DNA of 64,000 bases from the NCBI RefSeq assembly GCF_023566055.1, contig NZ_JALIQP010000004.1:248001-312000 (forward strand), given 5' to 3'. This DNA comes from Halosolutus amylolyticus (GTDB lineage Archaea > Halobacteriota > Halobacteria > Halobacteriales > Natrialbaceae). The notes under the pieces are model-generated. The model was not told the DNA's origin and did not search any database. It worked only from the letters and a program-made list of their open reading frames with translations. The position numbers and the translations under genes were made by a program. Shown here piece by piece: positions 1-64,000 of this stretch. The first letter of the stretch is position 1; each line of letters starts with the position of its first letter.

Positions 1-1
1 C

Positions 2-250
2 GACGTCCTCGCGGCGGTCAACATCGCGCGACTCGAGGGCGAGGTCGTCGACGTCCGATCGATCGACCCCACCGAGGGGGAACTCCAGGTTATCAGGGAC
101 CGATCGCGCGAGCAGAGCGAGACGAACCGGGCGATCGACGAACTGCTCGCGCGGCGGGTCGCCGCTGGGGAGTTGACGATCCAGGAGGCGCTGGCCGAAC
201 ACCGCGGCGAGGGCGAGGAGCAGGACGAGTCGGACGACGCGATCGAGTGA
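2..250 (+). CDS. C-terminal end of an unidentified protein
   Basis: An open frame runs in from the left edge and stops with TGA at 248-250, leaving 82 residues with no start in the window. The visible part begins DVLAAVNIARLEG, passes through a charged helical stretch and ends in a very acidic tail, as is common in haloarchaeal cytosolic proteins. I do not recognise the family. The tail has no membrane segment or cysteine motif. Codon usage is GC3-rich like the core genes to the right, so I take it to be a real gene. Confidence 0.6.
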   Translation, partial: DVLAAVNIARLEGEVVDVRSIDPTEGELQVIRDRSREQSETNRAIDELLARRVAAGELTIQEALAEHRGEGEEQDESDDAIE

Positions 251-645
251 CGGGTTGCCGGAATTGGTTCGAGCGAACGCCGTGGCACTATCTCCGACGA
301 CCAATGACGGCAAAAACGAGTCGTCGAATATCGGTCGGTCAGACACGACCGGAACCCGTACGGCGGAAACGTTCTCTGCTTTAGGAGTGCCTCACGATCA
401 TCGATGCGACGAGCATCACCACGAGCACGAGTCGATTTCGAACTCTATCGCCGACAGTGGCGAGGAGGGCTGAACCGATCGTACGAGGAGTTTGAGACGA
501 CCGGGAGATCGACGAACATCGTTCCCGACGAGCTGACGATGGGCGGAGCGCTCGGAGGAGGTCACCACGAGGGCACTCGGTGGAGCCTTGACGCGAGTCG
601 AACGAGACGATGCCTGTCGACGTCCGTAGCTACCGAATCCGGTTG
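251..645. other. Intergenic gap, no gene seen
   Basis: About 395 bases lie between the partial gene and the stop of the repeat protein. Short open frames here are low-complexity and overlap in several frames, without a recognisable start context or domain. I see no hairpin followed by a T-run that I would call a terminator. Confidence 0.4.
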
Positions 646-1737
646 CTATCGGGGACGCACGTCGTACTCGACGTCTACCTCGGCGGTACCGGACAATTTG
701 AAATCGGCGATCGTTCCGTCGAACCAGTATGCGTCTACCGCACCTGCGTCGACGAAGCCTTCGACGGTGGAGTCGTCGATCGTGTCCGCCCTGTCGATCG
801 AAGCGTCCCGGTACTCCGACTTGCTCACGTCGCCGTCGATCGTAAACGAATACCTGCTCTGGCTCGATGCGTCGGTTCCGTCGAACACGATCGCGTGTGG
901 AAGCGTCACCTCACCGGTGTAGTCTTCGGGGTCGATCCGCTGGTCGTCGAGGTAGACGTGCGTGCCGCCCTCGCGGAACGTGAATTCGACGAGTTTACCT
1001 GACAACTGGTACCGGTGAACGTCGCGTTCGATCGTCCCTTTGGCGCGCCCCCCGGAGACGACCGTCGCGTCGTCGCCTTCGAGCACCTCGATCGAACCGT
1101 CCGTGGCGAGGTCGTATTCCGAGTGCGTGCCGTTACCGACGATCGTCACCACATGCGATTGCTCGCTGCCGTATTCGGCCGGATCCACCCGTTCACCGTT
1201 GACGGAAACGCGCGCCTGCCCGTCGACGGTGAGTTCTTCGAGGTCGCCGCTAAAGCGGTACGCGTCGCGCCATCCGGTGACGGTCCCGGTAACGCGGCCA
1301 CCGTCGATCGTATCCGCGTCACTGACGGACGCGCCGCCGTAGGTCGATTGTTCTACATCACCGGTAACGGTGAACTCGTACAGGCTCTCACCGGTGGTGC
1401 CGACACCGTCGAAAAGGATCGTATTTTCTAGCGGCGCATCTTCTGTCGGTTCCTCGTTGCCGGTCCCGTCGGTTCCGTCCTGCGTTCCACCGTACGCAGT
1501 CGTTCCGTATCCTCCCACCCCGTATCCGTCGTTCGTCTCCGACGCCGAGGCGGTTCCTGCAACGATCGGGATCGCGCTCATCCCAAGCAATCTGAGGACC
1601 GATCGTCGCTCAAGGCTTGATGGAGGTTCCGGTTGATTCCGCGTTGCGTTGTCGCCGTTCGGTTCTCCCGTGAACGTGTTCTGAGTTCTATCGATCGCGT
1701 CGTGCCGGGTCGTCGAACGGTCGCGTTCGGATACCAT
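646..1737 (-). CDS. Secreted TAT-signal protein with three tandem repeats
   Basis: This is a 363-residue protein of unknown function. Residues 43-66 form a twin-arginine signal (RR at 44-45, then a hydrophobic core ending in TASA), so export in folded form is likely. A Gly/Tyr/Thr-rich spacer follows (about 68-100). The rest is three repeats of about 85-90 residues (roughly 104-192, 193-278 and 279-363), each with a beta-strand pattern; repeats 1 and 3 share FDG, SxYxFTxxGDV and ADTID motifs. The last repeat resembles C-terminal modules of haloarchaeal secreted lyases and glycosidases, so a binding role on the cell surface is plausible but inferred. The gene lies alone beside the glycan locus. 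The long non-hydrophobic stretch before the RR motif makes the ATG at 1737 uncertain. Confidence 0.7.
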   Translation of the reverse strand: MVSERDRSTTRHDAIDRTQNTFTGEPNGDNATRNQPEPPSSLERRSVLRLLGMSAIPIVAGTASASETNDGYGVGGYGTTAYGGTQDGTDGTGNEEPTEDAPLENTILFDGVGTTGESLYEFTVTGDVEQSTYGGASVSDADTIDGGRVTGTVTGWRDAYRFSGDLEELTVDGQARVSVNGERVDPAEYGSEQSHVVTIVGNGTHSEYDLATDGSIEVLEGDDATVVSGGRAKGTIERDVHRYQLSGKLVEFTFREGGTHVYLDDQRIDPEDYTGEVTLPHAIVFDGTDASSQSRYSFTIDGDVSKSEYRDASIDRADTIDDSTVEGFVDAGAVDAYWFDGTIADFKLSGTAEVDVEYDVRPR

Positions 1738-2088
1738 GTCTCGAGAGAGATATATTCACGTGTTCCTGTCTGATCATAGTCGATGGTATACACATAGACT
1801 GACTTTTTATGGGCAACTGAATTTCAATCGATCCGTTCGTTCCTACTGGCGCGTCGAGAAGCAAGTGCTGAGCCCCGATCGCATGAGAAAATGAATCTTC
1901 CGTAACAGGGCCGTTCGACGAAGACGGAGCTACGTTCAGATCGCTACATGGAGAATCGTACAAGTGAGGACTGACCGCCGTGGTATTCGGTGAACGGCGA
2001 GAGGCGACGATGAGGTCCGGTACTCGGATACCGATCTGGACGACTCAATCTGCGACCGAACCGGCTACGACTAAATTCGTCGAAGCGA
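1738..2088. other. Intergenic gap
   Basis: About 350 bases separate the repeat protein from the glmS stop. An AT-rich run (1751-1810) includes tatat and ttttat stretches and is the likely promoter area for the leftward gene. No coding frame is convincing. Confidence 0.35.
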
Positions 2089-3885
2089 TCACTCCACCGT
2101 GACGCTCTTTGCGAGATTCCGGGGTTTGTCGATCGATCGGTCCAGTCGGTTCGCGACCCAGTAGGAGACCAGCTGCAACTGTACGTTCATCAGGATCGGC
2201 GTTAGCCGCCGATCAGTCTTCGGGATTCGCAACACGTGATCAGCGAGAGGTTCGACCCGCTCCTCCGCGTCGGTGACTGCGATTACCGGCGCTCCGCGGG
2301 ATTCGACCTCTTTGATGTTCCCGATCATCTTCTCGTAGTTCGCATCGCTGGTGAGAAGAGGGAACACTGGCGTTCGCTCCGTCACGAGCGCCAAGGGTCC
2401 GTGTTTCAGTTCGCCGGCCGGAAACCCTTCGGCGTGTTTGTACGATATTTCTTTCATTTTCAACGCTCCCTCTAGCGCCACCGGGGCGTTGTAGCCGCGA
2501 CCGATGAAGAAGTACGCGTCCGAATCGACGTACTCCTCGGCGATTTCCTTCGCGGACGAGTCGTCTAGGATGGATTGCATCTGGTCCGATAGTGCTCGCA
2601 GGGCATCGACGAACTCGCGTGAGCATGATCCCGTGATTGCGCTCGATAGCATCGCCAGTGCCGCCTGCTGCGAGGCGAACGTCTTCGTCGCTGCAACGCC
2701 GATCTCCGGGCCGGCGCGGATGTACATGACGCGATCGGTTTCGCGGGCGGCGGAACTCCCCACCACGTTTGTCACCGCCAGCGTCCCCGCACCGACCTTT
2801 TTTGCATCCCGAAGCGCCGCCAGAGTATCGGCCGTTTCGCCGCTCTGAGTAACGCCGACGACTAGTGTCTCCTCGTCGACTGGAATGGCGTCGACGTCGT
2901 ATTCGCTCGCGAAAAACGCCGTTGCAGGGATGCCACGTTCGCGAAATAGGCGCGACGCATACATCGATGCGTGATACGACGTCCCGCAGGCCACGAAGTG
3001 GATTCGCTCCGGTCGTGGCAGGTCTTCTAGTTCGTCGATCGTTATGGACTCGTCTATCGTCTGGGGGCGCCCTCGGAGACACTCGCGGATGGCGTGCGGT
3101 TGTTCGTAAATCTCTTTAAGCATGTAATGATCGTAGCCGCTTTTCCCGGCGTCCTCCGGATCCCACGAAATCGTTTCGACGGGCATGTTGACGGGAACCC
3201 CGTTCTCGTTGATTATCTCGATGTCCGATTGTTCCATCACAGCGACCTGACCGTCCTCCAGATACACGACTCTATCCGTGTACTCGAGAAACGCCGGAAC
3301 ATCGCTTGCCAGGTAATTCCCATCGTCTCCGATTCCGAGAACCAATGGAGACCGGTTGCGGGTCGCGTACACTGTCTCACGCTCGGCACCGATCGCTGCC
3401 ACGGCGTAACTCCCGTCCAGCCGATCGACAGCCCGACGAAACGCCGTCTCGAAGTCGTCACCCTGCTCGAGTGCCGTCTCGATGAGGTGGGGAATGACTT
3501 CAGTGTCGGTCTCGCTGTCGAACCGGTGGCCGTTGGCCCCGAGCGCCTCGCGGAGTTCCTGATAGTTCTCGATAATTCCGTTGTGGACGACGGCGATACG
3601 GCCACTACAGTCCGTGTGCGGATGGGCGTTCGTATCCGATGGTTGGCCGTGTGTGCTCCATCGAGTGTGGCCGATGCCGGCGAACCCATCGAGGGTCTCA
3701 TCCGAAAGCGTCTCTTCGAGTGCGGATAGTTCTCCCTCCCGCTTGTACACCGATATCGACGAGTTTGCAACCGCAACCCCGGTCGAATCGTATCCTCGGT
3801 ACTCGAGGCCCGACAGCCCGTTCAGCAATACGTCGACGACGTCTTGATTCGCTCGCGTTCCCGTATATCCGATGATACCACACAT
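2089..3885 (-). CDS. glmS: Glutamine-fructose-6-phosphate aminotransferase (isomerizing)
   Basis: GlmS makes glucosamine-6-phosphate from fructose-6-phosphate and glutamine, the entry step to amino sugars. The 598-residue length fits the family. The start is fixed by Cys2 (MCGIIGYTG), which must be N-terminal after Met removal because it is the glutaminase nucleophile. The glutaminase domain (RGYDSTG, HTRWSTHG, HNGIIENY) is followed by two SIS domains (CGTSYHAS, TQSGETADT, GRGYNAPVALEGALKMKEI) and the canonical C-terminal KPRNLAKSVTVE. Its ATG overlaps the stop of the upstream GlmU-like gene by one base (TGATG), so the two are translationally coupled. No phosphoglucosamine mutase (glmM) lies nearby, so that step must be encoded elsewhere. 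Confidence 0.97.
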   Translation of the reverse strand: MCGIIGYTGTRANQDVVDVLLNGLSGLEYRGYDSTGVAVANSSISVYKREGELSALEETLSDETLDGFAGIGHTRWSTHGQPSDTNAHPHTDCSGRIAVVHNGIIENYQELREALGANGHRFDSETDTEVIPHLIETALEQGDDFETAFRRAVDRLDGSYAVAAIGAERETVYATRNRSPLVLGIGDDGNYLASDVPAFLEYTDRVVYLEDGQVAVMEQSDIEIINENGVPVNMPVETISWDPEDAGKSGYDHYMLKEIYEQPHAIRECLRGRPQTIDESITIDELEDLPRPERIHFVACGTSYHASMYASRLFRERGIPATAFFASEYDVDAIPVDEETLVVGVTQSGETADTLAALRDAKKVGAGTLAVTNVVGSSAARETDRVMYIRAGPEIGVAATKTFASQQAALAMLSSAITGSCSREFVDALRALSDQMQSILDDSSAKEIAEEYVDSDAYFFIGRGYNAPVALEGALKMKEISYKHAEGFPAGELKHGPLALVTERTPVFPLLTSDANYEKMIGNIKEVESRGAPVIAVTDAEERVEPLADHVLRIPKTDRRLTPILMNVQLQLVSYWVANRLDRSIDKPRNLAKSVTVE

Positions 3886-5069
3886 CAGGAACGCACCTCC
3901 GTCTTCGCTGCGAGGGTCCCACGAACTGTCGTCCCCGCCTGTAACTCCGAGCCAGCACCGACGATTGCGCCGGGAACGTACGTGACACCACCGCCGTCCC
4001 GGACGCGATCCGCCAGCAAGGCACCGAGTTTCTCGTTTTCGAAGACGCGGTCCTTGACGTGAACGTCGCCGGGGCCACCGGGAATCGTCGACCCTGCTCC
4101 GATTGTGACGCCGGTACCAGTGACACACTCGATCACCGTCGCGTTGTCCTTGATGCGGGAGTCCGCGTCGATCACACTTCGTTTGACGACGGCGTTCGAC
4201 CCAACGGTCACGTTCTCATCGAGACAGACGTACGGGCCGACAACAGCACCCGGTTCGATCGTACAATCCCGACTGACGACGACTGGCTCGCGGACGACCG
4301 CGGACCCGTGAACGGTCGCTGCGTCGAGACCGTCCGTCGGTCGATCTCCCTCGACGACTCCGGTGTCGAACAACTCGAACGAGATGTCCAGTAGATCCCA
4401 GGGGTACGTCGCGTCGACCCAGATCCCCTCGGAGACGGCACCGTTCACGTCGTGTCCCGCGTCGACGAGTTCCGACAATCCGTCCACGAGGAGGTGTTCG
4501 CCCGCTCGCGGCTCAGCGTCTCGGACAGCATCGAAGGCTAATTCCTCGAAAGCGTATACGCCAGCGTTGAGGTGATAGATCTCGTCGTCACGAGGGTTTT
4601 CTACGATACGCGTTACCTGCCCGTCTTCGATACGGACGCCGCCGTATTCGTCCACGTTCGATCGTTGCAAGAGCGCGATCGTCGCGGCGGCGCCGGACTC
4701 GTGCGTCGTCAGCACGTCTCGAATAATTCGACTATCGACGACCTGGTCGCCGTTGATAACGAGAGCGGTCCCTTCGACGACGGATTCCGCTGCGAGCAGC
4801 GCGTGGCCAGTTCCGAGTTGTTTCTCCTGTGTGACGTACGTGATCGGCGCATTTCGATACCTGGGGCCGAAGTATGACTGAATACGCTCGTGCCGGTACC
4901 CGACTACCACGACGAATTCTGTGATGCCGGCGTCGAGGAGTTGGTCGAAAACGTGCTCAAGGATCGGTTTCGTCGCTACGGGTAGCATCGGCTTTGGGCG
5001 ATTCCGGGTGAGTGGACGGAGACGCGTTCCCTCTCCAGCGGCTAGGACGATAGCGGGGTAGTCGGACAT
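3885..5069 (-). CDS. glmU: Bifunctional sugar-1-phosphate nucleotidylyltransferase/acetyltransferase (GlmU-like)
   Basis: The N-terminal half is a sugar-phosphate nucleotidylyltransferase: AAGEGTRLRPLT with the KPMLP motif near the start, and NGDQV for metal binding. From about residue 230 it becomes a left-handed beta-helix of hexapeptide repeats, as in archaeal bifunctional enzymes that acetylate GlcN-1-P and form UDP-GlcNAc. The length is about 394 residues from MSDYPA. Another ATG twelve bases upstream (MRISMSDYPA, at 5081) is equally possible. The gene heads an operon with glmS and begins the glycan locus. The substrate could instead be Glc-1-P, because the nucleotidyl domain also resembles RfbA-like enzymes, but pairing with GlmS favours glucosamine. 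Confidence 0.85.
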   Translation of the reverse strand: MSDYPAIVLAAGEGTRLRPLTRNRPKPMLPVATKPILEHVFDQLLDAGITEFVVVVGYRHERIQSYFGPRYRNAPITYVTQEKQLGTGHALLAAESVVEGTALVINGDQVVDSRIIRDVLTTHESGAAATIALLQRSNVDEYGGVRIEDGQVTRIVENPRDDEIYHLNAGVYAFEELAFDAVRDAEPRAGEHLLVDGLSELVDAGHDVNGAVSEGIWVDATYPWDLLDISFELFDTGVVEGDRPTDGLDAATVHGSAVVREPVVVSRDCTIEPGAVVGPYVCLDENVTVGSNAVVKRSVIDADSRIKDNATVIECVTGTGVTIGAGSTIPGGPGDVHVKDRVFENEKLGALLADRVRDGGGVTYVPGAIVGAGSELQAGTTVRGTLAAKTEVRS

Positions 5070-5207
5070 AGATATTCTCATCGGAGAGGTACCCTTTTGA
5101 GTCACCGACAGTATCACACATTCAATGACAAATAAAAAACGAACATGTTAGTTGTCATCACTGCGGTCGTGGAAATAGTGTCTTGAACGGCAACAGATTA
5201 CGTACGG

Positions 5208-5256
5208 TAGCGGCCGCCCGCGGATTTTCGAGTCCGGGTTCGAATCCGGGCCGCTA
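5208..5256 (+). repeat. Hairpin resembling a tRNA 3' end
   Basis: TAGCGGCC (5208-5215) pairs perfectly with GGCCGCTA (5249-5256). Between them is CCGGG-TTCGAAT-CCGGG, laid out like a TPsiC arm but with one G-G mismatch in the stem. No D-arm or anticodon arm precedes it, so it is not a functional tRNA. A remnant of a tRNA used as an integration site is one reading; a chance hairpin is another. Confidence 0.35.
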
Positions 5257-5722
5257 AAAACCGCTGTTTTAGCCCGATATTCCTTGATTTACAGTGCCCA
5301 TCGCTCCAGAGCGAGTCCGATGCTCTCGAAATTCTGTCCGGGCGTGTTCGGGTAGCAATTGCTGAATGACCTTCGAACATCATCTCGATAGCGCATCATG
5401 ATTACCGAATGTGTGCGTTCGTTCAGTTGACTGTTTCAACCGTCGAGAACAGTACGGTTTCCGGTAACGAACGAGGTGAAAACAGACGTTTTCGGCACTG
5501 CCAGGCGACTTGCAACCGCCCAATATCGACTCGATTTCGCCGCCAGTTCTGGGCTCGGCAATCGCGTCTATCGGAGCGGATTACTGCTACTGCGGTCAAG
5601 AGACGTGTCAGATTACTCCAGTTCAATCCTCTATTCCTATCGCCGTCAAGGCGAAGATACCGAGCGCCGTCGACTCGAAGTGTCGTCACGCCGCCAAGCG
5701 GCCGATCGAATCGAAAACGAGT

Positions 5723-5779
5723 TCGATACCTTCCTCGGCTCTCGATACCTTCCTCGGCTCTCGATACCTTCCTCGGCTC
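5723..5779 (+). repeat. Three perfect tandem copies of a 19-bp unit
   Basis: The unit TCGATACCTTCCTCGGCTC occurs at 5723-5741, 5742-5760 and 5761-5779 without a mismatch. It lies in non-coding DNA before the DUF1616 gene stop. Perfect identity suggests a recent slippage expansion. Confidence 0.9.
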
Positions 5780-5931
5780 TAGTACTCCCTCTCTGCCACG
5801 CTTCCTGTCGAGAGGGGAGACCGGCACACGTCGTACCGTCGAAACGTTCGGCGAGACAGTCTCGATACGCTCACGTTCTATCGCTCCGTCCGCGCCGGAT
5901 CGAATCTAGTTCCTGTCCGATGTCAGACCGG

Positions 5932-7002
5932 TCATTCGGTGAGAGCGAGCGTCGAGTTGTCGGTTTCACTGTCGTTGATCTCGATCCAGAGGTGGACGTA
6001 ATAGTCTGCGTTTTCCGTTGACGGGTCGTCCGGAACGTCGTCGAGATACAGCAACCAGACGATCCGAACGTCGTCACCCGTCATCGTCGGTTCGAGTTCG
6101 TGCTCGTGTAGCCACGTCTCGCCGTGGATGACCTGTGTCTCGAATCGGTCGAGTTCTCGTTGCTCAGTGACCGACGTATCACCGTCGTCAACCGCCACAG
6201 TCTGTTCTGCGAGGATGACGGTGTAGTTTACCGTTCGTTCCTCGTGATTGTCGATTCCAAGAACGATTTCCCGACTCTCGTTCCGTTCGAACTCGGTCGG
6301 ATACTCGTCGGCGATCAGTTCGTCGCCGTCCTCCGTCAGGAGGTAGATTGCGGAGAACTCCTCTCCCGCTGGAGGGACGGTTATTGCGTAGCCGACGCTC
6401 GCCATCGTGACGAGCAGGGACAGCGCGAGAACCACGTTCAGCGCAGCGTCAGCCCGTGTGTCGGGTTCGAGTGATTCGGAACGCCCGATCGCAACCCACT
6501 CGCGAAACGGAACGCGAAACCGTTCATCTTCGGGAACGCTCATCCGACGAATCGCGGCGACGGCGACGAAAAGCAGCGTCACGGCGCTGAGAGCGACCGT
6601 GATCGGGATCAGCCGAACTCCCCACCGGGTCAGGTTCAACGTGATCGAGATTACCGGAACGATCGCGATACTGAGGCCGAACGAGAGTACCCCTCGTTCG
6701 ACTCCGTCGATTCTCGATCGCCAGGGAACTGCCCAGAACGCGGAATCGCCGGACCCCCGTTCGAGCGCGTCGCGTCGAGGTGACTCGCCGCGCCGGGGAA
6801 ACAGCGCGGCGAGGATGACGTATCCGGGAACGAAGAGGAGAAACCCGAGTCCGAGCGGAACCCGAAGGAACGTCTCCCGGAGACCGGGAGCGAAGATGGC
6901 GACGTTGACCAGTACCGTCGCTCCGATCACCGCGCCCAGATCTGCTGGAAACGAGTCGATCGACTGCGGACGGTCCAACCTGCGCGAACGGTCGCCGGGC
7001 AT
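5932..7002 (-). CDS. DUF1616-type membrane protein
   Basis: A 356-residue protein starting MPGDRSRR. Four hydrophobic segments occupy the N-terminal half (including VIGATVLVNVAIF, LGFLLFVPGYVILAALFPRR, LSIAIVPVISITL and ALSAVTLLFVAVAAIR). One more membrane segment (VVLALSLLVTMASVGYAI) is followed by an extracellular beta-rich domain of about 150 residues with an ExVxLGIxNHE motif. This matches the archaeal DUF1616 architecture, which is common beside surface-glycan genes; its biochemical role is unknown. It is transcribed divergently from the 304-residue protein at 7408. The upstream in-frame extension is Arg/Ser-rich and rejected as start. Confidence 0.8.
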   Translation of the reverse strand: MPGDRSRRLDRPQSIDSFPADLGAVIGATVLVNVAIFAPGLRETFLRVPLGLGFLLFVPGYVILAALFPRRGESPRRDALERGSGDSAFWAVPWRSRIDGVERGVLSFGLSIAIVPVISITLNLTRWGVRLIPITVALSAVTLLFVAVAAIRRMSVPEDERFRVPFREWVAIGRSESLEPDTRADAALNVVLALSLLVTMASVGYAITVPPAGEEFSAIYLLTEDGDELIADEYPTEFERNESREIVLGIDNHEERTVNYTVILAEQTVAVDDGDTSVTEQRELDRFETQVIHGETWLHEHELEPTMTGDDVRIVWLLYLDDVPDDPSTENADYYVHLWIEINDSETDNSTLALTE

Positions 7003-7407
7003 CGCAATTCCGTACCATTGCCGATAGTAAAAGCTGGATGGTTGGTACACGATACAGTCTCGCGGGCTGAAAGAGCGAGCACGGCGGCGTACGATGAGAG
7101 TTCCGCGTCGGTACTGGCGCTTCGAGATCACAGTCACGATTCGATGACACACCGACAGCGACCGGATACAACACCGTATTATCGATGGGATGTCGCCATT
7201 ATGAATGGGTGGTAATGATCTCTTGCGACCACTGGTTTCAAACGTATCATCGATGTAGGGGCAGAGACATATGGGCCAGTCACAGGAACCTCCCCTCCCG
7301 GAGAATTTCGGCCGACGACGTCTCCCTAGAATACGTCCGCCCGATTCTGATTCGAACGCCGTCGTCACGATAGCCGAACTGACGGCAAGTTCCGGGGGTT
7401 CGAACGA
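7003..7407. other. Divergent intergenic region
   Basis: About 405 bases between two divergent genes. It must contain both promoters, but I cannot place TATA boxes with confidence. Short open frames on either strand lack coding character. Confidence 0.35.
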
Positions 7408-8322
7408 ATGACTGGAAACAGCGTAGAAAGCGACGCAGTCAACACCGATGCCGACGTGGCTGCTCAGCACCCCGACGAACGACAAAGGAGCGAAGAACGA
7501 TCCGCATTCGGTGAGAAGCGAGAAGCGCGCTTTCGTAGCAACCGTCCCCGTTCGTCTCGTCTCGCGGCACTCGGACTGGGTGCTCTCGGGATTATCGCCG
7601 CAGCGGGCGGGATCGTGTTCCCCGATGCTCGTGAGGTACTGTTCGCACTCTCAGCAACCGGGCTGTTCGGTGGTCTGCTCGTGTACGCTTTCACGACCGG
7701 CCGGTTCGTCGACGCCCCCGTCAGCGACCGGATCTATGGCGCTGCTGCGGCGAACGAACAGACCTTCGTCGACGAACTGGAACTGAGTGCCGACCGAATT
7801 TACGTTCCGGCGGACGAACCGAACGCCGCTCGTCTCTTCGTTCCCCAACAGGCCGACTATGACCTTCGCACAGATTCAATCGAGTCACTCGCCGTCGCTC
7901 CCACGGGATCGATCGGGTCACCCGACGTCGAGACGGGCCTGCAAGGCGTGATCTTAGAACCAACGGGTGACGGCCTTTTCCGGGAGTTCGAACGGATGCT
8001 CAGGCCCGATCTCTCGACCGCCGCGCAGCCGATCGCCGTCCAGCTTGCGGACGGTCTCGTCAACGGACTCGAGCTCGCCGGTGCCGTCGAACCGGACGTC
8101 AGCCCGACGGAGGGCCGTGCGACGATCAGAATCTCCGACAGCGTCTTCGGCGACGTCAGTCGCTTCGATCACCCCGTCGTTTCCTTTTTCGGGGTTGGAC
8201 TCGCCACCGGACTCGACCGTCCGGTGATCTTCGACGGGATCACGAGGGAGGACGAAACGAAATGGCTAGGTAGCTACCGCTGGAATCCTGACGGTGAATC
8301 TAGCGGTCGCACGGATGACTGA
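7408..8322 (+). CDS. Haloarchaeal membrane-anchored protein of unknown function
   Basis: 304 residues. The N-terminal ~50 residues are hydrophilic and acidic. Two membrane segments follow (LAALGLGALGIIAAAGGIVF and EVLFALSATGLFGGLLVYAF), then a soluble mixed alpha/beta domain of about 200 residues with motifs DRIYVPADEPNAARLFVPQQ and FFGVGLATGLDRPV. I recognise this as a haloarchaeal conserved type often encoded near DUF1616 proteins, with no known activity. The paired hydrophobic hairpin at the N-terminus implies anchoring with the C-terminal domain in the cytosol. The start ATG at 7408 is the first in frame. Confidence 0.7.
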   Translation: MTGNSVESDAVNTDADVAAQHPDERQRSEERSAFGEKREARFRSNRPRSSRLAALGLGALGIIAAAGGIVFPDAREVLFALSATGLFGGLLVYAFTTGRFVDAPVSDRIYGAAAANEQTFVDELELSADRIYVPADEPNAARLFVPQQADYDLRTDSIESLAVAPTGSIGSPDVETGLQGVILEPTGDGLFREFERMLRPDLSTAAQPIAVQLADGLVNGLELAGAVEPDVSPTEGRATIRISDSVFGDVSRFDHPVVSFFGVGLATGLDRPVIFDGITREDETKWLGSYRWNPDGESSGRTDD

Positions 8323-8520
8323 TCGTTACGTTGCCGGCATCCGTATCGATCCGTCGAGGCTACAAGAACGACAGGTAGAGATCCCCCAGTCGCGTTTCGA
8401 GACGGAATTTGTCGGGTTTGCCCACTAGTACACGGAGTGACGGCTGACGGTGTCTCGTCTCGCGCAAAAACGACGAACCGGATACGATTCGATTTCCTGC
8501 TCCAGAGCCGAACTGCGGGC

Positions 8521-8859
8521 TCACGGCAGGAGTTCTGGGGGCAAGATCTCGTACACGCGGCGGCTGATAACGACCACGAATCCGACGAACCCGAGCACGA
8601 TGAGCCAGCGGATGTGCGTTCGCCATCGCGGTGTCACACTGAGCGGTGCCGTTAGTTCCGTAACGACGAGGAGTCCTATCAGAGCGAACGTGAAAAACAG
8701 GCCGTAGGAAAACGATCCCAAGATCGAGAGCACGAGCACCGTCGCTACTAGCCACGCGAGGACCCCCCACGCGAACCACATCCGAAGTCGGGTTGCCATC
8801 GAGACGTTGTCACGCGGTGTACCGACGTAAATCTTTGACCCGGTAGAACGCTTACTCAT
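8521..8859 (-). CDS. Small three-TM membrane protein
   Basis: 112 residues with three hydrophobic segments: MWFAWGVLAWLVATVLVLSI, YGLFFTFALIGLLVVTEL and WLIVLGFVGFVVVISRRVY. It directly follows the family-2 glycosyltransferase in the same operon; the genes overlap by eight bases (8852-8859). Family unknown. Small membrane proteins in this position often accompany dolichyl-phosphate sugar transferases, but that link is inference. A second Met (MATRLRM) at residue 21 may be the true start. Confidence 0.65.
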   Translation of the reverse strand: MSKRSTGSKIYVGTPRDNVSMATRLRMWFAWGVLAWLVATVLVLSILGSFSYGLFFTFALIGLLVVTELTAPLSVTPRWRTHIRWLIVLGFVGFVVVISRRVYEILPPELLP

Positions 8860-9868
8860 GTCGTTCCCGACGATTCGAGTGACGGGTAGATCGGCGCCCG
8901 CTTCCGACGGCCGAAATCGATCTGCCCCGTTGCAGGTGGCGCTGGAGGCTGGCGCCGCGGTTCCGCCACCGCAGGGAAGCGTTTCTACCCGTTTCGTCTG
9001 ACGTCGCGTCCGTTCCGCCGCAGAGAACCCTGTACAGGAGGGCGAACCCGGCGAGCAACATCGCGGGGAATCCGTAGAACAGCACCGGCCGATCGTTCCG
9101 GAGAATCTCGAGGAGGTAGGTCACCACGGAGATTCCGTGACGAACCGGGTCCAGCGAGTGATCGTTTTCACCGCTGTATCGGGCGAATACTGGTATTTCC
9201 GCTATCCTGAGTCCTCGTCGAGACGCCACGTTGATCATTTCGCTTTCGACCCTGTAGCCGTCGGATTCCAGTTGCAGTTCGTCGATGGACTCAGTCGACA
9301 GCGCGCGAAAACCGCTCTGGGTATCCGTCAGGTCGGTCCCCAGTGAGAGAGACGTCAAGAGATCTAACGTACGTTGTCCGGCGCGACGGTAGCGTGGGGT
9401 CTGCTTCCCGGTCCCGCGGTCCGCGTATCGGCTTCCGATCACCAGATCGGCGTCGTCGGAGAGGATCGGCTCGACCAGGTCCGGAATGGTCGCAGGCGAG
9501 TGCTGGCCGTCGCCGTCGAGGAGGACGAATACGTCACAGGCCGTCGACTTCGCGTAGCGGAGCAAGGTTCTGACCGCCCGTCCTTTCCCCCTGTTTTTCG
9601 GGTGACGTAACACCAGCGCTCCCGCGGCTCGCGCGATCTCAGCGGTGCGGTCCGTGCTACCATCGTCGGCGACGACCACGTCATCGGCGTACCGACGTGC
9701 TGCGAGCGTTACGCTTCCGATGGTGGTCTCCTCGTTGTACGCGGGAATGCCGACGAGAATCCTCTCGTCGCCGCTCGAATTCGGAGCGAACGCTGCCAGG
9801 TCGTCGAGACTGAATGATCCGCCAGCTACGTCCGGAACGGGTCCGGGTATCGGTACGTCGTCACTCAT
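8852..9868 (-). CDS. Family 2 glycosyltransferase, DPM/DPG synthase-like, odd C-terminus
   Basis: A GT2 enzyme likely to transfer a sugar from a nucleotide donor to dolichyl phosphate or a glycan. GIPAYNEE opens the GT-A fold, followed by VVADDGSTD, DGDGQH (metal-binding DxD region), GSRY and TDTQSGFRAL, all typical of archaeal AglJ/DPM-like enzymes. The start MSDDVPIP (9868) is chosen over an upstream ATG at 9907. After a membrane-like stretch (VLFYGFPAMLLAGFALLYRVL) the last ~60 residues become Arg-rich and non-acidic, unlike haloarchaeal protein, where relatives usually have a second hydrophobic segment. This may be a frameshifted or decayed tail. The stop overlaps the downstream small membrane gene. 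Confidence 0.82.
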   Translation of the reverse strand: MSDDVPIPGPVPDVAGGSFSLDDLAAFAPNSSGDERILVGIPAYNEETTIGSVTLAARRYADDVVVADDGSTDRTAEIARAAGALVLRHPKNRGKGRAVRTLLRYAKSTACDVFVLLDGDGQHSPATIPDLVEPILSDDADLVIGSRYADRGTGKQTPRYRRAGQRTLDLLTSLSLGTDLTDTQSGFRALSTESIDELQLESDGYRVESEMINVASRRGLRIAEIPVFARYSGENDHSLDPVRHGISVVTYLLEILRNDRPVLFYGFPAMLLAGFALLYRVLCGGTDATSDETGRNASLRWRNRGASLQRHLQRGRSISAVGSGRRSTRHSNRRERHE

Positions 9869-10390
9869 CGTTCGGTTCGAGAGCGTGTCACGGTGATCCG
9901 ATAGCAAGCGATTCCAGTGCCGCTCCCCATCCTTTTAGGCCGATTCACGACCCCGCATAAAAACGACCGCTATCGTTACACGACACGGATTACAATTACG
10001 ATATCTCTGATTTCGATAGGTGAGATAGCCGTCGACTGGCGCCCCGTACGGCGGCGGTAACTGTGTCTTGGTCTCGCGAACCGAGCGTGACTCCCGCGCC
10101 TCCAACGTCGACAACTGGTGTCGGGAGGGACCGCTTCGGGGCCAAACGAATTTTCTCTCGCGGCCGCGGTTCCGCAGTCGCTGTGGCTGAGAGAGCGGCC
10201 CCGCTTTCAGAGGGTCAGCGCGTCGTCGTTTCTGACGCCTCGACAAGAGTGACCCTCGCTCTCGGCGGCGATAGTGGCGGTACCCACGCCCGGCGGCTAC
10301 AATCTTCCTGATTAATTCGCGCGTCGATCGGCTGAGCGAGAAACGCGACTACCGATCGGCGTCGTCGCCTTTCGGACGCTGGTCTCGTCG
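9869..10390. other. Intergenic gap
   Basis: About 520 bases between the glycosyltransferase start and the DUF4910 gene stop. An AT-rich stretch near 9955-10020 probably holds the leftward promoter of the glycosyltransferase. No coding frame convinces: the open frames are Arg-rich. Confidence 0.35.
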
Positions 10391-11779
10391 TTACTCGTCG
10401 GTCGGTGATCCGTATTCGGCCGTCGACGGAGGTTCCGTCTCGGGCAGGCGTTCGAGAACGCCTTTTTTGCGGAGTAACTCGATTACAGGCACCAGTTCTC
10501 GAACGGAACGATCGTTCCGTTCGGCGATTTCGAGCATCGAGTGCGTCCCGTCGCTGTAGTTCAGTATCGACAGTTCCTGGCCGACGAACTCCGACGTGGA
10601 GTCGGCCCACTCGCCGTAACTACTGACGTCGGGATAGAGGTCGCGCTTGCCGAGCATCGGTTCCCCGTACGGATACTGATTTTCGTAATAGCCGGCGACT
10701 TCGAACGTTCGGAGGACGCGCTCGATCCGGTCCGCGCTCTCGACGAGCGGATCGATACCCATGAACGCTTTCGTATCGAGCGAGTTGTGGTAGCCCTCGT
10801 ACTCGCGATAGACCGTTCGCGCCATCTGTCCGACCGGGAGGTCGAATCCGGGCGAACAGTACTGGCGCTCGTCGGATCCCGACGACGGATCGAAGGGGTG
10901 TATCTCGAACGACGCGTCCCCGTATTCGTCGAGATGTTCGACAGTCGAATCGAGCAGGGCGGTTTCTCGCCGACTCTTCTTGTAGCGAAGTCTCGGCTCC
11001 GGCCCGCCTAGACAGGTCAGTACCAGTCCGCCGCGGAGTGCGTCGGTGAGATGATCGCCGTACCGCGAGAGGTAACTGATGCTCCCGATCGTTTCCGGGC
11101 AGAGGACGAACCGGTAGCTGAACCGCCGCTCGTCCCACGCGGCGAGCCGATCGTACAGGAGTGCCATGACGAGCGGCCCGCTCAGTTCGTTGTTGGCCAG
11201 CGAGGGATGGCAGAGGTACGAGCTGAGCAACACTTCCTGATCACTCTCGCCGGGGAGGACCGCGTGTCCGTAGTTCAGTTCGCCGTCGACGAATTCGCTG
11301 TCGACGTAGGCGTGATACTCGCCCTCGGGTAGCGATTCCACTGTTTCGTGAGGCAGACAGAAGCCCCAGTTCCGTTCGTAGTAGCTCGTCACGTACGGCG
11401 TCGCCTCCGGGAGGTCCGGCAGCGAGTACAGGTGCGGCCGAAGTTCGTCGAGGGAGAGTCGCCGATCGATCGGTTTCGAGTAGTTGAGCACGGCGAGATT
11501 CGTCTCGTCGAAGTCCGCGTACACCTCCCCGTCGGGGCCGACGAGTTTCGCCTCGTCGATGCGCCACTCCTGTGGAACCGTCCAGTCGAAGACCTCCGTT
11601 CCGGACGAGACGCCTTCGATCTCGAGCGGGATCCACTCAGAGAGCCGATCGAGACTCTCGCGAAGTCCCGGCCCGGTGATGCTCCGACAGATAGGGAACA
11701 GTTCGTCGAAGCGCTCCTCGAGGAACGCTTCTTCGTCGGTTATCCGGCGTTGCTCTCGGTCGGTGCTGTGTCCGGTCAT
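10391..11779 (-). CDS. DUF4910-type aminopeptidase-like zinc protein
   Basis: 462 residues related to the aminopeptidase-like DUF2172/DUF4910 proteins found in bacterial and archaeal polysaccharide clusters. Candidate metal-site motifs of the M28-like fold are visible: SYLCHPSLANNELSG, FVLCPETIGSISYL and GYHNSLDTKAF. The N-terminal region (FPICRSITG) is a family hallmark. The last ~90 residues look like a winged helix (DGTHSMLEIAERND, VIELLRKKGVLE). The true substrate is not established; in glycan loci these proteins have been thought to act on amide groups of modified sugars, which is inference here. It is divergent from a Pse-type methylase across 111 bases. Confidence 0.8.
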   Translation of the reverse strand: MTGHSTDREQRRITDEEAFLEERFDELFPICRSITGPGLRESLDRLSEWIPLEIEGVSSGTEVFDWTVPQEWRIDEAKLVGPDGEVYADFDETNLAVLNYSKPIDRRLSLDELRPHLYSLPDLPEATPYVTSYYERNWGFCLPHETVESLPEGEYHAYVDSEFVDGELNYGHAVLPGESDQEVLLSSYLCHPSLANNELSGPLVMALLYDRLAAWDERRFSYRFVLCPETIGSISYLSRYGDHLTDALRGGLVLTCLGGPEPRLRYKKSRRETALLDSTVEHLDEYGDASFEIHPFDPSSGSDERQYCSPGFDLPVGQMARTVYREYEGYHNSLDTKAFMGIDPLVESADRIERVLRTFEVAGYYENQYPYGEPMLGKRDLYPDVSSYGEWADSTSEFVGQELSILNYSDGTHSMLEIAERNDRSVRELVPVIELLRKKGVLERLPETEPPSTAEYGSPTDE

Positions 11780-11890
11780 AGATCGGTCTCGTCGGGCGGA
11801 TCGCGGTCCGAGCGTTTGTCACGCGGTTCGGGATATTTCTGGCCCCGACCTAGCACGTTATGTGCGTGTTCGGTGTCGTCGGAGTGTGGC

Positions 11891-12544
11891 ATGACTAATC
11901 GATCGAAACAGTACCGGTACTGGAACGGCGAGTTCGGTCGACGGTACTGGGAGCGCCACCCGACGACCGTCGACGGGTTCGACGACCTCCGGACCGAGCA
12001 GTGGGGGCCGGGAGAGACCCAGTCCGAAGTCATGCGCCGCTTCGTGGCGGATATCGATCGGGAAAGCGACGTCCTCGAAGTCGGCTGTGCGACGGGCATC
12101 CAGCTAGAGATCCTCTCGAGGCTCGGCTTCGAGGATCTCTTCGGCGTGGACTTCCACCGGTGGGCGCTCGAGCGCGCGCAACGTGATCGACCGGCGCTGT
12201 CTCCGATCGAGGCGACCGCAACGGCGCTCCCGTTTCGTGATGGCCAGTTCGACCTCGTGTTCACGAACGAGACGCTGATTACTGTCCCGCCAGCGAAAAT
12301 CGATCGTGTCATGGCCGAGATCGTTCGCTGTTCGAACGAGTGGATCTGGGGACTCGAGTTCCACGCCGACGAGTACACCGAGATCGAGTGGCGCGGTGAG
12401 GACGACCTGCTGTGGAAGACCGACTTCTGCGAGCGATATCTCGAGAACCACGACCTCGAACTGGTCGACGCGGAGGTCATCGAATATCGCGAGAACGACG
12501 ACCTCGACGGGGCGTTTCTCCTTCGGAAACGGGACGCCACGTAA
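11891..12544 (+). CDS. Pseudaminic acid biosynthesis-associated methylase (copy 1)
   Basis: A 217-residue class I SAM-dependent methyltransferase. YWNGEFGRRYWERHP at the N-terminus is the hallmark of the family linked to nonulosonic acid loci. The SAM loop is VLEVGCATGIQLEIL, followed by LFGVDFHRW and the later FDLVFTNETLITVPP. The C-terminus carries FHADEYTEIEWRGEDDLLWKTDFC, again family-specific. A paralogue lies at 20996-21631, so the cluster has two. The acceptor is unknown; O- or N-methylation of the nonulosonic acid or a precursor is plausible. The ATG at 11891 directly precedes the conserved motif; a long open extension upstream is antisense to the DUF4910 gene and rejected. Confidence 0.85.
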   Translation: MTNRSKQYRYWNGEFGRRYWERHPTTVDGFDDLRTEQWGPGETQSEVMRRFVADIDRESDVLEVGCATGIQLEILSRLGFEDLFGVDFHRWALERAQRDRPALSPIEATATALPFRDGQFDLVFTNETLITVPPAKIDRVMAEIVRCSNEWIWGLEFHADEYTEIEWRGEDDLLWKTDFCERYLENHDLELVDAEVIEYRENDDLDGAFLLRKRDAT

Positions 12545-12608
12545 CCCCGTAGTGGCCCACGCGCACCGTTCTGGTTCGGCGCTCGCTGACAGGCGTTCCC
12601 CGTCACGG

Positions 12609-14030
12609 TCACGTCGACGGAAACGGATGCCGATCCGATTCCAGCGTCTTGTAGTTACTGTACCTGGGATCGGTGTAATCGGAGAACCGGCTTTCCTCGA
12701 GCGCTTCCTTGATCTCCCGACAGCCGTCCGGAATCGTTCGCTCGACGTCGTAGTCGAGGGTCGATTCGATCTTCGAGAAGTCGACGCGATAGCTCCGTTC
12801 GTCTTCGTTTTCCGGATGCCACTCGATCGACGCCTCGGGAAAACACTCGGCGATCATCTCACCGACCTCGGCGATACGGTAGTTTTGTTCGGTCGAACCG
12901 ACATTGAACACCTCGCTCGAGACATCGTTGATCGGCGCCTCGAGACAGTCGATGAACGCTCCTGCGGCGTCGGCGACGTGGACGTTGGGGCGGAACTGGT
13001 TGCCCCCGAAGACGGGAACGTCGCCCGTTTCGTGGGCTTTCGCCGTGAGAATGTTGACGACGAGGTCGAACCGCATTCGCGGTGACAGGCCGTAGATCGT
13101 CGCCATCCTGAGTATCGTCGGCGAGAAGTTCGCATCCGCCATCTCGAGTAGGGCCTGTTCGGACTCGATCTTCGTCTTCGCGTACAGCGAGACGGGATTC
13201 AGCGCGGACGCTTCCGTCAGCAGGTCGTCGTTCTCGTCCCGCCCGTAGACGCTGCAGGTCGACGCGAAGATGAACCGATTCACCTGGTGGTACTTGCAGA
13301 TACTCGCCGCCAGCGTGACGGCGTGATAGTTCATCTCGAGCGTCTTCTGCGAATCGATGCTCGATGCGGGGTCGCCGACCAGTGCACCCAGGTGGACGAC
13401 GGCATCGGCACCGCGAATCCCCTCGACGACCGTGTCGATCGTCCGCATGTCACCTTCGATGAGCGTGAACCGATCGTGGTCGAGGAGGGCTTCGATTCCG
13501 TGTCGTCCGTAGAGCAACGAGTCGAGGACGCGTACTTCGTAGCCCGCCTCGAGTAACCGGCGGGAGAGCACGGATCCGATGTAGCCTGCGCCACCGATCA
13601 CCAGAACGGTCTGGACGTTTCTGGTGGGGTCTGCCGCAGTTCGGTTGGTGAGTACGCGTCCCTCCCTGTTCACGTACTCCAGTTCGACGATCCGATCGTT
13701 CTCGTCGAGTACCGGAATCATCAACACCTCGTGAACGGACGTTCGCCGCTGAACGTCTTCTGCGGAGAGTTGATCGGAGAGCGCTTCCGCTCCGTCGCTC
13801 GTCCTGAGCACGAGCGGATCCTCGTTGATTACTTCGCGGACCGGTGCGTCGATGTCGATTCCGTCGAGGATACCGCGCCGAATGTCGCCGTCAGTGGCGA
13901 TTCCCCGGAACCGCCCGTCGTCGTCGACGACGGCGACGAGTCCCGCCCCGCTCTTGTCGATCGTCTGCATCGTTTCGGTCAACGCGGTCGCTGCCGAGAC
14001 GATGATTTCGTCTGTATTTTCGACTGTCAT
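12609..14030 (-). CDS. CBS-pair fused to NAD-dependent sugar epimerase/dehydratase
   Basis: 473 residues with two parts. Residues 1-125 are a pair of CBS motifs (VAVVDDDGRFRGIATDGDIRR and IPVLDENDRIVELEYV), very like the N-terminal module of PtmE-type sugar-1-P nucleotidyltransferases. From residue 141 a complete extended SDR follows: Rossmann GGAGYIGS (146-153), catalytic STCSVYG (257-263) and YAKTK (Tyr283, Lys287). The likely reaction is NAD-dependent dehydration or epimerisation of a UDP- or GDP-amino sugar, possibly the first committed step of the nonulosonic acid pathway, since no PseB/LegB gene is present otherwise. The CBS pair could bind an adenine nucleotide and regulate it (inference). 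A 20-bp duplication spans its start and creates a seven-codon leader frame. Confidence 0.88.
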   Translation of the reverse strand: MTVENTDEIIVSAATALTETMQTIDKSGAGLVAVVDDDGRFRGIATDGDIRRGILDGIDIDAPVREVINEDPLVLRTSDGAEALSDQLSAEDVQRRTSVHEVLMIPVLDENDRIVELEYVNREGRVLTNRTAADPTRNVQTVLVIGGAGYIGSVLSRRLLEAGYEVRVLDSLLYGRHGIEALLDHDRFTLIEGDMRTIDTVVEGIRGADAVVHLGALVGDPASSIDSQKTLEMNYHAVTLAASICKYHQVNRFIFASTCSVYGRDENDDLLTEASALNPVSLYAKTKIESEQALLEMADANFSPTILRMATIYGLSPRMRFDLVVNILTAKAHETGDVPVFGGNQFRPNVHVADAAGAFIDCLEAPINDVSSEVFNVGSTEQNYRIAEVGEMIAECFPEASIEWHPENEDERSYRVDFSKIESTLDYDVERTIPDGCREIKEALEESRFSDYTDPRYSNYKTLESDRHPFPST

Positions 14031-14061
14031 AATGTCTCTCGCTCTGTCATAATGTCTCTCG
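14024..14061 (-). repeat. Duplicated start region with mini-ORF
   Basis: CTGTCATAATGTCTCTCG occurs at 14024-14041 and again at 14044-14061, a 20-bp period. On the minus strand each copy supplies an ATG. The upstream copy opens a seven-codon frame (MTERETL, 14050-14027) whose TGA overlaps the ATG of the CBS-SDR gene (ATGA). It could be a translationally coupled leader or merely a slippage product. Confidence 0.85.
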
Positions 14062-14217
14062 TAACGCAACGCGCCTGGGCGTGCGTCGCTGGGCCATCTA
14101 CCGCCTGAAGCGGAAATCGTTATTTGGAGGGTACAGAACGGGGCGCGATCGAGCCGTAGCGGTAAAACTCGGTGGAGATTCGAACCGGTCGCCTCGTTCC
14201 GTAGCCGTCGATTCAGT

Positions 14218-15360
14218 TCAGGGTTGACTGTCGACGGCCTCCCGGACGCCCGCTACGATTCTCTCCGTTTCATCGACCGAAAGGTTCGGATGAATCGGCA
14301 ACGAGAGAACCCGCGAGGCCACGTCCTCGGTAACGGGTAACTGACCTCGATCGGTCCCGTCGCCGTCTCGATAGTGGTCGAGCAGGTGTACCGGCGGGTC
14401 CCAGTAGATCTTGGACGAGATATCGCGCTCGTCGAGAGCAGTGACGACGGTCGATCGATCCACGTCGTCTCCGAGCGTGACCGTGTACAACTGGTAGACG
14501 TGCCGCCCCCGATCCGTCCCCCGGTGCGGGGTCACCCGGGAGAGAGACTCGAACGCGTCCGTCATCCGTCTCGCCGCGCGCCGCCGGCCGTCGATCAACT
14601 CCTCGACCTTCTCGATCTGGGCACATCCGATCGCCGCCACGACGTCCGGCATCCGGTAGTTGGTCCCGACAGCCCCGTAGGTCCCGCTGTCCGCCGATTC
14701 GAAGTAGTCTCCGGAGAGACGGCCGTGCGAACGGTACTGCCGGACGTTTTCCGCGAGCGTCTCGTCGTTGGTGAGCACGGCGCCGCCCTCGCCGGTCGCG
14801 ACGACCTTGTTCTGGCAGAAACTGAGCGCCGTCGAGTCGCCGAAGGTTCCGACGGCCCGCCCGTCCAGGTCGGCCCCGAGGGCTTCCGCCGCGTCCTCGA
14901 TCACCGCCACGTCGAACTCGTCGCCGATCGCGACGAGTTCGTCGATCCGACACGCGCTTCCGTAGGGATGGACCGGGACGATGGCCGCGGTTCGATCGGT
15001 GATCGCCTCCCGAACCGAGGCGGGATCCAGTCCGTACGTGTCGCGCTCGATATCCGCGAACGCCGCCGTCGCGCCGACGAGGTCGACCGCGTTCGCGGTC
15101 GCGACGAACGTGAACCCGGGGACGATCACCTCGTCACCCGGACCGATCCCGTGCGCACGGAGGGCCGCGACGAGCGCCGTCGTCCCCGAATTGACGACTA
15201 CCGCGTGCGCCGCCCCAGTATAGTCGACGAGTTTTTCCTCGAACAGCGAGACGTACGGTCCTTTCGCCCAGTGGCTGCCGCGGGTGATCGAATCGGTCGC
15301 GTACTCGACGTCCGTCTCGTCCCACGCGATTTCGAACAACGGGATTCGATCGTCACTCAT
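14218..15360 (-). CDS. DegT/DnrJ/EryC1 sugar aminotransferase, PseC-like
   Basis: A 380-residue PLP-dependent aminotransferase acting on a nucleotide-linked keto sugar. It carries PYVSLFEEKL near the N-terminus, NSGTTALVAAL (phosphate-binding loop), GDEVIVPGFTFVATAN, EDAAEALGA (cofactor-binding Asp) and the catalytic Lys185 within FCQNKVVATGEGG. HPNLSVDETERI closes the protein as in PseC/ArnB relatives. In this locus it would install the C4 amino group on the intermediate made by the SDR (inference). It is divergent from the PseG-like gene, sharing 15361-15546. The start at 15360 gives the expected length and N-terminal IPLFEI motif. Confidence 0.9.
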   Translation of the reverse strand: MSDDRIPLFEIAWDETDVEYATDSITRGSHWAKGPYVSLFEEKLVDYTGAAHAVVVNSGTTALVAALRAHGIGPGDEVIVPGFTFVATANAVDLVGATAAFADIERDTYGLDPASVREAITDRTAAIVPVHPYGSACRIDELVAIGDEFDVAVIEDAAEALGADLDGRAVGTFGDSTALSFCQNKVVATGEGGAVLTNDETLAENVRQYRSHGRLSGDYFESADSGTYGAVGTNYRMPDVVAAIGCAQIEKVEELIDGRRRAARRMTDAFESLSRVTPHRGTDRGRHVYQLYTVTLGDDVDRSTVVTALDERDISSKIYWDPPVHLLDHYRDGDGTDRGQLPVTEDVASRVLSLPIHPNLSVDETERIVAGVREAVDSQP

Positions 15361-15546
15361 CGGGTTCGCCCCCGCTCGCGCTCGGCCGTACGAACATACC
15401 CCTCCTCCCGCCGCTCATTCGTTTATAATTTTCCACGGTTCGAGGCGTTCAAAATGCAATTACCGGGCCGAAATCCCGGCTCCCGACGCCGTTCCGCCTC
15501 GTGCAGTGTGAAACTTATTTCAGTGCCACCGTTGCAGTTCCGGCGA
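15361..15546. promoter_or_regulatory. Divergent promoter region between aminotransferase and pseG-like gene
   Basis: 186 bases. A tttataat box at 15421-15428 can serve the leftward aminotransferase. An acttattt box around 15512-15519 lies about 30 bases before the pseG-like ATG, spaced for a leaderless transcript. TATA placement is by eye. Confidence 0.5.
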
Positions 15547-16539
15547 ATGCACATCGGGATCCGTGCCGACGGGGGACCGACACGCGGATTCGGTCATCTC
15601 GTCAGGACGCGAACGCTCGCTCGAGAACTCGTCGATCGCGGGCACGAGGCGACCTACCTGACGCGAACGCCCGAACACGTGAGACGCGTCTGTCCTGACG
15701 GCATCGAGATCGCCTCGCTCCCGGCCGACACTGCCGCCGCAGTCGTCGAGACGGCACGCGACCGCGGCATCGATGCGCTGACGGTGGATCAGGGACGGGT
15801 CCCGCTTCCCGACCAGCGAACGCTTTCCCGCGAGTTCCCGCTCGCGCTCGTCCTCGACGACACCGGCGGGACGGTTCGGTGTGACCTCGTCGTGAACGGC
15901 CACATCTACGCGAGCGAAACCGACTACGCCTGGGAGGGGTCGGAGCCGGACTGGTGCGTCGGCGGCGAGTACTTTATGTTGAGCCCCGAACTTCGAAGGT
16001 ACGCCCGGCGAGAGCCGACCTGGCGTGCGCCGCCCCGGCAAGCGCTGATCACGATGGGCGGAAGCGACGTCGCGGGAACGACACCCTCGGCCGTTCGAGC
16101 CTTCGACGGGACCGAGCTCAGCGTCGACGTAATCGTCGGCCCAGGCTTTCAAAACCGGGCGGCCATCGACGAGGCTGTGGCAGAAACGGACGCATCGTTC
16201 GACGTGGTTGAAAACCCGTCGGATCTCGCGGAACGAATGTTCCGTGCCGATCTCGCGGTGACCGCACTCGGCCTGACCACGTACGAACTCCTCGCGCTGA
16301 AGACGCCGTTCGTCGGATTCCCGCAGGCACCGGACCAACGGCCGAAAGTGCGCGCGCTGCGCGATCGAAACGCAGCACTCGTACTCGACGAGGACGCCAG
16401 CGGGACCGAACTCGCGTCTGCCGTAGCGACGTTGGTTCAGGACCGCACGCTCCGTCGATCGTTCTTCGACAGGGGACGTCAGATCATCGGCGTCGACGGT
16501 ACCAGTGCCGTCGCCGATGGCGTGGAGTCGCTCGAGTGA
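15547..16539 (+). CDS. pseG: PseG-like UDP-sugar hydrolase
   Basis: 330 residues related to UDP-2,4-diacetamido-2,4,6-trideoxy-altropyranose hydrolase, which removes UDP so that the free sugar can be condensed with PEP. The family signature RADGGPTRGFGHLVR places the catalytic His17 in the GxGH motif. The second Rossmann half shows ALITMGGSDVAGTT and TALGLTTYELLALKTPFVGF, the UDP-binding end of a GT-B fold. PseG rather than a hydrolysing LegG epimerase points to a pseudaminic-type product. The long in-frame extension upstream is antisense to the aminotransferase and not coding. Confidence 0.88.
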   Translation: MHIGIRADGGPTRGFGHLVRTRTLARELVDRGHEATYLTRTPEHVRRVCPDGIEIASLPADTAAAVVETARDRGIDALTVDQGRVPLPDQRTLSREFPLALVLDDTGGTVRCDLVVNGHIYASETDYAWEGSEPDWCVGGEYFMLSPELRRYARREPTWRAPPRQALITMGGSDVAGTTPSAVRAFDGTELSVDVIVGPGFQNRAAIDEAVAETDASFDVVENPSDLAERMFRADLAVTALGLTTYELLALKTPFVGFPQAPDQRPKVRALRDRNAALVLDEDASGTELASAVATLVQDRTLRRSFFDRGRQIIGVDGTSAVADGVESLE

Positions 16540-16673
16540 CGATCCGACGCCCTCTCCCCAGGGTCGTCCTGCCGGGGCAGGCGAGCAGTGGGAAGTCCGG
16601 ACTATCCATTTTGCGCTACGTTCACCTATATTTACACGGTGTTGGGCAACGGAAGATTGATAATCGCCAGGTC

Positions 16674-17402
16674 GTGACCGACAGCAGCGAGACCATGACC
16701 TACATTACGTTCGACGACGCCGACTCCCTCGACGCGTTCACGACGCGGGGGCAGGACGAGGCGCTCGAGATCGTCACGGCCCCCGGTTCCAGGCAGAACG
16801 GGACGGCGTGTAAAGTACACTTCCCGGGGGGTGGCCACGACGCCGGAAGCCTCCGGTACTCGTTCCCGGCGGAGCAGGGGGTCGAACCCGAGTCGATGTA
16901 CGCGACGTACTGGCTCTACCTCGACGAGTCGTTCCAGCCGTCGTACAACGGGAAACTCCCCGGATTCGCGGGGACCTACGGGAACGCGGGGTCGGCCGGA
17001 CGACGGTCGAACGGGACGAACGGCTGGTCCGCGCGCGGGAGCTTCTATCCGCCGGACGAAAACGGGAACGTTCCGATCGGGAACTACGTTTATCACGCCG
17101 ACATGGACGCGTTCGGGACGCACGCGGTGTGGGACACCGCCCTCGAACCCGGGAACTGGTACGTGATCGACCAGTACATCGAGCTGAATACGCCCGGTGA
17201 GCACGACGGAATCCTCCGGGGCTGGGTCGACAAAGAGCACGTCCACACGAGCGAGGACTGGCGATGGCGGGATACGGCGGACCTGAAAATCGAAGAGTGG
17301 TGGGCGCACTTCTACCACGGCGGCAGCGAACCGGCACCGCAGGACATGTCTCTCTACATCGATAACGTGTATCTTCAGGACGAGGAATTGCCGGAAAAAT
17401 AA
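16674..17402 (+). CDS. Polysaccharide-lyase-like jelly-roll protein (copy 1, no signal peptide)
   Basis: About 242 residues resembling PL14/PL20-type lyases, which cleave uronate-containing polysaccharides by beta-elimination. Shared motifs with the two paralogues in this window: NGKLPGFAGTYGNAGS, GWSARGSFY, YVYHADM, GxWYVIDQYIELNTPGEHDGI and HFYHGGSEPAPQDMSLYID. From the GTG at 16674 (or ATG 16695) the protein begins directly at the catalytic domain, so no export signal is visible. A TATA-like tatattta lies at 16627-16634. It follows pseG on the same strand. The lyase call rests on motif resemblance; a carbohydrate-binding or inactive role is possible. Confidence 0.68.
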   Translation: MTDSSETMTYITFDDADSLDAFTTRGQDEALEIVTAPGSRQNGTACKVHFPGGGHDAGSLRYSFPAEQGVEPESMYATYWLYLDESFQPSYNGKLPGFAGTYGNAGSAGRRSNGTNGWSARGSFYPPDENGNVPIGNYVYHADMDAFGTHAVWDTALEPGNWYVIDQYIELNTPGEHDGILRGWVDKEHVHTSEDWRWRDTADLKIEEWWAHFYHGGSEPAPQDMSLYIDNVYLQDEELPEK

Positions 17403-17844
17403 GCCGCAGCGCAGAGGTCGTGGCTGCGGATCCGCGGTGGCCTCGCACCGGCCGACGTCGGCGCCGTGACGAGAAACCTCTCCGGGAGGGTGTAACGTCG
17501 TCACGGTACTTCTCTCGTCACCCGCATTTCGTCGCCCGGAAACGCAGTGAAGTAAACACCGACCGTCTCGATCACGAAACGTGATTCGGACTCGTCACGT
17601 CGATAGTCTGGAGATCACGCTCGTGGGGCAGATTTCGAATGGGTTTTCCGGAACGTTCGACACCGATTGTCTCGCGCTCTCGGATGGTACTCGACATCGA
17701 CACCTCGAGGCTCGTCGCGCCGATCCACGAGGCGATGCTGGTCAGGAACGGACACTACACTGTCTCCTCTCGAGCATACCTGGATATTTCCCCTCATAGT
17801 TATGGAAGGCGTTTATGCCGCTCAGGGACGAAGAACCGTGATAG
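17403..17844. other. Intergenic gap between two lyase-like genes
   Basis: About 440 bases without a convincing gene. GGCGTTTATGCC at 17809-17820 may be part of the promoter for the lipoprotein copy. The gap is not a duplicate of the region before copy 1. Confidence 0.35.
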
Positions 17845-18765
17845 ATGCATCGGCGTGCGTACATTCGATGGATGGCCACGACCAGTGTCGCTGGATTGTC
17901 GGTCGCTGGTTGTCTCGAAAAGGTTGGAGAGTCATCACCAACAGGAGACGGGAACGGCGACGTCGACGAAGACGAGGAACCAGCCGACGACGAAGACGAG
18001 GAACCAGCCGACGACGAAGACGAAGACGGTCACATCCGGACACACGTTCCGTTCGATGACTCCGGTGCGTTCGATGCATTCACCGAGATATACGAGGCCG
18101 ACAGCCTTTCGATCGTTCCGGCGCCCGGCTACGAAGGGGAATCGGACTCGTGCGAGGTGTCCTTTTCGGAAGGGGATCACGGCGCCGGGAGTCTCCACTA
18201 CTTGTTCCGGGACGAGCACGACTTCGAACCCAAATCGATGCACGCGACGTACTGGCTCTACTTCGACGAGTCGTTCCAGCCGTCGTTCAACGGGAAGCTT
18301 CCCGGGTTCGCGGGCACGTACGACAACGCGGGATCGGCTGGTCGACGGTCGAACGGGACGAACGGCTGGTCTGCGCGCGGCTCCTTTTATATCCCTGACA
18401 GCGACGGGAACGTTCCGATCGGGAACTACATCTATCACGCGGATATGAACGGTTCGACCGGCACCCACGCCTACTGGGATACGGCACTGGAACGGGGACA
18501 GTGGTACCGCATCGATCAGTACCTTCAGTTGAATACGCCGGGCGAGCACGACGGTATTCTTCGGGGGTGGATCGATCGGGAGGTTGCCTACGAAAGTGAA
18601 GAGTGGAACTGGCGAGACACCGACGACCTCAGGATTGAAGAGTGGTGGGGTCACTTCTACCATGGCGGCAGCGAACCAGCGCCGCAAGATATGTCACTAT
18701 ATATTGATGATCTGCACCTCGTCGGTGATCAGCCCTCTCACCTGGACGCTCGCTCTCGGCAGTAA
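17845..18765 (+). CDS. Polysaccharide-lyase-like lipoprotein (copy 2)
   Basis: 306 residues. The N-terminus MHRRAYIRW plus a hydrophobic core and lipobox LSVAGC (Cys23) indicates a twin-arginine lipoprotein anchored outside the membrane. An acidic linker follows, containing a 24-bp tandem repeat (17966-17989, 17990-18013; EDEEPADD). The catalytic-type domain is closely related to copy 1: NGKLPGFAGTYDNAGS, GWSARGSFY, YIYHADM, WYRIDQYLQLNTPGEHDGI and HFYHGGSEPAPQDMSLYID. A 28-bp stretch is identical between the two genes, so duplication is fairly recent. The surface location suits trimming or releasing an exopolysaccharide (inference). Confidence 0.75.
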   Translation: MHRRAYIRWMATTSVAGLSVAGCLEKVGESSPTGDGNGDVDEDEEPADDEDEEPADDEDEDGHIRTHVPFDDSGAFDAFTEIYEADSLSIVPAPGYEGESDSCEVSFSEGDHGAGSLHYLFRDEHDFEPKSMHATYWLYFDESFQPSFNGKLPGFAGTYDNAGSAGRRSNGTNGWSARGSFYIPDSDGNVPIGNYIYHADMNGSTGTHAYWDTALERGQWYRIDQYLQLNTPGEHDGILRGWIDREVAYESEEWNWRDTDDLRIEEWWGHFYHGGSEPAPQDMSLYIDDLHLVGDQPSHLDARSRQ

Positions 18766-18820
18766 TCTTCCGGCCCTCCCTGACAAACGAGGAAACGAAC
18801 ACCGCGATCAATCGGTCGCC

Positions 18821-19864
18821 TTACGATTCTCGGAAGTCGTCGAGCGATATTCCCTGATCCTTCTCGATATCGGTACACGCGACAGATCCTACGACGTCGT
18901 CGACATGTTTCGGTTCGAGGCCCCGCTCACGGTGGCCCGATCGGAGAATCGAGATATCCTCGGACGTAATCCACGATCCTTCGGAGATGTCGCGGGCCGC
19001 GTGGATCGTTCGACGCGCGGACTCGTACCAGTCCTCTTCGACCGACTGGACGGTCACCACCCCGGTTCCGAGCGCCGTCTCCGTATCCTGGATCGCGTCG
19101 ATCATCGCGGTCAGCTCGTCCGGTTCGAGCGCGTACGAGTGGTCCAGACCCTCCTGGGAGCTATCGAGCGTGAAGTGCTTTTCGACGACGTCCGCACCGA
19201 GTGCGACTGCCGCCGTCGGTGCTGTCGTCGGATCGAGCGTGTGGTCGGAGAGCCCGACCGGGACGTCGAACTCCTCGGCGAGGCGCCGGACGGCACGAAC
19301 GTTGGCCGATTCGAGCGGTGTCGGATACGAGGACACGCAGTGCAGGAGGACCAGGTCGGACACGCCGCTCCGTTCCATCGTCTCGACCGCCTCGCGGACG
19401 TCCGCGAGGTCGTGCGCCCCGGTCGAGGCGACGATCGGTTTGTCACGTTCCGCCAGCGTCTCGAGAAACGGGTGGTGGCTCAGGACCGACGACGCGACTT
19501 TGTACGCCGGAACGTACGGTTCGAGTTCGTCGACCGATCGTTCGTCGAACGGTGACGACAGAAAATCGACGTTCCGATCCCGACATCGGTCGTGGAGTTC
19601 CGGAATCCATTCGTACGGCATCTCCGCGTCCGCGACGATGTCGTACAGCGCTCGTTCCCCCTTGGGTGTCTCGACAGTTCCGCTGTTCTCGACGTACATC
19701 GACTCGGCACGAAACGTCTGAAACTTGACCGCGTCGGCACCGGCGTCCGCCGCTGCGTCAACCAGTTCCATCGCCGTTTCGAGATCGCCGTTGTGGTTCG
19801 AACCCGCTTCTGCGATGACGTACGTCGGCTCGTCACTGCCGACCGAAAATTCGGCGTTCATCAT
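18821..19864 (-). CDS. NeuB/PseI-like nonulosonic acid synthase
   Basis: 347 residues: condenses a six-carbon amino sugar with phosphoenolpyruvate to form a nine-carbon acid. The TIM barrel shows IAEAGSNHNG (18-26), KFQTF, FLSSPFD, STGA, VGLSDHT and EKHFTLD with His230, then GLDH. The C-terminal SAF (antifreeze-like) domain spans about 284-344 (RRTIHAARDISEGSWITSEDI). It could be NeuB, LegI or PseI; presence of the PseG-like gene favours PseI. The ATG overlaps the stop of the asparagine-synthase-like remnant (ATGA), so both were once one operon. The double Met (MMN) leaves the first residue ambiguous. Confidence 0.93.
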   Translation of the reverse strand: MMNAEFSVGSDEPTYVIAEAGSNHNGDLETAMELVDAAADAGADAVKFQTFRAESMYVENSGTVETPKGERALYDIVADAEMPYEWIPELHDRCRDRNVDFLSSPFDERSVDELEPYVPAYKVASSVLSHHPFLETLAERDKPIVASTGAHDLADVREAVETMERSGVSDLVLLHCVSSYPTPLESANVRAVRRLAEEFDVPVGLSDHTLDPTTAPTAAVALGADVVEKHFTLDSSQEGLDHSYALEPDELTAMIDAIQDTETALGTGVVTVQSVEEDWYESARRTIHAARDISEGSWITSEDISILRSGHRERGLEPKHVDDVVGSVACTDIEKDQGISLDDFRES

Positions 19865-20613
19865 ACCTTGCTGCTCCCACGAACCACAGGAAAGAGTTTG
19901 TCCCCAGCGACGACCGGTATTCTGCGAGACGAAAGCGTTCCAGTAGGCAAAACGGGGCCGACGGTGGACGACGTCACAGGCGAGTCGACGGACTCGGGTG
20001 AGAGTGTCGACGCCAGGGCACAGTACAGGGCCGTGCTATCGACTCCACCTGAATACATGACTGCGACGTTCCGATCCGCGAGCGACTCCGCGGCGGTCTC
20101 GGTCGCGTCACCGAAACTGTTCGGCCGCGATCGATCGGGTCCCAGATATTCCTCCAACCCGTCGATTTCCCCATCTCTAATTTCGAGGTAGCTGGCCGGT
20201 GGTAGCCGTCGGACGTCGTCGAAAATCCCTGACAGTGGGAGCGTAATGAGCAGTTCGTGCTCGTAAATGTGCCGAACGGCACCGTCGTCGATCGAGACGG
20301 TTCGTGGGGAGCGGCCGTCATCGCATCGACGAACGTCGTCGCGACGACGGCTGACTCCCCGCCGAGGGTGATGTACCCGCCCGTGTAGCCGGGAGCGGTG
20401 ATCACTCGGATCCGGTCGTGACGGCTATCGACGAGACAGTAGTTTCCGCAGTCGTACCGGGCTTCGCCGCCCAGAAACTCTTCGAACGGCAGTCGCCGAC
20501 ATCGCCCGATCAACTCGTCCGGTTCGCAGTGGAGGGGAGTCCGGAATATCCCCACGGTATCGCTCGAGCGGTCCCTCGATACGATCTGTAGATCTTCAAC
20601 CTGTTTGACTATG
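19861..20613 (-). pseudogene. Frameshifted, truncated asparagine-synthase-like gene
   Basis: Two frames together spell the start of an asparagine-synthase-related protein. Frame A (20613 to about 20300) gives PFEEFLGGEARYDCGNYCL and an APGYTGG region, typical of the N-terminal domain. Near 20295 (CCCCACGAACC) the reading must shift by one base to continue as TVSIDDGAVRHIYEH and LPPASYLEIRDGEIDG. Frame B ends soon after the ATP loop VAVMYSGGVDSTALYCAL, leaving only a short tail and no synthetase domain. The remnant's stop still overlaps the neuB start by four bases. The original activity, perhaps amidation of a sugar acid, is inference. Confidence 0.75.
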
Positions 20614-20995
20614 ACACCCCTCGTATACCGAGCAGCAGTACGAAACCGAGTTCGATAATACCATTATTTCTCGTATACCGGTGGATACGGTCGAGGCGTA
20701 TGTGCCAGTGTCGGCGCGTCGCGAGAGCGGTTCTACCCGGACATCGGACGTCTGTTCCGGCAGACGCCGGCGATCGCGACCGCCCTTCCGGTAACTGGCA
20801 CGGCGTCTCGGCAAGAGCGATCAGCCATTGACCGTATCGATTCTCTGTCGACCCTATCTCTCAGCTCGTCGTTGCAGTCCTGCCGGGGATGGAACGCCGA
20901 GATCGATGGTCTTTGCGAGTGAAGGTTTTATGTATGTGTTGCTGGTACGTCGCTCGGACCGAATTCGAACGACCTTCTATACGATAGCCTCTGAT

Positions 20996-21631
20996 ATGAC
21001 AAGCGAAAATTCCCGAAAGTGGGCCGGCGAAGCGGGGCTAAAGTACACGGATCGAAATCCACACACCGTCGACGGTCTCGAAGAATTGCGCGAAGAACAG
21101 TACGGTGTCACTCAAACGGAACTGTACGAGGAGATCCTCGACGACGTCGACCGTGACAACAAGATACTGGAAGTCGGGTCAAACGTCGGGGTTCAGCTCC
21201 GGTGCCTTCGGAACCTCGGATTCGAGAACCTGTACGGGCTCGACATTCAATCGCTCGCCATCGAGAAGTCGCGGGAGTACGCGCCGTCGATTCCCGCCGT
21301 CGTTGGCGACGCGAGCCGGCTTCCCTTCAAAGACGAGACGTTCGATCTCGTTTTTACAAACGGCTGTCTCGTTACGATACCACCCGAGTTGATCGATACC
21401 GTTCAGGCAGAGATTACCCGCTGTTCGAAACGATACGTGTTTGGACAGGAGTTTCACGCGGACGAGTACGTCGCTATCGAGAGCGATCACGACGACCAAC
21501 TGTACTGGAAGACCGATTTTTGTGATCGATATCTCGAAAATAACGATCTGGAACTGATCGAGTCGTCGTTCCTTTCGTATGTAGAAACGGACAACGTCGA
21601 TCGGATGTTTCTTCTCGAGAAATCCGGATGA
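20996..21631 (+). CDS. Pseudaminic acid biosynthesis-associated methylase (copy 2)
   Basis: A 211-residue SAM-dependent methyltransferase paralogous to the one at 11891. KWAGEAGLKYTDRNPHTVDG matches the family N-terminus, ILEVGSNVGVQL is the SAM loop, and FDLVFTNGCLVTIPP plus FHADEYVAIESDHDDQLYWKTDFC are shared. Identity to copy 1 looks moderate, so this is not a fresh duplicate and the two may modify different positions. The ATG at 20996 precedes the conserved motif by the family distance. TTTTATGTATG near 20925 may belong to its promoter. Confidence 0.85.
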   Translation: MTSENSRKWAGEAGLKYTDRNPHTVDGLEELREEQYGVTQTELYEEILDDVDRDNKILEVGSNVGVQLRCLRNLGFENLYGLDIQSLAIEKSREYAPSIPAVVGDASRLPFKDETFDLVFTNGCLVTIPPELIDTVQAEITRCSKRYVFGQEFHADEYVAIESDHDDQLYWKTDFCDRYLENNDLELIESSFLSYVETDNVDRMFLLEKSG

Positions 21632-21903
21632 TCCGAGGAGAGCAATCACGGAATCGCCATGGTTCGAACGTTCGGAGAGGAATGAATAGTTCGTCTCCGG
21701 CAGTTCATACGCCGACGGTTACTGGGCCGTAACACTCCGTTATGCGCCGTGCTATGCGTCTCCAAGACCGTGAAATGCGTTCCCACTCGTTCGACGGCTC
21801 CGACGTGCTCACGGGTTCAGCAGGTGTGAGTAGTGGGTGAACTCTAGTTGAAACAATGAACAAAGTCACATACGATGTCAGTGAAATCGCTCCCAGTTCA
21901 GGG

Positions 21904-22542
21904 ATGAAAGTCATTTACTGTGCGGGCGAGCAAGCCCGTGTCGTTCTCGACATTCTCGACCGATCCGGGAACGAAGAGGAGGTTGTGTTGGTCGACGACG
22001 ACGCCGATCGCCACGGAAATCACTTTCACGGAAGCGAAATCATCGGTGGAACGAACGCGCTGGAGCGACTCGATCCGGAGCGTACTCGAGGTCACGTAGC
22101 GCTCGGAGGTAATCCTCGAGTGCGACTCGACCTCCTCTCACAGCTACGGGAGCGTGGGTTCGATCCGTTCTCGGCCATCGATACGGACATCACGGTCGCA
22201 TCCACAGCACAACTGGGCAAGGGAATCACGATCAACGCCCGATCGTACGTCGGTCCCGACGCGCGTATCGAAGACGGCGCGTTGATCGACAGCGCGGTCA
22301 ACGTCTCACACGACGTTCACCTCGAGGCCGGAGCGACGGTAACGCCGAACGCGACGCTTGCGGGCGCGGTTCGCGTCGAGAAAGGGGCTTATATCGGGGC
22401 CGGGGCGACCGTCCTGGATCACGTCACGATCGGCGAGGACGCGGTCGTGGGGGCGGGAGCCGTCGTCACCGAAGACGTCCCGGCCGACGAGACGGTCGTC
22501 GGCGTCCCGGCGGAACCGATCGGTGGTGAAACCGATGGGTGA
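21904..22542 (+). CDS. NeuD/PglD-like sugar O/N-acyltransferase
   Basis: 212 residues. The N-terminal part is a PglD-like nucleotide-sugar-binding fold (MKVIYCAGEQARVVLDIL), and the C-terminal half is a left-handed beta-helix of hexapeptide repeats (INARSYVGPDARIEDGALI, VEKGAYIGAGATVLDHVTIGEDAVVGAGAVV). The catalytic His lies in NVSHDVH. Homologues acetylate the C4 amino group in bacillosamine or legionaminic pathways, or O-acetylate sialic acid. Because no PseH is seen, this enzyme may supply the N-acetylation here (inference). I start at MKVIYC; an in-frame ATG at 21856 would add 16 residues. It overlaps the next gene by eight bases. Confidence 0.85.
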   Translation: MKVIYCAGEQARVVLDILDRSGNEEEVVLVDDDADRHGNHFHGSEIIGGTNALERLDPERTRGHVALGGNPRVRLDLLSQLRERGFDPFSAIDTDITVASTAQLGKGITINARSYVGPDARIEDGALIDSAVNVSHDVHLEAGATVTPNATLAGAVRVEKGAYIGAGATVLDHVTIGEDAVVGAGAVVTEDVPADETVVGVPAEPIGGETDG

Positions 22543-23260
22543 GGGCGTTCTCGGGGTGATCCCCGCGCGCGGCGGTTCGAAACGGGTGCCGCGAAAGAAC
22601 GTCCGCGAGATCGGGGGCATCCCGCTCGTTGGACACGCGGTCGAACAGGCGACCGAAGCAGCGTTGCTCGAGGAAGTCGTCGTCTCGACGGACGACGAAG
22701 AAATTGCCGCAGCGGCCCGCAAACACGGCGGACGGGTGCCGTTTCCCCGTCCGGAGCGGCTCGCTACCGACGGCGCCACGAGCGCCGCCGTCCTCGACCA
22801 CGCGCTGGAGTGGCACGCCGATCGCGGAGACGAATTCGACGCCGTCGCGATGATACAGCCGACGACGCCCTTGCGGCGGGCCTCGGATATAGACGAAACG
22901 ATCGATCGGTGGCGATCGACCGACGCGACCGCCGGGATCAGCGTGTCCGAATATCGGGCCCCGCCACAGTGGGCGGTAACCATGGACGAGACGGGGACCC
23001 TTCGACCGTACTTCGAGGAAGACGCACTCTGGACCGACGACGACGTCCCGCGAAGCCAGGATCTGTCCCGTCTCTTGCACCCGAACGGGGCCGTGTTCGT
23101 CGCAGACGTGCCCGCGTTTCGAGCGTTCGACGGGTTCTATACGGATCGGACGGTCGGGTACGAGATGCCCATCTCCCGATCGATCGACGTCGACTCTCCG
23201 GCGGACCTGGAACTCGCTCGAACGCTGTACGCCACCCACGATGACCCCAACGAAGAGTGA
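22535..23260 (+). CDS. CMP-nonulosonic acid cytidylyltransferase (PseF/NeuA-like)
   Basis: 241 residues that activate the finished nonulosonic acid with CTP. GVIPARGGSKRVPRKN is the CTP-binding signature of the NeuA/PseF family; VVVSTDDEEIA, MIQPTTPLRRASDI and the closing IDVDSPADLELA are also diagnostic. The gene overlaps the NeuD-like stop by eight bases, so the two are coupled. Whether the sugar is pseudaminic, legionaminic or neuraminic acid cannot be read from this protein alone. Confidence 0.92.
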   Translation: MGEGVLGVIPARGGSKRVPRKNVREIGGIPLVGHAVEQATEAALLEEVVVSTDDEEIAAAARKHGGRVPFPRPERLATDGATSAAVLDHALEWHADRGDEFDAVAMIQPTTPLRRASDIDETIDRWRSTDATAGISVSEYRAPPQWAVTMDETGTLRPYFEEDALWTDDDVPRSQDLSRLLHPNGAVFVADVPAFRAFDGFYTDRTVGYEMPISRSIDVDSPADLELARTLYATHDDPNEE

Positions 23261-23510
23261 GCGAACAGTTCGAACGGCCTGTGATCATCGCTCCGGTCTG
23301 GGTACGTAGCTTTCCTCGGACGCGCACGGAGCGTCATCGGGTTTCCCGTCGTTCGTGATGCGGGAGCGACCCGATCGTGTGGGGTCGCCGTAGTGTGTGA
23401 TTTTCAACGCCGCTGTTCACCCGTTGCGTCGACTGTCCGGAGGGTAACTGTCCAATGTGTGTCGTGATGGTGTTTACGTTTGAAGTGATCGACCGGTATA
23501 CGTGGGACAG

Positions 23511-25295
23511 ATGACGGAACGGAATTGGCGCGAAAAGGCGCGTGCATTGCTACGTGTCGCTGCGTTCAAGCCGGTTTTGACGGCGTTTATTATCGTGTTC
23601 AGTTGTTTTGCCGCCTTGCTCGAGGGGATCGGATTGAGCTTTCTCGTTCCGATTATCAGGCTCGCACAGTCCCCCGACGCTGCCGCTAATACGGACGATA
23701 GCTTCGTTCAGGCGTTCGTGGTGATCTACGAGACGCTGGGCATTCCGTTCACGCTCGAGTTCGTCGTTCTCGGGGTCGCGCTCGTGATGACTGTCCGATA
23801 CACGTCGTCCTTTATTGTCTCGTGGTTACGCGTCGTCCTCCAGACGCTCTACGTTCGGGAACTCCAGACGGACGCGTTCGAAAACGCGCTGGACGCGCGG
23901 GTCGGCTACTTCGACAACGAAGGGTCCGACGACATTCTCAACGCGATCGTGACGCAGGCGGAGTACGCCGGGCGCGTCATCAAGTACTTCGTCGAGATCT
24001 TCCAGAACCTCCTGCTCTCGCTGATGTACCTCACGATCGCGTTCGTTCTGGCACCCGGGCTGACGGTCTTCACCGTCGTGATCCTCGGCGGATTGACGGT
24101 CTTCATTCGACGCGTGCTGGAACCTGGCTACGTCGTCGGCGATCGGGTTGCGACGGCAAACGAAAACATCCAGGAAGCCGTCCAGGCAGGGACGCAGGGG
24201 ATCAGGGACGTCAAACTGTACACGATGAGCGACGAGGTCTACGAGAACTTCTCGAATGCGATCGAGAAGTTCACCGACGCGAATATCAAGCTGGGACGAA
24301 ACGAAGCCGCGATCGAGAACTTCTACAACCTCTCGGCAGCGGTCATGGTGTTCGTACTGATCTACCTCGCGCTGCGCTTCGCGAACCTATCGCTCGCCGT
24401 CGTCGGTGTCTTCCTCTTCGCGATGTTCCAGCTCGCCCCGAAAGTGAGCATACTCAACAACAAACTGTACAGCATCGAGGGGCTCCTCCCGCATCTCGTT
24501 CGCACCCAGGAGTTCACCGCGGAGTTAAATCGGAACACGGAAACGGACACCGGTGGTGAAAAGCCTCCGTCGGACGTCGAGACGGTGACGTTCGACGACG
24601 TATCGTTCTCCTACGACGGTGGCGAACGGGTCCTCAAGGACGTATCGTTCACTGCCGAACGAAGCGAATTCGTCGCGTTCGTCGGTCAGTCGGGTGCCGG
24701 CAAGTCGACGATCGTCAAACTGCTGGCCAGGCTATACGAGATCGACGAGGGACGGATCCTGGCGAACGGGACGCCGATCGATCGGTTCGAACTCCGCCAG
24801 TGGCGCAAGCAACTCGCAGTCGTCAGACAGGATCCGTTCATCTTCAACGAAACGCTCCGACGAAACGTCACCATCGGAAAGCGCGACGCGACCGACACTG
24901 AGATCCGACGGGCGTGCAAGATCGCGCAAGTCGATCAGTTCCTCGACGAACTCCCGAACGGTCTCGAGACGAAACTCGGTGACGATGGGGTTCGACTGTC
25001 CGGCGGACAGCGACAGCGCGTTTCACTCGCGCGGGCACTGCTGAGAGACGCCGATATACTCGTCCTCGACGAGGCGACGAGCGACCTCGATACGAACATC
25101 GAGCAGGACGTCCAGCAAGCGATGGAATCGCTGGATCGGGACTACGTCGTACTCGCTATCGCACACCGCCTCTCGACGGTAGTGAATGCGGATCGCATTT
25201 ACACGCTGGAAGAAGGGCGGATCACCGAACAAGGAACTCACGAAGAGTTAATATCCAACGATGGAAAGTACCACGAACTGTACTCGGTGCAATAA
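23511..25295 (+). CDS. ABC exporter, possible glycolipid flippase
   Basis: 594 residues: an N-terminal membrane domain of about six segments fused to an ATPase. Walker A GQSGAGKST lies near residue 391, signature LSGGQRQR near 496, Walker B ILVLDEATSDLD near 516-527, and the H-loop AHRLS follows. The fused half-transporter layout matches MsbA and PglK, which flip lipid-linked sugars. Its position just after the CMP-sugar gene and before the uronate and glycosyltransferase genes suggests export of a lipid-linked glycan (inference). A GTG at 23502 is an alternative start. GTTTACGTTTG near 23472 may be the promoter. Confidence 0.88.
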   Translation: MTERNWREKARALLRVAAFKPVLTAFIIVFSCFAALLEGIGLSFLVPIIRLAQSPDAAANTDDSFVQAFVVIYETLGIPFTLEFVVLGVALVMTVRYTSSFIVSWLRVVLQTLYVRELQTDAFENALDARVGYFDNEGSDDILNAIVTQAEYAGRVIKYFVEIFQNLLLSLMYLTIAFVLAPGLTVFTVVILGGLTVFIRRVLEPGYVVGDRVATANENIQEAVQAGTQGIRDVKLYTMSDEVYENFSNAIEKFTDANIKLGRNEAAIENFYNLSAAVMVFVLIYLALRFANLSLAVVGVFLFAMFQLAPKVSILNNKLYSIEGLLPHLVRTQEFTAELNRNTETDTGGEKPPSDVETVTFDDVSFSYDGGERVLKDVSFTAERSEFVAFVGQSGAGKSTIVKLLARLYEIDEGRILANGTPIDRFELRQWRKQLAVVRQDPFIFNETLRRNVTIGKRDATDTEIRRACKIAQVDQFLDELPNGLETKLGDDGVRLSGGQRQRVSLARALLRDADILVLDEATSDLDTNIEQDVQQAMESLDRDYVVLAIAHRLSTVVNADRIYTLEEGRITEQGTHEELISNDGKYHELYSVQ

Positions 25296-25429
25296 CGCGA
25301 GGGTGCCAGCGGTCGCTTATCACGAATCGGAGAGATGTGCCGTACACCAGTTCGCCGTGTCCGACGAAATCGGTACTGACTCCGTCAGCGCTCTTGCGAG
25401 TATCCGTCGGCCACTGCTGCTGAATACGT

Positions 25430-26299
25430 ATGGTAAATAACATTCTGAAACTCCGTCGATTGGTAGAAATCGCCCGGTCGGAGGGTCTGCATCGGGCACT
25501 CGATGCCTGTGTTCGCCACGGACACAGACTTGCTACCCAACAGTTGATTCGATTGTCTAGGCGGTGTCTCTCCGACTGGAAATACGTTCGATACAAACTC
25601 TGGAAGACGAAAGCTTTCGGCCGATACCAGGCAGTGGCAGATCCGCTGAAGACCATCTGGGTCTCGCCGGACGACATCGAACTGCGAATGCCCGCTCTAT
25701 CAGCGGAATACCGCTGGACTGGAACCGCGAAGGTCAAGTCCGGTAACTGGGACTTGCGTGCCGAACAATTCGACGAACTGACTATTCATCAGTGTTTCCA
25801 GATGCGATTCGTCGACGGAGTCGAGTGGGAAGAGATACCGTATATACGGGAGTGCGCCTACGGAAACCAGTGGTGGCGTGGCGCCACGACCCCCGAAGCG
25901 GTGTTCGCCCGCTGTGAACGGATGGATCAATTGTACGAGGCGATTCGACGAAAGGGGATCATCCCTGCGAACGAACGAATAGAGACGGACCTCGACGTCG
26001 CAGTTGCACGCGATGATCCGCTGGACCCGTTCCTTGACGACATCACGGTCAACATCGGACGAAACGGAGAGTTGATTTTCGTGGATGGGAAACACAGACT
26101 GTCTATCGCGAAAATTCAGGGGCTCGAGTCGATCCCCGCCCGCCCGCTGGTTCGCCACAGTCACTGGCAGGGGTACCGCGAAGAGATCCGGAACGCCGAC
26201 TCGGTCACGGAACTCTCCCCGGAGGCGCGCCAACACGTTCAACATCCTGATATGAGAGATGTCGCCGCAACGCTCGACGCACCTCAACAAGACCGCTAA
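25430..26299 (+). CDS. ParB/sulfiredoxin-fold domain protein of glycan loci
   Basis: 289 residues, unusually basic at the N-terminus for this genome. The C-terminal third has ITVNIGRNGELIFVDGKHR and LSIAKIQGLESIPARPLVRH, which matches the ParB N-terminal nucleotide-binding fold (DGxHR box). The middle region is Trp-rich (WEEIPYIRECAYGNQWW). Such proteins recur in haloarchaeal polysaccharide islands with no proven function; the fold can hydrolyse CTP or act as a kinase. It follows the ABC exporter after 134 bases. It could be a regulator, a kinase or a structural partner. Confidence 0.7.
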   Translation: MVNNILKLRRLVEIARSEGLHRALDACVRHGHRLATQQLIRLSRRCLSDWKYVRYKLWKTKAFGRYQAVADPLKTIWVSPDDIELRMPALSAEYRWTGTAKVKSGNWDLRAEQFDELTIHQCFQMRFVDGVEWEEIPYIRECAYGNQWWRGATTPEAVFARCERMDQLYEAIRRKGIIPANERIETDLDVAVARDDPLDPFLDDITVNIGRNGELIFVDGKHRLSIAKIQGLESIPARPLVRHSHWQGYREEIRNADSVTELSPEARQHVQHPDMRDVAATLDAPQQDR

Positions 26300-26706
26300 C
26301 CGTTTCTGGACCGGAAATAGTACAGTAAGATGGGAAGTGGGACGCACGAACGGACCGGATCGACGATCGGAAGAGAGTCGATTTCCTCGAACCCGCACCC
26401 GTTCAAACGATCGGATCGTAACATTTCCCAGTGATTCGTCCCGGTGAGGGTCTTCGGCCGATACGATCTGACGACATGTTTTACTTGTAAATATCACGTT
26501 CTCCGTCTCATTCGTTCACACCGTCGTTCGGTAAAATCGCACAGTTCAATGGATCTATAGCAGGGTTTATGCTAGTCTGGACTGTCGAAATATCACCGTG
26601 TTCAGTGGTCATGAGACTTGCATAGAGTCTCCCGTAGCTGGGCTGACAATACCGGTGATCGTGACAGCGGCCACTAGCTATCCACTCGGCTATAGGGGGA
26701 CCATCG
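26300..26706. other. Intergenic gap
   Basis: About 407 bases. It is relatively AT-rich (for example TTTTACTTGTAAATATCACG near 26470) and probably contains the promoter of the wecB operon. No coding frame or clear repeat is seen. Confidence 0.35.
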
Positions 26707-27819
26707 ATGACTGAGGGACCCGACATTACGTTCGTCCTCGGAACGCGTCCCGAGATCATCAAACTCGCTCCGGTGATCAGGGAATGCGAGGACCGATCGC
26801 TCACGCGTTCGATAATCCACACCGGACAACACTACGACGAATCGCTCGACCTCGTCTTTTTCGATCAACTTGCACTGCCCGAGCCCACACATCATCTCGA
26901 GGTCGGTTCGAGCACGCACGGTCGACAGACGGGTGAGATGATCATCCGGATCGAAGAGATTTTGCGTCGTGAACGGCCGGACACGCTGCTCGTACAGGGA
27001 GATACGAACTCCGTCCTGGCCGGCGCCATCGCAGCGAGTAAACTCGATATCGATCTCGGCCACGTCGAGGCGGGGTTGCGAAGCGACGATCGAACGATGC
27101 CCGAGGAGACGAATCGCGTACTGACGGACCACGCCTCGGACTATCTGTTCGCTCCGACCGAGCAGTCACGAGCGAGACTGCGAAGCGAACGAATACCGGA
27201 CGAGCGGATCTACGTAACCGGGAATACGATCGTCGATGCCGTCGAGCAGAACCGGACGCTCGCAGCGCAACGGAGTGCCGTGCTCGCCGAGTACGATCTC
27301 GTACCGGGACGATACTGTCTCCTCACTGCTCACCGCGCCGAAACGATCGACGACGAGCAGCGGTTCGGCGACCTTCTCACCGGGGTCGGTCGAGTCGCCT
27401 CTCACCTCGAACGAGAGGTCGTCTACCCTATTCATCCTCGCGCAGCAAAATCCCTGGAGGCGTTCGACCTCGACGTTCCCGACGGAATACGGATCGTCGA
27501 ACCGCAGAACTACCTCGACTTTCTATCTCTGGAGGATGCGGCCAGCCTCGTTCTGACCGATTCCGGCGGCGTCCAGGAAGAAGCATGTATCCTCGGCGTT
27601 CCCAGTGTGACGCTTCGTGAGAGTACGGAACGACCGGAGACGATCGACGTCGGCGCGAACCGACTCGTCGGAACCGATCCAGCGGCTATCGTCGAGGGGG
27701 CCGACGAGATGATCGACCGTGACGGGGAGTGGACCAACCCGTTCGGAAACGGGACGGCAGCGACACAGATACTGGACACCATAACCGGGGCCGAACGACG
27801 GGAGGTGTCGCCGAAATGA
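26707..27819 (+). CDS. wecB: UDP-N-acetylglucosamine 2-epimerase (non-hydrolysing)
   Basis: 370 residues: interconverts UDP-GlcNAc and UDP-ManNAc. GTRPE (12-16) and HTGQHYD near the N-terminus, LVQGDTNS, HVEAGLRS and PEETNR in the middle, and LTDSGGVQEEA near the C-terminus are all family motifs. The length fits WecB. It overlaps the dehydrogenase gene by four bases (ATGA), so UDP-ManNAc is handed straight to the next enzyme. This branch competes with nonulosonic acid synthesis for UDP-GlcNAc. Confidence 0.95.
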   Translation: MTEGPDITFVLGTRPEIIKLAPVIRECEDRSLTRSIIHTGQHYDESLDLVFFDQLALPEPTHHLEVGSSTHGRQTGEMIIRIEEILRRERPDTLLVQGDTNSVLAGAIAASKLDIDLGHVEAGLRSDDRTMPEETNRVLTDHASDYLFAPTEQSRARLRSERIPDERIYVTGNTIVDAVEQNRTLAAQRSAVLAEYDLVPGRYCLLTAHRAETIDDEQRFGDLLTGVGRVASHLEREVVYPIHPRAAKSLEAFDLDVPDGIRIVEPQNYLDFLSLEDAASLVLTDSGGVQEEACILGVPSVTLRESTERPETIDVGANRLVGTDPAAIVEGADEMIDRDGEWTNPFGNGTAATQILDTITGAERREVSPK

Positions 27820-29099
27820 GTACGATCTGCGTCCACGGGTTGGGGTACATCGGCCTCCCGACGGCAGCGATGTTCGCGAACTACGGATACGAGGTCGTCG
27901 GGTACGACGTCAGCGAAGAACTCGTCAGTCGACTCAATCAGGGGGACGTTCACATCGAAGAGCCGGGGCTCAGAGCGTTCGTCACGCAGGCGCTCGAGTC
28001 GGGCAAACTCCGGATCGAGAGCGAGATCGTCCCTTCGAAGTACCACCTGATTTGCGTTCCGACTCCGTTCGATACCGAGAGTCAGCGTGCGGATCTCTCG
28101 TACGTTGAAGCAGCAGCGTCGGCGACTACTCCTCATCTCCGCACCGGCGACACGGTGATTCTCGAGTCGACCGTTCCCCCGGGGACGACCGTCGGAACGG
28201 TACAGCCGATCCTCGAAGAGTCCGGATTCGAAGCGGGGAAAGACGTCGCGCTGGTCCACTGTCCGGAGACGGTACTCACCGGCGACATGATCACTGAACT
28301 CAAGCAAAATGACCGGGTAATCGGCGGCGTCAACGGCGTCTCGACCGAAGCCGCGGTGCGATTGTACGAAACGTTCCTCGAGGGCGAGATCAGAACGGCG
28401 GCGAACGCGACGACTGCGGAGTTCGTCAAACTGCTCCAGAACACCTACCGGGATACGAACATCGCGCTCGCGAACGAGGTCGCAAAGCTCGCACGGGACT
28501 ATCGGATCGATTCGCGAGCGGCGATCGAACTGGCGAACTCGCATCCGCGCGTCGACCTTCACCAGCCGGGTCCGGGCGTCGGCGGACACTGCTTGCCGAT
28601 CGATCCCTGGTTCCTCGGTCAGGAGTCCGACGAACTTGACCTCGTCGCACGCGCCAGGCAGATCAACGACGAAATGCCCGCGTACGTCGTCAACCTCGTC
28701 GACGACCACTTCGAGTCGCTCGCCGGACGAAAGATCGCCATCCTCGGAATCGCCTACAAGGGCAACGTCGGTGACACGCGAATGAGTCCCGGACTACAGG
28801 TGGCAGCGCAACTCAGGGCAATCGAACTCACTGACGAAGACTCGGACGGGCCCGCGGAACCGCCGCGAATATCGCTCAACGACCCCCACGTGACGGACCA
28901 GACGCGGGATCTCGAGGATCTCGAAACGGCGATCGACGGAGCCGACGCCGTCGTGATTACGTGCGACCACGACGAGTACGCCGCGATCGATCCCGAGACC
29001 CTGGCATCACGAATGCGCGGTTCGGTCGTCGTCGACACGAAGGCGATCGTCGACGAAGATGCCTACCGGGAGTCCGCGTTGACCGTCGTTCGACTCTAA
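27816..29099 (+). CDS. wecC: UDP-N-acetyl-D-mannosamine dehydrogenase
   Basis: 427 residues: oxidises UDP-ManNAc to UDP-ManNAcA using NAD twice. The N-terminal Rossmann motif is VHGLGYIGLPTA. The active-site cysteine is Cys259 in GVGGHCLPIDPWF. The central NTYRDTNIALANEV and C-terminal IAYKGNVGDTRMSPG match the UDP-glucose/GDP-mannose dehydrogenase family. The start ATG overlaps the wecB stop. The presence of this uronate makes sense of the lyase-like genes in the locus. Confidence 0.95.
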   Translation: MSTICVHGLGYIGLPTAAMFANYGYEVVGYDVSEELVSRLNQGDVHIEEPGLRAFVTQALESGKLRIESEIVPSKYHLICVPTPFDTESQRADLSYVEAAASATTPHLRTGDTVILESTVPPGTTVGTVQPILEESGFEAGKDVALVHCPETVLTGDMITELKQNDRVIGGVNGVSTEAAVRLYETFLEGEIRTAANATTAEFVKLLQNTYRDTNIALANEVAKLARDYRIDSRAAIELANSHPRVDLHQPGPGVGGHCLPIDPWFLGQESDELDLVARARQINDEMPAYVVNLVDDHFESLAGRKIAILGIAYKGNVGDTRMSPGLQVAAQLRAIELTDEDSDGPAEPPRISLNDPHVTDQTRDLEDLETAIDGADAVVITCDHDEYAAIDPETLASRMRGSVVVDTKAIVDEDAYRESALTVVRL

Positions 29100-29102
29100 C
29101 CT

Positions 29103-30353
29103 ATGCCACGCGTCGTCATCGTCACCCAGAACTTTCCGCCGGACAAGCTCGGGAACGCGTCGAGAATCCACGACAACGGGAAACAACTCGTCGAAACTGG
29201 GTGGGACGTCACCGTGCTCTGTCCTCCCGCGTCGTTCCCGTTCGGCCAGTTCGATCGATCGTGGACCCGGACGGAGACGCAGTCGGTCGACGGCATAACA
29301 GTCCGTCGCCTCTGGACGTGGCAGCCGGAAACGGAGGATCCCGGGTTCCTCTCCCGTCTCGCATACTACCTCTTTTTCGCGGTTCACGCGATGGTCTGGC
29401 TGCTGTTTGCACGTCGGAAGTTCGACGTGATCGTCACGTCGTCGCCGCCAGTGTTCACCGGCATCGCCGGGCTCCCGTTCGCACTGGCGAGTCGACCGCC
29501 GGTCGTCGCCGACGTCCGCGATCTGTGGATCGACGCCGCAGTGAGTCTCGACTTCATCCGGGAGAACGGGGTGTTCGAGCGGCTCAGCAGACGGTACGAA
29601 CGGCTCTTCCTCCAGTCGGTCGACCAGATCACGGTTACGACGTCGGTGCTCGAGTCCCGACTGACCGCGCTGTACGGCATCGATCCCGAACGCGTCCACC
29701 ACATTCCAAATGGCGTGAATACGAGCCGATTCACCCCGAGCGAGACGCCGGACGGGCCCGCGATCGTCTACACCGGCAACGTCGGCTACGCCCAGGATCT
29801 CGAGTCGTGCGTTCGTGCGATGACGCAACTCGAGTCCACGGACGCCGTCCTGAAGATCGTCGGCGACGGTGACCGCAGAGCCGCCCTCGAGGAACTTGTC
29901 GAGCGGAAGGACCTCGAGGACCGCGTCGAATTCACCGGGCTCCTCCCTCGGGATCGGATCCCCAAACTCCTCGACGACGCGATGATCGGCGTCGCACCGC
30001 TGAAATCGACCGACGCGCTCGAGTACGCCGTGCCGACGAAAGCCTACGAGTACATGGCGTGTGCACTTCCCGTGATCGCGACTGGAACCGGGGAGATCGA
30101 GTCGCTGCTCGATCGGTCGGGCGGCGGGGTCGTCGTCGACAACGACCCTGCAGCGATCGCAACGGAGATCGATCGGCTGCTCTCGGACGACGGCGAACGG
30201 GAAGCGATGGGTGAACGCGGACGCGAACACGTCGTCCGTCGGTACGATCGGGGGGCAATTACGCGTCGACTGAGCGACGTCTTCGCGACAGCGTGCGGGA
30301 CGGCTCCATCGGCGGGTGACAGACCGAAACGGCCATTCGAGCACCGATCCTGA
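29103..30353 (+). CDS. GT4 glycosyltransferase, WbuB-like
   Basis: 416 residues with a GT-B fold. The N-terminal half has TQNFPPDKLGNASRI, the WbuB-type acceptor-side motif, and a hydrophobic patch (YLFFAVHAMVWLLFA) that may dip into the membrane. The C-terminal half has IYTGNVGYAQDLE, RVEFTGLLPRDRI and the sugar-nucleotide motif AYEYMACALPVIATGTGE. WbuB relatives transfer amino sugars such as FucNAc or ManNAcA-linked units. It begins three bases after wecC, so it likely uses that product (inference). Confidence 0.88.
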   Translation: MPRVVIVTQNFPPDKLGNASRIHDNGKQLVETGWDVTVLCPPASFPFGQFDRSWTRTETQSVDGITVRRLWTWQPETEDPGFLSRLAYYLFFAVHAMVWLLFARRKFDVIVTSSPPVFTGIAGLPFALASRPPVVADVRDLWIDAAVSLDFIRENGVFERLSRRYERLFLQSVDQITVTTSVLESRLTALYGIDPERVHHIPNGVNTSRFTPSETPDGPAIVYTGNVGYAQDLESCVRAMTQLESTDAVLKIVGDGDRRAALEELVERKDLEDRVEFTGLLPRDRIPKLLDDAMIGVAPLKSTDALEYAVPTKAYEYMACALPVIATGTGEIESLLDRSGGGVVVDNDPAAIATEIDRLLSDDGEREAMGERGREHVVRRYDRGAITRRLSDVFATACGTAPSAGDRPKRPFEHRS

Positions 30354-30460
30354 AATCCGCGGGACGCCATCGGTCTCCGCCTCGCATCGACCGCTGTTCC
30401 GGTCGGCGCGTCGTTCGGAACCACTACCGCGAGGGCGGTCTCGAGCGTCAACCGGAACGG

Positions 30461-31585
30461 TTACAGCACCTCCCGGTACGCCGCCACAGTTTCGGCTGCA
30501 ACCGTCTCCCACTCGTGACGGGAGACCAACTCGTAGTTACGTCGTCCCATCGAATCGACCTCCCTGTCGACGATTTCCTTGAGCGCGGCGTCCAGCCCGT
30601 CCGGATCGTCGCCGTCGTACAGGATTCCCCCGTGGTTCCCGACGGACTCGTCAAGATATTCCGAGCGAGGAGCAACGACGGCCTTCCCGAACGACATCGC
30701 CAGTATCACGCTCCCGGACGTGAAGATGTCCTCGAACGGGAAGACGACGGCGTCCGCGGCGTTCATGTACCACTGGACGTTCTCGTCCGGAACGAACTCG
30801 AGCGTGCAGTGGATGCGCGGATTCGCGCTCGCCATGTCTTCGATCTGTTCGTGGAGGTCGGTCTCGAACGTGTTCCCCGCGATCAGGAGATGAACGTCAT
30901 CGCGGTCGAGCGCTTCGAACGCGTCGATCAATTCGGGAACTCCCTTGTACGATCGGATCCCGCCGAAAAACAGCAAGACGAACGCGTCCGGTGGGATTCC
31001 GAACCGAGATCGGGCCGTCTCCTCGTCGACCTCGTTTTCGTAGTTGTGGATATAGTGGCCGTGCGTGACGGTGACGAACGGCTCTCCGTCTTCCGCCAGC
31101 CCGAACTCCTCGCGAAGTTCGGAGCGGGCCTCCTGCCAGTGGACGAACACCCGATCGAACAGGTGCTCGACGAGGAGTCCCTTACAGAACCGCTCGAACG
31201 ACGGATACCGTCGTTCGTGTTCGACGAGGTTGTGTGCCGTCCAGACGATTCGAACGCCGAGCAGCCGCGCGACGAGGAGGCCCGTACAGAAGACCGCCGC
31301 CTTGAGGACGCTCGTGACGCGGCTGTCGCCAACGAGATACGGCGAGATCCAGTGCAGGTGAAGCACGTCCGGCACCCCCTCGGAGAAGAGCGTTCGGACC
31401 GCCTCCGCCGGATATCCCGTCGTTAACGTCACGGAGACACCGTTTCGCTCGAGCGCCGCCGCGAGGTTCGCCTGATACGGGTTGGTGTCGAAGTACGGGA
31501 GGTGCAGTACCTGCATCTCCTCCCCAGTCTCCGACGTCACCGTCGTTGTCCGTGCGGCCGACGCCTCGGCGGTTTCGGACGTCAC
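30461..31585 (-). CDS. GT4 glycosyltransferase, GumH-like
   Basis: 374 residues with the GT-B layout. HLPYFDTNPYQANLAAAL opens the fold, VWTAHNLVEHERRYP is typical of the GumH-like group, and FFGGIRSYKGVPELIDAF with EDIFTSGSVILAMSFGKAVVAP forms the donor site. A GTG at 31585 overlaps the preceding stop (GTGA), supporting coupling; an internal ATG at 31516 (MQVLHLPYF) would drop a Thr-rich 23-residue leader. The donor and linkage are unknown. It converges with the WbuB-like gene across 107 bases. Confidence 0.83.
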   Translation of the reverse strand: MTSETAEASAARTTTVTSETGEEMQVLHLPYFDTNPYQANLAAALERNGVSVTLTTGYPAEAVRTLFSEGVPDVLHLHWISPYLVGDSRVTSVLKAAVFCTGLLVARLLGVRIVWTAHNLVEHERRYPSFERFCKGLLVEHLFDRVFVHWQEARSELREEFGLAEDGEPFVTVTHGHYIHNYENEVDEETARSRFGIPPDAFVLLFFGGIRSYKGVPELIDAFEALDRDDVHLLIAGNTFETDLHEQIEDMASANPRIHCTLEFVPDENVQWYMNAADAVVFPFEDIFTSGSVILAMSFGKAVVAPRSEYLDESVGNHGGILYDGDDPDGLDAALKEIVDREVDSMGRRNYELVSRHEWETVAAETVAAYREVL

Positions 31586-33246
31586 GTGACCTCCGGCCGA
31601 TCGTCGCTATACGGTGCTCGATCGGGACACCTGACGATCGGTTCGTTCTCGAGCATCCGATCGACGATCCAGTCGAACACTTCGTTCCCCGGCGTGAGTT
31701 CGTCGTGGTTCACCGGTCGATACTCGAAATCGACGAACGTATCGTTCACCGATATATACGGGAAGTCGACGTTCTGGTGGACGAAAACCCAGTACGCGTA
31801 TCGCCTGGCACGCTCCCGCATCTCCTCGTCCATCGACAGCGTCTCGAATTCCTCGAGGAGCGCGAGGTAGTCGGCTTTCGTTTCCGGATCGTAAGTGAAT
31901 CCGAGTTCGCGATAATGCGTGTCGCCGCCGACGACGACCGGAATGCCGTGGTACGCCATCTCCAGTCCGACGGTCGAGTTGTACACTACTCCCACGTTCA
32001 GGTCGTCAATCAACTCGTAGGTATTGACGTCGGTCTCGGGTGGCAGCAGGCGGACGTTCGAGGCGAGCGGTGCGAACCGCTCCTCGATCCGGTCGGCCAC
32101 ACGCTCGTTCGTCCCGCGAACCGATTCGGCCGGATGCGTCTTGACGACCAGTGAAACATCGTCCCGTCCTGAGAGATGATCGATCGTCGTGTCGATCCAG
32201 TCGAACACCTCGACGAAAGGGAAATCCTCGTCGTCGATCTCGAGCGACGCGTCCCAGATGAGGTTCGTAAAGACGCCGACCGTGGGTTCCTCCCGCCGAT
32301 CGATCGACCGCTTTTCCCGCGAGGAGTACTGATGGATCGTCTCGCCACCGTCTTCTCGGGTTCCCATCAGATCCTCGATGTGACGGCGCTGTCGGTCAGT
32401 CAGCGGTCGGGAGAGAAACGCGCGAACGGCCGCTTCGTCCGAAAACTGTGGCTGAGGATTTCGGTTGTCGGACTGTCCGAACATTAGCGTCTCTTCCCGG
32501 AACCCCGCGTCGATACTGTACGCCGGGACGTCGTGGGCGTCCGCGACGGACAGTGCGACCCCGCCGGGCACGTACACCACTTCGTTCGCCACGGTCGCGG
32601 CGACGTCGTAGCGATCGTACACTCGTTCGTACGCGTCGACGAGCGTAAACGCGGAACGGAGGAACCGTTCGTACACGCTCCGTTCCTCCGGGTCTCCGAG
32701 TTCCAGCGTGTGCTTTCTGAAGTACTTTCGCGTAGACGCTCTCGCAAAATCCGACACCGGAACGCCCCTGTACTCGAACGAGTGAGAAGGATCGGGCGGG
32801 ACCGACGGCGGTTCGTACCCCTCCGGAAGGAACTCCCCGACCGATGTCGACCGGAGTCCGAACGCGTCGACCGTCGTCTCGCTGTTCACCTGGCACAGGT
32901 CGGACATATAGCAGTCGTTGCGCTCGACCGATTTGTGCGGGCAGATATCGAGCGATCCATCACACCGGATCATCAAGGGCTCGTACCCTCTCGTCTCGAA
33001 GGCGTGAGCGAGAATACAGGCGCGATAGACGATGCCGACGTTCCCCGGGACAATCGGGAACACCGCGTCACCGCGTACGTCCCCGGGGGCCAGTTCGTAC
33101 GATCGGCTCTCGTCGTCGACGCCCTCCAGGTGCTCGAGGTGCGGTGCGCCGACCAATCCGTGGTAGCTATCGAGCGCTGCCCGGCCGTATCCGAGACGAG
33201 ACACGACCCGGAAGGCTTCTCGCTGAATATCCTGCAACGTAGCCAT
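31582..33246 (-). CDS. Capsule-type KpsC/KpsS-like glycosyltransferase
   Basis: 554 residues. The C-terminal half resembles the capsule polysaccharide KpsC/S family: VGVFTNLIWDASLE, SLVVKTHPAES, LPPETDVNTYELI and VGVVYNSTVGLEMAYHGIPV are the usual nucleotide-sugar-binding signatures. The N-terminal half contains a Cys-bearing segment (ICPHKSVERNDCYMSDLC) whose role I cannot name. KpsC/S enzymes add Kdo linkers in bacteria; here the donor may be the CMP-nonulosonic acid, an idea that is inference only. The start MATLQDIQ is chosen because the preceding extension is hydrophilic and poorly coding. Confidence 0.8.
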   Translation of the reverse strand: MATLQDIQREAFRVVSRLGYGRAALDSYHGLVGAPHLEHLEGVDDESRSYELAPGDVRGDAVFPIVPGNVGIVYRACILAHAFETRGYEPLMIRCDGSLDICPHKSVERNDCYMSDLCQVNSETTVDAFGLRSTSVGEFLPEGYEPPSVPPDPSHSFEYRGVPVSDFARASTRKYFRKHTLELGDPEERSVYERFLRSAFTLVDAYERVYDRYDVAATVANEVVYVPGGVALSVADAHDVPAYSIDAGFREETLMFGQSDNRNPQPQFSDEAAVRAFLSRPLTDRQRRHIEDLMGTREDGGETIHQYSSREKRSIDRREEPTVGVFTNLIWDASLEIDDEDFPFVEVFDWIDTTIDHLSGRDDVSLVVKTHPAESVRGTNERVADRIEERFAPLASNVRLLPPETDVNTYELIDDLNVGVVYNSTVGLEMAYHGIPVVVGGDTHYRELGFTYDPETKADYLALLEEFETLSMDEEMRERARRYAYWVFVHQNVDFPYISVNDTFVDFEYRPVNHDELTPGNEVFDWIVDRMLENEPIVRCPDRAPYSDDRPEVT

Positions 33247-33531
33247 GATGAAGACGAGTGTTCCTACACGAGAAGTGCCCAAATAACGGTGTTGTGGATG
33301 AAAGTTACTGTTCCGATTCATAATCTGAATACGTGGAACGTTCGTTTCGATGGAGGGCTGTCGGAATCGAATTCGAGCCGAGTCGCAAAACAGTCCGAGG
33401 AAAACCGAGTTACGCGATAACAGTCATCGTTCGAGACCATCACGCCTCGGGCAACAATCATTTATTATCCCCGCACCTGTGGATACGACCGACTTCGAAC
33501 GTCGGGAGCGGTTTTCGGATCACTTCGACGC

Positions 33532-35211
33532 ATGAACGACACCGCATCGCTGAAGGCGTTGCTCAGCGCCACGCTGTTACTCTGGGCCGGCGGTATCGCC
33601 CTCTCGTGGACCGCCGGGTCCGTGTTTCCGTACTTACCTGCCACGTTAGCTATTTGTAGCCTGCTCTTTCTCCTCTTCGTGACTACCGCCGATACCGTCG
33701 ACGGACTGTCGGCGCCGCTCGTCGCGGTACTCTCGCTCAACTCGACAGTATATACGACGATGATCTTCGTCTTCCCCGAGTACTTCATCGGGGTCGATCC
33801 GAACACGTACGCGGATAGCGCCGCGATAGCCGCGTCGACCGGCGATCTCTCTTCCGTACAGATCCCGTTCTACGACGTTGCATCCGGTTACATCGGGTTC
33901 GTCGTCGTGGTAAACGCCATCACCGACCTGGGCGTGCGTTACTCGTTTTCCGTCTTCCCGCTCGTGATCAGCATCGGGTATCCGATCCTCGCGTATCAGT
34001 TTCTCCGGATCAGATTCGACAGCACGAAATTCGTTCTCCTCTCGGCCCTGATCGCGTCGGTCGTTGCGCAGGCCCTCATGTTCGCATTCTGGCCGATCGC
34101 GCAAACACTGGCCGCAGTCCAGTTGCTGTTTTTCATGTGTTGTCTCGTTCGCTTCCTCCAGTATCGAAACGGCAAATTCACCCTGTTAACGCTCCTCGCA
34201 GTGCTCTCGCTGCTGGTCACCCACAAGCTTCCGCCGCTGGTCCTCCTCATCTTCTTCGTCGTCCTGCTCGGCTTCTTCCTCCTGGCAACCGACACCGTTT
34301 ACGCGAACTCCGTCCGCCTCACCACCCTGCAGGACAATCCCGTCGTCCTGATGATCGGGATTGTCAGCCTGTCGACTGCCGTGCTGTGGGTGTTCTACAC
34401 GAGTTTTCTTTCGAACGTCGTCTACCGATTGCTGGCGCTCGTTGCGATGTCCGGTCCAGCGGACGACCCGACGTCCGTGACGACAGCGACGAACACCCTG
34501 TCTCGCCCGTGGCAGTTGCTACTGTTTAGGGGCAACACGATAACGCTCATTCTCATGAGTTCGGTTTCCTGGCTGTATCTCGTCGGAATTCGCCAGTGGC
34601 GCTCGAGCGTACTGCTTTCCACTCTGCTGTCCGCAACGGCGTCGACGGGGCTGTTCGTCGTCCTCTCGGTACTCGCCCCCGACGCGATTACGATCTCCCG
34701 GAGTATGTTCCTGTACGAAATATTCGCGGTGCTGTGTATCTTCGCTGCGCTGATCAGTTATACGGACGGTCGCGTTACCGGCAGCGTCCCGGCCATCGTC
34801 GTCGTCGTCGTTTTGATCCTCTCCCAGGTCGGCGTCGCCGTCGCCGTCCCGGACGCGAGTTACGCCGCTCGTGATTACCTCGTCGAGGAGGAAATCGAGG
34901 CTGAAAAGTTCACCGCCGAATACGCGACCGGCGTGACGCACACGGACCACTTTTACGCCCAGGAACAGATCTACTTCGCTCCCGATCGCGACCGCGTCGA
35001 GTACGAGAGCATCACGGATGACGTTCTCGAGGGCAACGTAGCCGACGGTAATTACGATCGGGTCTCACTCCGAGAGGGCGCCGACGTCATCCGGACCGGC
35101 GGGCACGGCGATATGCGCGTCGACTGGTCTGAGCTCTCGGCCGTCGAGAACGAGTACAGCAAAACGTACTCGAACGGCGGCGTTACCGTCTACAGCAATT
35201 CCTCCGTCTGA
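33532..35211 (+). CDS. Multi-pass membrane protein, possible glycan polymerase or GT-C
   Basis: 559 residues with about 12 hydrophobic segments covering residues 1-445, then a soluble tail of about 110 residues. A loop between early membrane segments contains FIGVDPNTYADSA, reminiscent of the Asp-bearing first loop of GT-C enzymes. The tail (HTDHFYAQEQIYFAP, VENEYSKTYSNGGVTVY) is typical of haloarchaeal GT39-like proteins of surface glycan loci. It may polymerise or transfer from a lipid carrier; function is not proven. A TTTATTA box at 33459-33465 is the likely TATA. Confidence 0.75.
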   Translation: MNDTASLKALLSATLLLWAGGIALSWTAGSVFPYLPATLAICSLLFLLFVTTADTVDGLSAPLVAVLSLNSTVYTTMIFVFPEYFIGVDPNTYADSAAIAASTGDLSSVQIPFYDVASGYIGFVVVVNAITDLGVRYSFSVFPLVISIGYPILAYQFLRIRFDSTKFVLLSALIASVVAQALMFAFWPIAQTLAAVQLLFFMCCLVRFLQYRNGKFTLLTLLAVLSLLVTHKLPPLVLLIFFVVLLGFFLLATDTVYANSVRLTTLQDNPVVLMIGIVSLSTAVLWVFYTSFLSNVVYRLLALVAMSGPADDPTSVTTATNTLSRPWQLLLFRGNTITLILMSSVSWLYLVGIRQWRSSVLLSTLLSATASTGLFVVLSVLAPDAITISRSMFLYEIFAVLCIFAALISYTDGRVTGSVPAIVVVVVLILSQVGVAVAVPDASYAARDYLVEEEIEAEKFTAEYATGVTHTDHFYAQEQIYFAPDRDRVEYESITDDVLEGNVADGNYDRVSLREGADVIRTGGHGDMRVDWSELSAVENEYSKTYSNGGVTVYSNSSV

Positions 35212-35240
35212 ACGCGTCGTTACCGCGCGGTAAATCAGCG

Positions 35241-36170
35241 TTACTGCGACGGAACGCCGTTCAGTCCGAGCAGGTGTCGAACTCGGGTCGTCACAGCTCT
35301 CGTCGCGGTTCGACCCCTGGTGGCGATACGGCGCTTGAGGTCGTCGAATCGTTCCTCGCGGTAGTGTTCTTCGACTTCGGGATCCGAAATTTGTTCTCTA
35401 CCCCGTGCGTACGACGACGTATACCCGTACAGGTACGCAACTCCCTGGTAGTAGGGTGATCGGAGCGCGTGGTAGACGCCCGCCAGCAAGGCGTTGATCG
35501 GATGATAGTTCAGGAAATACAGCGATTCCCCCTCGCGTTTGTATCCGTTCCAGAGTCCTCGGGCACTGTGGGGAGAGCGGAGCTGTAGGCCGCACGTCTC
35601 GGGCGTTTTGTAGGTCTTCCAGCCCCGTTTTTCGACTTTGACCCGGAACACCGCGTCGTGTGACGGAACGACCGGATAGCCGCCGATGTCCGCGAGACAC
35701 TGCCGGTCGAACAGCATCGCACCGCCCCACGGGTTCCCCTCGGCGTCGTCTCTCCGGTCGCGTTCGTGCAGTAAGCCGCTGACGATGCCACGTCGCTCCG
35801 CCGATCGCAGTTCGGTCTGCAGTGACGAAAAGTAATCGTCACGGACGAGGATGTCGCAGTCGAGAACGCCGACGTAGTCACACTGTGCCCACTCCGCTTC
35901 GTGGTCGCGCGCTATAATTTCGAGCCCTGTCGAAATAACCTTGGCAGGTCCATAGTGGGAGTCGTACTCCGACGCGTCACGGTCGAGTCGCACGGCCGAA
36001 ATCCACGGCACCTCCTCGGTGTACGTCTCGAGCAGTTCCGGCGTCCGATCGGTACTTCCGTCGTCGACGATGAGCCAGCACGCCGGCCGTTGTTCCTGTG
36101 CTCTGACGCGTTCGACGACTGCCGGGAGATTATCCGCTTCGTTTCGTGCGGGGGTCACTAGAACGTACAT
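35241..36170 (-). CDS. Family 2 glycosyltransferase
   Basis: 309 residues. VTPARNEADNLPAVVERV begins a GT-A domain, IVDDGSTDRT binds the nucleotide, and VLDCDILV provides the DxD metal site. Later NPWGGAMLF and HDAVFRVKVEKRGWKTY match GT2 enzymes with a C-terminal cytosolic or membrane-associated region. The start MYVLVTP is selected because the upstream frame is Arg/Ser-rich. It converges with the multi-pass membrane gene, ending 29 bases from its stop. Confidence 0.87.
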   Translation of the reverse strand: MYVLVTPARNEADNLPAVVERVRAQEQRPACWLIVDDGSTDRTPELLETYTEEVPWISAVRLDRDASEYDSHYGPAKVISTGLEIIARDHEAEWAQCDYVGVLDCDILVRDDYFSSLQTELRSAERRGIVSGLLHERDRRDDAEGNPWGGAMLFDRQCLADIGGYPVVPSHDAVFRVKVEKRGWKTYKTPETCGLQLRSPHSARGLWNGYKREGESLYFLNYHPINALLAGVYHALRSPYYQGVAYLYGYTSSYARGREQISDPEVEEHYREERFDDLKRRIATRGRTATRAVTTRVRHLLGLNGVPSQ

Positions 36171-36523
36171 CGATACGAGGGAGTCGAGTCCGATTGGCTT
36201 AGTCGAGACGACTGGGAACGTCGTTCGACGGCGACGACGGTTCTGCGGGTGCTGCGTCCTCGATCGTAACGCATCGGGGCGAGATACGACCTCGGCGCAT
36301 AAAATGGCTCCATACGAATCTGCAGTATTATCGCCGGTCGCGAACGTACCGTCTCCAAAAAACACCGGTTTGCTTCGGCGATTTCGAAACGTTGGTGGAC
36401 GGCGCGGGCTACCGTGGATTGGCGTGATCGAGGGGCGTCCGAGAGATGGCCCGGGACGTAGTTAGCCGGTTCGACCGACGTGTCGTCCAATTCGGGAGGG
36501 GCGGCCACCCCGTTCCCGAACCG
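36171..36523. other. Intergenic gap
   Basis: About 350 bases between the GT2 start and the stop of the third lyase-like gene. No coding frame convinces. The region must hold the leftward promoter of the GT2 gene; I cannot place a clear TATA box. Confidence 0.35.
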
Positions 36524-37555
36524 CTAGAGCAACTTCGCTTCGTCCAGGGAGAGCTCGTCCCAGTAGACGGCCATGTCGTTCGGCGAGGGTTCGCTGCCGC
36601 CGTGGTAGACGTGACCCCAGTAGGATTCGATCTTCAGATCCGACGTGTCGCGGAAGCGGAAGCTATTCTCGTCGATGTACAGTTCCTCGTCGATCCAGAG
36701 CTGGAGGACGCCGTCGTTCTCACCCGGCGTATTCAGTTCGACGCGCTGATCAATCTGGTACCAGGTTCCGCGCTCGAGGTTCGCGCCGGCCGTCACGTGA
36801 TCGCCGTACTGGCTGCTCTGTTCCGGATGATAGACGTAATAGCCGATATCGACCGGATCGGAGGTCCCGGACGTCGAGTAGAAACTCCCGCGCGCCGACC
36901 ATCCGTCGTAGCCGTTCGGTCGTCCACTGGCCCGTGCGACGGTTTCACCGTCTGTCGCCCCGAAACCGGGGAGTTTGCCGTTCCAGTTCGAGTTCCAGTT
37001 GTCGCTGAACCGCAGCCAGTACCGGGCGTGTAGCTCCTCCGGCTCGTACCCCCACTGGTCGTCGAAGAGATAGTGCATACTCGCGCCTTCGTGTCCACCT
37101 TCTTGGATTCGAATCTCGCAGGCGCTGTTCTCGTACGCCGGGTTCGAGACGATCGACACGTTCCCCATCGAGTACGAGTTGGAGAACTCGTCGAGCGACG
37201 ACTGACTGTCGAAGGGAATCCGCGTTTTCGGATTGACGTCCGTCTCTTCGCTCCCGGTAGCCTCGTCCGATGTCCCCGATTCGAGATCGTCGAGCCGCGA
37301 TTCGATTCGCTCTAACCGGTCAGCAACCGGGTCCGAGACTCCGAGTTCGTTCCAGGACGATCCATCACCGATATACCGAACGCCGGTATCGAGGGCGAGG
37401 AATTTCGCTCCAGCCTTCGGTTCGTAGTTCTCGATGTTCGATTCCTCGTCGCGAATTTCGACGTCGGTGTCGATCTGATCGAAGTTCTCGTTCAGCGGGA
37501 TATGCCAGTCCTGGCTGCCCTCTTCGGGCCTATTGTAGTTGTGGTTATCAGTCAT
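36524..37555 (-). CDS. Polysaccharide-lyase-like protein (copy 3) with N-terminal tail-fibre-like module
   Basis: 343 residues. The N-terminal ~75 residues (HNYNRPEEGSQDWHIPLNEN, GAKFLALDTGVRYIGDGSSW) resemble a short module seen in haloarchaeal extracellular lyases and phage tail proteins. A coiled-coil-like stretch (VADRLERIESRLDDLES) follows. The C-terminal ~215 residues are the lyase-like jelly-roll: NGKLPGFGATDG, GYDGWSARGSFY, YYVYHPE, WYQIDQRVELNTPGENDGV and HVYHGGSEPSPNDMAVYWD. It is more divergent from copies 1 and 2 than they are from each other. No N-terminal signal peptide is visible from MTDNHNYN. Confidence 0.72.
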   Translation of the reverse strand: MTDNHNYNRPEEGSQDWHIPLNENFDQIDTDVEIRDEESNIENYEPKAGAKFLALDTGVRYIGDGSSWNELGVSDPVADRLERIESRLDDLESGTSDEATGSEETDVNPKTRIPFDSQSSLDEFSNSYSMGNVSIVSNPAYENSACEIRIQEGGHEGASMHYLFDDQWGYEPEELHARYWLRFSDNWNSNWNGKLPGFGATDGETVARASGRPNGYDGWSARGSFYSTSGTSDPVDIGYYVYHPEQSSQYGDHVTAGANLERGTWYQIDQRVELNTPGENDGVLQLWIDEELYIDENSFRFRDTSDLKIESYWGHVYHGGSEPSPNDMAVYWDELSLDEAKLL

Positions 37556-38007
37556 AGTAGAAGTCTCGCGAGGTGGTGCTGACGTGGCTCTGCGCTCCGT
37601 CGTCCCGTCCGCCGCGCTGGTCGGGACTGCTGGTCTCGACGACCGCTGACGCCGGATCGCCACGCGTCTCGGGACCGACCGGTTGACCGTCATCTGCCGT
37701 TCCGTCATTCAGCACCATGCACGATCCTAATCCGACCTTATCTGGATAAATCTTCCGTTGATTGTGTATTATACGCGGCGATATTAGAGTGATAAAGATA
37801 TATATTTCAATATATAATACACTGGTCCGCTAATAGTTTAGATACATAAAAATCACGTTTGTCGAGAGGACCTCTCATCGTTCGCCGTCCTGCGCGGTCA
37901 TCTAATTCTCACGATTTCCATCATGACCGATCGAGTGCGGTGAACGCCAGGGCCGAGCGACCCGGCTACCCTGGGCCGTCTACTGCTCGAGCGCGCGGAC
38001 GATGTCC
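37556..38007. promoter_or_regulatory. Very AT-rich intergenic region
   Basis: Bases 37741-37860 are strikingly AT-rich, including TATATA-TTTCAA-TATATA around 37800-37816 and TTTAGATACATAAAAATC near 37838. It may be the promoter area of the leftward lyase-like gene, although it starts nearly 190 bases upstream of the ATG. It also marks the right edge of the glycan locus, beyond which core genes follow. Confidence 0.5.
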
Positions 38008-38535
38008 CTATCGGTCGATCAACCGACCGCGCATCCACCGCGCATACTCGAGTCCGGGCGTCCCGTCGGCGATCCATACCAGTGCGATAACCAGTCCGAA
38101 CGCGAGTTCCGTCGGGCTGAAAAGAACCTGCGGCGGCCAGATCGCCGGTCGCGGTCGCACCTGGGCCGGCAGGACCGGCCAGACGAGAAACGACGCCAAC
38201 TCCGGCCGACTCCAGAGGAGGGGCGCTGCGTCTACGAGGAGATGCGAGAGGTAGCCGACGGCGAGTCCTTCCCCAGCACCTGGTCTGTCGCTTCGTCGAA
38301 ACCAGCGCCTCGCGAGCAGGAGGAGTGGAACGGCGAACAGGAGCGAGTGTGCGAGCGATCGGCCGGCCGGGAGGACGCCGAACCACCACGCAAGCGGTTT
38401 GTCGATCAGGTCCGGGAGTTGCGTTCCGAGGAGGAGCCACGGTATCGCCGATGCGGGAGGAACGTCGCCGTGTATCGCTCGTCGAAGGGCCGAATAAGCA
38501 AGGTATCCGACGGCGACGTGTCCTGGCGGGAGCAT
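38008..38535 (-). CDS. DUF457-type metal-dependent membrane hydrolase
   Basis: 175 residues with four membrane segments. The N-terminus LPPGHVAVGYLAY, an internal GTQLPDLIDKPLAWW and SLAHSLLFAVPLLL, then VGYLSHLLVDAAPLLWS give the His/Asp pattern of the DUF457/YdjM family, thought to be a membrane-embedded metal hydrolase. Its substrate is unknown. The start ATG 38535 precedes the first conserved His at the usual distance. It is separated from the larC stop by 178 bases. Confidence 0.85.
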   Translation of the reverse strand: MLPPGHVAVGYLAYSALRRAIHGDVPPASAIPWLLLGTQLPDLIDKPLAWWFGVLPAGRSLAHSLLFAVPLLLLARRWFRRSDRPGAGEGLAVGYLSHLLVDAAPLLWSRPELASFLVWPVLPAQVRPRPAIWPPQVLFSPTELAFGLVIALVWIADGTPGLEYARWMRGRLIDR

Positions 38536-38713
38536 CGTCGGCCGTCTACGTTATGCGTCGAATTATACTACCGCTTTCACCTGCCGAACCGCGACCGTTT
38601 CACGTCGTCCTGACGCGCACGTCGATCGGCCCGTCTCGAAGACGAACCGCCGAGGCCACGTTCCGGACGTGATATCCTGCGACCCTTCGACGGCTGTAAT
38701 TCTCGTGCCGCAG

Positions 38714-40117
38714 TCACTCCCGGCTCTGCAGGGACGCTTCCGCCCGCCGTAGAACGGTTCGGACGGGTGCGTTCGCATCCCGGGCGACCGCCGCCGCATC
38801 GTCGTACTCCGCGCTCACGTCGTACACGTCGCCGTCCGCATCGGTCGCAACCTTCACCGTCACCTCGTACCGGTCACCCTCAACCTCGATATCGGCCGTC
38901 TCGAACTCCCGCTCGGCAATCCACCGATGTGTCGCACCGGCGTCCCGCACCCCCAGCGTCCCTGTCTCCTCGGCCAGCCGCCGGGCCACCCGCTCCCGAT
39001 CTTCGGGTTTACAGATAACCTTCACCAGATGACCGGGCCGCGACTTCTTCATCGTCGCCGGGACGATCGAGACGTCCCGCGCACCGACGTCCGAAAGCGT
39101 CTCCTGCAGGCCGCCGAGCACCTCTGGCGTCGTGTCGTCGAGGTTGGTTTCGAGCACGGCGATGTCGTCTTTGACGAGTTCACTGCTGCCATCGCCTACC
39201 AGCACCCGCAGCACGTTCGGGTGCGGGTCGAGATCGTAGCCGCCCGCGCCGTAGCCCGACGCCTCGAGGTCGATCGCGGGCAACGACTCGACCGCGTCGG
39301 CGTAGTGACCGAGAATCGCGGCCCCCGTCGGCGTGAGCAACTCCGCGTCGACGGGGCCGCCGCGGAGCGACCAGTCCGATCGAGTCGCGATCTCGACCAC
39401 CGCGGGCGACGGGACGGGGTACTCGCCGTGACTCATCGAGACCGTCCCACGGCCGGCCGCGATCGGGGTCGTGACGATCCGATCGGGGTCGAGATCGTCG
39501 ATCAGCAGGGCGGTCCCGACGACGTCGGCGATCGCGTCGTCAGCGCCGACCTCGTGGAAGTGGATGTCCTCGAGGGACTCGCCGTGGACGCCCGCTTCGG
39601 CCTCGCCGAGCAGTTCGAAGATCGCGAGCGCGTCCCGTTCCACCGCCGTGGGGAGCCCCATGTCCTCGACGATCTCGCAGACCTCGAGATAGCTCCGGTG
39701 CGGGCCGTGGCCCTCGGCGTGGACGTGAGCCTCGTCGTGGCCTTCGGCGTGATCGTGGTCGTCCGCGTGATCGTGTTCCGCGTGATCGTGTTCCGCGTGC
39801 GAATGTCCGTGATCGTGCGCGCGATCGTGGTCGTGGTGGTGATGATCGTGCGCGTGGCCGTGATCATCGTGCTGGTGATCGTGATCGGGGCCGTCACCGT
39901 CGTGATCGTGGTCGGCCGATCGCTCGACGTCCGTCAGGACGACGTCGACCCCGGTCGCGGCGATCCCGCTCTTTTCCGTCTCGCTGGTCCGGTACTCGAG
40001 GTCGAGCGCGTCGGTCACGGGGTCCAGCACGTCCGGGTCCGCGCCGGCGTCCACCAGCGCCGCGAGGATCATGTCGCCGCTCGCCCCCATTCGTCCGTCG
40101 AACGCGATCGTTCTCAT
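38714..40117 (-). CDS. larC: LarC nickel-insertion protein with large His-rich insertion
   Basis: 467 residues. LarC inserts nickel into the pyridinium bisthiocarboxylate precursor to give the nickel-pincer cofactor of lactate racemase-type enzymes. FDGRMGASGDMILAAL at the N-terminus, FHEVGADDAIADVVGT and LETNLDDTTPEVLGG are hallmarks. Residues 69-140 are an extreme His/Asp run (for example HAHDHHHHDHDRAHDHGH), longer than usual, encoded by a repetitive stretch at 39698-39913 and suited to binding nickel. No larB, larE or larA gene lies nearby. The single uninterrupted frame avoids the LarC1/LarC2 frameshift of some bacteria. Confidence 0.95.
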   Translation of the reverse strand: MRTIAFDGRMGASGDMILAALVDAGADPDVLDPVTDALDLEYRTSETEKSGIAATGVDVVLTDVERSADHDHDGDGPDHDHQHDDHGHAHDHHHHDHDRAHDHGHSHAEHDHAEHDHADDHDHAEGHDEAHVHAEGHGPHRSYLEVCEIVEDMGLPTAVERDALAIFELLGEAEAGVHGESLEDIHFHEVGADDAIADVVGTALLIDDLDPDRIVTTPIAAGRGTVSMSHGEYPVPSPAVVEIATRSDWSLRGGPVDAELLTPTGAAILGHYADAVESLPAIDLEASGYGAGGYDLDPHPNVLRVLVGDGSSELVKDDIAVLETNLDDTTPEVLGGLQETLSDVGARDVSIVPATMKKSRPGHLVKVICKPEDRERVARRLAEETGTLGVRDAGATHRWIAEREFETADIEVEGDRYEVTVKVATDADGDVYDVSAEYDDAAAVARDANAPVRTVLRRAEASLQSRE

Positions 40118-40228
40118 AAATAGCAGGCGGACGGGTGAACTGAAAAACCCATCCCCTCGAGACCCGGAGAATCATCAAAACCAACCGAGGCCGGTACATC
40201 TATGTATCCTCCTCCCGGACTTTGACGT

Positions 40229-40264
40229 GGTAGCAAGTAACACAGGAATATCCTGTGGTAGCAA
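40229..40264. promoter_or_regulatory. Palindrome flanked by direct repeats between larC and cdc48
   Basis: CACAGGAATATCCTGTG (40241-40257) is a perfect 7-bp inverted repeat around ATA. It is flanked by GGTAGCAA at 40229-40236 and 40257-40264. It lies 61 bases before the cdc48 ATG in the divergent larC/cdc48 gap, so it may be an operator. No regulator is assigned. Confidence 0.55.
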
Positions 40265-40318
40265 AAAACCTATCCGCCACCGAATCGGAGTCATTGACAT
40301 CGCCGTCCATCCCGAATC

Positions 40319-42547
40319 ATGAACGAAGTCCAACTGGAGGTAGCGAAGGCATACCCGAACGACTCGGGTCGTGGTATCGCCCGACTCGACCCGGACACGC
40401 TGTTGCATCTGAAGCTGAGTCCGGGCGACATCATCGAGATCGAAGGTGCAGACACCACCGCCGCCAAGGTGTGGCGTGCGGATCGGCAAGACTGGAACAC
40501 CGACACCGTTCGAATTGACGGATTCACCCGTCAGAACGCCGACGTCGGCATCGGTGAGCGGGTGACGATCCGCAAAGCGGAGGCGACGAAAGCCAACAAG
40601 CTGACCCTCGCACCGCCGGAGGAGGCGTCGGTCCAGTTCGGCTCCGACGCCGCCGGCATGGTCAAACGGCAGATCCTCAAACGGCCGGTCGTCGGGCGCG
40701 ACATCGTCCCGGTCATGTCCTCGACGAACCATCCGTTCATGCGATCGCCGGGCCAGGCCATCCCGCTGATCGCCGTCGAGACGGAACCGGAGGGCGTCGT
40801 CCTCATCACCGAGGATACAGACGTCGAACTCCGGGAGGAACCGATCTCCGGCTTCGAGAAGACCGGGGGCGGGATCACCTACGAGGACATCGGCGGCCTC
40901 CAGGGCGAGATCCAGCGGGTCCGGGAGATGGTCGAACTCCCGATGAAGCACCCGCAGATCTTCAAGAAACTGGGGATCGAGCCGCCACAGGGCGTCCTGC
41001 TCCACGGCCCGCCGGGGACCGGGAAGACCCTGCTCGCGAAAGCGGTCGCCAACGAGACCTCCGCGAGTTTCTTCTCCATCGCGGGCCCGGAGATCATCTC
41101 GAAGTACTACGGCGAGTCCGAACAGCAGCTCAGGGAGATCTTCGAGGACGCGAGCGAGGAGTCGCCGTCGATCATCTTCATCGACGAACTCGACTCGATC
41201 GCACCGAAACGGGAGGACGTCACCGGCGAGGTCGAGCGCCGCGTCGTCGCCCAGTTGCTCACCATGATGGACGGCCTCGAGGCCCGCGGCCAGGTGATCG
41301 TCATCGCGGCGACGAACCGCGTCGACAGCGTCGACCCCGCACTGCGTCGCCCGGGCCGGTTCGATCGCGAGATCGAGATCGGCGTCCCGGACGAGGTCGG
41401 CCGCGAGGAGATCCTCCAGATCCACACCCGCGGCATGCCCCTCTCGGACGACGTCGACCTCGGCCACCTCGCCGACGAGACCCACGGCTTCGTCGGGGCC
41501 GACATCGAGAGCCTGACCAAGGAGGCGGCGATGAAGGCCCTCCGGCGCTACCTGCCGGAGATCGACTTAGACGAGGAGGACATCCCGCCGAGCCTGATCG
41601 ATCGGATGATCGTCAAGCGGGAGGACTTCCGCGGTGCGCTGAACGAGGTCGAACCCTCCGCGATGCGGGAGGTCCTCGTCGAGTTGCCCAAGATCTCCTG
41701 GGACGACGTCGGCGGCCTCCACACGGCCAAGGACAAGGTCAAGGAGTCGGTCGAGTGGCCGCTGAACAATCCCGAGCGGTTCGATCGGCTCGGGATCGAT
41801 CCGCCGGCGGGCGTCCTGCTCTACGGGCCGCCGGGGACCGGGAAGACCCTGATGGCCAAGGCGGTCGCCAACGAGACCAACGCCAACTTCATCTCGGTCC
41901 GCGGCCCGCAACTGCTCTCGAAGTGGGTCGGCGAGTCGGAGAAAGCGATCCGTCAGACTTTCCGCAAGGCCCGGCAGGTCTCCCCGACGGTGATCTTCTT
42001 CGACGAACTCGACGCGCTCGCACCCGGCCGCGGCGGTGACACCGGGTCGAACGTCTCCGAGCGGGTCGTCAACCAGCTGCTGACGGAACTCGACGGCCTC
42101 GAGGAGATGGAGAACGTGATGGTCATCGGCGCGACGAACCGCCCGGACATGATCGATCCCGCACTCCTGCGGTCGGGTCGGTTCGATCGGCTCGTCATGA
42201 TCGGCGAACCGGACATGGACGGTCGGGAACGCATCCTCGACATCCACACCCAGGAGACGCCGCTGGCGGCCGACGTCAACCTGACCGAGATCGCCGAGAT
42301 CACCGACGGCTACGTCGGTAGCGACCTCGAGTCGATCGCCCGCGAGGCCGCCATCGAGGCCCTGCGCGAGGACCACGACGCCGACGTCGTCGAGATGCGC
42401 CACTTCCGCAAGGCCATGGAGAACGTCCGGCCGACGATCACCGACGACATCCTCGACTACTACGAGCGGATCGAAGAGGAGTTCCAGGGCGGGACGAGCG
42501 GCCCGGATCCGACGGGTCGTCGCGGCAGTCGGATCGGCTTCCAGTAG
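40319..42547 (+). CDS. cdc48: CDC48/VAT-type AAA+ ATPase
   Basis: 742 residues, the archaeal p97 homologue that unfolds proteins and feeds them to the proteasome. The N-terminal double-psi barrel domain (about 1-175, [20 protein letters not shown]) is followed by two AAA modules. Walker A GPPGTGKT falls near residues 230 and 503, Walker B as [12 protein letters not shown] near 285 and [11 protein letters not shown] in D2; arginine-finger regions [10 protein letters not shown] and LRSGRFDRL are intact. The acidic tail ends [10 protein letters not shown]. The start aligns with the conserved N-terminus. An antisense open frame on the minus strand is a codon-bias shadow. Confidence 0.97.
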
Positions 42548-42548
42548 G

Positions 42549-42575
42549 GAGCCACTTCGGGTGGTGGCGCTCTTT
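42549..42575 (+). terminator. Possible terminator of cdc48
   Basis: GAGCCAC and GTGGCGCTC can pair imperfectly around TTCGGGTG directly after the TAG stop, followed by TTTT at 42572-42575. Archaeal termination needs mainly the T-run, so this is a modest call. Confidence 0.4.
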
Positions 42576-42939
42576 TCGTCCGGACCGCGACGTCGACGAT
42601 CGCTTGCAAGACCGATCGATACGCGTATGAGACCGTTCTCGTCGCCGTTCGACCCGTCACCGTCCGTGTACCTCCGTCGGTATGGCCGCGACGCTACGGC
42701 GACGATCGAAGGAGATCCGTACCCGCCGGTAACCGGCGATTGTCCGGCGAAGCGATCGGATTGTGCGGGAATCGTGGGCCACTGACCCGGTCACGGGCCG
42801 ATCGCGTCGATTCGCTCCCGCGTCGAGCAACGGTCGATTCAGTTCACCCCTTATCTTTGTGAACTGGTACCAAACATCTGAAACGGTCGCGCCGATATAT
42901 GTGGCCGCGGACGGAACTCGTTCCCGGACCAGTCGTTCC
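42576..42939. other. Intergenic gap
   Basis: About 365 bases between the cdc48 terminator region and the small membrane gene. CCTTATCTTTGTGAAC near 42848 could be part of a promoter. I see no coding frame. Confidence 0.3.
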
Positions 42940-43212
42940 ATGACGAACTCCCCCACTGCTCACGACCAGCGTTCGGCCGGGTCAGACGAATCGACAGACG
43001 ATACCGGCGAGACGGGCGCGCTGGAGCGAATCGTCCCGTCGATGGCGACGCCGATCCGCAAGACAGGGTTCTGGGCGGCGATCGTCATGCCGTTCCTCTA
43101 CGTACCGCTTCTCGCGACCGGGCTGTCGACCTCGCGAGAGACCATGGTGTTTCTCGGCTTGCTCGCCGTGAACCTCGTCGCGCTCTACGTCGGCCACGCA
43201 CACCGACGCTAG
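42940..43212 (+). CDS. Small two-TM haloarchaeal membrane protein
   Basis: 90 residues. The N-terminal third is acidic and unstructured; then LERIVPSMATPIRKTGFWAA leads into two membrane segments, IVMPFLYVPLLATGL and TMVFLGLLAVNLVALYVGHA. The sequence looks conserved-haloarchaeal but of unknown role. Start ATG at 42940 (MTNSPTAHDQ); an upstream in-frame extension is Arg/Ser-rich. It converges with the EamA transporter gene. Confidence 0.65.
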   Translation: MTNSPTAHDQRSAGSDESTDDTGETGALERIVPSMATPIRKTGFWAAIVMPFLYVPLLATGLSTSRETMVFLGLLAVNLVALYVGHAHRR

Positions 43213-43276
43213 TATCGCTCGCTGCCACTGGGGGTGGACACGGGTCGCTGTGGGGCTCACTTCGGCCGGACTGCGC

Positions 43277-44203
43277 TCACTCGCCCGAGTGCTGACGCCG
43301 GACGTGCCCGACCTCGTCGCGGAGCGCCTGGCGTTTCACGAGGACGAAGCCGATCGCGATGAGGCCGAAGCCGGCGAGGGTCGTCGCGTCGACGACCTCT
43401 CCGAGAAAGAGCCAGCCGGCGATCGCCGCGAAAACCGGTGCGACGTACGACACCATGTTGATCTCGACGGCACCGAGCCGATCGAGCAAGTCGAAGTACA
43501 GCAGGAAACCGATCGCACTCGCCACGAGTGCGAGGTAGCCGAGCGCACCGATCGCGACCGGCTGCATCCACGTCCCCGGCTCGATCGGTTCGCCGAGGCC
43601 GAGACTGACGACGTGCATCACCGCGGCACCGCCGAGCATGGACCACGCCTCCATCGTCTCGATCGGGAGCGTGGCGTCGATCCGCCGGGTGAGGACGCTC
43701 CCGAGCGCGAACGAACCCGCAGCACAGAAGACCAGGAGCTTCGCCACGACGTCCGTCGCCAGGAGGTTCGACGGATCCGGCTGGGCGATGACCGCGACGC
43801 CGGCCAGCCCGAGGACGACCCCGACGACTCCGACGACCGAGAGCGCGTCGCTCGGAACCAGCACCCGCGCGAAGCCCGTCGTCAGCACCGGCGAGAGGCT
43901 CACGAGGATCGCCGCGGCGGCCGCGGTCGTGTGTTGCTGTCCGACGAACAGGAAGGCGTGATAGGCCGCGATCAACAGCACGGCACCGACGCCGACGACG
44001 GCCCACTCGGCGGTGCCGTGCGGACGCCAGTCCTCGACGGCGTACGCCGCGTAGCCGAGCATGAGCACGCCCGCGACGTCGTAGCGCAGTGCCGCGAACA
44101 GCACCGGCGGGAAGTACTCCAGGCCGGCGCTGATCGCGACGAACGCCGTCCCCCAGACTGCAGCGAGCGCCAGGAAGAGTCCGAAATTGCGATACCGAGT
44201 CAC
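43277..44203 (-). CDS. EamA/DMT family transporter
   Basis: 308 residues with ten predicted membrane segments in two EamA repeats. The first repeat opens ALAAVWGTAFVAI, with GQQHTTAAAAAILVSLSPVLTT; the second carries SAIGFLLYFDLLDRLGAVEINMVSYVAPVFAAI and GEVVDATTLAGFGLIAIGF. The family exports metabolites such as amino acids or nucleotide sugars. The substrate is unknown and neighbours give no clue. The start MTRYRNFG fits the first membrane segment. Confidence 0.88.
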   Translation of the reverse strand: MTRYRNFGLFLALAAVWGTAFVAISAGLEYFPPVLFAALRYDVAGVLMLGYAAYAVEDWRPHGTAEWAVVGVGAVLLIAAYHAFLFVGQQHTTAAAAAILVSLSPVLTTGFARVLVPSDALSVVGVVGVVLGLAGVAVIAQPDPSNLLATDVVAKLLVFCAAGSFALGSVLTRRIDATLPIETMEAWSMLGGAAVMHVVSLGLGEPIEPGTWMQPVAIGALGYLALVASAIGFLLYFDLLDRLGAVEINMVSYVAPVFAAIAGWLFLGEVVDATTLAGFGLIAIGFVLVKRQALRDEVGHVRRQHSGE

Positions 44204-44341
44204 ACCGATGGTCGTCAGTGAGCCGTCCTATGTATTTCGATTCGAAATCCGTCGCGGTCCCCGATCGAGTCGATCCGTCGGTTCGGTTCCGCCGATCGAG
44301 CCGACCCAGTGTTCGATCTCGGCGATCGAGCCGGGGTCCGG

Positions 44342-44707
44342 TTAGAGTGGCGGTAACTGACGAATCTCGACCTCGTCTTCCGTCTGCCGGAACTGATCGA
44401 GCAGGGGCCTGATGTCCTCGAACCCCTCCGCGAGGACGATGTCACCGCTTCGCAGGTCGTAGTCGATGATGTCGTAGTCCGCGAGCCGCGGCAGGTGGTT
44501 GTGGACCATCGAGACGTAGATCCGCTGTCTGAGGTCCTCGTCGACCTGCGAGGACGGGATGTCCAGTTTCCAGGCGGCGATCTGGTCCATGAGTGCGTCG
44601 AGGTTCGCCCGCTCGGTTTCGGCCAGCTGATACAGGAGATATCGGCGCTCGGACTCGGCGAGTAGGGAACACGCGGCCTCCATTCGCGAGGCCTTTGTCT
44701 GGCTCAT
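44342..44707 (-). CDS. Winged-helix regulator, DUF7344-type
   Basis: 121 residues. SLLAESERRYLLYQLAETER begins a winged-helix DNA-binding domain and IYVSMVHNHLPRLADYDIIDYD is the diagnostic recognition-helix and wing region of haloarchaeal DUF7344 proteins. No sensor domain is attached. The target is unknown; it lies just upstream of the peptide transporter's 3' end, not its promoter, so regulation of that operon is not implied. Confidence 0.8.
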   Translation of the reverse strand: MSQTKASRMEAACSLLAESERRYLLYQLAETERANLDALMDQIAAWKLDIPSSQVDEDLRQRIYVSMVHNHLPRLADYDIIDYDLRSGDIVLAEGFEDIRPLLDQFRQTEDEVEIRQLPPL

Positions 44708-44847
44708 ACAGCTTCCACGAACCCATCGCTAATACACCCGTTGCCTAAAGAGATTGGACTCCCGTCGAAAATTCCGGTTTCGACCCGGTGAGGCCCGACA
44801 GCCGCGTCGGTTCCGATCGTCGAGGGGGAGCGGTACTCCGCTAGTGC

Positions 44848-44931
44848 TATAGTAGCCACTGAAAGTCAATGCACACCTGATCGCAGGACGGCTTTGCGAT
44901 CAGTGTGTAACTCGTTTCAGTGGCTACTATA
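44848..44931. mobile_element. Palindromic MITE-like element
   Basis: TATAGTAGCCACTGAAA (44848-44864) and TTTCAGTGGCTACTATA (44915-44931) are perfect 17-bp terminal inverted repeats. Inside, CACACCTGATCGCA (44872-44885) pairs with TGCGATCAGTGTG (44895-44907) apart from one bulged base, leaving a short loop. No open frame lies within, so any movement would need a transposase in trans. The right terminus overlaps the end of the transporter ATPase gene and provides its last codons and TGA stop (44917-44919). Confidence 0.75.
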
Positions 44932-46242
44932 ATCGTCGGCCCCGTCGTGGCCCTCGATCGACCCGTCGTAGAGGTGGCACGCGACCGGGTGGGCCCCGTT
45001 TCCGAGGTCGGGGGACTCGCGTTCGCAGATGCTCTCGTACTCCGCCCGCAGGCGCCGCTCGGCGTCGTCCCAGTTCCCGCCCGCGAGCGCCGCCAGTGCG
45101 TCCGCGACGATTTCGTCGTGCGGTGCCGGCAGGTCCCGATCGAGCAGTCGCGCTTGCAGCGCCGCGACGAAGTCGGAGACGTCGGCATCGGCCACGCCCT
45201 CGCTCTCGTCGAACTCGAACTGGTCGTCCTCCCCGACCGTCTCGAGGGAGATGTCTCGGTCCTCGACGCGCTGGCGGAGCGTCATCAGATCGCGATACAG
45301 ATCCTGGTCGATGTCGAGGTCGGCCGGCGGAATCACCATCGGACACCGCGTCCGGAACCGACAGCCGCTCGGCGGATTCCGCGGCGACGGCACGTCCCCG
45401 GTGAGTGTCTCGCGCTCCCGGTCGCGTTCGCCGGTCGCGGCTCGCGGCACGCTCTCGAGCAGTGCCCGCGTATATGGGTGGGACGGATCCTCGAAAATTT
45501 CCTCGACGGGTCCGATCTCGACGATTTCGCCGAGGTACATCACGGCGACGCGATCGCAGACGTGGCGGATCACCGAGAGGTCGTGGCTGATCAGCAGGTA
45601 GGTGAGTCCGAACTCGTCTTGCAGGTCGTCGAGGAGGTTGAGCACCTGTGCCTGGACCGAGACGTCGAGCGCGGACGTCGGCTCGTCGAGCACGACGAAC
45701 TCGGGATCGAGCGCCAGCGCCCGGGCGATCCCGATCCGCTGGCGCTGGCCGCCGGAGAACTCGTGTGGGTAGCGATCGAGCTGGTCCGTCGAGAGGCCGA
45801 CGCGCTCTAACAACTCCCGGACGCGCTCGCGACGCTCCTCTACCGTACCGACGTCGTGAATGTCGAGGGGCTGCCTGACGATCTGCTCGATCGTCATCCG
45901 GGGATCGAGACTCGAGAACGGATCCTGAAAGACGATCTGGGCGTCCCGGCGGAACTCCTCGAGGTCGCTCCCGCGCAACTCGGAGACGGGTTCGCCGTCG
46001 AACTCGACGCGTCCGCCCGTCGACTCCTGCAATCGAAGCAGCGTTTCGCCGGCCGTCGACTTGCCACAGCCGGATTCGCCGACGAGTCCGAGCGTCTCCC
46101 CGGGGTAGACCTCGAGGCTCACCCCGTCGACGGCGCGGACCGGTACTGGCTCGTCGCCGAGCAGTCGATCGAGAATCGAATCGTTTTCCCAGAAGTACTT
46201 CTCGAGGTCGTCGACGCGAACGAGCGGCTCGTCGGTACTCAT
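44917..46242 (-). CDS. dppF: Peptide ABC transporter ATPase (DppF/OppF-like)
   Basis: 441 residues. Walker A GESGCGKS at 55-62, signature FSGGQRQR at 162-169, Walker [13 protein letters not shown] at 182-193, and the H-loop [10 protein letters not shown]. The C-terminal oligopeptide domain has Cys294, Cys300, Cys406 and Cys422; about 105 residues lie between the second and third cysteine, much longer than bacterial relatives, though haloarchaeal ones often carry such an insert. The last residues YSSH and the stop come from the palindromic element, so the native C-terminus was replaced. It overlaps the DppD gene by four bases (ATGA). Confidence 0.93.
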
Positions 46243-47519
46243 TGGTGCTCACCTCCAGTCGTTTCGGCGTGTTGTGCGGCCCGTTCGTCGATGTCGTCGT
46301 CGGTCTCTTCGGCCCCGACGTGTTTGTCTCCGGCGGGGCGATCGGTCTCGTCGAAATAGCCCTCGGGTACCGCCTTCGCTTCGTCGTACTCCATCTCGGC
46401 GAGCACGCAGCGAGCACGATGGTGAGCGCTCCCATCGGCGGGGTACTCCGGCGGGTGTTCGAGACACTCGTCCATCGCCTTCGGGCAGCGATCGGCGAAG
46501 TGACACCGATCCCCCATCTCGTGATCGAGCAGACTCGGAACGTTCCCCGGGATGGGGTCGAGTCGACTGCCGGTGTCCTCGAGGTCCGGGATCGATCCGA
46601 GCAGTCCCTCGGTGTAGGGATGAATCTGGTCGTCGAAGACGTCCGACAGGGTCCCCCGTTCGACGATTTCACCGGCGTACATCACGCCGACGCGGTCGCA
46701 CATCCGCGCGATGACGCCGAGGTTGTGCGTGATCAACAGGATCGTCATCCCGGTTTCCTCCTGGAGTTCGTCGAGCAGGTCGAGCACCTGTGCCTGGATG
46801 GTCACGTCGAGTGCTGTCGTCGGCTCGTCGGCGATCAACACGTCGGGTTCGCCCGCGAGCGCCTGGGCGATCATCGCCCGCTGGAGCATCCCCCCGGAGT
46901 ACTCGTGAGGATATTCGTCGGCGCGCTCGACCGGGTCCGGGATGCCGACCAGTTCGAGGAGTTCGATCGCCCGTTCGCGGCTCTCTTCCGAGACGTATCG
47001 CTGCGACGGGAGGAGCGTCGAGAGCAGGAAGTTCCCGAGCGAGTACTCCTCGGACTGCGTTCGCGCGCGCGTCGATCGCGGGTTCGCGCTGGCTCGGCGC
47101 TGGACTTCGACGGCTTCGGCGAGCTGTTCGCCCACCGTGATGCTCGGATTGAAACTGCTCTCCGGGTCCTGGAAGATCATGCTGAACGACGTGCCCCGGA
47201 GCGAGCGGCGGATCCGTTCGGGGATCGCCTGAAGATCGACGAAGTCGCCGTCGACCGCCTCGGGGTGGTCCCCGCGGACCCTGTCGGCCAGCTCGGGGTC
47301 GTTGAACCGGATCTCGCCGTCCGTGATCCGGCCTGGCGAGTCGATCAGGTCGATTATCGAGCGCGCAGTTACGCTCTTGCCGCTCCCGCTTTCGCCGACG
47401 ATGCCGAAGACCTCCCCTCGCTCGATCCGGAGGTCCAGATCGTCGACGGCGTTTACCTGCCCCTGTTCGGTGAAAAAGCGAGTCGAGAGTCCGTCGACGC
47501 GTAGGATGTCCTCTGTCAT
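46239..47519 (-). CDS. dppD: Peptide ABC transporter ATPase (DppD/OppD-like)
   Basis: 426 residues. [16 protein letters not shown] is Walker A, the insertion [19 protein letters not shown] carries the Q-loop, then [19 protein letters not shown] and [18 protein letters not shown] are the signature and Walker B. The C-terminal HCRFADRCP-like region reads [16 protein letters not shown], the oligopeptide cysteine motif. The start [11 protein letters not shown] (47519) lies one base before the DppC stop. It pairs with DppF to power the transporter. Confidence 0.95.
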
Positions 47520-47520
47520 G

Positions 47521-48522
47521 TCAGGCACCTCCGCCTTCGCCCTCGATGTTCGGGTCCAGGGAGTCCCGGAGCCAGTCACCGAGGAGGTTGATACTGATCA
47601 CCGCCAGTACGATGCCGATCCCCGGAATCGTCGAGATCCACCAGGACGATCCCAGATAGTCCTGCCCCTGCTGGATCTCGTACCCCCACGAGAGGGTCGT
47701 TCCGGAGAACCCGAGGAACGAGAGCGAACTCTCGAGGAGGATGAGCGCCGCGACCTGAATCGTCGCGAGCACGATCACCGGCGTGAGGCTGTTGGGGAGG
47801 ACGTGCCTGAGCAGGATCGTTCGGTTGCTCGCGCCCATGCTCCGTGCGGCTTTCACGTACTCCTCGTTCCGTATGCTCATCGCTTCGCCCCTGGCGACCC
47901 GGGCGAACCAGACCCAGGTGACGAGCGCGACGACGATCGTCACCGTTCCGGGAAGGGTCGCGCTCCTGGGCATCCCCTCGGCCAGCCCGGCCCGCACGAT
48001 CGGGTCGGGGATCGGGATCGTCGCGGAGCCGAAGACGCCGACCAGCGCGATTGCGAGCACGAGCGACGGGAACGCCAGCATGACGTCGGCGACGCGCATC
48101 ATCGCGTCGTCGACCCGACCGCCGTAGTAGCCCGCGATCAGTCCGAACGGAACGCCCATGATGACGGCGAGACTGGTTCCGAGGATGCCGACCAGCAGGG
48201 ACGTCCGGGCGCCGAAGAGGAGCCGCGAGTAGACGTCCTGTCCGATGTTGTTCGTCCCGAGGTAGTGGTCGCTGCTCGGCTGTGTGGTGTAGGAGATTCG
48301 CTCGCCGTCTTCCCACGTGTGGGCCTCGGACGTCAGTCCCATCGGTGGGTACGAGTTGCCGTTGTCGTCGAAGTAGCCGGTCGTGTTCGGGTTGTGCGTC
48401 GCGAGCACCGGGGCGAAAAGCGCCATGATGAAGATGACGACGAGAATACCGAGCCCCAGTTTCGCCAGCAGGCTCTGCCTGAATTCATGTCGGAGATTAG
48501 ACTTGACTCGATCGGAGATCAT
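47521..48522 (-). CDS. dppC: Peptide ABC transporter permease (DppC-like)
   Basis: 333 residues with six membrane segments. The N-terminal membrane segment (LGILVVIFIMALFAPVLA) is followed by a long external loop with HYLGTNNIGQDVYSRLLFGARTSL, which is the DppC signature. The EAA loop AARSMGASNRTILLRHVLPNS contacts the ATPases. Its ATG overlaps the DppB stop by four bases, so B and C are coupled. Confidence 0.95.
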   Translation of the reverse strand: MISDRVKSNLRHEFRQSLLAKLGLGILVVIFIMALFAPVLATHNPNTTGYFDDNGNSYPPMGLTSEAHTWEDGERISYTTQPSSDHYLGTNNIGQDVYSRLLFGARTSLLVGILGTSLAVIMGVPFGLIAGYYGGRVDDAMMRVADVMLAFPSLVLAIALVGVFGSATIPIPDPIVRAGLAEGMPRSATLPGTVTIVVALVTWVWFARVARGEAMSIRNEEYVKAARSMGASNRTILLRHVLPNSLTPVIVLATIQVAALILLESSLSFLGFSGTTLSWGYEIQQGQDYLGSSWWISTIPGIGIVLAVISINLLGDWLRDSLDPNIEGEGGGA

Positions 48523-49508
48523 TCTTCGATCACCCGGGGGTTGAGATACGCGTAGAGGCCGTCGACGACGATGTTGATGACGACGAACGAGATGCCGATA
48601 AAGATGATGATGCCCTGCAGCAGCGGCCAGTCGAGTTGACGGATCGACGTGATGAGTTTCAGGCCGAGTCCCGGCCAGGAGAACACGGTTTCGGTAATCA
48701 CCGCGCCGCCGATCAGGGTACCTAGCTGCAGGCCGAGAACAGTGATGATCGGAATCATCGTGTTCCGGAGGACGTGTTTGTACCGGATCAGCACGCCCGG
48801 AAGTCCCTTCGCCTCGGTCGCCGTGACGTACGGTTTCCCGAGTTCGTCGAGCATTCCGCTCCGGGTCAGGCGCGTGATCAGGGCCGTAAAGTACGTCCCC
48901 AGTGCGATCGCCGGGAGGATGATGTGTTTGACCCAGGTGAGCAGATCACCGACGTAGAACGTCGTCAGGAACAGCCACAGGGCGTCGTGGAGCGCGACCG
49001 GACGCCGACCCGTCGGGAAGATGCCGACCTCGACTGCGAGCACCAGGATCAGCATGATTCCCAGCCAGAAGTTCGGCGTACTGATGCCGACCAGCGAGAA
49101 GAGCGTCGCCCCGTAGTCGGCGGGTTCGTTCCGCCGGGTCGCGCTGATGACACCGAGCGGGATCGCGATTACGAGCGCGACGATCGTCGCCGCGATCGCC
49201 AGTTCGATCGTCGCCGGAACCCGTTCGAGGACGATCGGCAAGACGTCCCGGCCCTCCCGGTAGGAGAAGCCGAGGTCACCGGTCACCATCCGCTGGAGGT
49301 ACTCGTAGTACTGCACGTAGTAGGGTTCGTTGAGGCCGAGATTCTCCCGGACCTGTTCGCGTTGTGCCTGTGAGGCGCGCTGGTCGACGATCATGTTGAC
49401 CGGATCGCCGGGCGAGATCGCCCGGAACACGAACGTCAGGGTAACGACCCCCCAGATAACGAAGATCCCCTGCAACAGACGTTTGATCAGGAATTTACCC
49501 AGAGGCAT
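48519..49508 (-). CDS. dppB: Peptide ABC transporter permease (DppB-like)
   Basis: 329 residues: KFLIKRLLQGIFVIWGVVTL at the N-terminus, FRAISPGDPVNM and then the membrane domain with an EAA loop (ATEAKGLPGVLIRYKHVLRN). The conserved GGAVITETVFSWPGLG closes the core as in DppB. It follows the binding-protein gene after 141 bases, the longest gap in the operon, which fits a processing or attenuation site between a highly expressed binding protein and the permeases (inference). Confidence 0.95.
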   Translation of the reverse strand: MPLGKFLIKRLLQGIFVIWGVVTLTFVFRAISPGDPVNMIVDQRASQAQREQVRENLGLNEPYYVQYYEYLQRMVTGDLGFSYREGRDVLPIVLERVPATIELAIAATIVALVIAIPLGVISATRRNEPADYGATLFSLVGISTPNFWLGIMLILVLAVEVGIFPTGRRPVALHDALWLFLTTFYVGDLLTWVKHIILPAIALGTYFTALITRLTRSGMLDELGKPYVTATEAKGLPGVLIRYKHVLRNTMIPIITVLGLQLGTLIGGAVITETVFSWPGLGLKLITSIRQLDWPLLQGIIIFIGISFVVINIVVDGLYAYLNPRVIEE

Positions 49509-49649
49509 TGCATTCTAGCTTGACGCTGTTTCTTCGAGCCCAATACGGTTTCGTTCGGTGTGACCATCGGGAATCGATCGACCGCGAATTCGTTCGGATC
49601 GCCCGCGCGATGATCACACTTCGAGGCTTCGAGGCGGTGCGTGAGCCGA

Positions 49650-51236
49650 TTACTCCATGTCCCAGAGGTAGATCGTCTCGTCGCGACGCGGCTCCCAGTC
49701 GAGGTCCTGGTTGACACCGTAAATGCTGTCCTGCGAGTGGAGGAACACGAACGGGGCCTTGTCGCGCAGGTCCGCGTTGAGTTCCTGGAGCAACTCCTCG
49801 CGCGCGTCGGAGTCGGATTCCGCTTTGCTCTCCTCGAGCGTCGCGAAGGCGTCCTCGTCGCGGAACGTCTCGAGCGGGTGATCCGGATTGATCCAGGGGT
49901 CGATCGCGTAGTCGGCGTCGCCCGTGATGACGCCCCAGCCGATGAGGAAGAACGGGATCCCGTCGTCGTCGTACGGCTGGCTGGCACCGTCCGAAATCTC
50001 CGGGAACGGACGGAGGTTGACCTCACAATCGACGTTCTCGAGCTGGTCGATGTGGTCGGCCGCCGTCTGGGCGACCGACGCGTCGTTCAGGTACCGGCCC
50101 TCGGGGGCGTGAAGCGTGATCTCCGCCCCGGCGTAGCCGCTCTCCTCGACCAGCGATTCCGCCTCGTCGAGGTCCTGCTCGTAGGGGTCGAGGTCCGGAT
50201 TGTAGCCGAAGATTCCTTCCGAGTGCATCTGGGTCATCGGTTCCCCGAACCCGCCGAGGATGGACTCGATGATCCCCTGGTTGTCGACCGCGTAGTTCAT
50301 CGCCTGGCGGAACTCCTGGCTGTCGAACGGTTCGACCCCGTTCTTCATGACCAGGAAGATGCTCCGGAGGCTGGTCTCGTTCCGGATTTCGATCCCGTCG
50401 GCCTCGTCGACCGTCGAGACGTCGTCGGGGAGCACGTTGTCCACGAGATCGGTCTCCCCGGCCTGGAGCGCACTGACGCGGCCGCTCGACTCGGTGTCCT
50501 CGTTGAACGTGACGGTATTGAACGTCGCTTCGTCGCCCCAGTAGTCGTCGAACGGTTCGAGGACGATTTCGACGCCCGGTTCGTACTCCACGACCTGGTA
50601 CGGCCCGGTGCCGTTGAACGCGTCGGCGGAGTCGCCGATGATCGCTCCCTCCTGGGTCTCTTGCTCGCCGACCCAGTCCTCCTTGACGACGCGACCGTAG
50701 TTCCCGAACTGGTACTCGGCCAGCGACGGGGCCGCATCGCCGTAGTCGACGCGGACGGTCGTTTCGTCGATCGCTTCGGCGCCCTCGATCGCACCAAGGC
50801 CGGCCGCCTGGTCGCTGATCGGGCCGACCTCGTCGTCGATCATCCGCTGGAACGTGAACGCGACGTCGCTTGCGACGAGGTCCTCGCCGTTGTGAAACTG
50901 GACGTCGTCCCGGATCGTCAGTTCCGTCGATCCGTCGCCGGTGGGCTCCCAGTCGGTTACGACGCGGGACTCGATATCGAGGTCGGGCGTGACGTTGAAC
51001 AGCGGTTCGTAGATCTGGTCGAAGATGTTGAAGTACGGCCCCGTAATGTGGTCGTTGGGGTCGGGCGTCTCGATGAACTGTCCCTGCGTGATCACGATCT
51101 CGTCGGTCTCGCCGTCCTCGTCGCTCGTCGGATCGTCGAGACAGCCTGCGATCGCTCCAAGGCTGGTTACCCCGGCGGCGCCGGAGAGCTTGAGTACGGT
51201 TCGGCGGTCGAGAGTGGGTTTGTCAGCACCCTGCAT
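49650..51236 (-). CDS. dppA: Peptide-binding lipoprotein of the ABC transporter (family 5)
   Basis: 528 residues. DRRTVLKLSG (Arg11-Arg12) and the lipobox AIAGC (Cys32) identify a twin-arginine lipoprotein, anchored outside the cell. The mature domain has the family 5 pattern: VTDWEPTGDGSTELTIRDDV, FHNGEDLVASDVAFTFQRM and NYAVDNQGIIESILGG. It captures peptides or a similar solute for DppBCDF. The start MQGADKPTLD at 51236 puts a TATA box (51263-51271) at leaderless distance; an upstream extension is basic and rejected. This is the first gene of the operon. Confidence 0.93.
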   Translation of the reverse strand: MQGADKPTLDRRTVLKLSGAAGVTSLGAIAGCLDDPTSDEDGETDEIVITQGQFIETPDPNDHITGPYFNIFDQIYEPLFNVTPDLDIESRVVTDWEPTGDGSTELTIRDDVQFHNGEDLVASDVAFTFQRMIDDEVGPISDQAAGLGAIEGAEAIDETTVRVDYGDAAPSLAEYQFGNYGRVVKEDWVGEQETQEGAIIGDSADAFNGTGPYQVVEYEPGVEIVLEPFDDYWGDEATFNTVTFNEDTESSGRVSALQAGETDLVDNVLPDDVSTVDEADGIEIRNETSLRSIFLVMKNGVEPFDSQEFRQAMNYAVDNQGIIESILGGFGEPMTQMHSEGIFGYNPDLDPYEQDLDEAESLVEESGYAGAEITLHAPEGRYLNDASVAQTAADHIDQLENVDCEVNLRPFPEISDGASQPYDDDGIPFFLIGWGVITGDADYAIDPWINPDHPLETFRDEDAFATLEESKAESDSDAREELLQELNADLRDKAPFVFLHSQDSIYGVNQDLDWEPRRDETIYLWDME

Positions 51237-51262
51237 ACCCCATCGAATAGTAGGCAGGTAAC

Positions 51263-51271
51263 TTATATATA
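51263..51271 (-). promoter_or_regulatory. TATA box of the dpp operon
   Basis: TTATATATA (plus-strand reading) lies 27-35 bases upstream of the binding-protein ATG at 51236. Archaeal initiation about 25 bases downstream would give a leaderless or nearly leaderless mRNA. Confidence 0.6.
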
Positions 51272-51584
51272 CTGATGTAGCGTCGCCCGATCCGTTACCG
51301 AGTGTGGAGTCAAGTTCACGTTTTCGTGCACGAATCACCACTTTCTGAACGGGACGATCGTCGGTCGGATCGATCGGGGATGGGCCCCCGTCGAATCCGG
51401 GGTCGCGGGTCTCCACGGGGCGCTCCCGTCGTCGATCCGCCGCCCCACCCGTTTTCTGCGTGCGTTCACGCGAAGCGCACACCCGGGATGGTCGCTGGAT
51501 GACACGACGAAATCGACCGCTAAATCCGCTACACGGCCCGGTATCCGGACGTATCGATTCTCACCCGCGTAATTCTGCCGAAGG
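51272..51584. other. Divergent intergenic gap
   Basis: About 310 bases between the two promoters of the dpp operon and the RNase H gene. I see no coding frame with acidic character and no clear repeat. Confidence 0.3.
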
Positions 51585-51590
51585 TTTAAA
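51585..51590 (+). promoter_or_regulatory. TATA box of the RNase H gene
   Basis: TTTAAA centred 27 bases before the ATG at 51615 fits a leaderless transcript. Confidence 0.55.
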
Positions 51591-51614
51591 TCATCTTCAC
51601 GACGTAATTGGACC

Positions 51615-52256
51615 ATGGCCGCTCACGGCCGGCCCGCCCTGCGGGACCTGTTCGACGAGTCGCCCACGCCGCACATCGCCCATCCCCCTCGCACCCATCA
51701 CCGTGACTTCTACGTCGCTACCGACGGGTCGTTCCGGGACGCGGGCGGTGGGCTGGGCGCCGTCATCGAAACGCGCGACGGAACCCGCGTTGCACGCGTC
51801 GCGACCACGGACACGCCGCCGGACAACAACGTCGCCGAGTACCGGGCACTTCACCTGGGACTCGACGTCCTCGCCGCCCGCGCGCCGCGAGAGGCGAGTA
51901 TCGGCGTTCTCGTCGACCACGACGCGCTGGCCAGCAACGTCAACAACGTCGTCCTCGCGGCGAGCCACCCCGATCGGTCCCCGCCACAGCGGGTCTCGGT
52001 CCCCGCCGCGACCCGGAACCACTGGCGAGGCATCCAGGCACGACTCAGTACCTTCGAGGAGGTCCGTGCTGCCCGGATCGCCAGCGACCAGAATCCCGCA
52101 CACCCCCTGGCGAACGCGCCGACCCAGTACGAGCACGTCAACCGCGAACCCGATCGCTGTGTCCTCCCGGAACCGCCGGAGTCGACCGGCGCGACGGAGT
52201 TCCCGCCGCCATCGCGCGCCGATCGGAACGGGGGCGGCGGCCGGGCGTCCGACTAG
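51615..52256 (+). CDS. RNase H type I-like nuclease
   Basis: 213 residues. FYVATDGSFRDAGGGLGAVI supplies the first catalytic Asp (37), NNVAEYRALHLGLDVL the Glu (75), and VLVDHDALASNVNN the next Asp (101/103), as in haloarchaeal RNase HI. It should cleave the RNA strand of RNA-DNA hybrids. Residues after 170 are Pro-rich and probably disordered. The gene heads a short plus-strand run with the DUF2240 and next genes. Confidence 0.85.
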   Translation: MAAHGRPALRDLFDESPTPHIAHPPRTHHRDFYVATDGSFRDAGGGLGAVIETRDGTRVARVATTDTPPDNNVAEYRALHLGLDVLAARAPREASIGVLVDHDALASNVNNVVLAASHPDRSPPQRVSVPAATRNHWRGIQARLSTFEEVRAARIASDQNPAHPLANAPTQYEHVNREPDRCVLPEPPESTGATEFPPPSRADRNGGGGRASD

Positions 52257-52336
52257 CCCCACGCTCGTCACCGCCGGTCGGTCGCGCTCGACCGGAACCG
52301 CTATCGTTATTTCGTCGCTCAAGAGAGTCGTCCCCG

Positions 52337-52789
52337 ATGAGTCTTCGCGTCGCCGTCGCCGCGCCGTTCGTCCAGAACGGCGTCCGGCGCCTCCGGGAGA
52401 ACGAGTTCGTCGTCGCGCTCTCGCTCGATCGAGACTGGTTCTCGCCCGACCAGGCCCAGCGCCTGATCGACATCGCGACCCGGGAGTCGCTGCTCGAACC
52501 CGACGGCGACGAACTCGAACTCGCGTTCGATCCGACGGACGTGACGGTCCCGGACGAGTTCGTCCCCGACGAGGACCTCCTGCAGGAACGATCGGCCTTC
52601 GAACGGGTCCTCGACGCGCTCGTCGCCGAGGGACTCGAGAAACAGGAGGCGGTCGGCGCGATCAACGCGCTCCAGGGCGAACTCGGGGTGACGATCGAGG
52701 CCGCCGCCGTCGTCTACGCACGTCGGGAGGGCGTCGACGTGGATGATCTCGCCCCGGTCGCCCGGTCGGCGCTGACCGAAGACGGTTAA
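52337..52789 (+). CDS. DUF2240 family protein
   Basis: 150 residues. VAVAAPFVQNGVRRLRENEF, the central LSLDRDWFSPDQAQRLID and the helical C-terminus (ALVAEGLEKQEAVGAINAL) match the archaeal DUF2240 family, which has no established activity. Acidic throughout and soluble. It sits between the RNase H gene and the next small gene with short gaps (80 and 23 bases), so they may be cotranscribed. Confidence 0.8.
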   Translation: MSLRVAVAAPFVQNGVRRLRENEFVVALSLDRDWFSPDQAQRLIDIATRESLLEPDGDELELAFDPTDVTVPDEFVPDEDLLQERSAFERVLDALVAEGLEKQEAVGAINALQGELGVTIEAAAVVYARREGVDVDDLAPVARSALTEDG

Positions 52790-52812
52790 CCGCTCCCGCA
52801 CCATCGATCGCC

Positions 52813-53232
52813 ATGGTCGAGGAACGGATTACCGACGGCCGGCGGATCGCGGAACTCCTCGCATCGGAACTCGACGGGCGCGACGACGGCGTCCTCGATC
52901 GGATCGCGGTCACGAACGCCGATCGGGACGTCGAACCGACGGCCGACGGGGCGCGGGCGTACGACGTCGTTATGCGGACGGCCGCGGACGAACCGGGAGC
53001 CGAGACCGAGGAGCGTCTCGCGCGTGCGTTCGTCCACGACGACCGCGCCCACCTGGAATTCGAGGCGGGACAGGACGTGGCGGTCGAGGCCGCCGAGACG
53101 GCCGACCTGCGCGTCAGGCCGAAGGCGACCGACCCGCCGAAGACGCTGGTGTTCGTCGAGAGCGGCGCGGCGGTCAAACGAGCGAGCGACGTCGTCCGGG
53201 CGGTGACGCGATCGCTCGCCGATGGGACGTAG
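52813..53232 (+). CDS. Haloarchaeal conserved protein of unknown function
   Basis: 139 acidic residues starting MVEERITDGRRIAELLASEL, probably one alpha/beta domain. ERLARAFVHDDRAHLEFEAG and LVFVESGAAVKRASDVVRA look conserved within haloarchaea from memory, but no function is known to me. It ends a three-gene run with the RNase H and DUF2240 genes. Confidence 0.65.
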   Translation: MVEERITDGRRIAELLASELDGRDDGVLDRIAVTNADRDVEPTADGARAYDVVMRTAADEPGAETEERLARAFVHDDRAHLEFEAGQDVAVEAAETADLRVRPKATDPPKTLVFVESGAAVKRASDVVRAVTRSLADGT

Positions 53233-53302
53233 CACGGTCGGCGGTCATCGGTGTCGCTGGAGAACCGGGAGAAAAGACGCGAGAATCGAGCGGCCGGTGC
53301 GG

Positions 53303-53416
53303 TCAGTCGGCGCTGTGAAGCGGCATGAACGCGCAGTTCGGGCACCCGTTGTGTTTCGTCGTTCGGTAGTGTAGTTCGGCTCCACATTCACTACAATTGT
53401 AGTGATTCTCTGTCAT
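53303..53416 (-). CDS. 37-residue zinc-ribbon microprotein
   Basis: A small frame from ATG 53416 to TGA 53305-53303. It encodes MTENHYNCSECGAELHYR and later NGCPNCAFMP, giving two CxxC knuckles, the minimum for one structural zinc. Such tiny zinc proteins are abundant in haloarchaea and mostly uncharacterised. It lies alone between a plus-strand run and the HAD gene. Confidence rests on the intact double CxxC pattern and its haloarchaeal look. Confidence 0.7.
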   Translation of the reverse strand: MTENHYNCSECGAELHYRTTKHNGCPNCAFMPLHSAD

Positions 53417-53492
53417 CACCTGATCGAAGACCGGGGAGGCTCATATGCGTTTCGTGGGAGGTGGTCACGAGTGTACCGGTCCCGCGGTCCCG

Positions 53493-54161
53493 TTACTCCC
53501 CGTCGTCCAGCGACTCGAGAATTCGCGGCACGGCCGTCGCGACGTCGGCTTGCTCGACGTGTGCGATCGCCCGCGGGTCGGGGGCGGGGCCGTCGGGACG
53601 GAGCACCTGGATGGCCGCCATGTCGGCGTTGGTCGCCCCGTAGACGTCCGCCTCGATCTCGTCGCCGACGTAGACCGCGTCCGCGGGATCGACCTCGAGT
53701 TCCGCCGCGATCGCCCCGAACGCGCGGGGATCCGGTTTGCCGGCCTCGAGTTCGCCGGTGACGAGCGCGGCGTCGAAGGCGTCCTCCCAGCCCAGCGTCT
53801 CGAGTTTGTCCCGCTGGGCGAGGACCGGGCCGTTGGTCAGGAGGCCGACCCGATACGTCTCGCGGAGCCGATCGAGCATCCCCTCGACGCCGGGAAGGGA
53901 CTCGAGGGCCGCCGCGATCGTCTCGCGGTACTCGCGTGCGAGGTCCTCCGGATCGGCGTCGCTGTCCCGATCGGCGAGCAAGTCCTGGAAAATGGGCGCT
54001 CTGGTCTCCCGGGTCAGGTTCCGGCGGTGGGCCGCGAGGTAGTCGTCCCGGGTGAGGTCGGGCGCGTCGGCGGCCTCGGTCGCCTCCGAGAGGATCGTGG
54101 CCCGATCGCGGCGTGGAACGGCGAGAGTGTAGTCGAGGTCGAAGACGACCGCCCGTGGCAT
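53493..54161 (-). CDS. HAD family hydrolase
   Basis: 222 residues. VVFDLDYTLAV (Asp8, Asp10) is motif I, LLTNGPVLAQRDKL motif II, ELEAGKPDPRAFG contains the motif III Lys, and VYVGDEIEADVYGA gives the motif IV acids. A four-helix cap follows motif I. This is a phosphatase of the phosphoglycolate-phosphatase-like group; substrate unknown. The start MPRAVVF is chosen over longer frames, which would overlap the antiporter gene. Confidence 0.88.
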   Translation of the reverse strand: MPRAVVFDLDYTLAVPRRDRATILSEATEAADAPDLTRDDYLAAHRRNLTRETRAPIFQDLLADRDSDADPEDLAREYRETIAAALESLPGVEGMLDRLRETYRVGLLTNGPVLAQRDKLETLGWEDAFDAALVTGELEAGKPDPRAFGAIAAELEVDPADAVYVGDEIEADVYGATNADMAAIQVLRPDGPAPDPRAIAHVEQADVATAVPRILESLDDGE

Positions 54162-54235
54162 AGACGTGAGAGGGGTCTCGACGCGTTTGAAGGTATCCCT
54201 TCGGTCCCGGTCGCCCGGTTCCGTCCGAACCCAGG

Positions 54236-55567
54236 TCACTCCTCGGCTGGCCGGACGGAGCCGACGCGCCTGCGCTCGAGCCACGACACGGCGACGGGCT
54301 CGAGCCGATCGGAGTACTGCATGAGCGACGTGCCGAGGACGCTCATCACGAGGACGTAGCCGACGGTGAACGCGTAGATCGTCTCCGCCGTCTCGACCGG
54401 GATCCCGCTCCCGGCACCCGAAAGCGCGAGGCTCGCGATGATCAGGGAGAACTCTCCCCGGGTGGTCATCCCGAGGCCGACCCGGACCGATCGTCGATCG
54501 TCGAGGTCGTAGATCTTGCCGCCCAGGAACCCGCTGACGAGTTTCGTCGGCGTCGTGAGGACCACCGCGGCGACGATCATCCCGAGAATCGAGAGCGTGA
54601 ACAGCCCCGGGTCGGTGACGAGTCCGATCCAGAAGAAGAATATCGCCGCGAAGGCGTCCCGGAGCGGCTCGAGCAACCGTTCGAGGTCGTGGACGTGATC
54701 CGTCGACGAGAAAGCCATGCCGACGAAGAACGCGGCGACGGCCTCGCTGACACCGAGTGCGAGCGCGATGCCGGCGACGAGCACCGTCACGCCGAGCGCT
54801 CGGACGACGACGAACTCGTTGGAGTCGGCCTCGAGAACGCGCTGGAAGAAGCCGGTTCCGAAGGCGACGAGCGCGAGCAACGCGAGGATGAACCCGATCG
54901 CGATCGCGATCTGGCCCGCGGCCTCCCCCGCGTCGCCCCCGCCGAGGACCAGCACGGACGCGATCGCCAGGTAGACCGCGATGAACAGGTCCTCGTAGAC
55001 GAGCGTGCCGAGCATCGGCTCGGACTCGGCGTTGGCGATCCAGCCGAGGTCGATCAGCGACTTGGTGATGATCGCGCTCGAGGAGATGTAGACGACGCCG
55101 GCCGTCAGGAAGGCCGCGAGCAGCCCGCCGAAGAGGAGATAGCCGATGACCAGTCCGATCCCGAAGTTGAACGCGAGATCGACGGTGCCGGCCTTTCCGA
55201 TCCGGTCCCTGCTCTCGAGAAGCCGTTCAAGATTGAACTCGAGACCGAGGAAGAACAGCAGGAGGACGATCCCGATCTCGGCCCCGACGACGACGAAGTC
55301 GGTCTCGCCCAGCGCGAGTCCGCCGATCGCCGCCAGGAGGTCGACTCCGCCGATCGTCGCCTCGGGAACGGTGACGGCGACCCCGCCGATCCCGACCTCG
55401 CTGCCGGCGAGTGCGGGGAGTTCGCCGAGCACGTTCGATCCCAGCAGGATTCCGACGACGATGTAAAACGGGATCACCGACTGGTCGACCCGACTCGCGA
55501 GGAGACCGGCGACTGCGACCGCAGTAAAGAGGATCCCGACGTCGACGAGCGCCGTTTCAGTAGCCAC
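54236..55567 (-). CDS. Cation:proton antiporter, CPA2/KefB-like
   Basis: 443 residues with about 12 membrane segments. The core includes GIVLLLFFLGLEFNLERLL, YISSSAIITKSLIDLGW and GMTTRGEFSLIIASLALSGAG, which are CPA2 landmarks, plus a likely cation-site region around LEFNLE. It should exchange K+ or Na+ for H+ across the membrane. It lies 34 bases after a small RCK_C-type gene, its probable regulatory partner. Confidence 0.92.
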   Translation of the reverse strand: MATETALVDVGILFTAVAVAGLLASRVDQSVIPFYIVVGILLGSNVLGELPALAGSEVGIGGVAVTVPEATIGGVDLLAAIGGLALGETDFVVVGAEIGIVLLLFFLGLEFNLERLLESRDRIGKAGTVDLAFNFGIGLVIGYLLFGGLLAAFLTAGVVYISSSAIITKSLIDLGWIANAESEPMLGTLVYEDLFIAVYLAIASVLVLGGGDAGEAAGQIAIAIGFILALLALVAFGTGFFQRVLEADSNEFVVVRALGVTVLVAGIALALGVSEAVAAFFVGMAFSSTDHVHDLERLLEPLRDAFAAIFFFWIGLVTDPGLFTLSILGMIVAAVVLTTPTKLVSGFLGGKIYDLDDRRSVRVGLGMTTRGEFSLIIASLALSGAGSGIPVETAETIYAFTVGYVLVMSVLGTSLMQYSDRLEPVAVSWLERRRVGSVRPAEE

Positions 55568-55601
55568 TAGCGTTCACCTCCGGCAGGCACGGTCGTCCCG
55601 A

Positions 55602-56096
55602 TCACTCTTCAACGTCCTCGCCGAGCAGCGTCTCGAACTGGGCGCAGTCGTCCCGATCGCCGATCACGACGACGGTGTCGCCGACCTCGAGGACCGTCTC
55701 CGGCGGCGGCGCCGAGACCAGTTCGTCGTCGCGCTGGATCGCGACGATCGAGACGCCGGTCCGTTCGCGAATCCGCGCGTCGGCGATGCTCTGGCCGGCG
55801 ATCTCCGCGTCCTCGGTCACGCTGTACCACTCGATGAACGTGTCCTCGGCCAGCAGGGTCTCGACCTCCTCGGTCTGGACCGGCTGGAAGTATGCCCCCT
55901 CGAGAATCGTGCCGATCTTGCGGGCGAGCCGATCGGACGCCTCGAACAGTTTCTCGCCGTCGGCGTCCGCGTTCGCCTTCATGTAGACCTCCCGCTTGCC
56001 CGTATTGTGGGTCACGATGACGAGTCGCCTGCCGTCGTCGAGTTCGACCTCGAATTTCTTCCCGACGCCGGGGAGGTCGCTCTCGTAGATGGTCAT
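55602..56096 (-). CDS. RCK_C (TrkA-C) regulator of the antiporter
   Basis: 164 residues. The N-terminal half (YESDLPGVGKKFEVELDDGR) is the KhtT-like domain, and the C-terminal half (SIADARIRERTGVSIVAIQR, ETVLEVGDTVVVIGDRDDCA) is an RCK_C domain that binds ligands such as cyclic di-AMP or nucleotides in relatives. It is encoded immediately upstream of the antiporter, matching the KhtT/KhtU and YhaT/YhaU arrangement. Confidence 0.9.
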   Translation of the reverse strand: MTIYESDLPGVGKKFEVELDDGRRLVIVTHNTGKREVYMKANADADGEKLFEASDRLARKIGTILEGAYFQPVQTEEVETLLAEDTFIEWYSVTEDAEIAGQSIADARIRERTGVSIVAIQRDDELVSAPPPETVLEVGDTVVVIGDRDDCAQFETLLGEDVEE

Positions 56097-56195
56097 ACAC
56101 GAAAGAGCGGACTGTGCGATAATAAAGGGCGTGACACTGGTGCGTGTCCCGACACGTCAGATGGCCGCCAGCGGTGGAACGGTCCTGCGGACTGC

Positions 56196-56255
56196 TGTAC
56201 GTCGTTGCCGGTTCGACCGCAGGGCGGCTCGCGGTCGCGCCGGTAACTCGGTACA
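56196..56255 (+). repeat. Dispersed intergenic repeat, copy A
   Basis: This 60-base stretch is similar to 57173-57231: both begin TGTACGTC, share TGCCGG, and end CCGGTAACTCGG followed by (T/C)ACA. The two copies flank the mgsA/glyoxalase pair in the same orientation. Confidence 0.55.
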
Positions 56256-56276
56256 GTAGACCGTCCCGATCGACGA

Positions 56277-56645
56277 CTACTCGGCCAGCCCCTCGATCAG
56301 GAACTCCGCGGACGCGAGGTTCGTCGCCAGCGCGGTGTCGTGGACGTCACAGATCCGCAACAGTGCCGAGATGTCCGGTTCGTGCGGCTGGGCCCGAAGC
56401 GGATCGCGCAGGAAGACGATCCCGTCGAGCAGGTCGGCCGCCACCTCGGCCCCGATCTGGAGGTCCCCGCCGAGCGGCCCCGACTCCTTGCGTTCGATTT
56501 CGAGGCCCGTCTCGTCTATCAGGCGCTGGCCGGTCGTCCCGGTCGCGAGCAGGTCGTACTCCCGCAACTGCGGTTCGTGGTTCTGCGCGAACTCGATCAG
56601 GTCCGCTTTCTTCTCGTCGTGGGCGATGAGCGCGACGCGCGTCAT
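56277..56645 (-). CDS. mgsA: Methylglyoxal synthase
   Basis: 122 residues: converts dihydroxyacetone phosphate to methylglyoxal. VALIAHDEKKADLIEF, the phosphate-binding LLATGTTGQRL, ESGPLGGDLQIGAEV and FLRDPLRAQPHEPDISALLR with its His are family signatures. The start MTRVALIAH gives the expected length. It is divergent from a glyoxalase-fold gene across 97 bases, which suggests that toxic methylglyoxal is made and cleared under one control region (inference). Confidence 0.93.
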   Translation of the reverse strand: MTRVALIAHDEKKADLIEFAQNHEPQLREYDLLATGTTGQRLIDETGLEIERKESGPLGGDLQIGAEVAADLLDGIVFLRDPLRAQPHEPDISALLRICDVHDTALATNLASAEFLIEGLAE

Positions 56646-56742
56646 ACCAGTGCATTCTCGGCCGGGGAGAAAACAGTCGGCCCCGATCAACACGATCTGC
56701 CGCAGTCGAACGCTTTTCCCGTCTCCCGATGCGAGTGCGTCC

Positions 56743-57162
56743 GTGACAGACTGCAGTGCACACCACGTCGGCATCACCGTGAGCGACCTGGCGGAATCGG
56801 TCGCGTTCTACCGCGAGGTCCTCGGACTCGACGTCAGCGATCGGTTCGGCGTCGACGGTGAGGCGTTCGCCGACGCCGTCGGAGTCGAAGGGGCAAGCGC
56901 CGACTTCGTCCATCTCGAGGCCGACGAGATCCGACTGGAACTCGTCGAGTACGAGCCGGAAGCACGCGGCTCACCGGCCGCCGGACTCAACCAGCCGGGC
57001 GCGGCACACGTCGCGTTCGAGGTGGACGATCTCGACGCGTTCTACGCCGACCTTCCCGACGATGTCCCGACGATCGGCGAGCCACGAACCACCGCGACGG
57101 GGACCTCGATCCTGTTCCTTCGCGATCCCGAGGGGAATCTCGTCGAGGTACTGGCCGTTTGA
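56743..57162 (+). CDS. VOC/glyoxalase-fold protein
   Basis: 139 residues from a GTG start. AHHVGITVSDLAESVAFYRE is the first beta-alpha module with a metal-binding His, and GAAHVAFEVDDLDAFYADL plus LFLRDPEGNLVEVLAV provide the second module with its Glu. The length and motifs fit glyoxalase I or a methylmalonyl-CoA epimerase-like enzyme. Its divergent pairing with mgsA favours methylglyoxal detoxification, though glutathione is absent in haloarchaea, so the thiol would differ. Confidence 0.82.
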   Translation: MTDCSAHHVGITVSDLAESVAFYREVLGLDVSDRFGVDGEAFADAVGVEGASADFVHLEADEIRLELVEYEPEARGSPAAGLNQPGAAHVAFEVDDLDAFYADLPDDVPTIGEPRTTATGTSILFLRDPEGNLVEVLAV

Positions 57163-57172
57163 GACGGACTGG

Positions 57173-57282
57173 TGTACGTCAGTGCCGGTGCATCCACGAC
57201 CGGCCTGCGGTTGCACCGGTAACTCGGCACAACAGAGCGTATGCGGGGTCGATGGTACAACAGAGCGTATGCAGGGGTCGAT
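57173..57282 (+). repeat. Dispersed repeat copy B plus tandem duplication
   Basis: 57173-57231 is copy B of the intergenic repeat at 56196. Directly after it ACAACAGAGCGTATGC occurs at 57229-57244 and 57257-57272 (28-bp period), each followed by a GGGGTCGAT block. The array ends at the stop of the zinc-ribbon gene (57282-57284, minus strand). Confidence 0.6.
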
Positions 57283-57560
57283 TACCGGCACGCGAGCGTC
57301 GAGCGGACCTGCTCGACCTCGCCCTCGCAGTTCGAACAGACGTGCTTCTCGGAGGCGATGTAGACGACGGCACAGGTCGGGCAATGAAAGAGGTTGCCGG
57401 CGGAGCGGGCGGTCGAGTCCGCGGGCTCCGATCCGGTCCCCCGTGTGCCCGTGTCAGTCGTACTCGTGGCCCCGTCGGATCCCGGAGCGAGCGTCGATCG
57501 AACGCAGTCCCGGAGCCGATCGAGTCGGGGAAACGACGACAACCGCTGGTCGAGTTGCAT
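57282..57560 (-). CDS. Small zinc-ribbon protein
   Basis: 92 residues. The first ~50 are hydrophilic (MQLDQRLSSFPRLDRLRDC then a Thr/Ser-rich linker). The C-terminus has FHCPTCAVVYIASEKHVCSNCEG: two CxxC pairs spaced as a zinc ribbon. Such proteins are common and uncharacterised in haloarchaea. It is divergent from pyrF. The start at 57560 is chosen because the longer upstream frame would run into the pyrF promoter. Confidence 0.7.
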   Translation of the reverse strand: MQLDQRLSSFPRLDRLRDCVRSTLAPGSDGATSTTDTGTRGTGSEPADSTARSAGNLFHCPTCAVVYIASEKHVCSNCEGEVEQVRSTLACR

Positions 57561-57742
57561 ACCGTGAGCGTCGTCGATAAGCACGAAGTAGGTACCGTCT
57601 AAAGAATTTGGAGGGAGACTGTGATTCACACCCGGGAACCGGTCGGGCGAAGTGACGATCGGACCGGCCGCCGGCGGGCAGTACTCGATCCGGGGGAGCG
57701 CGGATAGCAACCTTTTCGACCGTCGGCCCGCCACTCGGGGTC

Positions 57743-58543
57743 ATGAACTTCTTCGATCGCCTGCACGATCGGATTCGCACGGTCGACAGCGTCGTGAGCG
57801 TCGGACTCGATCCCGATCCGTCGCGCATTCCGGACCACCTCCTGGAGCACGACCTCCCGCGGTGGGCGTTCAATCGCCGGATCATCGACGCAACCCACGA
57901 GCACGCCGCCGTCTTCAAACCCAACGCGGCCTTCTACGAGGATCCCGACGGCTGGGCCGCTCTGGAGGAGACGATCGCGTACGCCCACGGGAAGGGCGTC
58001 CCGGTCCTCCTGGACGCAAAGCGGGCCGACATCGGGAACACGACCCGTCAGTACGCGAAGATCCTCGAGACGGTCGACGCGATCACGGTCAACCCCTACA
58101 TGGGTCGGGACTCGCTCCAGCCGTTCCTGGCGAACGAGGAGGCCGGCGTCTTTATCCTCTGTCGTACCTCCAATCCCGGCGGCGAGGACCTGCAGGACCT
58201 CGAACTCGCGAGCGGCGAGGCCGTCTACGAGCGGGTGGCGGCGCTCGCGGACCTGTGGAACGAGAACGACAACGTGGGCCTCGTCGTCGGCGCGACGACC
58301 CCCGACGAACTCGAGGAGATCCGCGAACAGGTTCCCGACCTCCCCTTCCTCGTCCCCGGCGTCGGGGCCCAGGGCGGCGACGCCGAGGCCGCGATCGAGT
58401 ACGGCCTGGCGGACGGCGTCGGCCTCGTCAACTCCTCGCGGGGGATCATCTTCGCCGGGGAGGACGAGGGTGAGGGGTTCGCCGCGGCCAGCGGGCAGGC
58501 CGCGAAACGGCTGAAACGGCGGCTGAACCAGTACCGCGAGTAA
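57743..58543 (+). CDS. pyrF: Orotidine 5'-phosphate decarboxylase
   Basis: 266 residues. DAKRADIGNT at 91-100 gives the catalytic Asp91, Lys93, Asp96 array of OMP decarboxylase, and LVPGVGAQGGD and LVNSSRGIIFAG form the phosphate site. The N-terminal GLDPDPSRIPDHLL belongs to the PyrF type 2 subfamily. It makes UMP, the last step of pyrimidine synthesis. No other pyr gene lies next to it. Confidence 0.96.
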   Translation: MNFFDRLHDRIRTVDSVVSVGLDPDPSRIPDHLLEHDLPRWAFNRRIIDATHEHAAVFKPNAAFYEDPDGWAALEETIAYAHGKGVPVLLDAKRADIGNTTRQYAKILETVDAITVNPYMGRDSLQPFLANEEAGVFILCRTSNPGGEDLQDLELASGEAVYERVAALADLWNENDNVGLVVGATTPDELEEIREQVPDLPFLVPGVGAQGGDAEAAIEYGLADGVGLVNSSRGIIFAGEDEGEGFAAASGQAAKRLKRRLNQYRE

Positions 58544-58570
58544 CTGGCGCCAGCACGACCGCGACGGCCC

Positions 58571-58840
58571 TCACCGCTCGTTTTCGGGAGGCGAACAGCC
58601 GATCCCGACGACCCGTCCCGCGATCCGATCGTCGACGATCCGGCCGAGAATCTCGACCTCGGTCGGATCCGCCGGCGGATGCTCGTCGAGGCGGTCCAGC
58701 CCCTCGACCACGGCGATATCCAGCGGACTGGCGTCGTGGGGATGCGTGGCGACGAGACGGCCGTCCCGCTTCTCGACGACGAGACAGAACGTCTCGCCGA
58801 CGGCCAGCGACTCGCCGAGCAGGTCACGGATCGACGTCAC
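58571..58840 (-). CDS. Small haloarchaeal protein of unknown function
   Basis: 89 residues from a GTG start (58840). IRDLLGESLAVGETFCLVVE suggests a beta-rich start, and EVEILGRIVDDRIAGRVVGI is the conserved-looking core. No motif identifies a function. It lies between pyrF (convergent) and a tiny zinc-finger gene on the same strand. A real gene seems likely from its acidic composition. Confidence 0.55.
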   Translation of the reverse strand: MTSIRDLLGESLAVGETFCLVVEKRDGRLVATHPHDASPLDIAVVEGLDRLDEHPPADPTEVEILGRIVDDRIAGRVVGIGCSPPENER

Positions 58841-58878
58841 GGGCGACGCCCTCGCGGTGGTTCGCGCGTCATTCCGGT

Positions 58879-59055
58879 TCAGAACCGGTGGACGTCAACG
58901 TCGTCGTCCTGGTCGGGCCGGGCCTGTGTGGCGCAGTCGGCACACAGCCCCATCTCGGTCTCGAAGTGGACCTCGCAGACGAGGTTCCCACAGTTGGCAC
59001 ACCGGTGTTCGGCGGGGCGGGATTCGCAGATCTGGCAGAGCCCGCTGATACTCAT
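58879..59055 (-). CDS. 58-residue cysteine-rich zinc-finger protein
   Basis: A short frame from ATG 59055 to TGA 58881-58879. It reads MSISGLCQICESRPAEHRC then ANCGNLVCEVHFETEMGLC and ADCATQ. The run of CxxC pairs with an interspersed His resembles a B-box or HIT-type zinc finger binding two metals. The acidic tail DQDDDVDVHRF is typical of haloarchaea. No function is known. Confidence 0.72.
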   Translation of the reverse strand: MSISGLCQICESRPAEHRCANCGNLVCEVHFETEMGLCADCATQARPDQDDDVDVHRF

Positions 59056-59245
59056 GCCACCGGCTACGGTCTCGAGGGGCTTGAAAGCGGGCCCGGCACG
59101 CCACTCTCGGCTCGGGGGTGACCGCGATCGTAGTCGGCAACGGCCGATTACGTGGCGGGTTCGAAGTCCCGCTTCCGACCACTACTGTGTCATTCGTTGA
59201 CAACGGACGGGAAGGCTTTTGCCATGTGAGCCGCTACCGGGCGAT

Positions 59246-60847
59246 ATGAGCCGTGACCGGGCTCTCCTCGAGCGAGCCCTGGACCGTGGCGAACAGGACG
59301 GTGGCAACGTCGAGTTCAAGGAACGCCTGCTACGGGACGTCCACCTCGAGGGTGGACGACGGGAGAGTCTGGCTGCCCAGCTCCGACACCGGCTCCTGTC
59401 CGGGGACGGCGAGGCGACGTACGTCGTCGGGGTGACGGACGACGGCGGACTCGCCGGTATCGATCCCGACGACTTCTCCGAGTCGATGGACGTGCTCTCC
59501 TTGCTCGCGGAGGAGGCCGACGCGCACATCGAGGACGTACAGACGTGGGGAGTCAAGGACGGACTGGTCGGCGTCGCGACGATACACGACGGGGCCGTCC
59601 TCGAGACCGACGACGAACACGTCGTCGTCGGGACGGCCGGCCACGTCGACCACGGGAAGAGCACCCTCGTGGGCTCGCTCGTCACCGGGAAGGCGGACGA
59701 CGGCGACGGCGCGACCCGCGCGTTCCTCGACGTCCAGCCCCACGAGGTCGAGCGCGGCCTCTCGGCCGACCTCTCCTACGCCGTCTACGGCTTCGACGAC
59801 GACGGCCCCGTTCGCGTGCGGAACCCGAACCGCAAGGCCGATCGGGCCGAGGTGGTCGAGGAGGCCGATCGACTCGTCTCGTTCGTCGACACCGTCGGGC
59901 ACGAGCCGTGGCTCCGGACGACGATCCGTGGCCTCGTCGGGCAGAAACTCGACTACGGCCTGCTGGTCGTCGCCGCCGACGACGGTCCCACGCGCACGAC
60001 GCGGGAGCACCTCGGCGTCCTGCTGGCGACCGATCTGCCGACGATCGTCGCGATCACGAAGACGGACGCCGTGAGCGACGACCGCGTCGAGGAGGTCGAG
60101 CGCGAGGTCGAGCGCCTCCTCCGTGAGGTCGACAAGTCGCCGCTGCGGGTCGCCCGTCACGGCGTCGACGCCGCCGTCGAGGAAATCAACGAACGGGTCG
60201 TCCCGATCGTCGCGACCAGCGCAATCACGATGGACGGCCTCGATACCCTGGACGAACTGTTCGATCGGCTTCCCAAAACCTCACAGGACACGGGCGACTT
60301 CCGGATGTACGTCGACCGGAGCTACTCCGTGACCGGCGTCGGCGCGGTCGCCTCGGGGACGGTCATGTCGGGCGAGGTCGAGGCCGGCGACGAACTCCTC
60401 ATCGGCCCGATGCCGGACGGGCGCTTCCAGGACGTCGAGGTCCGATCGATCGAGATGCACTACCACCAGGTCGACAGGGCCCAGGCGGGACGGATCGTCG
60501 GCATCGCCCTCAAGGGTATCAAAGAGAGCACGATCGAGCGCGGCATGGTTCTCCTCCCGGCCGACGCCGATCCCGACCCGGTCCGGGAGTTCGAGGCCGA
60601 GGTCATGGTCCTGAACCACCCCACCCGGATCGGCGACGGCTACGAACCCGTCGTCCACCTCGAGACGATCGGCGAGGCGGCGGCGTTCTACCCCGAGGGC
60701 GGACGCCTGCTGCCGGGCGATACGGGGAACGCGACCGTCCGGTTCAAGTTCCGCCCGTATCTCGTCGAGGAGGGCCAGAAGTTCGTCTTCCGCGAGGGCC
60801 GCAGCAAAGGCGTCGGAACCGTCACCGACGTCTCTCCCGTCGACTGA
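59246..60847 (+). CDS. GTPBP1-like translational GTPase
   Basis: 533 residues. The GTP-binding domain starts with GHVDHGKST (132-140), has VDTVGHEPW and TKTD, and is preceded by an archaeal N-terminal domain of about 120 residues. The C-terminal domains (YSVTGVGAVASGTVMSGEVE, GIALKGIKESTIERGMVLL) match EF-Tu-like domains 2 and 3 of the GTPBP1/HBS1-like group. It may act in ribosome rescue or mRNA surveillance, as eukaryotic GTPBP1 does (inference). Start ATG 59246 is preferred over TTG 59219. Confidence 0.9.
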   Translation: MSRDRALLERALDRGEQDGGNVEFKERLLRDVHLEGGRRESLAAQLRHRLLSGDGEATYVVGVTDDGGLAGIDPDDFSESMDVLSLLAEEADAHIEDVQTWGVKDGLVGVATIHDGAVLETDDEHVVVGTAGHVDHGKSTLVGSLVTGKADDGDGATRAFLDVQPHEVERGLSADLSYAVYGFDDDGPVRVRNPNRKADRAEVVEEADRLVSFVDTVGHEPWLRTTIRGLVGQKLDYGLLVVAADDGPTRTTREHLGVLLATDLPTIVAITKTDAVSDDRVEEVEREVERLLREVDKSPLRVARHGVDAAVEEINERVVPIVATSAITMDGLDTLDELFDRLPKTSQDTGDFRMYVDRSYSVTGVGAVASGTVMSGEVEAGDELLIGPMPDGRFQDVEVRSIEMHYHQVDRAQAGRIVGIALKGIKESTIERGMVLLPADADPDPVREFEAEVMVLNHPTRIGDGYEPVVHLETIGEAAAFYPEGGRLLPGDTGNATVRFKFRPYLVEEGQKFVFREGRSKGVGTVTDVSPVD

Positions 60848-60892
60848 TCCGCCCGGCCCGACGGGACGGGCCACCGTTCTCCCGGTTCGCGT

Positions 60893-61288
60893 TCAGATTT
60901 GCGGCCGATCGTCGTCCGGCATCGAGAGCGTCCCGATCCCGACGGGATGCGTTCCGGTGACAGTCCCGCCGAGCGTGACGGCGTCGGGATGCATGAACAG
61001 CACCGTATCGTCCGGCATCGAGACGTCCGTCCGGATCTGGCGATCGAGGAACGGTGGGGACTCGACGGTGACCCCGTCGCCGAGCAGTCGGCGTTCCAGT
61101 TCCCGGCGGACGTTCGGACTCATGTAAAACTCGCACGAGGTCGGTTCGGTTCGTTCCTCCAATCCTTCGAACAGTCGCCTGCAGACGTCGATCGGGCCGT
61201 CGTCATCGACGGTCACGGTCGCGGCCCCGTCGGCGGCCGATCGGACGCCCTCGACGATCGCCTGGAAGTTGATCGCGCGGTCGGTCAT
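60893..61288 (-). CDS. Haloarchaeal conserved protein of unknown function
   Basis: 131 residues from MTDRAINFQAIVEGVRSAAD. SCEFYMSPNVRRELERRLLG and VLFMHPDAVTLGGTVTGTHP look like conserved blocks of a mixed alpha/beta fold. No active-site motif is evident. It follows the HAD gene on the same strand after 46 bases and may be cotranscribed. Confidence 0.6.
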   Translation of the reverse strand: MTDRAINFQAIVEGVRSAADGAATVTVDDDGPIDVCRRLFEGLEERTEPTSCEFYMSPNVRRELERRLLGDGVTVESPPFLDRQIRTDVSMPDDTVLFMHPDAVTLGGTVTGTHPVGIGTLSMPDDDRPQI

Positions 61289-61334
61289 CGACTCGCACCT
61301 CGCAACGGGCGGCCAAAAGTCGGCCGATCGGCAC

Positions 61335-62015
61335 TCACCACGGCGGCGTCGCGAGGGCGGCGACCGTCTCGAACGTGTGGTCCGGCGTCGGATCGGGCGT
61401 CTCGGGAATCCGGCCTTCGTGGGGAACCCACACCGATCGGAGCCCGGCGGCCCGCGCACCCGCAACGTCCGACGACAGGGAGTTCCCGACGTGGACGGCC
61501 CGGTCCGGCGTCGAACCGAGCGCGTCCAGCGCGGCCGAGAACGGCTCGGGGGCCGGCTTCGGCGGCGTGTCGTACCCGGCGTAGACGGCCGTTTCGAACG
61601 CGTCCGCGAGGCCGATCGCCTCGAGTTTGGTCCGTTGCATCCCGGGTGCGCCGTTGGTGACGAGCCCCAGTCGGTACCGATCGGACAGGGCTTCGACGGC
61701 CTCGCGCGCACCGGGGAGGAGGTCGACGGCGTCCTGATCGCGGACGGCGGCGAACTCGTCGGCGACGGCCCGGCCAGTCTCGCGGTCGTGGCCGGCCTCG
61801 ACGGCGAGGTCCGCGAAACACCGTCGGCGGAGGTCCTCGACGTCCGTGCTCTCCGCGAGGTAGTCGCCGTACAGGTCGTGGTAGTCCTCGAGTACCCACA
61901 GCCGGGCGACGCCGGCGCGATCGAACGCCCGATCGAGAACGTCCGCACCCGGCTGGCTGTAGGTACAGAGCGTCTCGTCGAGATCGAAGCAGATCGCGTC
62001 GACGTCCCCGTTCAC
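61335..62015 (-). CDS. HAD family hydrolase (second)
   Basis: About 226 residues from a GTG start. ICFDLDETLC is motif I, LVTNGAPGMQRTKL motif II, PPKPAPEPFS the Lys region and HVGNSLSSDVAGARAAG motif IV. This is a phosphatase of the same broad class as the one at 53493 but clearly distinct; substrate unknown. A TTG at 62042 could extend it by nine residues. Confidence 0.85.
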   Translation of the reverse strand: MNGDVDAICFDLDETLCTYSQPGADVLDRAFDRAGVARLWVLEDYHDLYGDYLAESTDVEDLRRRCFADLAVEAGHDRETGRAVADEFAAVRDQDAVDLLPGAREAVEALSDRYRLGLVTNGAPGMQRTKLEAIGLADAFETAVYAGYDTPPKPAPEPFSAALDALGSTPDRAVHVGNSLSSDVAGARAAGLRSVWVPHEGRIPETPDPTPDHTFETVAALATPPW

Positions 62016-62105
62016 GGTCGAACCCTCGTGTAGAAGCGACAAAAATCCCGATGTGCGAAGACGAGGAGGACGCTCGACGATCCGGGGCCCGCGCGAGACG
62101 CGCCG

Positions 62106-63038
62106 TTACAGTTCGAACGAGTCGGCCAGCAATTCCTCGTCGGTCTCGCCGTGGACGTACGTCGGGCCGCCGAGGACGTCGATCGTCACCATCCCGGGCG
62201 CGAACAGGTCCGCGGGGACCTCGCCGAACTCCCAGTCGAGATCGTCGAAGATCTCGCCGAACGGACGGCCGTGGTCGTCGGCGACCGTCGACGGGACGTC
62301 GTCAAAGACGTCCGCATCCTCGCGAACCGTCAGGTGGGCCCGCCCGCCGTAGGCGATCGCGTCGTTCGTCCGGGCGATCGCCGTCTGCTCGTCTTCCGCG
62401 ACCGGTGCCACCGGCGCGCGCCCCGTCGCGGAGACGATATCGAGCGGGTCGTAGCCCAGTTCCGAGAGCCGGAAGGTGGCGAGTTCGGCCGCCCGCGCGG
62501 CGTTCGTGATCGACCCGACGAGGCTCGCGCTCCGGTAGGCCAGCAAGAAGACGCTACTGGGCTCGACCTCGGCGAGGTCGGCGACCTGTTCGGCGGCGGA
62601 TTCGGGGGGTAACTCGTCCGTTTCGACGGCGAGTGCGGTGAGGTCGAACGCGTCCGTATAGCCTACCCGCCGGAACTCCTCCTCCTCGGCGACCAGCGCG
62701 CGGGCCGGACCGCTCCCCAGCCCCTCGAAATCCTCCGTCACCATCTCCCAGCCGGCCTTCTGAGAGCACAACAGCGATAGCGCCGGCTGGTCGGTCGTCA
62801 GTTCGACGAACGGGATCGGGGTCCCGTCGATCTCGCCGAGGTCGTGGCTCGGCGTCGCCATCCCGGCCGTCTGGATCTCGGTCAGCAGGAGCCCCGCCTC
62901 GACGCCGCCGTCGAACTCGACCCCGAAGTCGAGCACCGTCGCCTCGTTCTCGAGATCGTACCCCCCGACGTTCAACTCCTCGGCGTACTCGAGGGCCTCG
63001 TCGACCAACTCGATCGCCATCCGGTTGAGACTCTCCAT
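62106..63038 (-). CDS. mch: Methenyltetrahydromethanopterin cyclohydrolase
   Basis: 310 residues. LNRMAIELVDEALEYAEEL, AGLLLTEIQTAGMAT, FVELTTDQPALSLLCSQKAG and SATGRAPVAPVAEDEQTAIA are Mch motifs. In haloarchaea, which lack methanopterin-based methanogenesis, this enzyme serves folate- or H4MPT-type C1 metabolism. Starts at MESLNRMAI, the family N-terminus. The gene stands alone with no other C1 enzyme nearby. Confidence 0.95.
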   Translation of the reverse strand: MESLNRMAIELVDEALEYAEELNVGGYDLENEATVLDFGVEFDGGVEAGLLLTEIQTAGMATPSHDLGEIDGTPIPFVELTTDQPALSLLCSQKAGWEMVTEDFEGLGSGPARALVAEEEEFRRVGYTDAFDLTALAVETDELPPESAAEQVADLAEVEPSSVFLLAYRSASLVGSITNAARAAELATFRLSELGYDPLDIVSATGRAPVAPVAEDEQTAIARTNDAIAYGGRAHLTVREDADVFDDVPSTVADDHGRPFGEIFDDLDWEFGEVPADLFAPGMVTIDVLGGPTYVHGETDEELLADSFEL

Positions 63039-63170
63039 GTCCCAGCCTTCAGCGGCCGTCCTAAAACAGTTTGTCAGTTCGTCGTGGTTCGACGACCGCT
63101 CGACCGGGCGGCCGAACGGCCCCGACGCCGACGACGTCCCGGTTCGTCGTCCAATGCCGGCCGTCGATCG

Positions 63171-63380
63171 CTACGCGGAGACCTCGTACCCCGCGTCCTC
63201 GATCGTCGTGGCGATCGTCTCCTCGTCGACGGCAGTCTCGTCGTGTTCGACGCGCACCTGGTCGGCTTCGTGGTTCGCCGTGACCGACGAGATCCCCTCG
63301 AGCGCTTCGAGCGCGTCGGTGACGTTCTGTTCGCAGCCGTCACAGGCCATGCCGGTAACGTCGAGCGTGGTCTGCTCCAT
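63171..63380 (-). CDS. Heavy-metal-associated domain protein, CopZ-like
   Basis: 69 residues: the HMA fold with GMACDGCEQNV (Cys13, Cys16), the pair that binds Cu(I). It ends EDAGYEVSA as in CopZ. It could be a copper chaperone for a P-type ATPase encoded elsewhere. Confidence 0.92.
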   Translation of the reverse strand: MEQTTLDVTGMACDGCEQNVTDALEALEGISSVTANHEADQVRVEHDETAVDEETIATTIEDAGYEVSA

Positions 63381-63482
63381 GGGGGACGCTACTCACTGGT
63401 CCGGGTTGAGCGTTCCGTTCTCGGAAAACGCCCCCGTCGGGCGGAACTAGCGGCGTCGTCCAACCGCTGATCGCCCTGGACG

Positions 63483-63794
63483 TCACTCGCTGCTGGTCGG
63501 CTGGCGACCGAGTTCATCGGCGACCGCGTCGACCTTCGCCTGGGCGGACGTCTCGCGAGATCGCTTGTCGTCGACCTTGAGCACGGTGCTCACCCGATCG
63601 CCGTCGACGGCGTCGTGTGCGGCCTGTGCGGCCGCGAACAGTTCGTCCGTGCTGTCGGCCTCGATCACGGTTCCCATCGGATTCGTCTCGTACTCGACGT
63701 CGTACTCCTCGAGTGCCGCCACGGCTTTCGCGACCTCGCTAGCCATACTGTCCTCGATCACCGGTGCGACGCTCAGCAGTGCAACGACGGTCAT
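63483..63794 (-). CDS. MTH1187 family thiamine-binding-type protein
   Basis: 103 residues. VVALLSVAPVIEDSMASEVA, YDVEYETNPMGTVIEADSTD and a C-terminal helix with VDDKRS match the MTH1187/YkoF group (DUF77), some of which bind thiamine or related heterocycles. It is a small cytosolic protein, probably a tetramer as in relatives. The role here is unknown. Confidence 0.88.
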   Translation of the reverse strand: MTVVALLSVAPVIEDSMASEVAKAVAALEEYDVEYETNPMGTVIEADSTDELFAAAQAAHDAVDGDRVSTVLKVDDKRSRETSAQAKVDAVADELGRQPTSSE

Positions 63795-63897
63795 AGGGGT
63801 ACGTGAGGGCTCCGTGGCCCTAAATCCGCCCCTTGCCGGCGCTTCGCTCCCGTCGCTATTCGTCGATCGACGCGCGAAAACAGAACTAGATGGGCCG

Positions 63898-63999
63898 TTA
63901 GCGCCGCGACCCGGACGGCGGATAGATGATGACGTCGCCGTTCGCGTAGACGAACACCTCGTGTTCGAGGGCCGTGAACGCGACGTGACCGCCGGAGCG
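63898..63999 (-). CDS. C-terminal end of an unidentified protein, runs off right edge
   Basis: A frame on the minus strand enters from the right edge and ends at TAA (63898-63900). The visible 33 residues include GHVAFTALEHEVFVYANGDV and end PPSGSRR. The family is not recognisable from this fragment. Confidence 0.55.
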   Translation of the reverse strand, partial: RSGGHVAFTALEHEVFVYANGDVIIYPPSGSRR

Positions 64000-64000
64000 C

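Follow-up and report, generated by a model that had tools for sequence, protein, structure and literature searches.

To our knowledge, the control of nonulosonate (sialic-acid-like sugar) synthesis in prokaryotes is poorly understood, and we know of no explanation for the CBS module carried by one of the enzymes concerned, the PtmE-type GlcN-1-P guanylyltransferase of legionaminate clusters. The gene studied here lies in a 64,000-nucleotide stretch of the genome of the haloarchaeon Halosolutus amylolyticus (hereafter the window) and joins a CBS pair to a short-chain dehydrogenase/reductase (SDR) domain. PtmE-type enzymes share with it an N-terminal CBS module of the same kind, the motif TDGD[VI]RRG[LI]L and a place in NeuB-bearing clusters, but their C-terminus is an NTP transferase, whereas that of the fusion is an SDR (PF01370) in which no NTP_transferase domain was found. 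Among SDRs, Cj1427, a GDP-heptose C4-dehydrogenase (PDB 6vo6 and 6vo8), is the nearest in both sequence and fold, and it shares the motif SPRMR[FL]DL.VN with the fusion protein; however, the two are 30–33% identical, and Cj1427 has no CBS module and comes from a capsular heptose cluster. The NDP-GlcNAc 4,6-dehydratases LegB and PseB fill the same pathway slot, i.e., the step before a PLP aminotransferase. The second-closest CBS module is that of KdsD/KpsF arabinose-5-phosphate isomerases, which also have the TDGDIRR motif and belong to a CMP-keto-sugar pathway, but there the CBS pair is C-terminal and sits on a SIS isomerase. Lastly, in two methanogens a gene beside NeuB and NeuA encodes the same CBS module, but with a cupin as its partner.

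Considering these comparisons, we propose with moderate confidence that the SDR domain is a Cj1427-like sugar-nucleotide C4-oxidoreductase that feeds a DegT aminotransferase in place of LegB/PseB, and that a regulatory CBS pair of the PtmE kind sets the flux through it. This reading draws on the fusion itself, the ancestry of its module, the gene pairing, the association of intact CBS pairs with NeuB and the gene content of the cluster; from these we infer the reactions, with UDP-GlcNAc as the probable substrate, and also an allosteric role for the CBS pair and its ligand.

A CBS pair and an SDR domain in one reading frame

The fusion gene (12609..14030, minus strand, as are all its parts given below) encodes 473 amino acids from an ATG start and translates without a stop. 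A longer open reading frame differs only by a TTG start at 14069, and the nearest homologue, when aligned, begins at the same place as the ATG at 14030. CBS1 (residues 5–55; 13866..14018) matches Pfam PF00571 (E 1.4e-5, 25.8 bits, cut-off 24) and contains a TDGD motif (T46-D47-G48-D49; 13884..13895), which supplies D49 of the T-x-x-D motif. CBS2 (about residues 71–121; 13668..13820) is not itself matched by Pfam and was placed from the fold of the modelled N-terminus. When the N-terminal 137 residues were modelled alone, a CBS-pair fold was obtained (pLDDT 76), the best structural match of which had a Z of 12.5 over 110 residues at 2.7 A, and all 50 structural matches listed were CBS-bearing proteins or regions. 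The CBS2 sequence has diverged and is without the usual Asp motif, so the pair may have only one functional site. A linker (about residues 122–138; 13617..13667), with pLDDT below 50 at residues 128–137, leads to the extended SDR domain (residues 139–450; 12681..13616), which was assigned from PF01370 and from the match to Cj1427 by sequence and fold. The frame is open through the linker and GC3 is even across the CBS/SDR junction.

An earlier note on this DNA, made from the letters alone, had read the gene as such a fusion, and this holds: a CBS pair at the N-terminus shares a single frame with a Rossmann SDR that is intact. The sequencing error near 13610 that might have joined two separate genes is excluded, as independent fused frames are present in about 20 haloarchaeal genomes (at least 19 besides that of the window, about 47–69% identity). 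To say that there are no similar proteins would be too strong, since the fusion forms a small conserved family annotated solely as NAD-dependent epimerase/dehydratase. Public records name the protein NAD-dependent epimerase/dehydratase or SDR and leave the CBS part unmentioned, and the fusion is hidden because this annotation covers the SDR half alone. The remark in the earlier note that it knew of no characterised enzyme with this architecture agrees with the open-access literature, in which none was found.

Carriers belong to the Natrialbaceae, the Haloferacaceae (Halobium salinum) and other families in the same order. Outside haloarchaea, the fusion was found neither among plasmid records, nor among the matches listed in a CBS-module search of 393 genomes of the phylum, nor in 80 viral relatives of the SDR; among phage records the CBS module had no match. 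A scan across 84,980 species relied on patterns specific to the family, which distant copies would escape, and it missed the relatives in two NeuB-bearing genomes (G239 and G240). A tree built from the SDR part places every CBS-bearing member in one clade (100/99 support), which indicates that the fusion arose once; branches among the CBS-less outgroups are long and the order of these outgroups is unsure.

Ancestry and company of the CBS module

The origin of the module was examined with a profile built from the five intact modules, the models used in this work being built on 13 and 5 sequences. Three PtmE-type CBS-nucleotidyltransferases scored 60.6–64.7 bits (60–65 when rounded), four haloarchaeal KdsD proteins 37–41 bits, and 20 further CBS loci taken from the genome that holds the window at most 23.5 bits. 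The resemblance to PtmE-type modules asserted in the earlier note is thus confirmed by the score gap; by the same gap, recruitment of a generic CBS from the same genome is ruled out and KdsD comes second as a candidate for the nearest module. The PtmE genes compared are found in Leg clusters, where LegB, LegC, NeuC and NeuB accompany them (one locus is more sparsely annotated). A search of 293 genomes from the haloarchaeal order gave no PtmE-type protein among its matches with E of 1e-6 or less. Across the 393 genomes of the phylum, the best four matches to the profile were the window gene, the CBS-cupins of the two methanogens (G382 and G386) and a CBS-nucleotidyltransferase (G446), each within 6 kb of NeuB. 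Lower matches were mixed, and those inspected included KdsD as well as generic CBS proteins. The two CBS-cupin genes stand beside NeuB and NeuA (L122 and L123; G382:C1 about 1048865-1049170 and G386:C1 about 608333-608554), and their cupin is PF01050, of the mannose-6-phosphate isomerase C-terminal type.

The presence of one module on three enzymes of nonulosonate clusters, and of a relative on KdsD of the Kdo pathway, suggests that it senses something common to such pathways, and that it is a shared sensor movable between enzymes of sialic-acid-like sugar synthesis. AMP, ATP or SAM, put forward in the earlier note, are possible ligands. A CMP-activated keto-sugar product would be at least as plausible, because the module keeps company with NeuB/NeuA clusters and with KdsD. 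In the PDB, one PtmE module is best matched by 4o9k, the CBS pair of a KdsD; the ligand of 4o9k may be CMP-Kdo, which serves as a lead. Taken further, the TDGDIRR type of CBS would be portable and would sense CMP-activated keto sugars as end products (nonulosonates, or Kdo in the case of KdsD), having been attached independently to different enzymes of these pathways, namely a nucleotidyltransferase, an SDR, a cupin and the SIS isomerase, with the haloarchaeal SDR oxidising C4 only and the pathway yielding a 7-amino nonulosonate that retains its 9-OH. We regard this extended version as rather improbable.

The state of the CBS pair follows the presence of NeuB. NeuB (PF03102) occurs in all five genomes with an intact pair and in none of the ten with an eroded one. 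T-D-G-D-I-R of CBS1 is kept in every one of the five copies from NeuB-bearing genomes, which span three haloarchaeal families, while each of the seven stand-alone copies aligned has R or Q at position 49, and several stand-alone copies have a truncated CBS2 or lack it. Shuffling gave a probability of 0.0003 for this split, a value that overstates the association, as the eroded copies form a single nested clade in the SDR-part tree (100/100 support); the split may reflect one or two events. An intact module with NeuB and an eroded one without it, on a module found in three nonulosonate-cluster enzymes, offers a direct approach to what this module binds and does.

These data also bear on whether the CBS pair senses anything. 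It might be a leftover, or an oligomerisation or solubility domain, inherited through fusion from a CBS-nucleotidyltransferase; the low identity of CBS2 even within the intact group (15–51%), the free erosion of the pair in the stand-alone clade and the existence of CBS-less relatives would all fit this, and constraint is not uniformly greater in the intact group. However, a non-sensing domain sits poorly with a CBS1 motif that is invariant across three families with NeuB and lost elsewhere, and with the recurrence of the module on other enzymes of nonulosonate clusters, so we consider it doubtful and prefer a CBS pair that regulates the SDR.

In the ten genomes without NeuB, the DegT and CBS-SDR genes stand as a pair whose neighbours are not glycan genes, and there the pair must serve another purpose. 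The nonulosonate setting given in the earlier note is therefore true of the window gene, which lies inside such a cluster, but does not extend to the whole family. In Natrialbaceae loci (L038-L044, L063 and L144) the pair is found alone, often plasmid-borne and often beside a UspA-like gene.

The gene cluster and the DegT partner

Directly upstream of the fusion gene lies a PseC/LegC-like DegT aminotransferase (14218..15360, minus strand; PF01041, E 1.8e-111; TIGR03588 PseC, 278 bits, below cut-off), and a DegT gene adjoins every haloarchaeal CBS-SDR examined, at 56–74% identity to that of the window. The window cluster further comprises a PseG-like UDP-sugar hydrolase (15547..16539, plus strand; TIGR03590, E 5.3e-38, below cut-off), a NeuB/PseI nonulosonate synthase (18821..19864, minus strand; PF03102, E 1.4e-81; TIGR03569/TIGR03586), a NeuD/PglB-type sugar acetyltransferase (21856..22542, plus strand; TIGR03570, above cut-off), a NeuA/PseF-like CMP-nonulosonate synthetase (22535..23260, plus strand; TIGR03584, E 8.9e-51, below cut-off) and a DUF4910 protein (10391..11779, minus strand; PF16254, E 1.5e-82). 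Genome G171 (locus L084) keeps NeuA, two methyltransferases, DUF4910, CBS-SDR, DegT, PseG and NeuB at 60–74% identity; NeuD belongs to the window cluster, beyond the set common to the two. For G239 and G240, the distance to NeuB, NeuC and NeuA is about 20 kb at most, and in G308 NeuB is about 14 kb away.

LegB above cut-off was found in none of the five NeuB-bearing CBS-SDR genomes, while G446, the positive control, has it; nor was PseB found above cut-off in the four of these genomes that were tested for it. The idea of a LegB or PseB encoded elsewhere in these genomes was rejected accordingly. Several sub-threshold SDRs exist, and a 4,6-dehydratase of another SDR family, encoded elsewhere in the genome, is possible.

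Several further features were observed in the window. Two related class I methyltransferases (11876-12544 and 20990-21631) are kept in G171, where they flank the DUF4910 gene. The frame at 20603..20014 (minus strand) corresponds only to an N-terminal stretch (residues 31–226) of an asparagine-synthase-like protein, the G171 form of which has 592 aa (L084:13635-15413), and is probably a decayed copy. Three polysaccharide lyase 14 matches (PF21294; 16695-17402, 17872-18765 and 36524-37708) occur in one glycan cluster.

Chemistry of the SDR domain

PF01370 matches the SDR at residues 142–378 (E 1.6e-42). GGAGYIGS at residues 146–153 supplies the GxxGxxG motif, and the catalytic Tyr and Lys were placed by alignment at Y283-xxx-K287 (13170..13184), so the description of the domain as an intact SDR is borne out. 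The active-site strand reads T258-C259-S260 (13251..13259), where LegB has T-S-E and Cj1427 T-N-S, i.e., it is without the dehydratase Asp/Glu, and both C259 and S260 are invariant in thirteen aligned family members. Among PDB sequences the best match of the SDR was Cj1427 with 160 bits (E 1.4e-45), the next having 97 bits. Cj1427 was also the best fold match (Z 33.8, 297 residues, 2.4 A), by a modest gap over the next SDRs (at most 31.7). In Campylobacter jejuni, Cj1427 is a ping-pong C4-dehydrogenase whose tightly bound NADH is reoxidised by alpha-ketoglutarate (PMC10680097). No NCBIfam equivalog reached its cut-off: LegB TIGR04180 gave about 79 bits against 475, PseB TIGR03589 22 against 408, and GalE TIGR01179, the best of the profiles, 114 against 262. 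The label epimerase/dehydratase given in the earlier note needs correction, since the domain is atypical for such an enzyme in its nearest relative, its T-C-S and its constant pairing with DegT.

The missing dehydratase Glu makes a dehydratase unlikely, and together with Cj1427 as nearest relative, C259/S260 in place of the S-E of LegB and the lack of an equivalog at cut-off, it leads us to infer, as the favoured reading, an oxidation at C4 in which no water is lost. A true NDP-GlcNAc 4,6-dehydratase with an altered active site, replacing LegB/PseB and leading to an ordinary 9-deoxy nonulosonate, would suit the position of the gene beside a PseC/LegC-like aminotransferase and a PseG-like hydrolase, and PF16363 (GDP-mannose dehydratase) does match at 1e-23. 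However, C259 and S260, with no Asp/Glu at the dehydratase positions, are invariant in the family, the nearest structure is a dehydrogenase and the LegB and PseB profiles score far under cut-off, which together render this unlikely. It is very unlikely that the SDR is a C4-epimerase and that DegT takes its keto sugar from another enzyme: GalE tops the NCBIfam profiles and the UDP-GlcNAc C4-epimerase 6wjb is the second sequence match, but both sequence and fold place epimerases under Cj1427, and the pairing with DegT is invariable, stand-alone pairs included.

Under the favoured C4-oxidoreductase reading, the SDR would take the first step in place of LegB/PseB in an archaeal nonulosonate pathway by oxidising its probable substrate, UDP-GlcNAc, at C4. 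DegT would then aminate the keto sugar with glutamate, NeuD would acetylate the aminated sugar, the PseG-like hydrolase would cleave after acetylation, and NeuB would condense the product before its activation by NeuA. The CBS pair would sense a small molecule linked to the pathway, most plausibly the end product or a nucleotide, and adjust the first step. If the SDR is indeed a C4-dehydrogenase, both the pathway and its product would be unlike the known legionaminate and pseudaminate routes.

CBS-less relatives of the SDR occur in other settings. DUF4910 genes are also found near a CBS-less SDR in proteobacterial exopolysaccharide loci (L064:9108-10427 and L065:9075-10394), which also have a C3-type aminotransferase and a methyltransferase. 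A Klebsiella variicola plasmid (L061:7992-10161) carries a CBS-less SDR of the same family, its frame interrupted by a stop, next to a DegT aminotransferase and a NUDIX gene.
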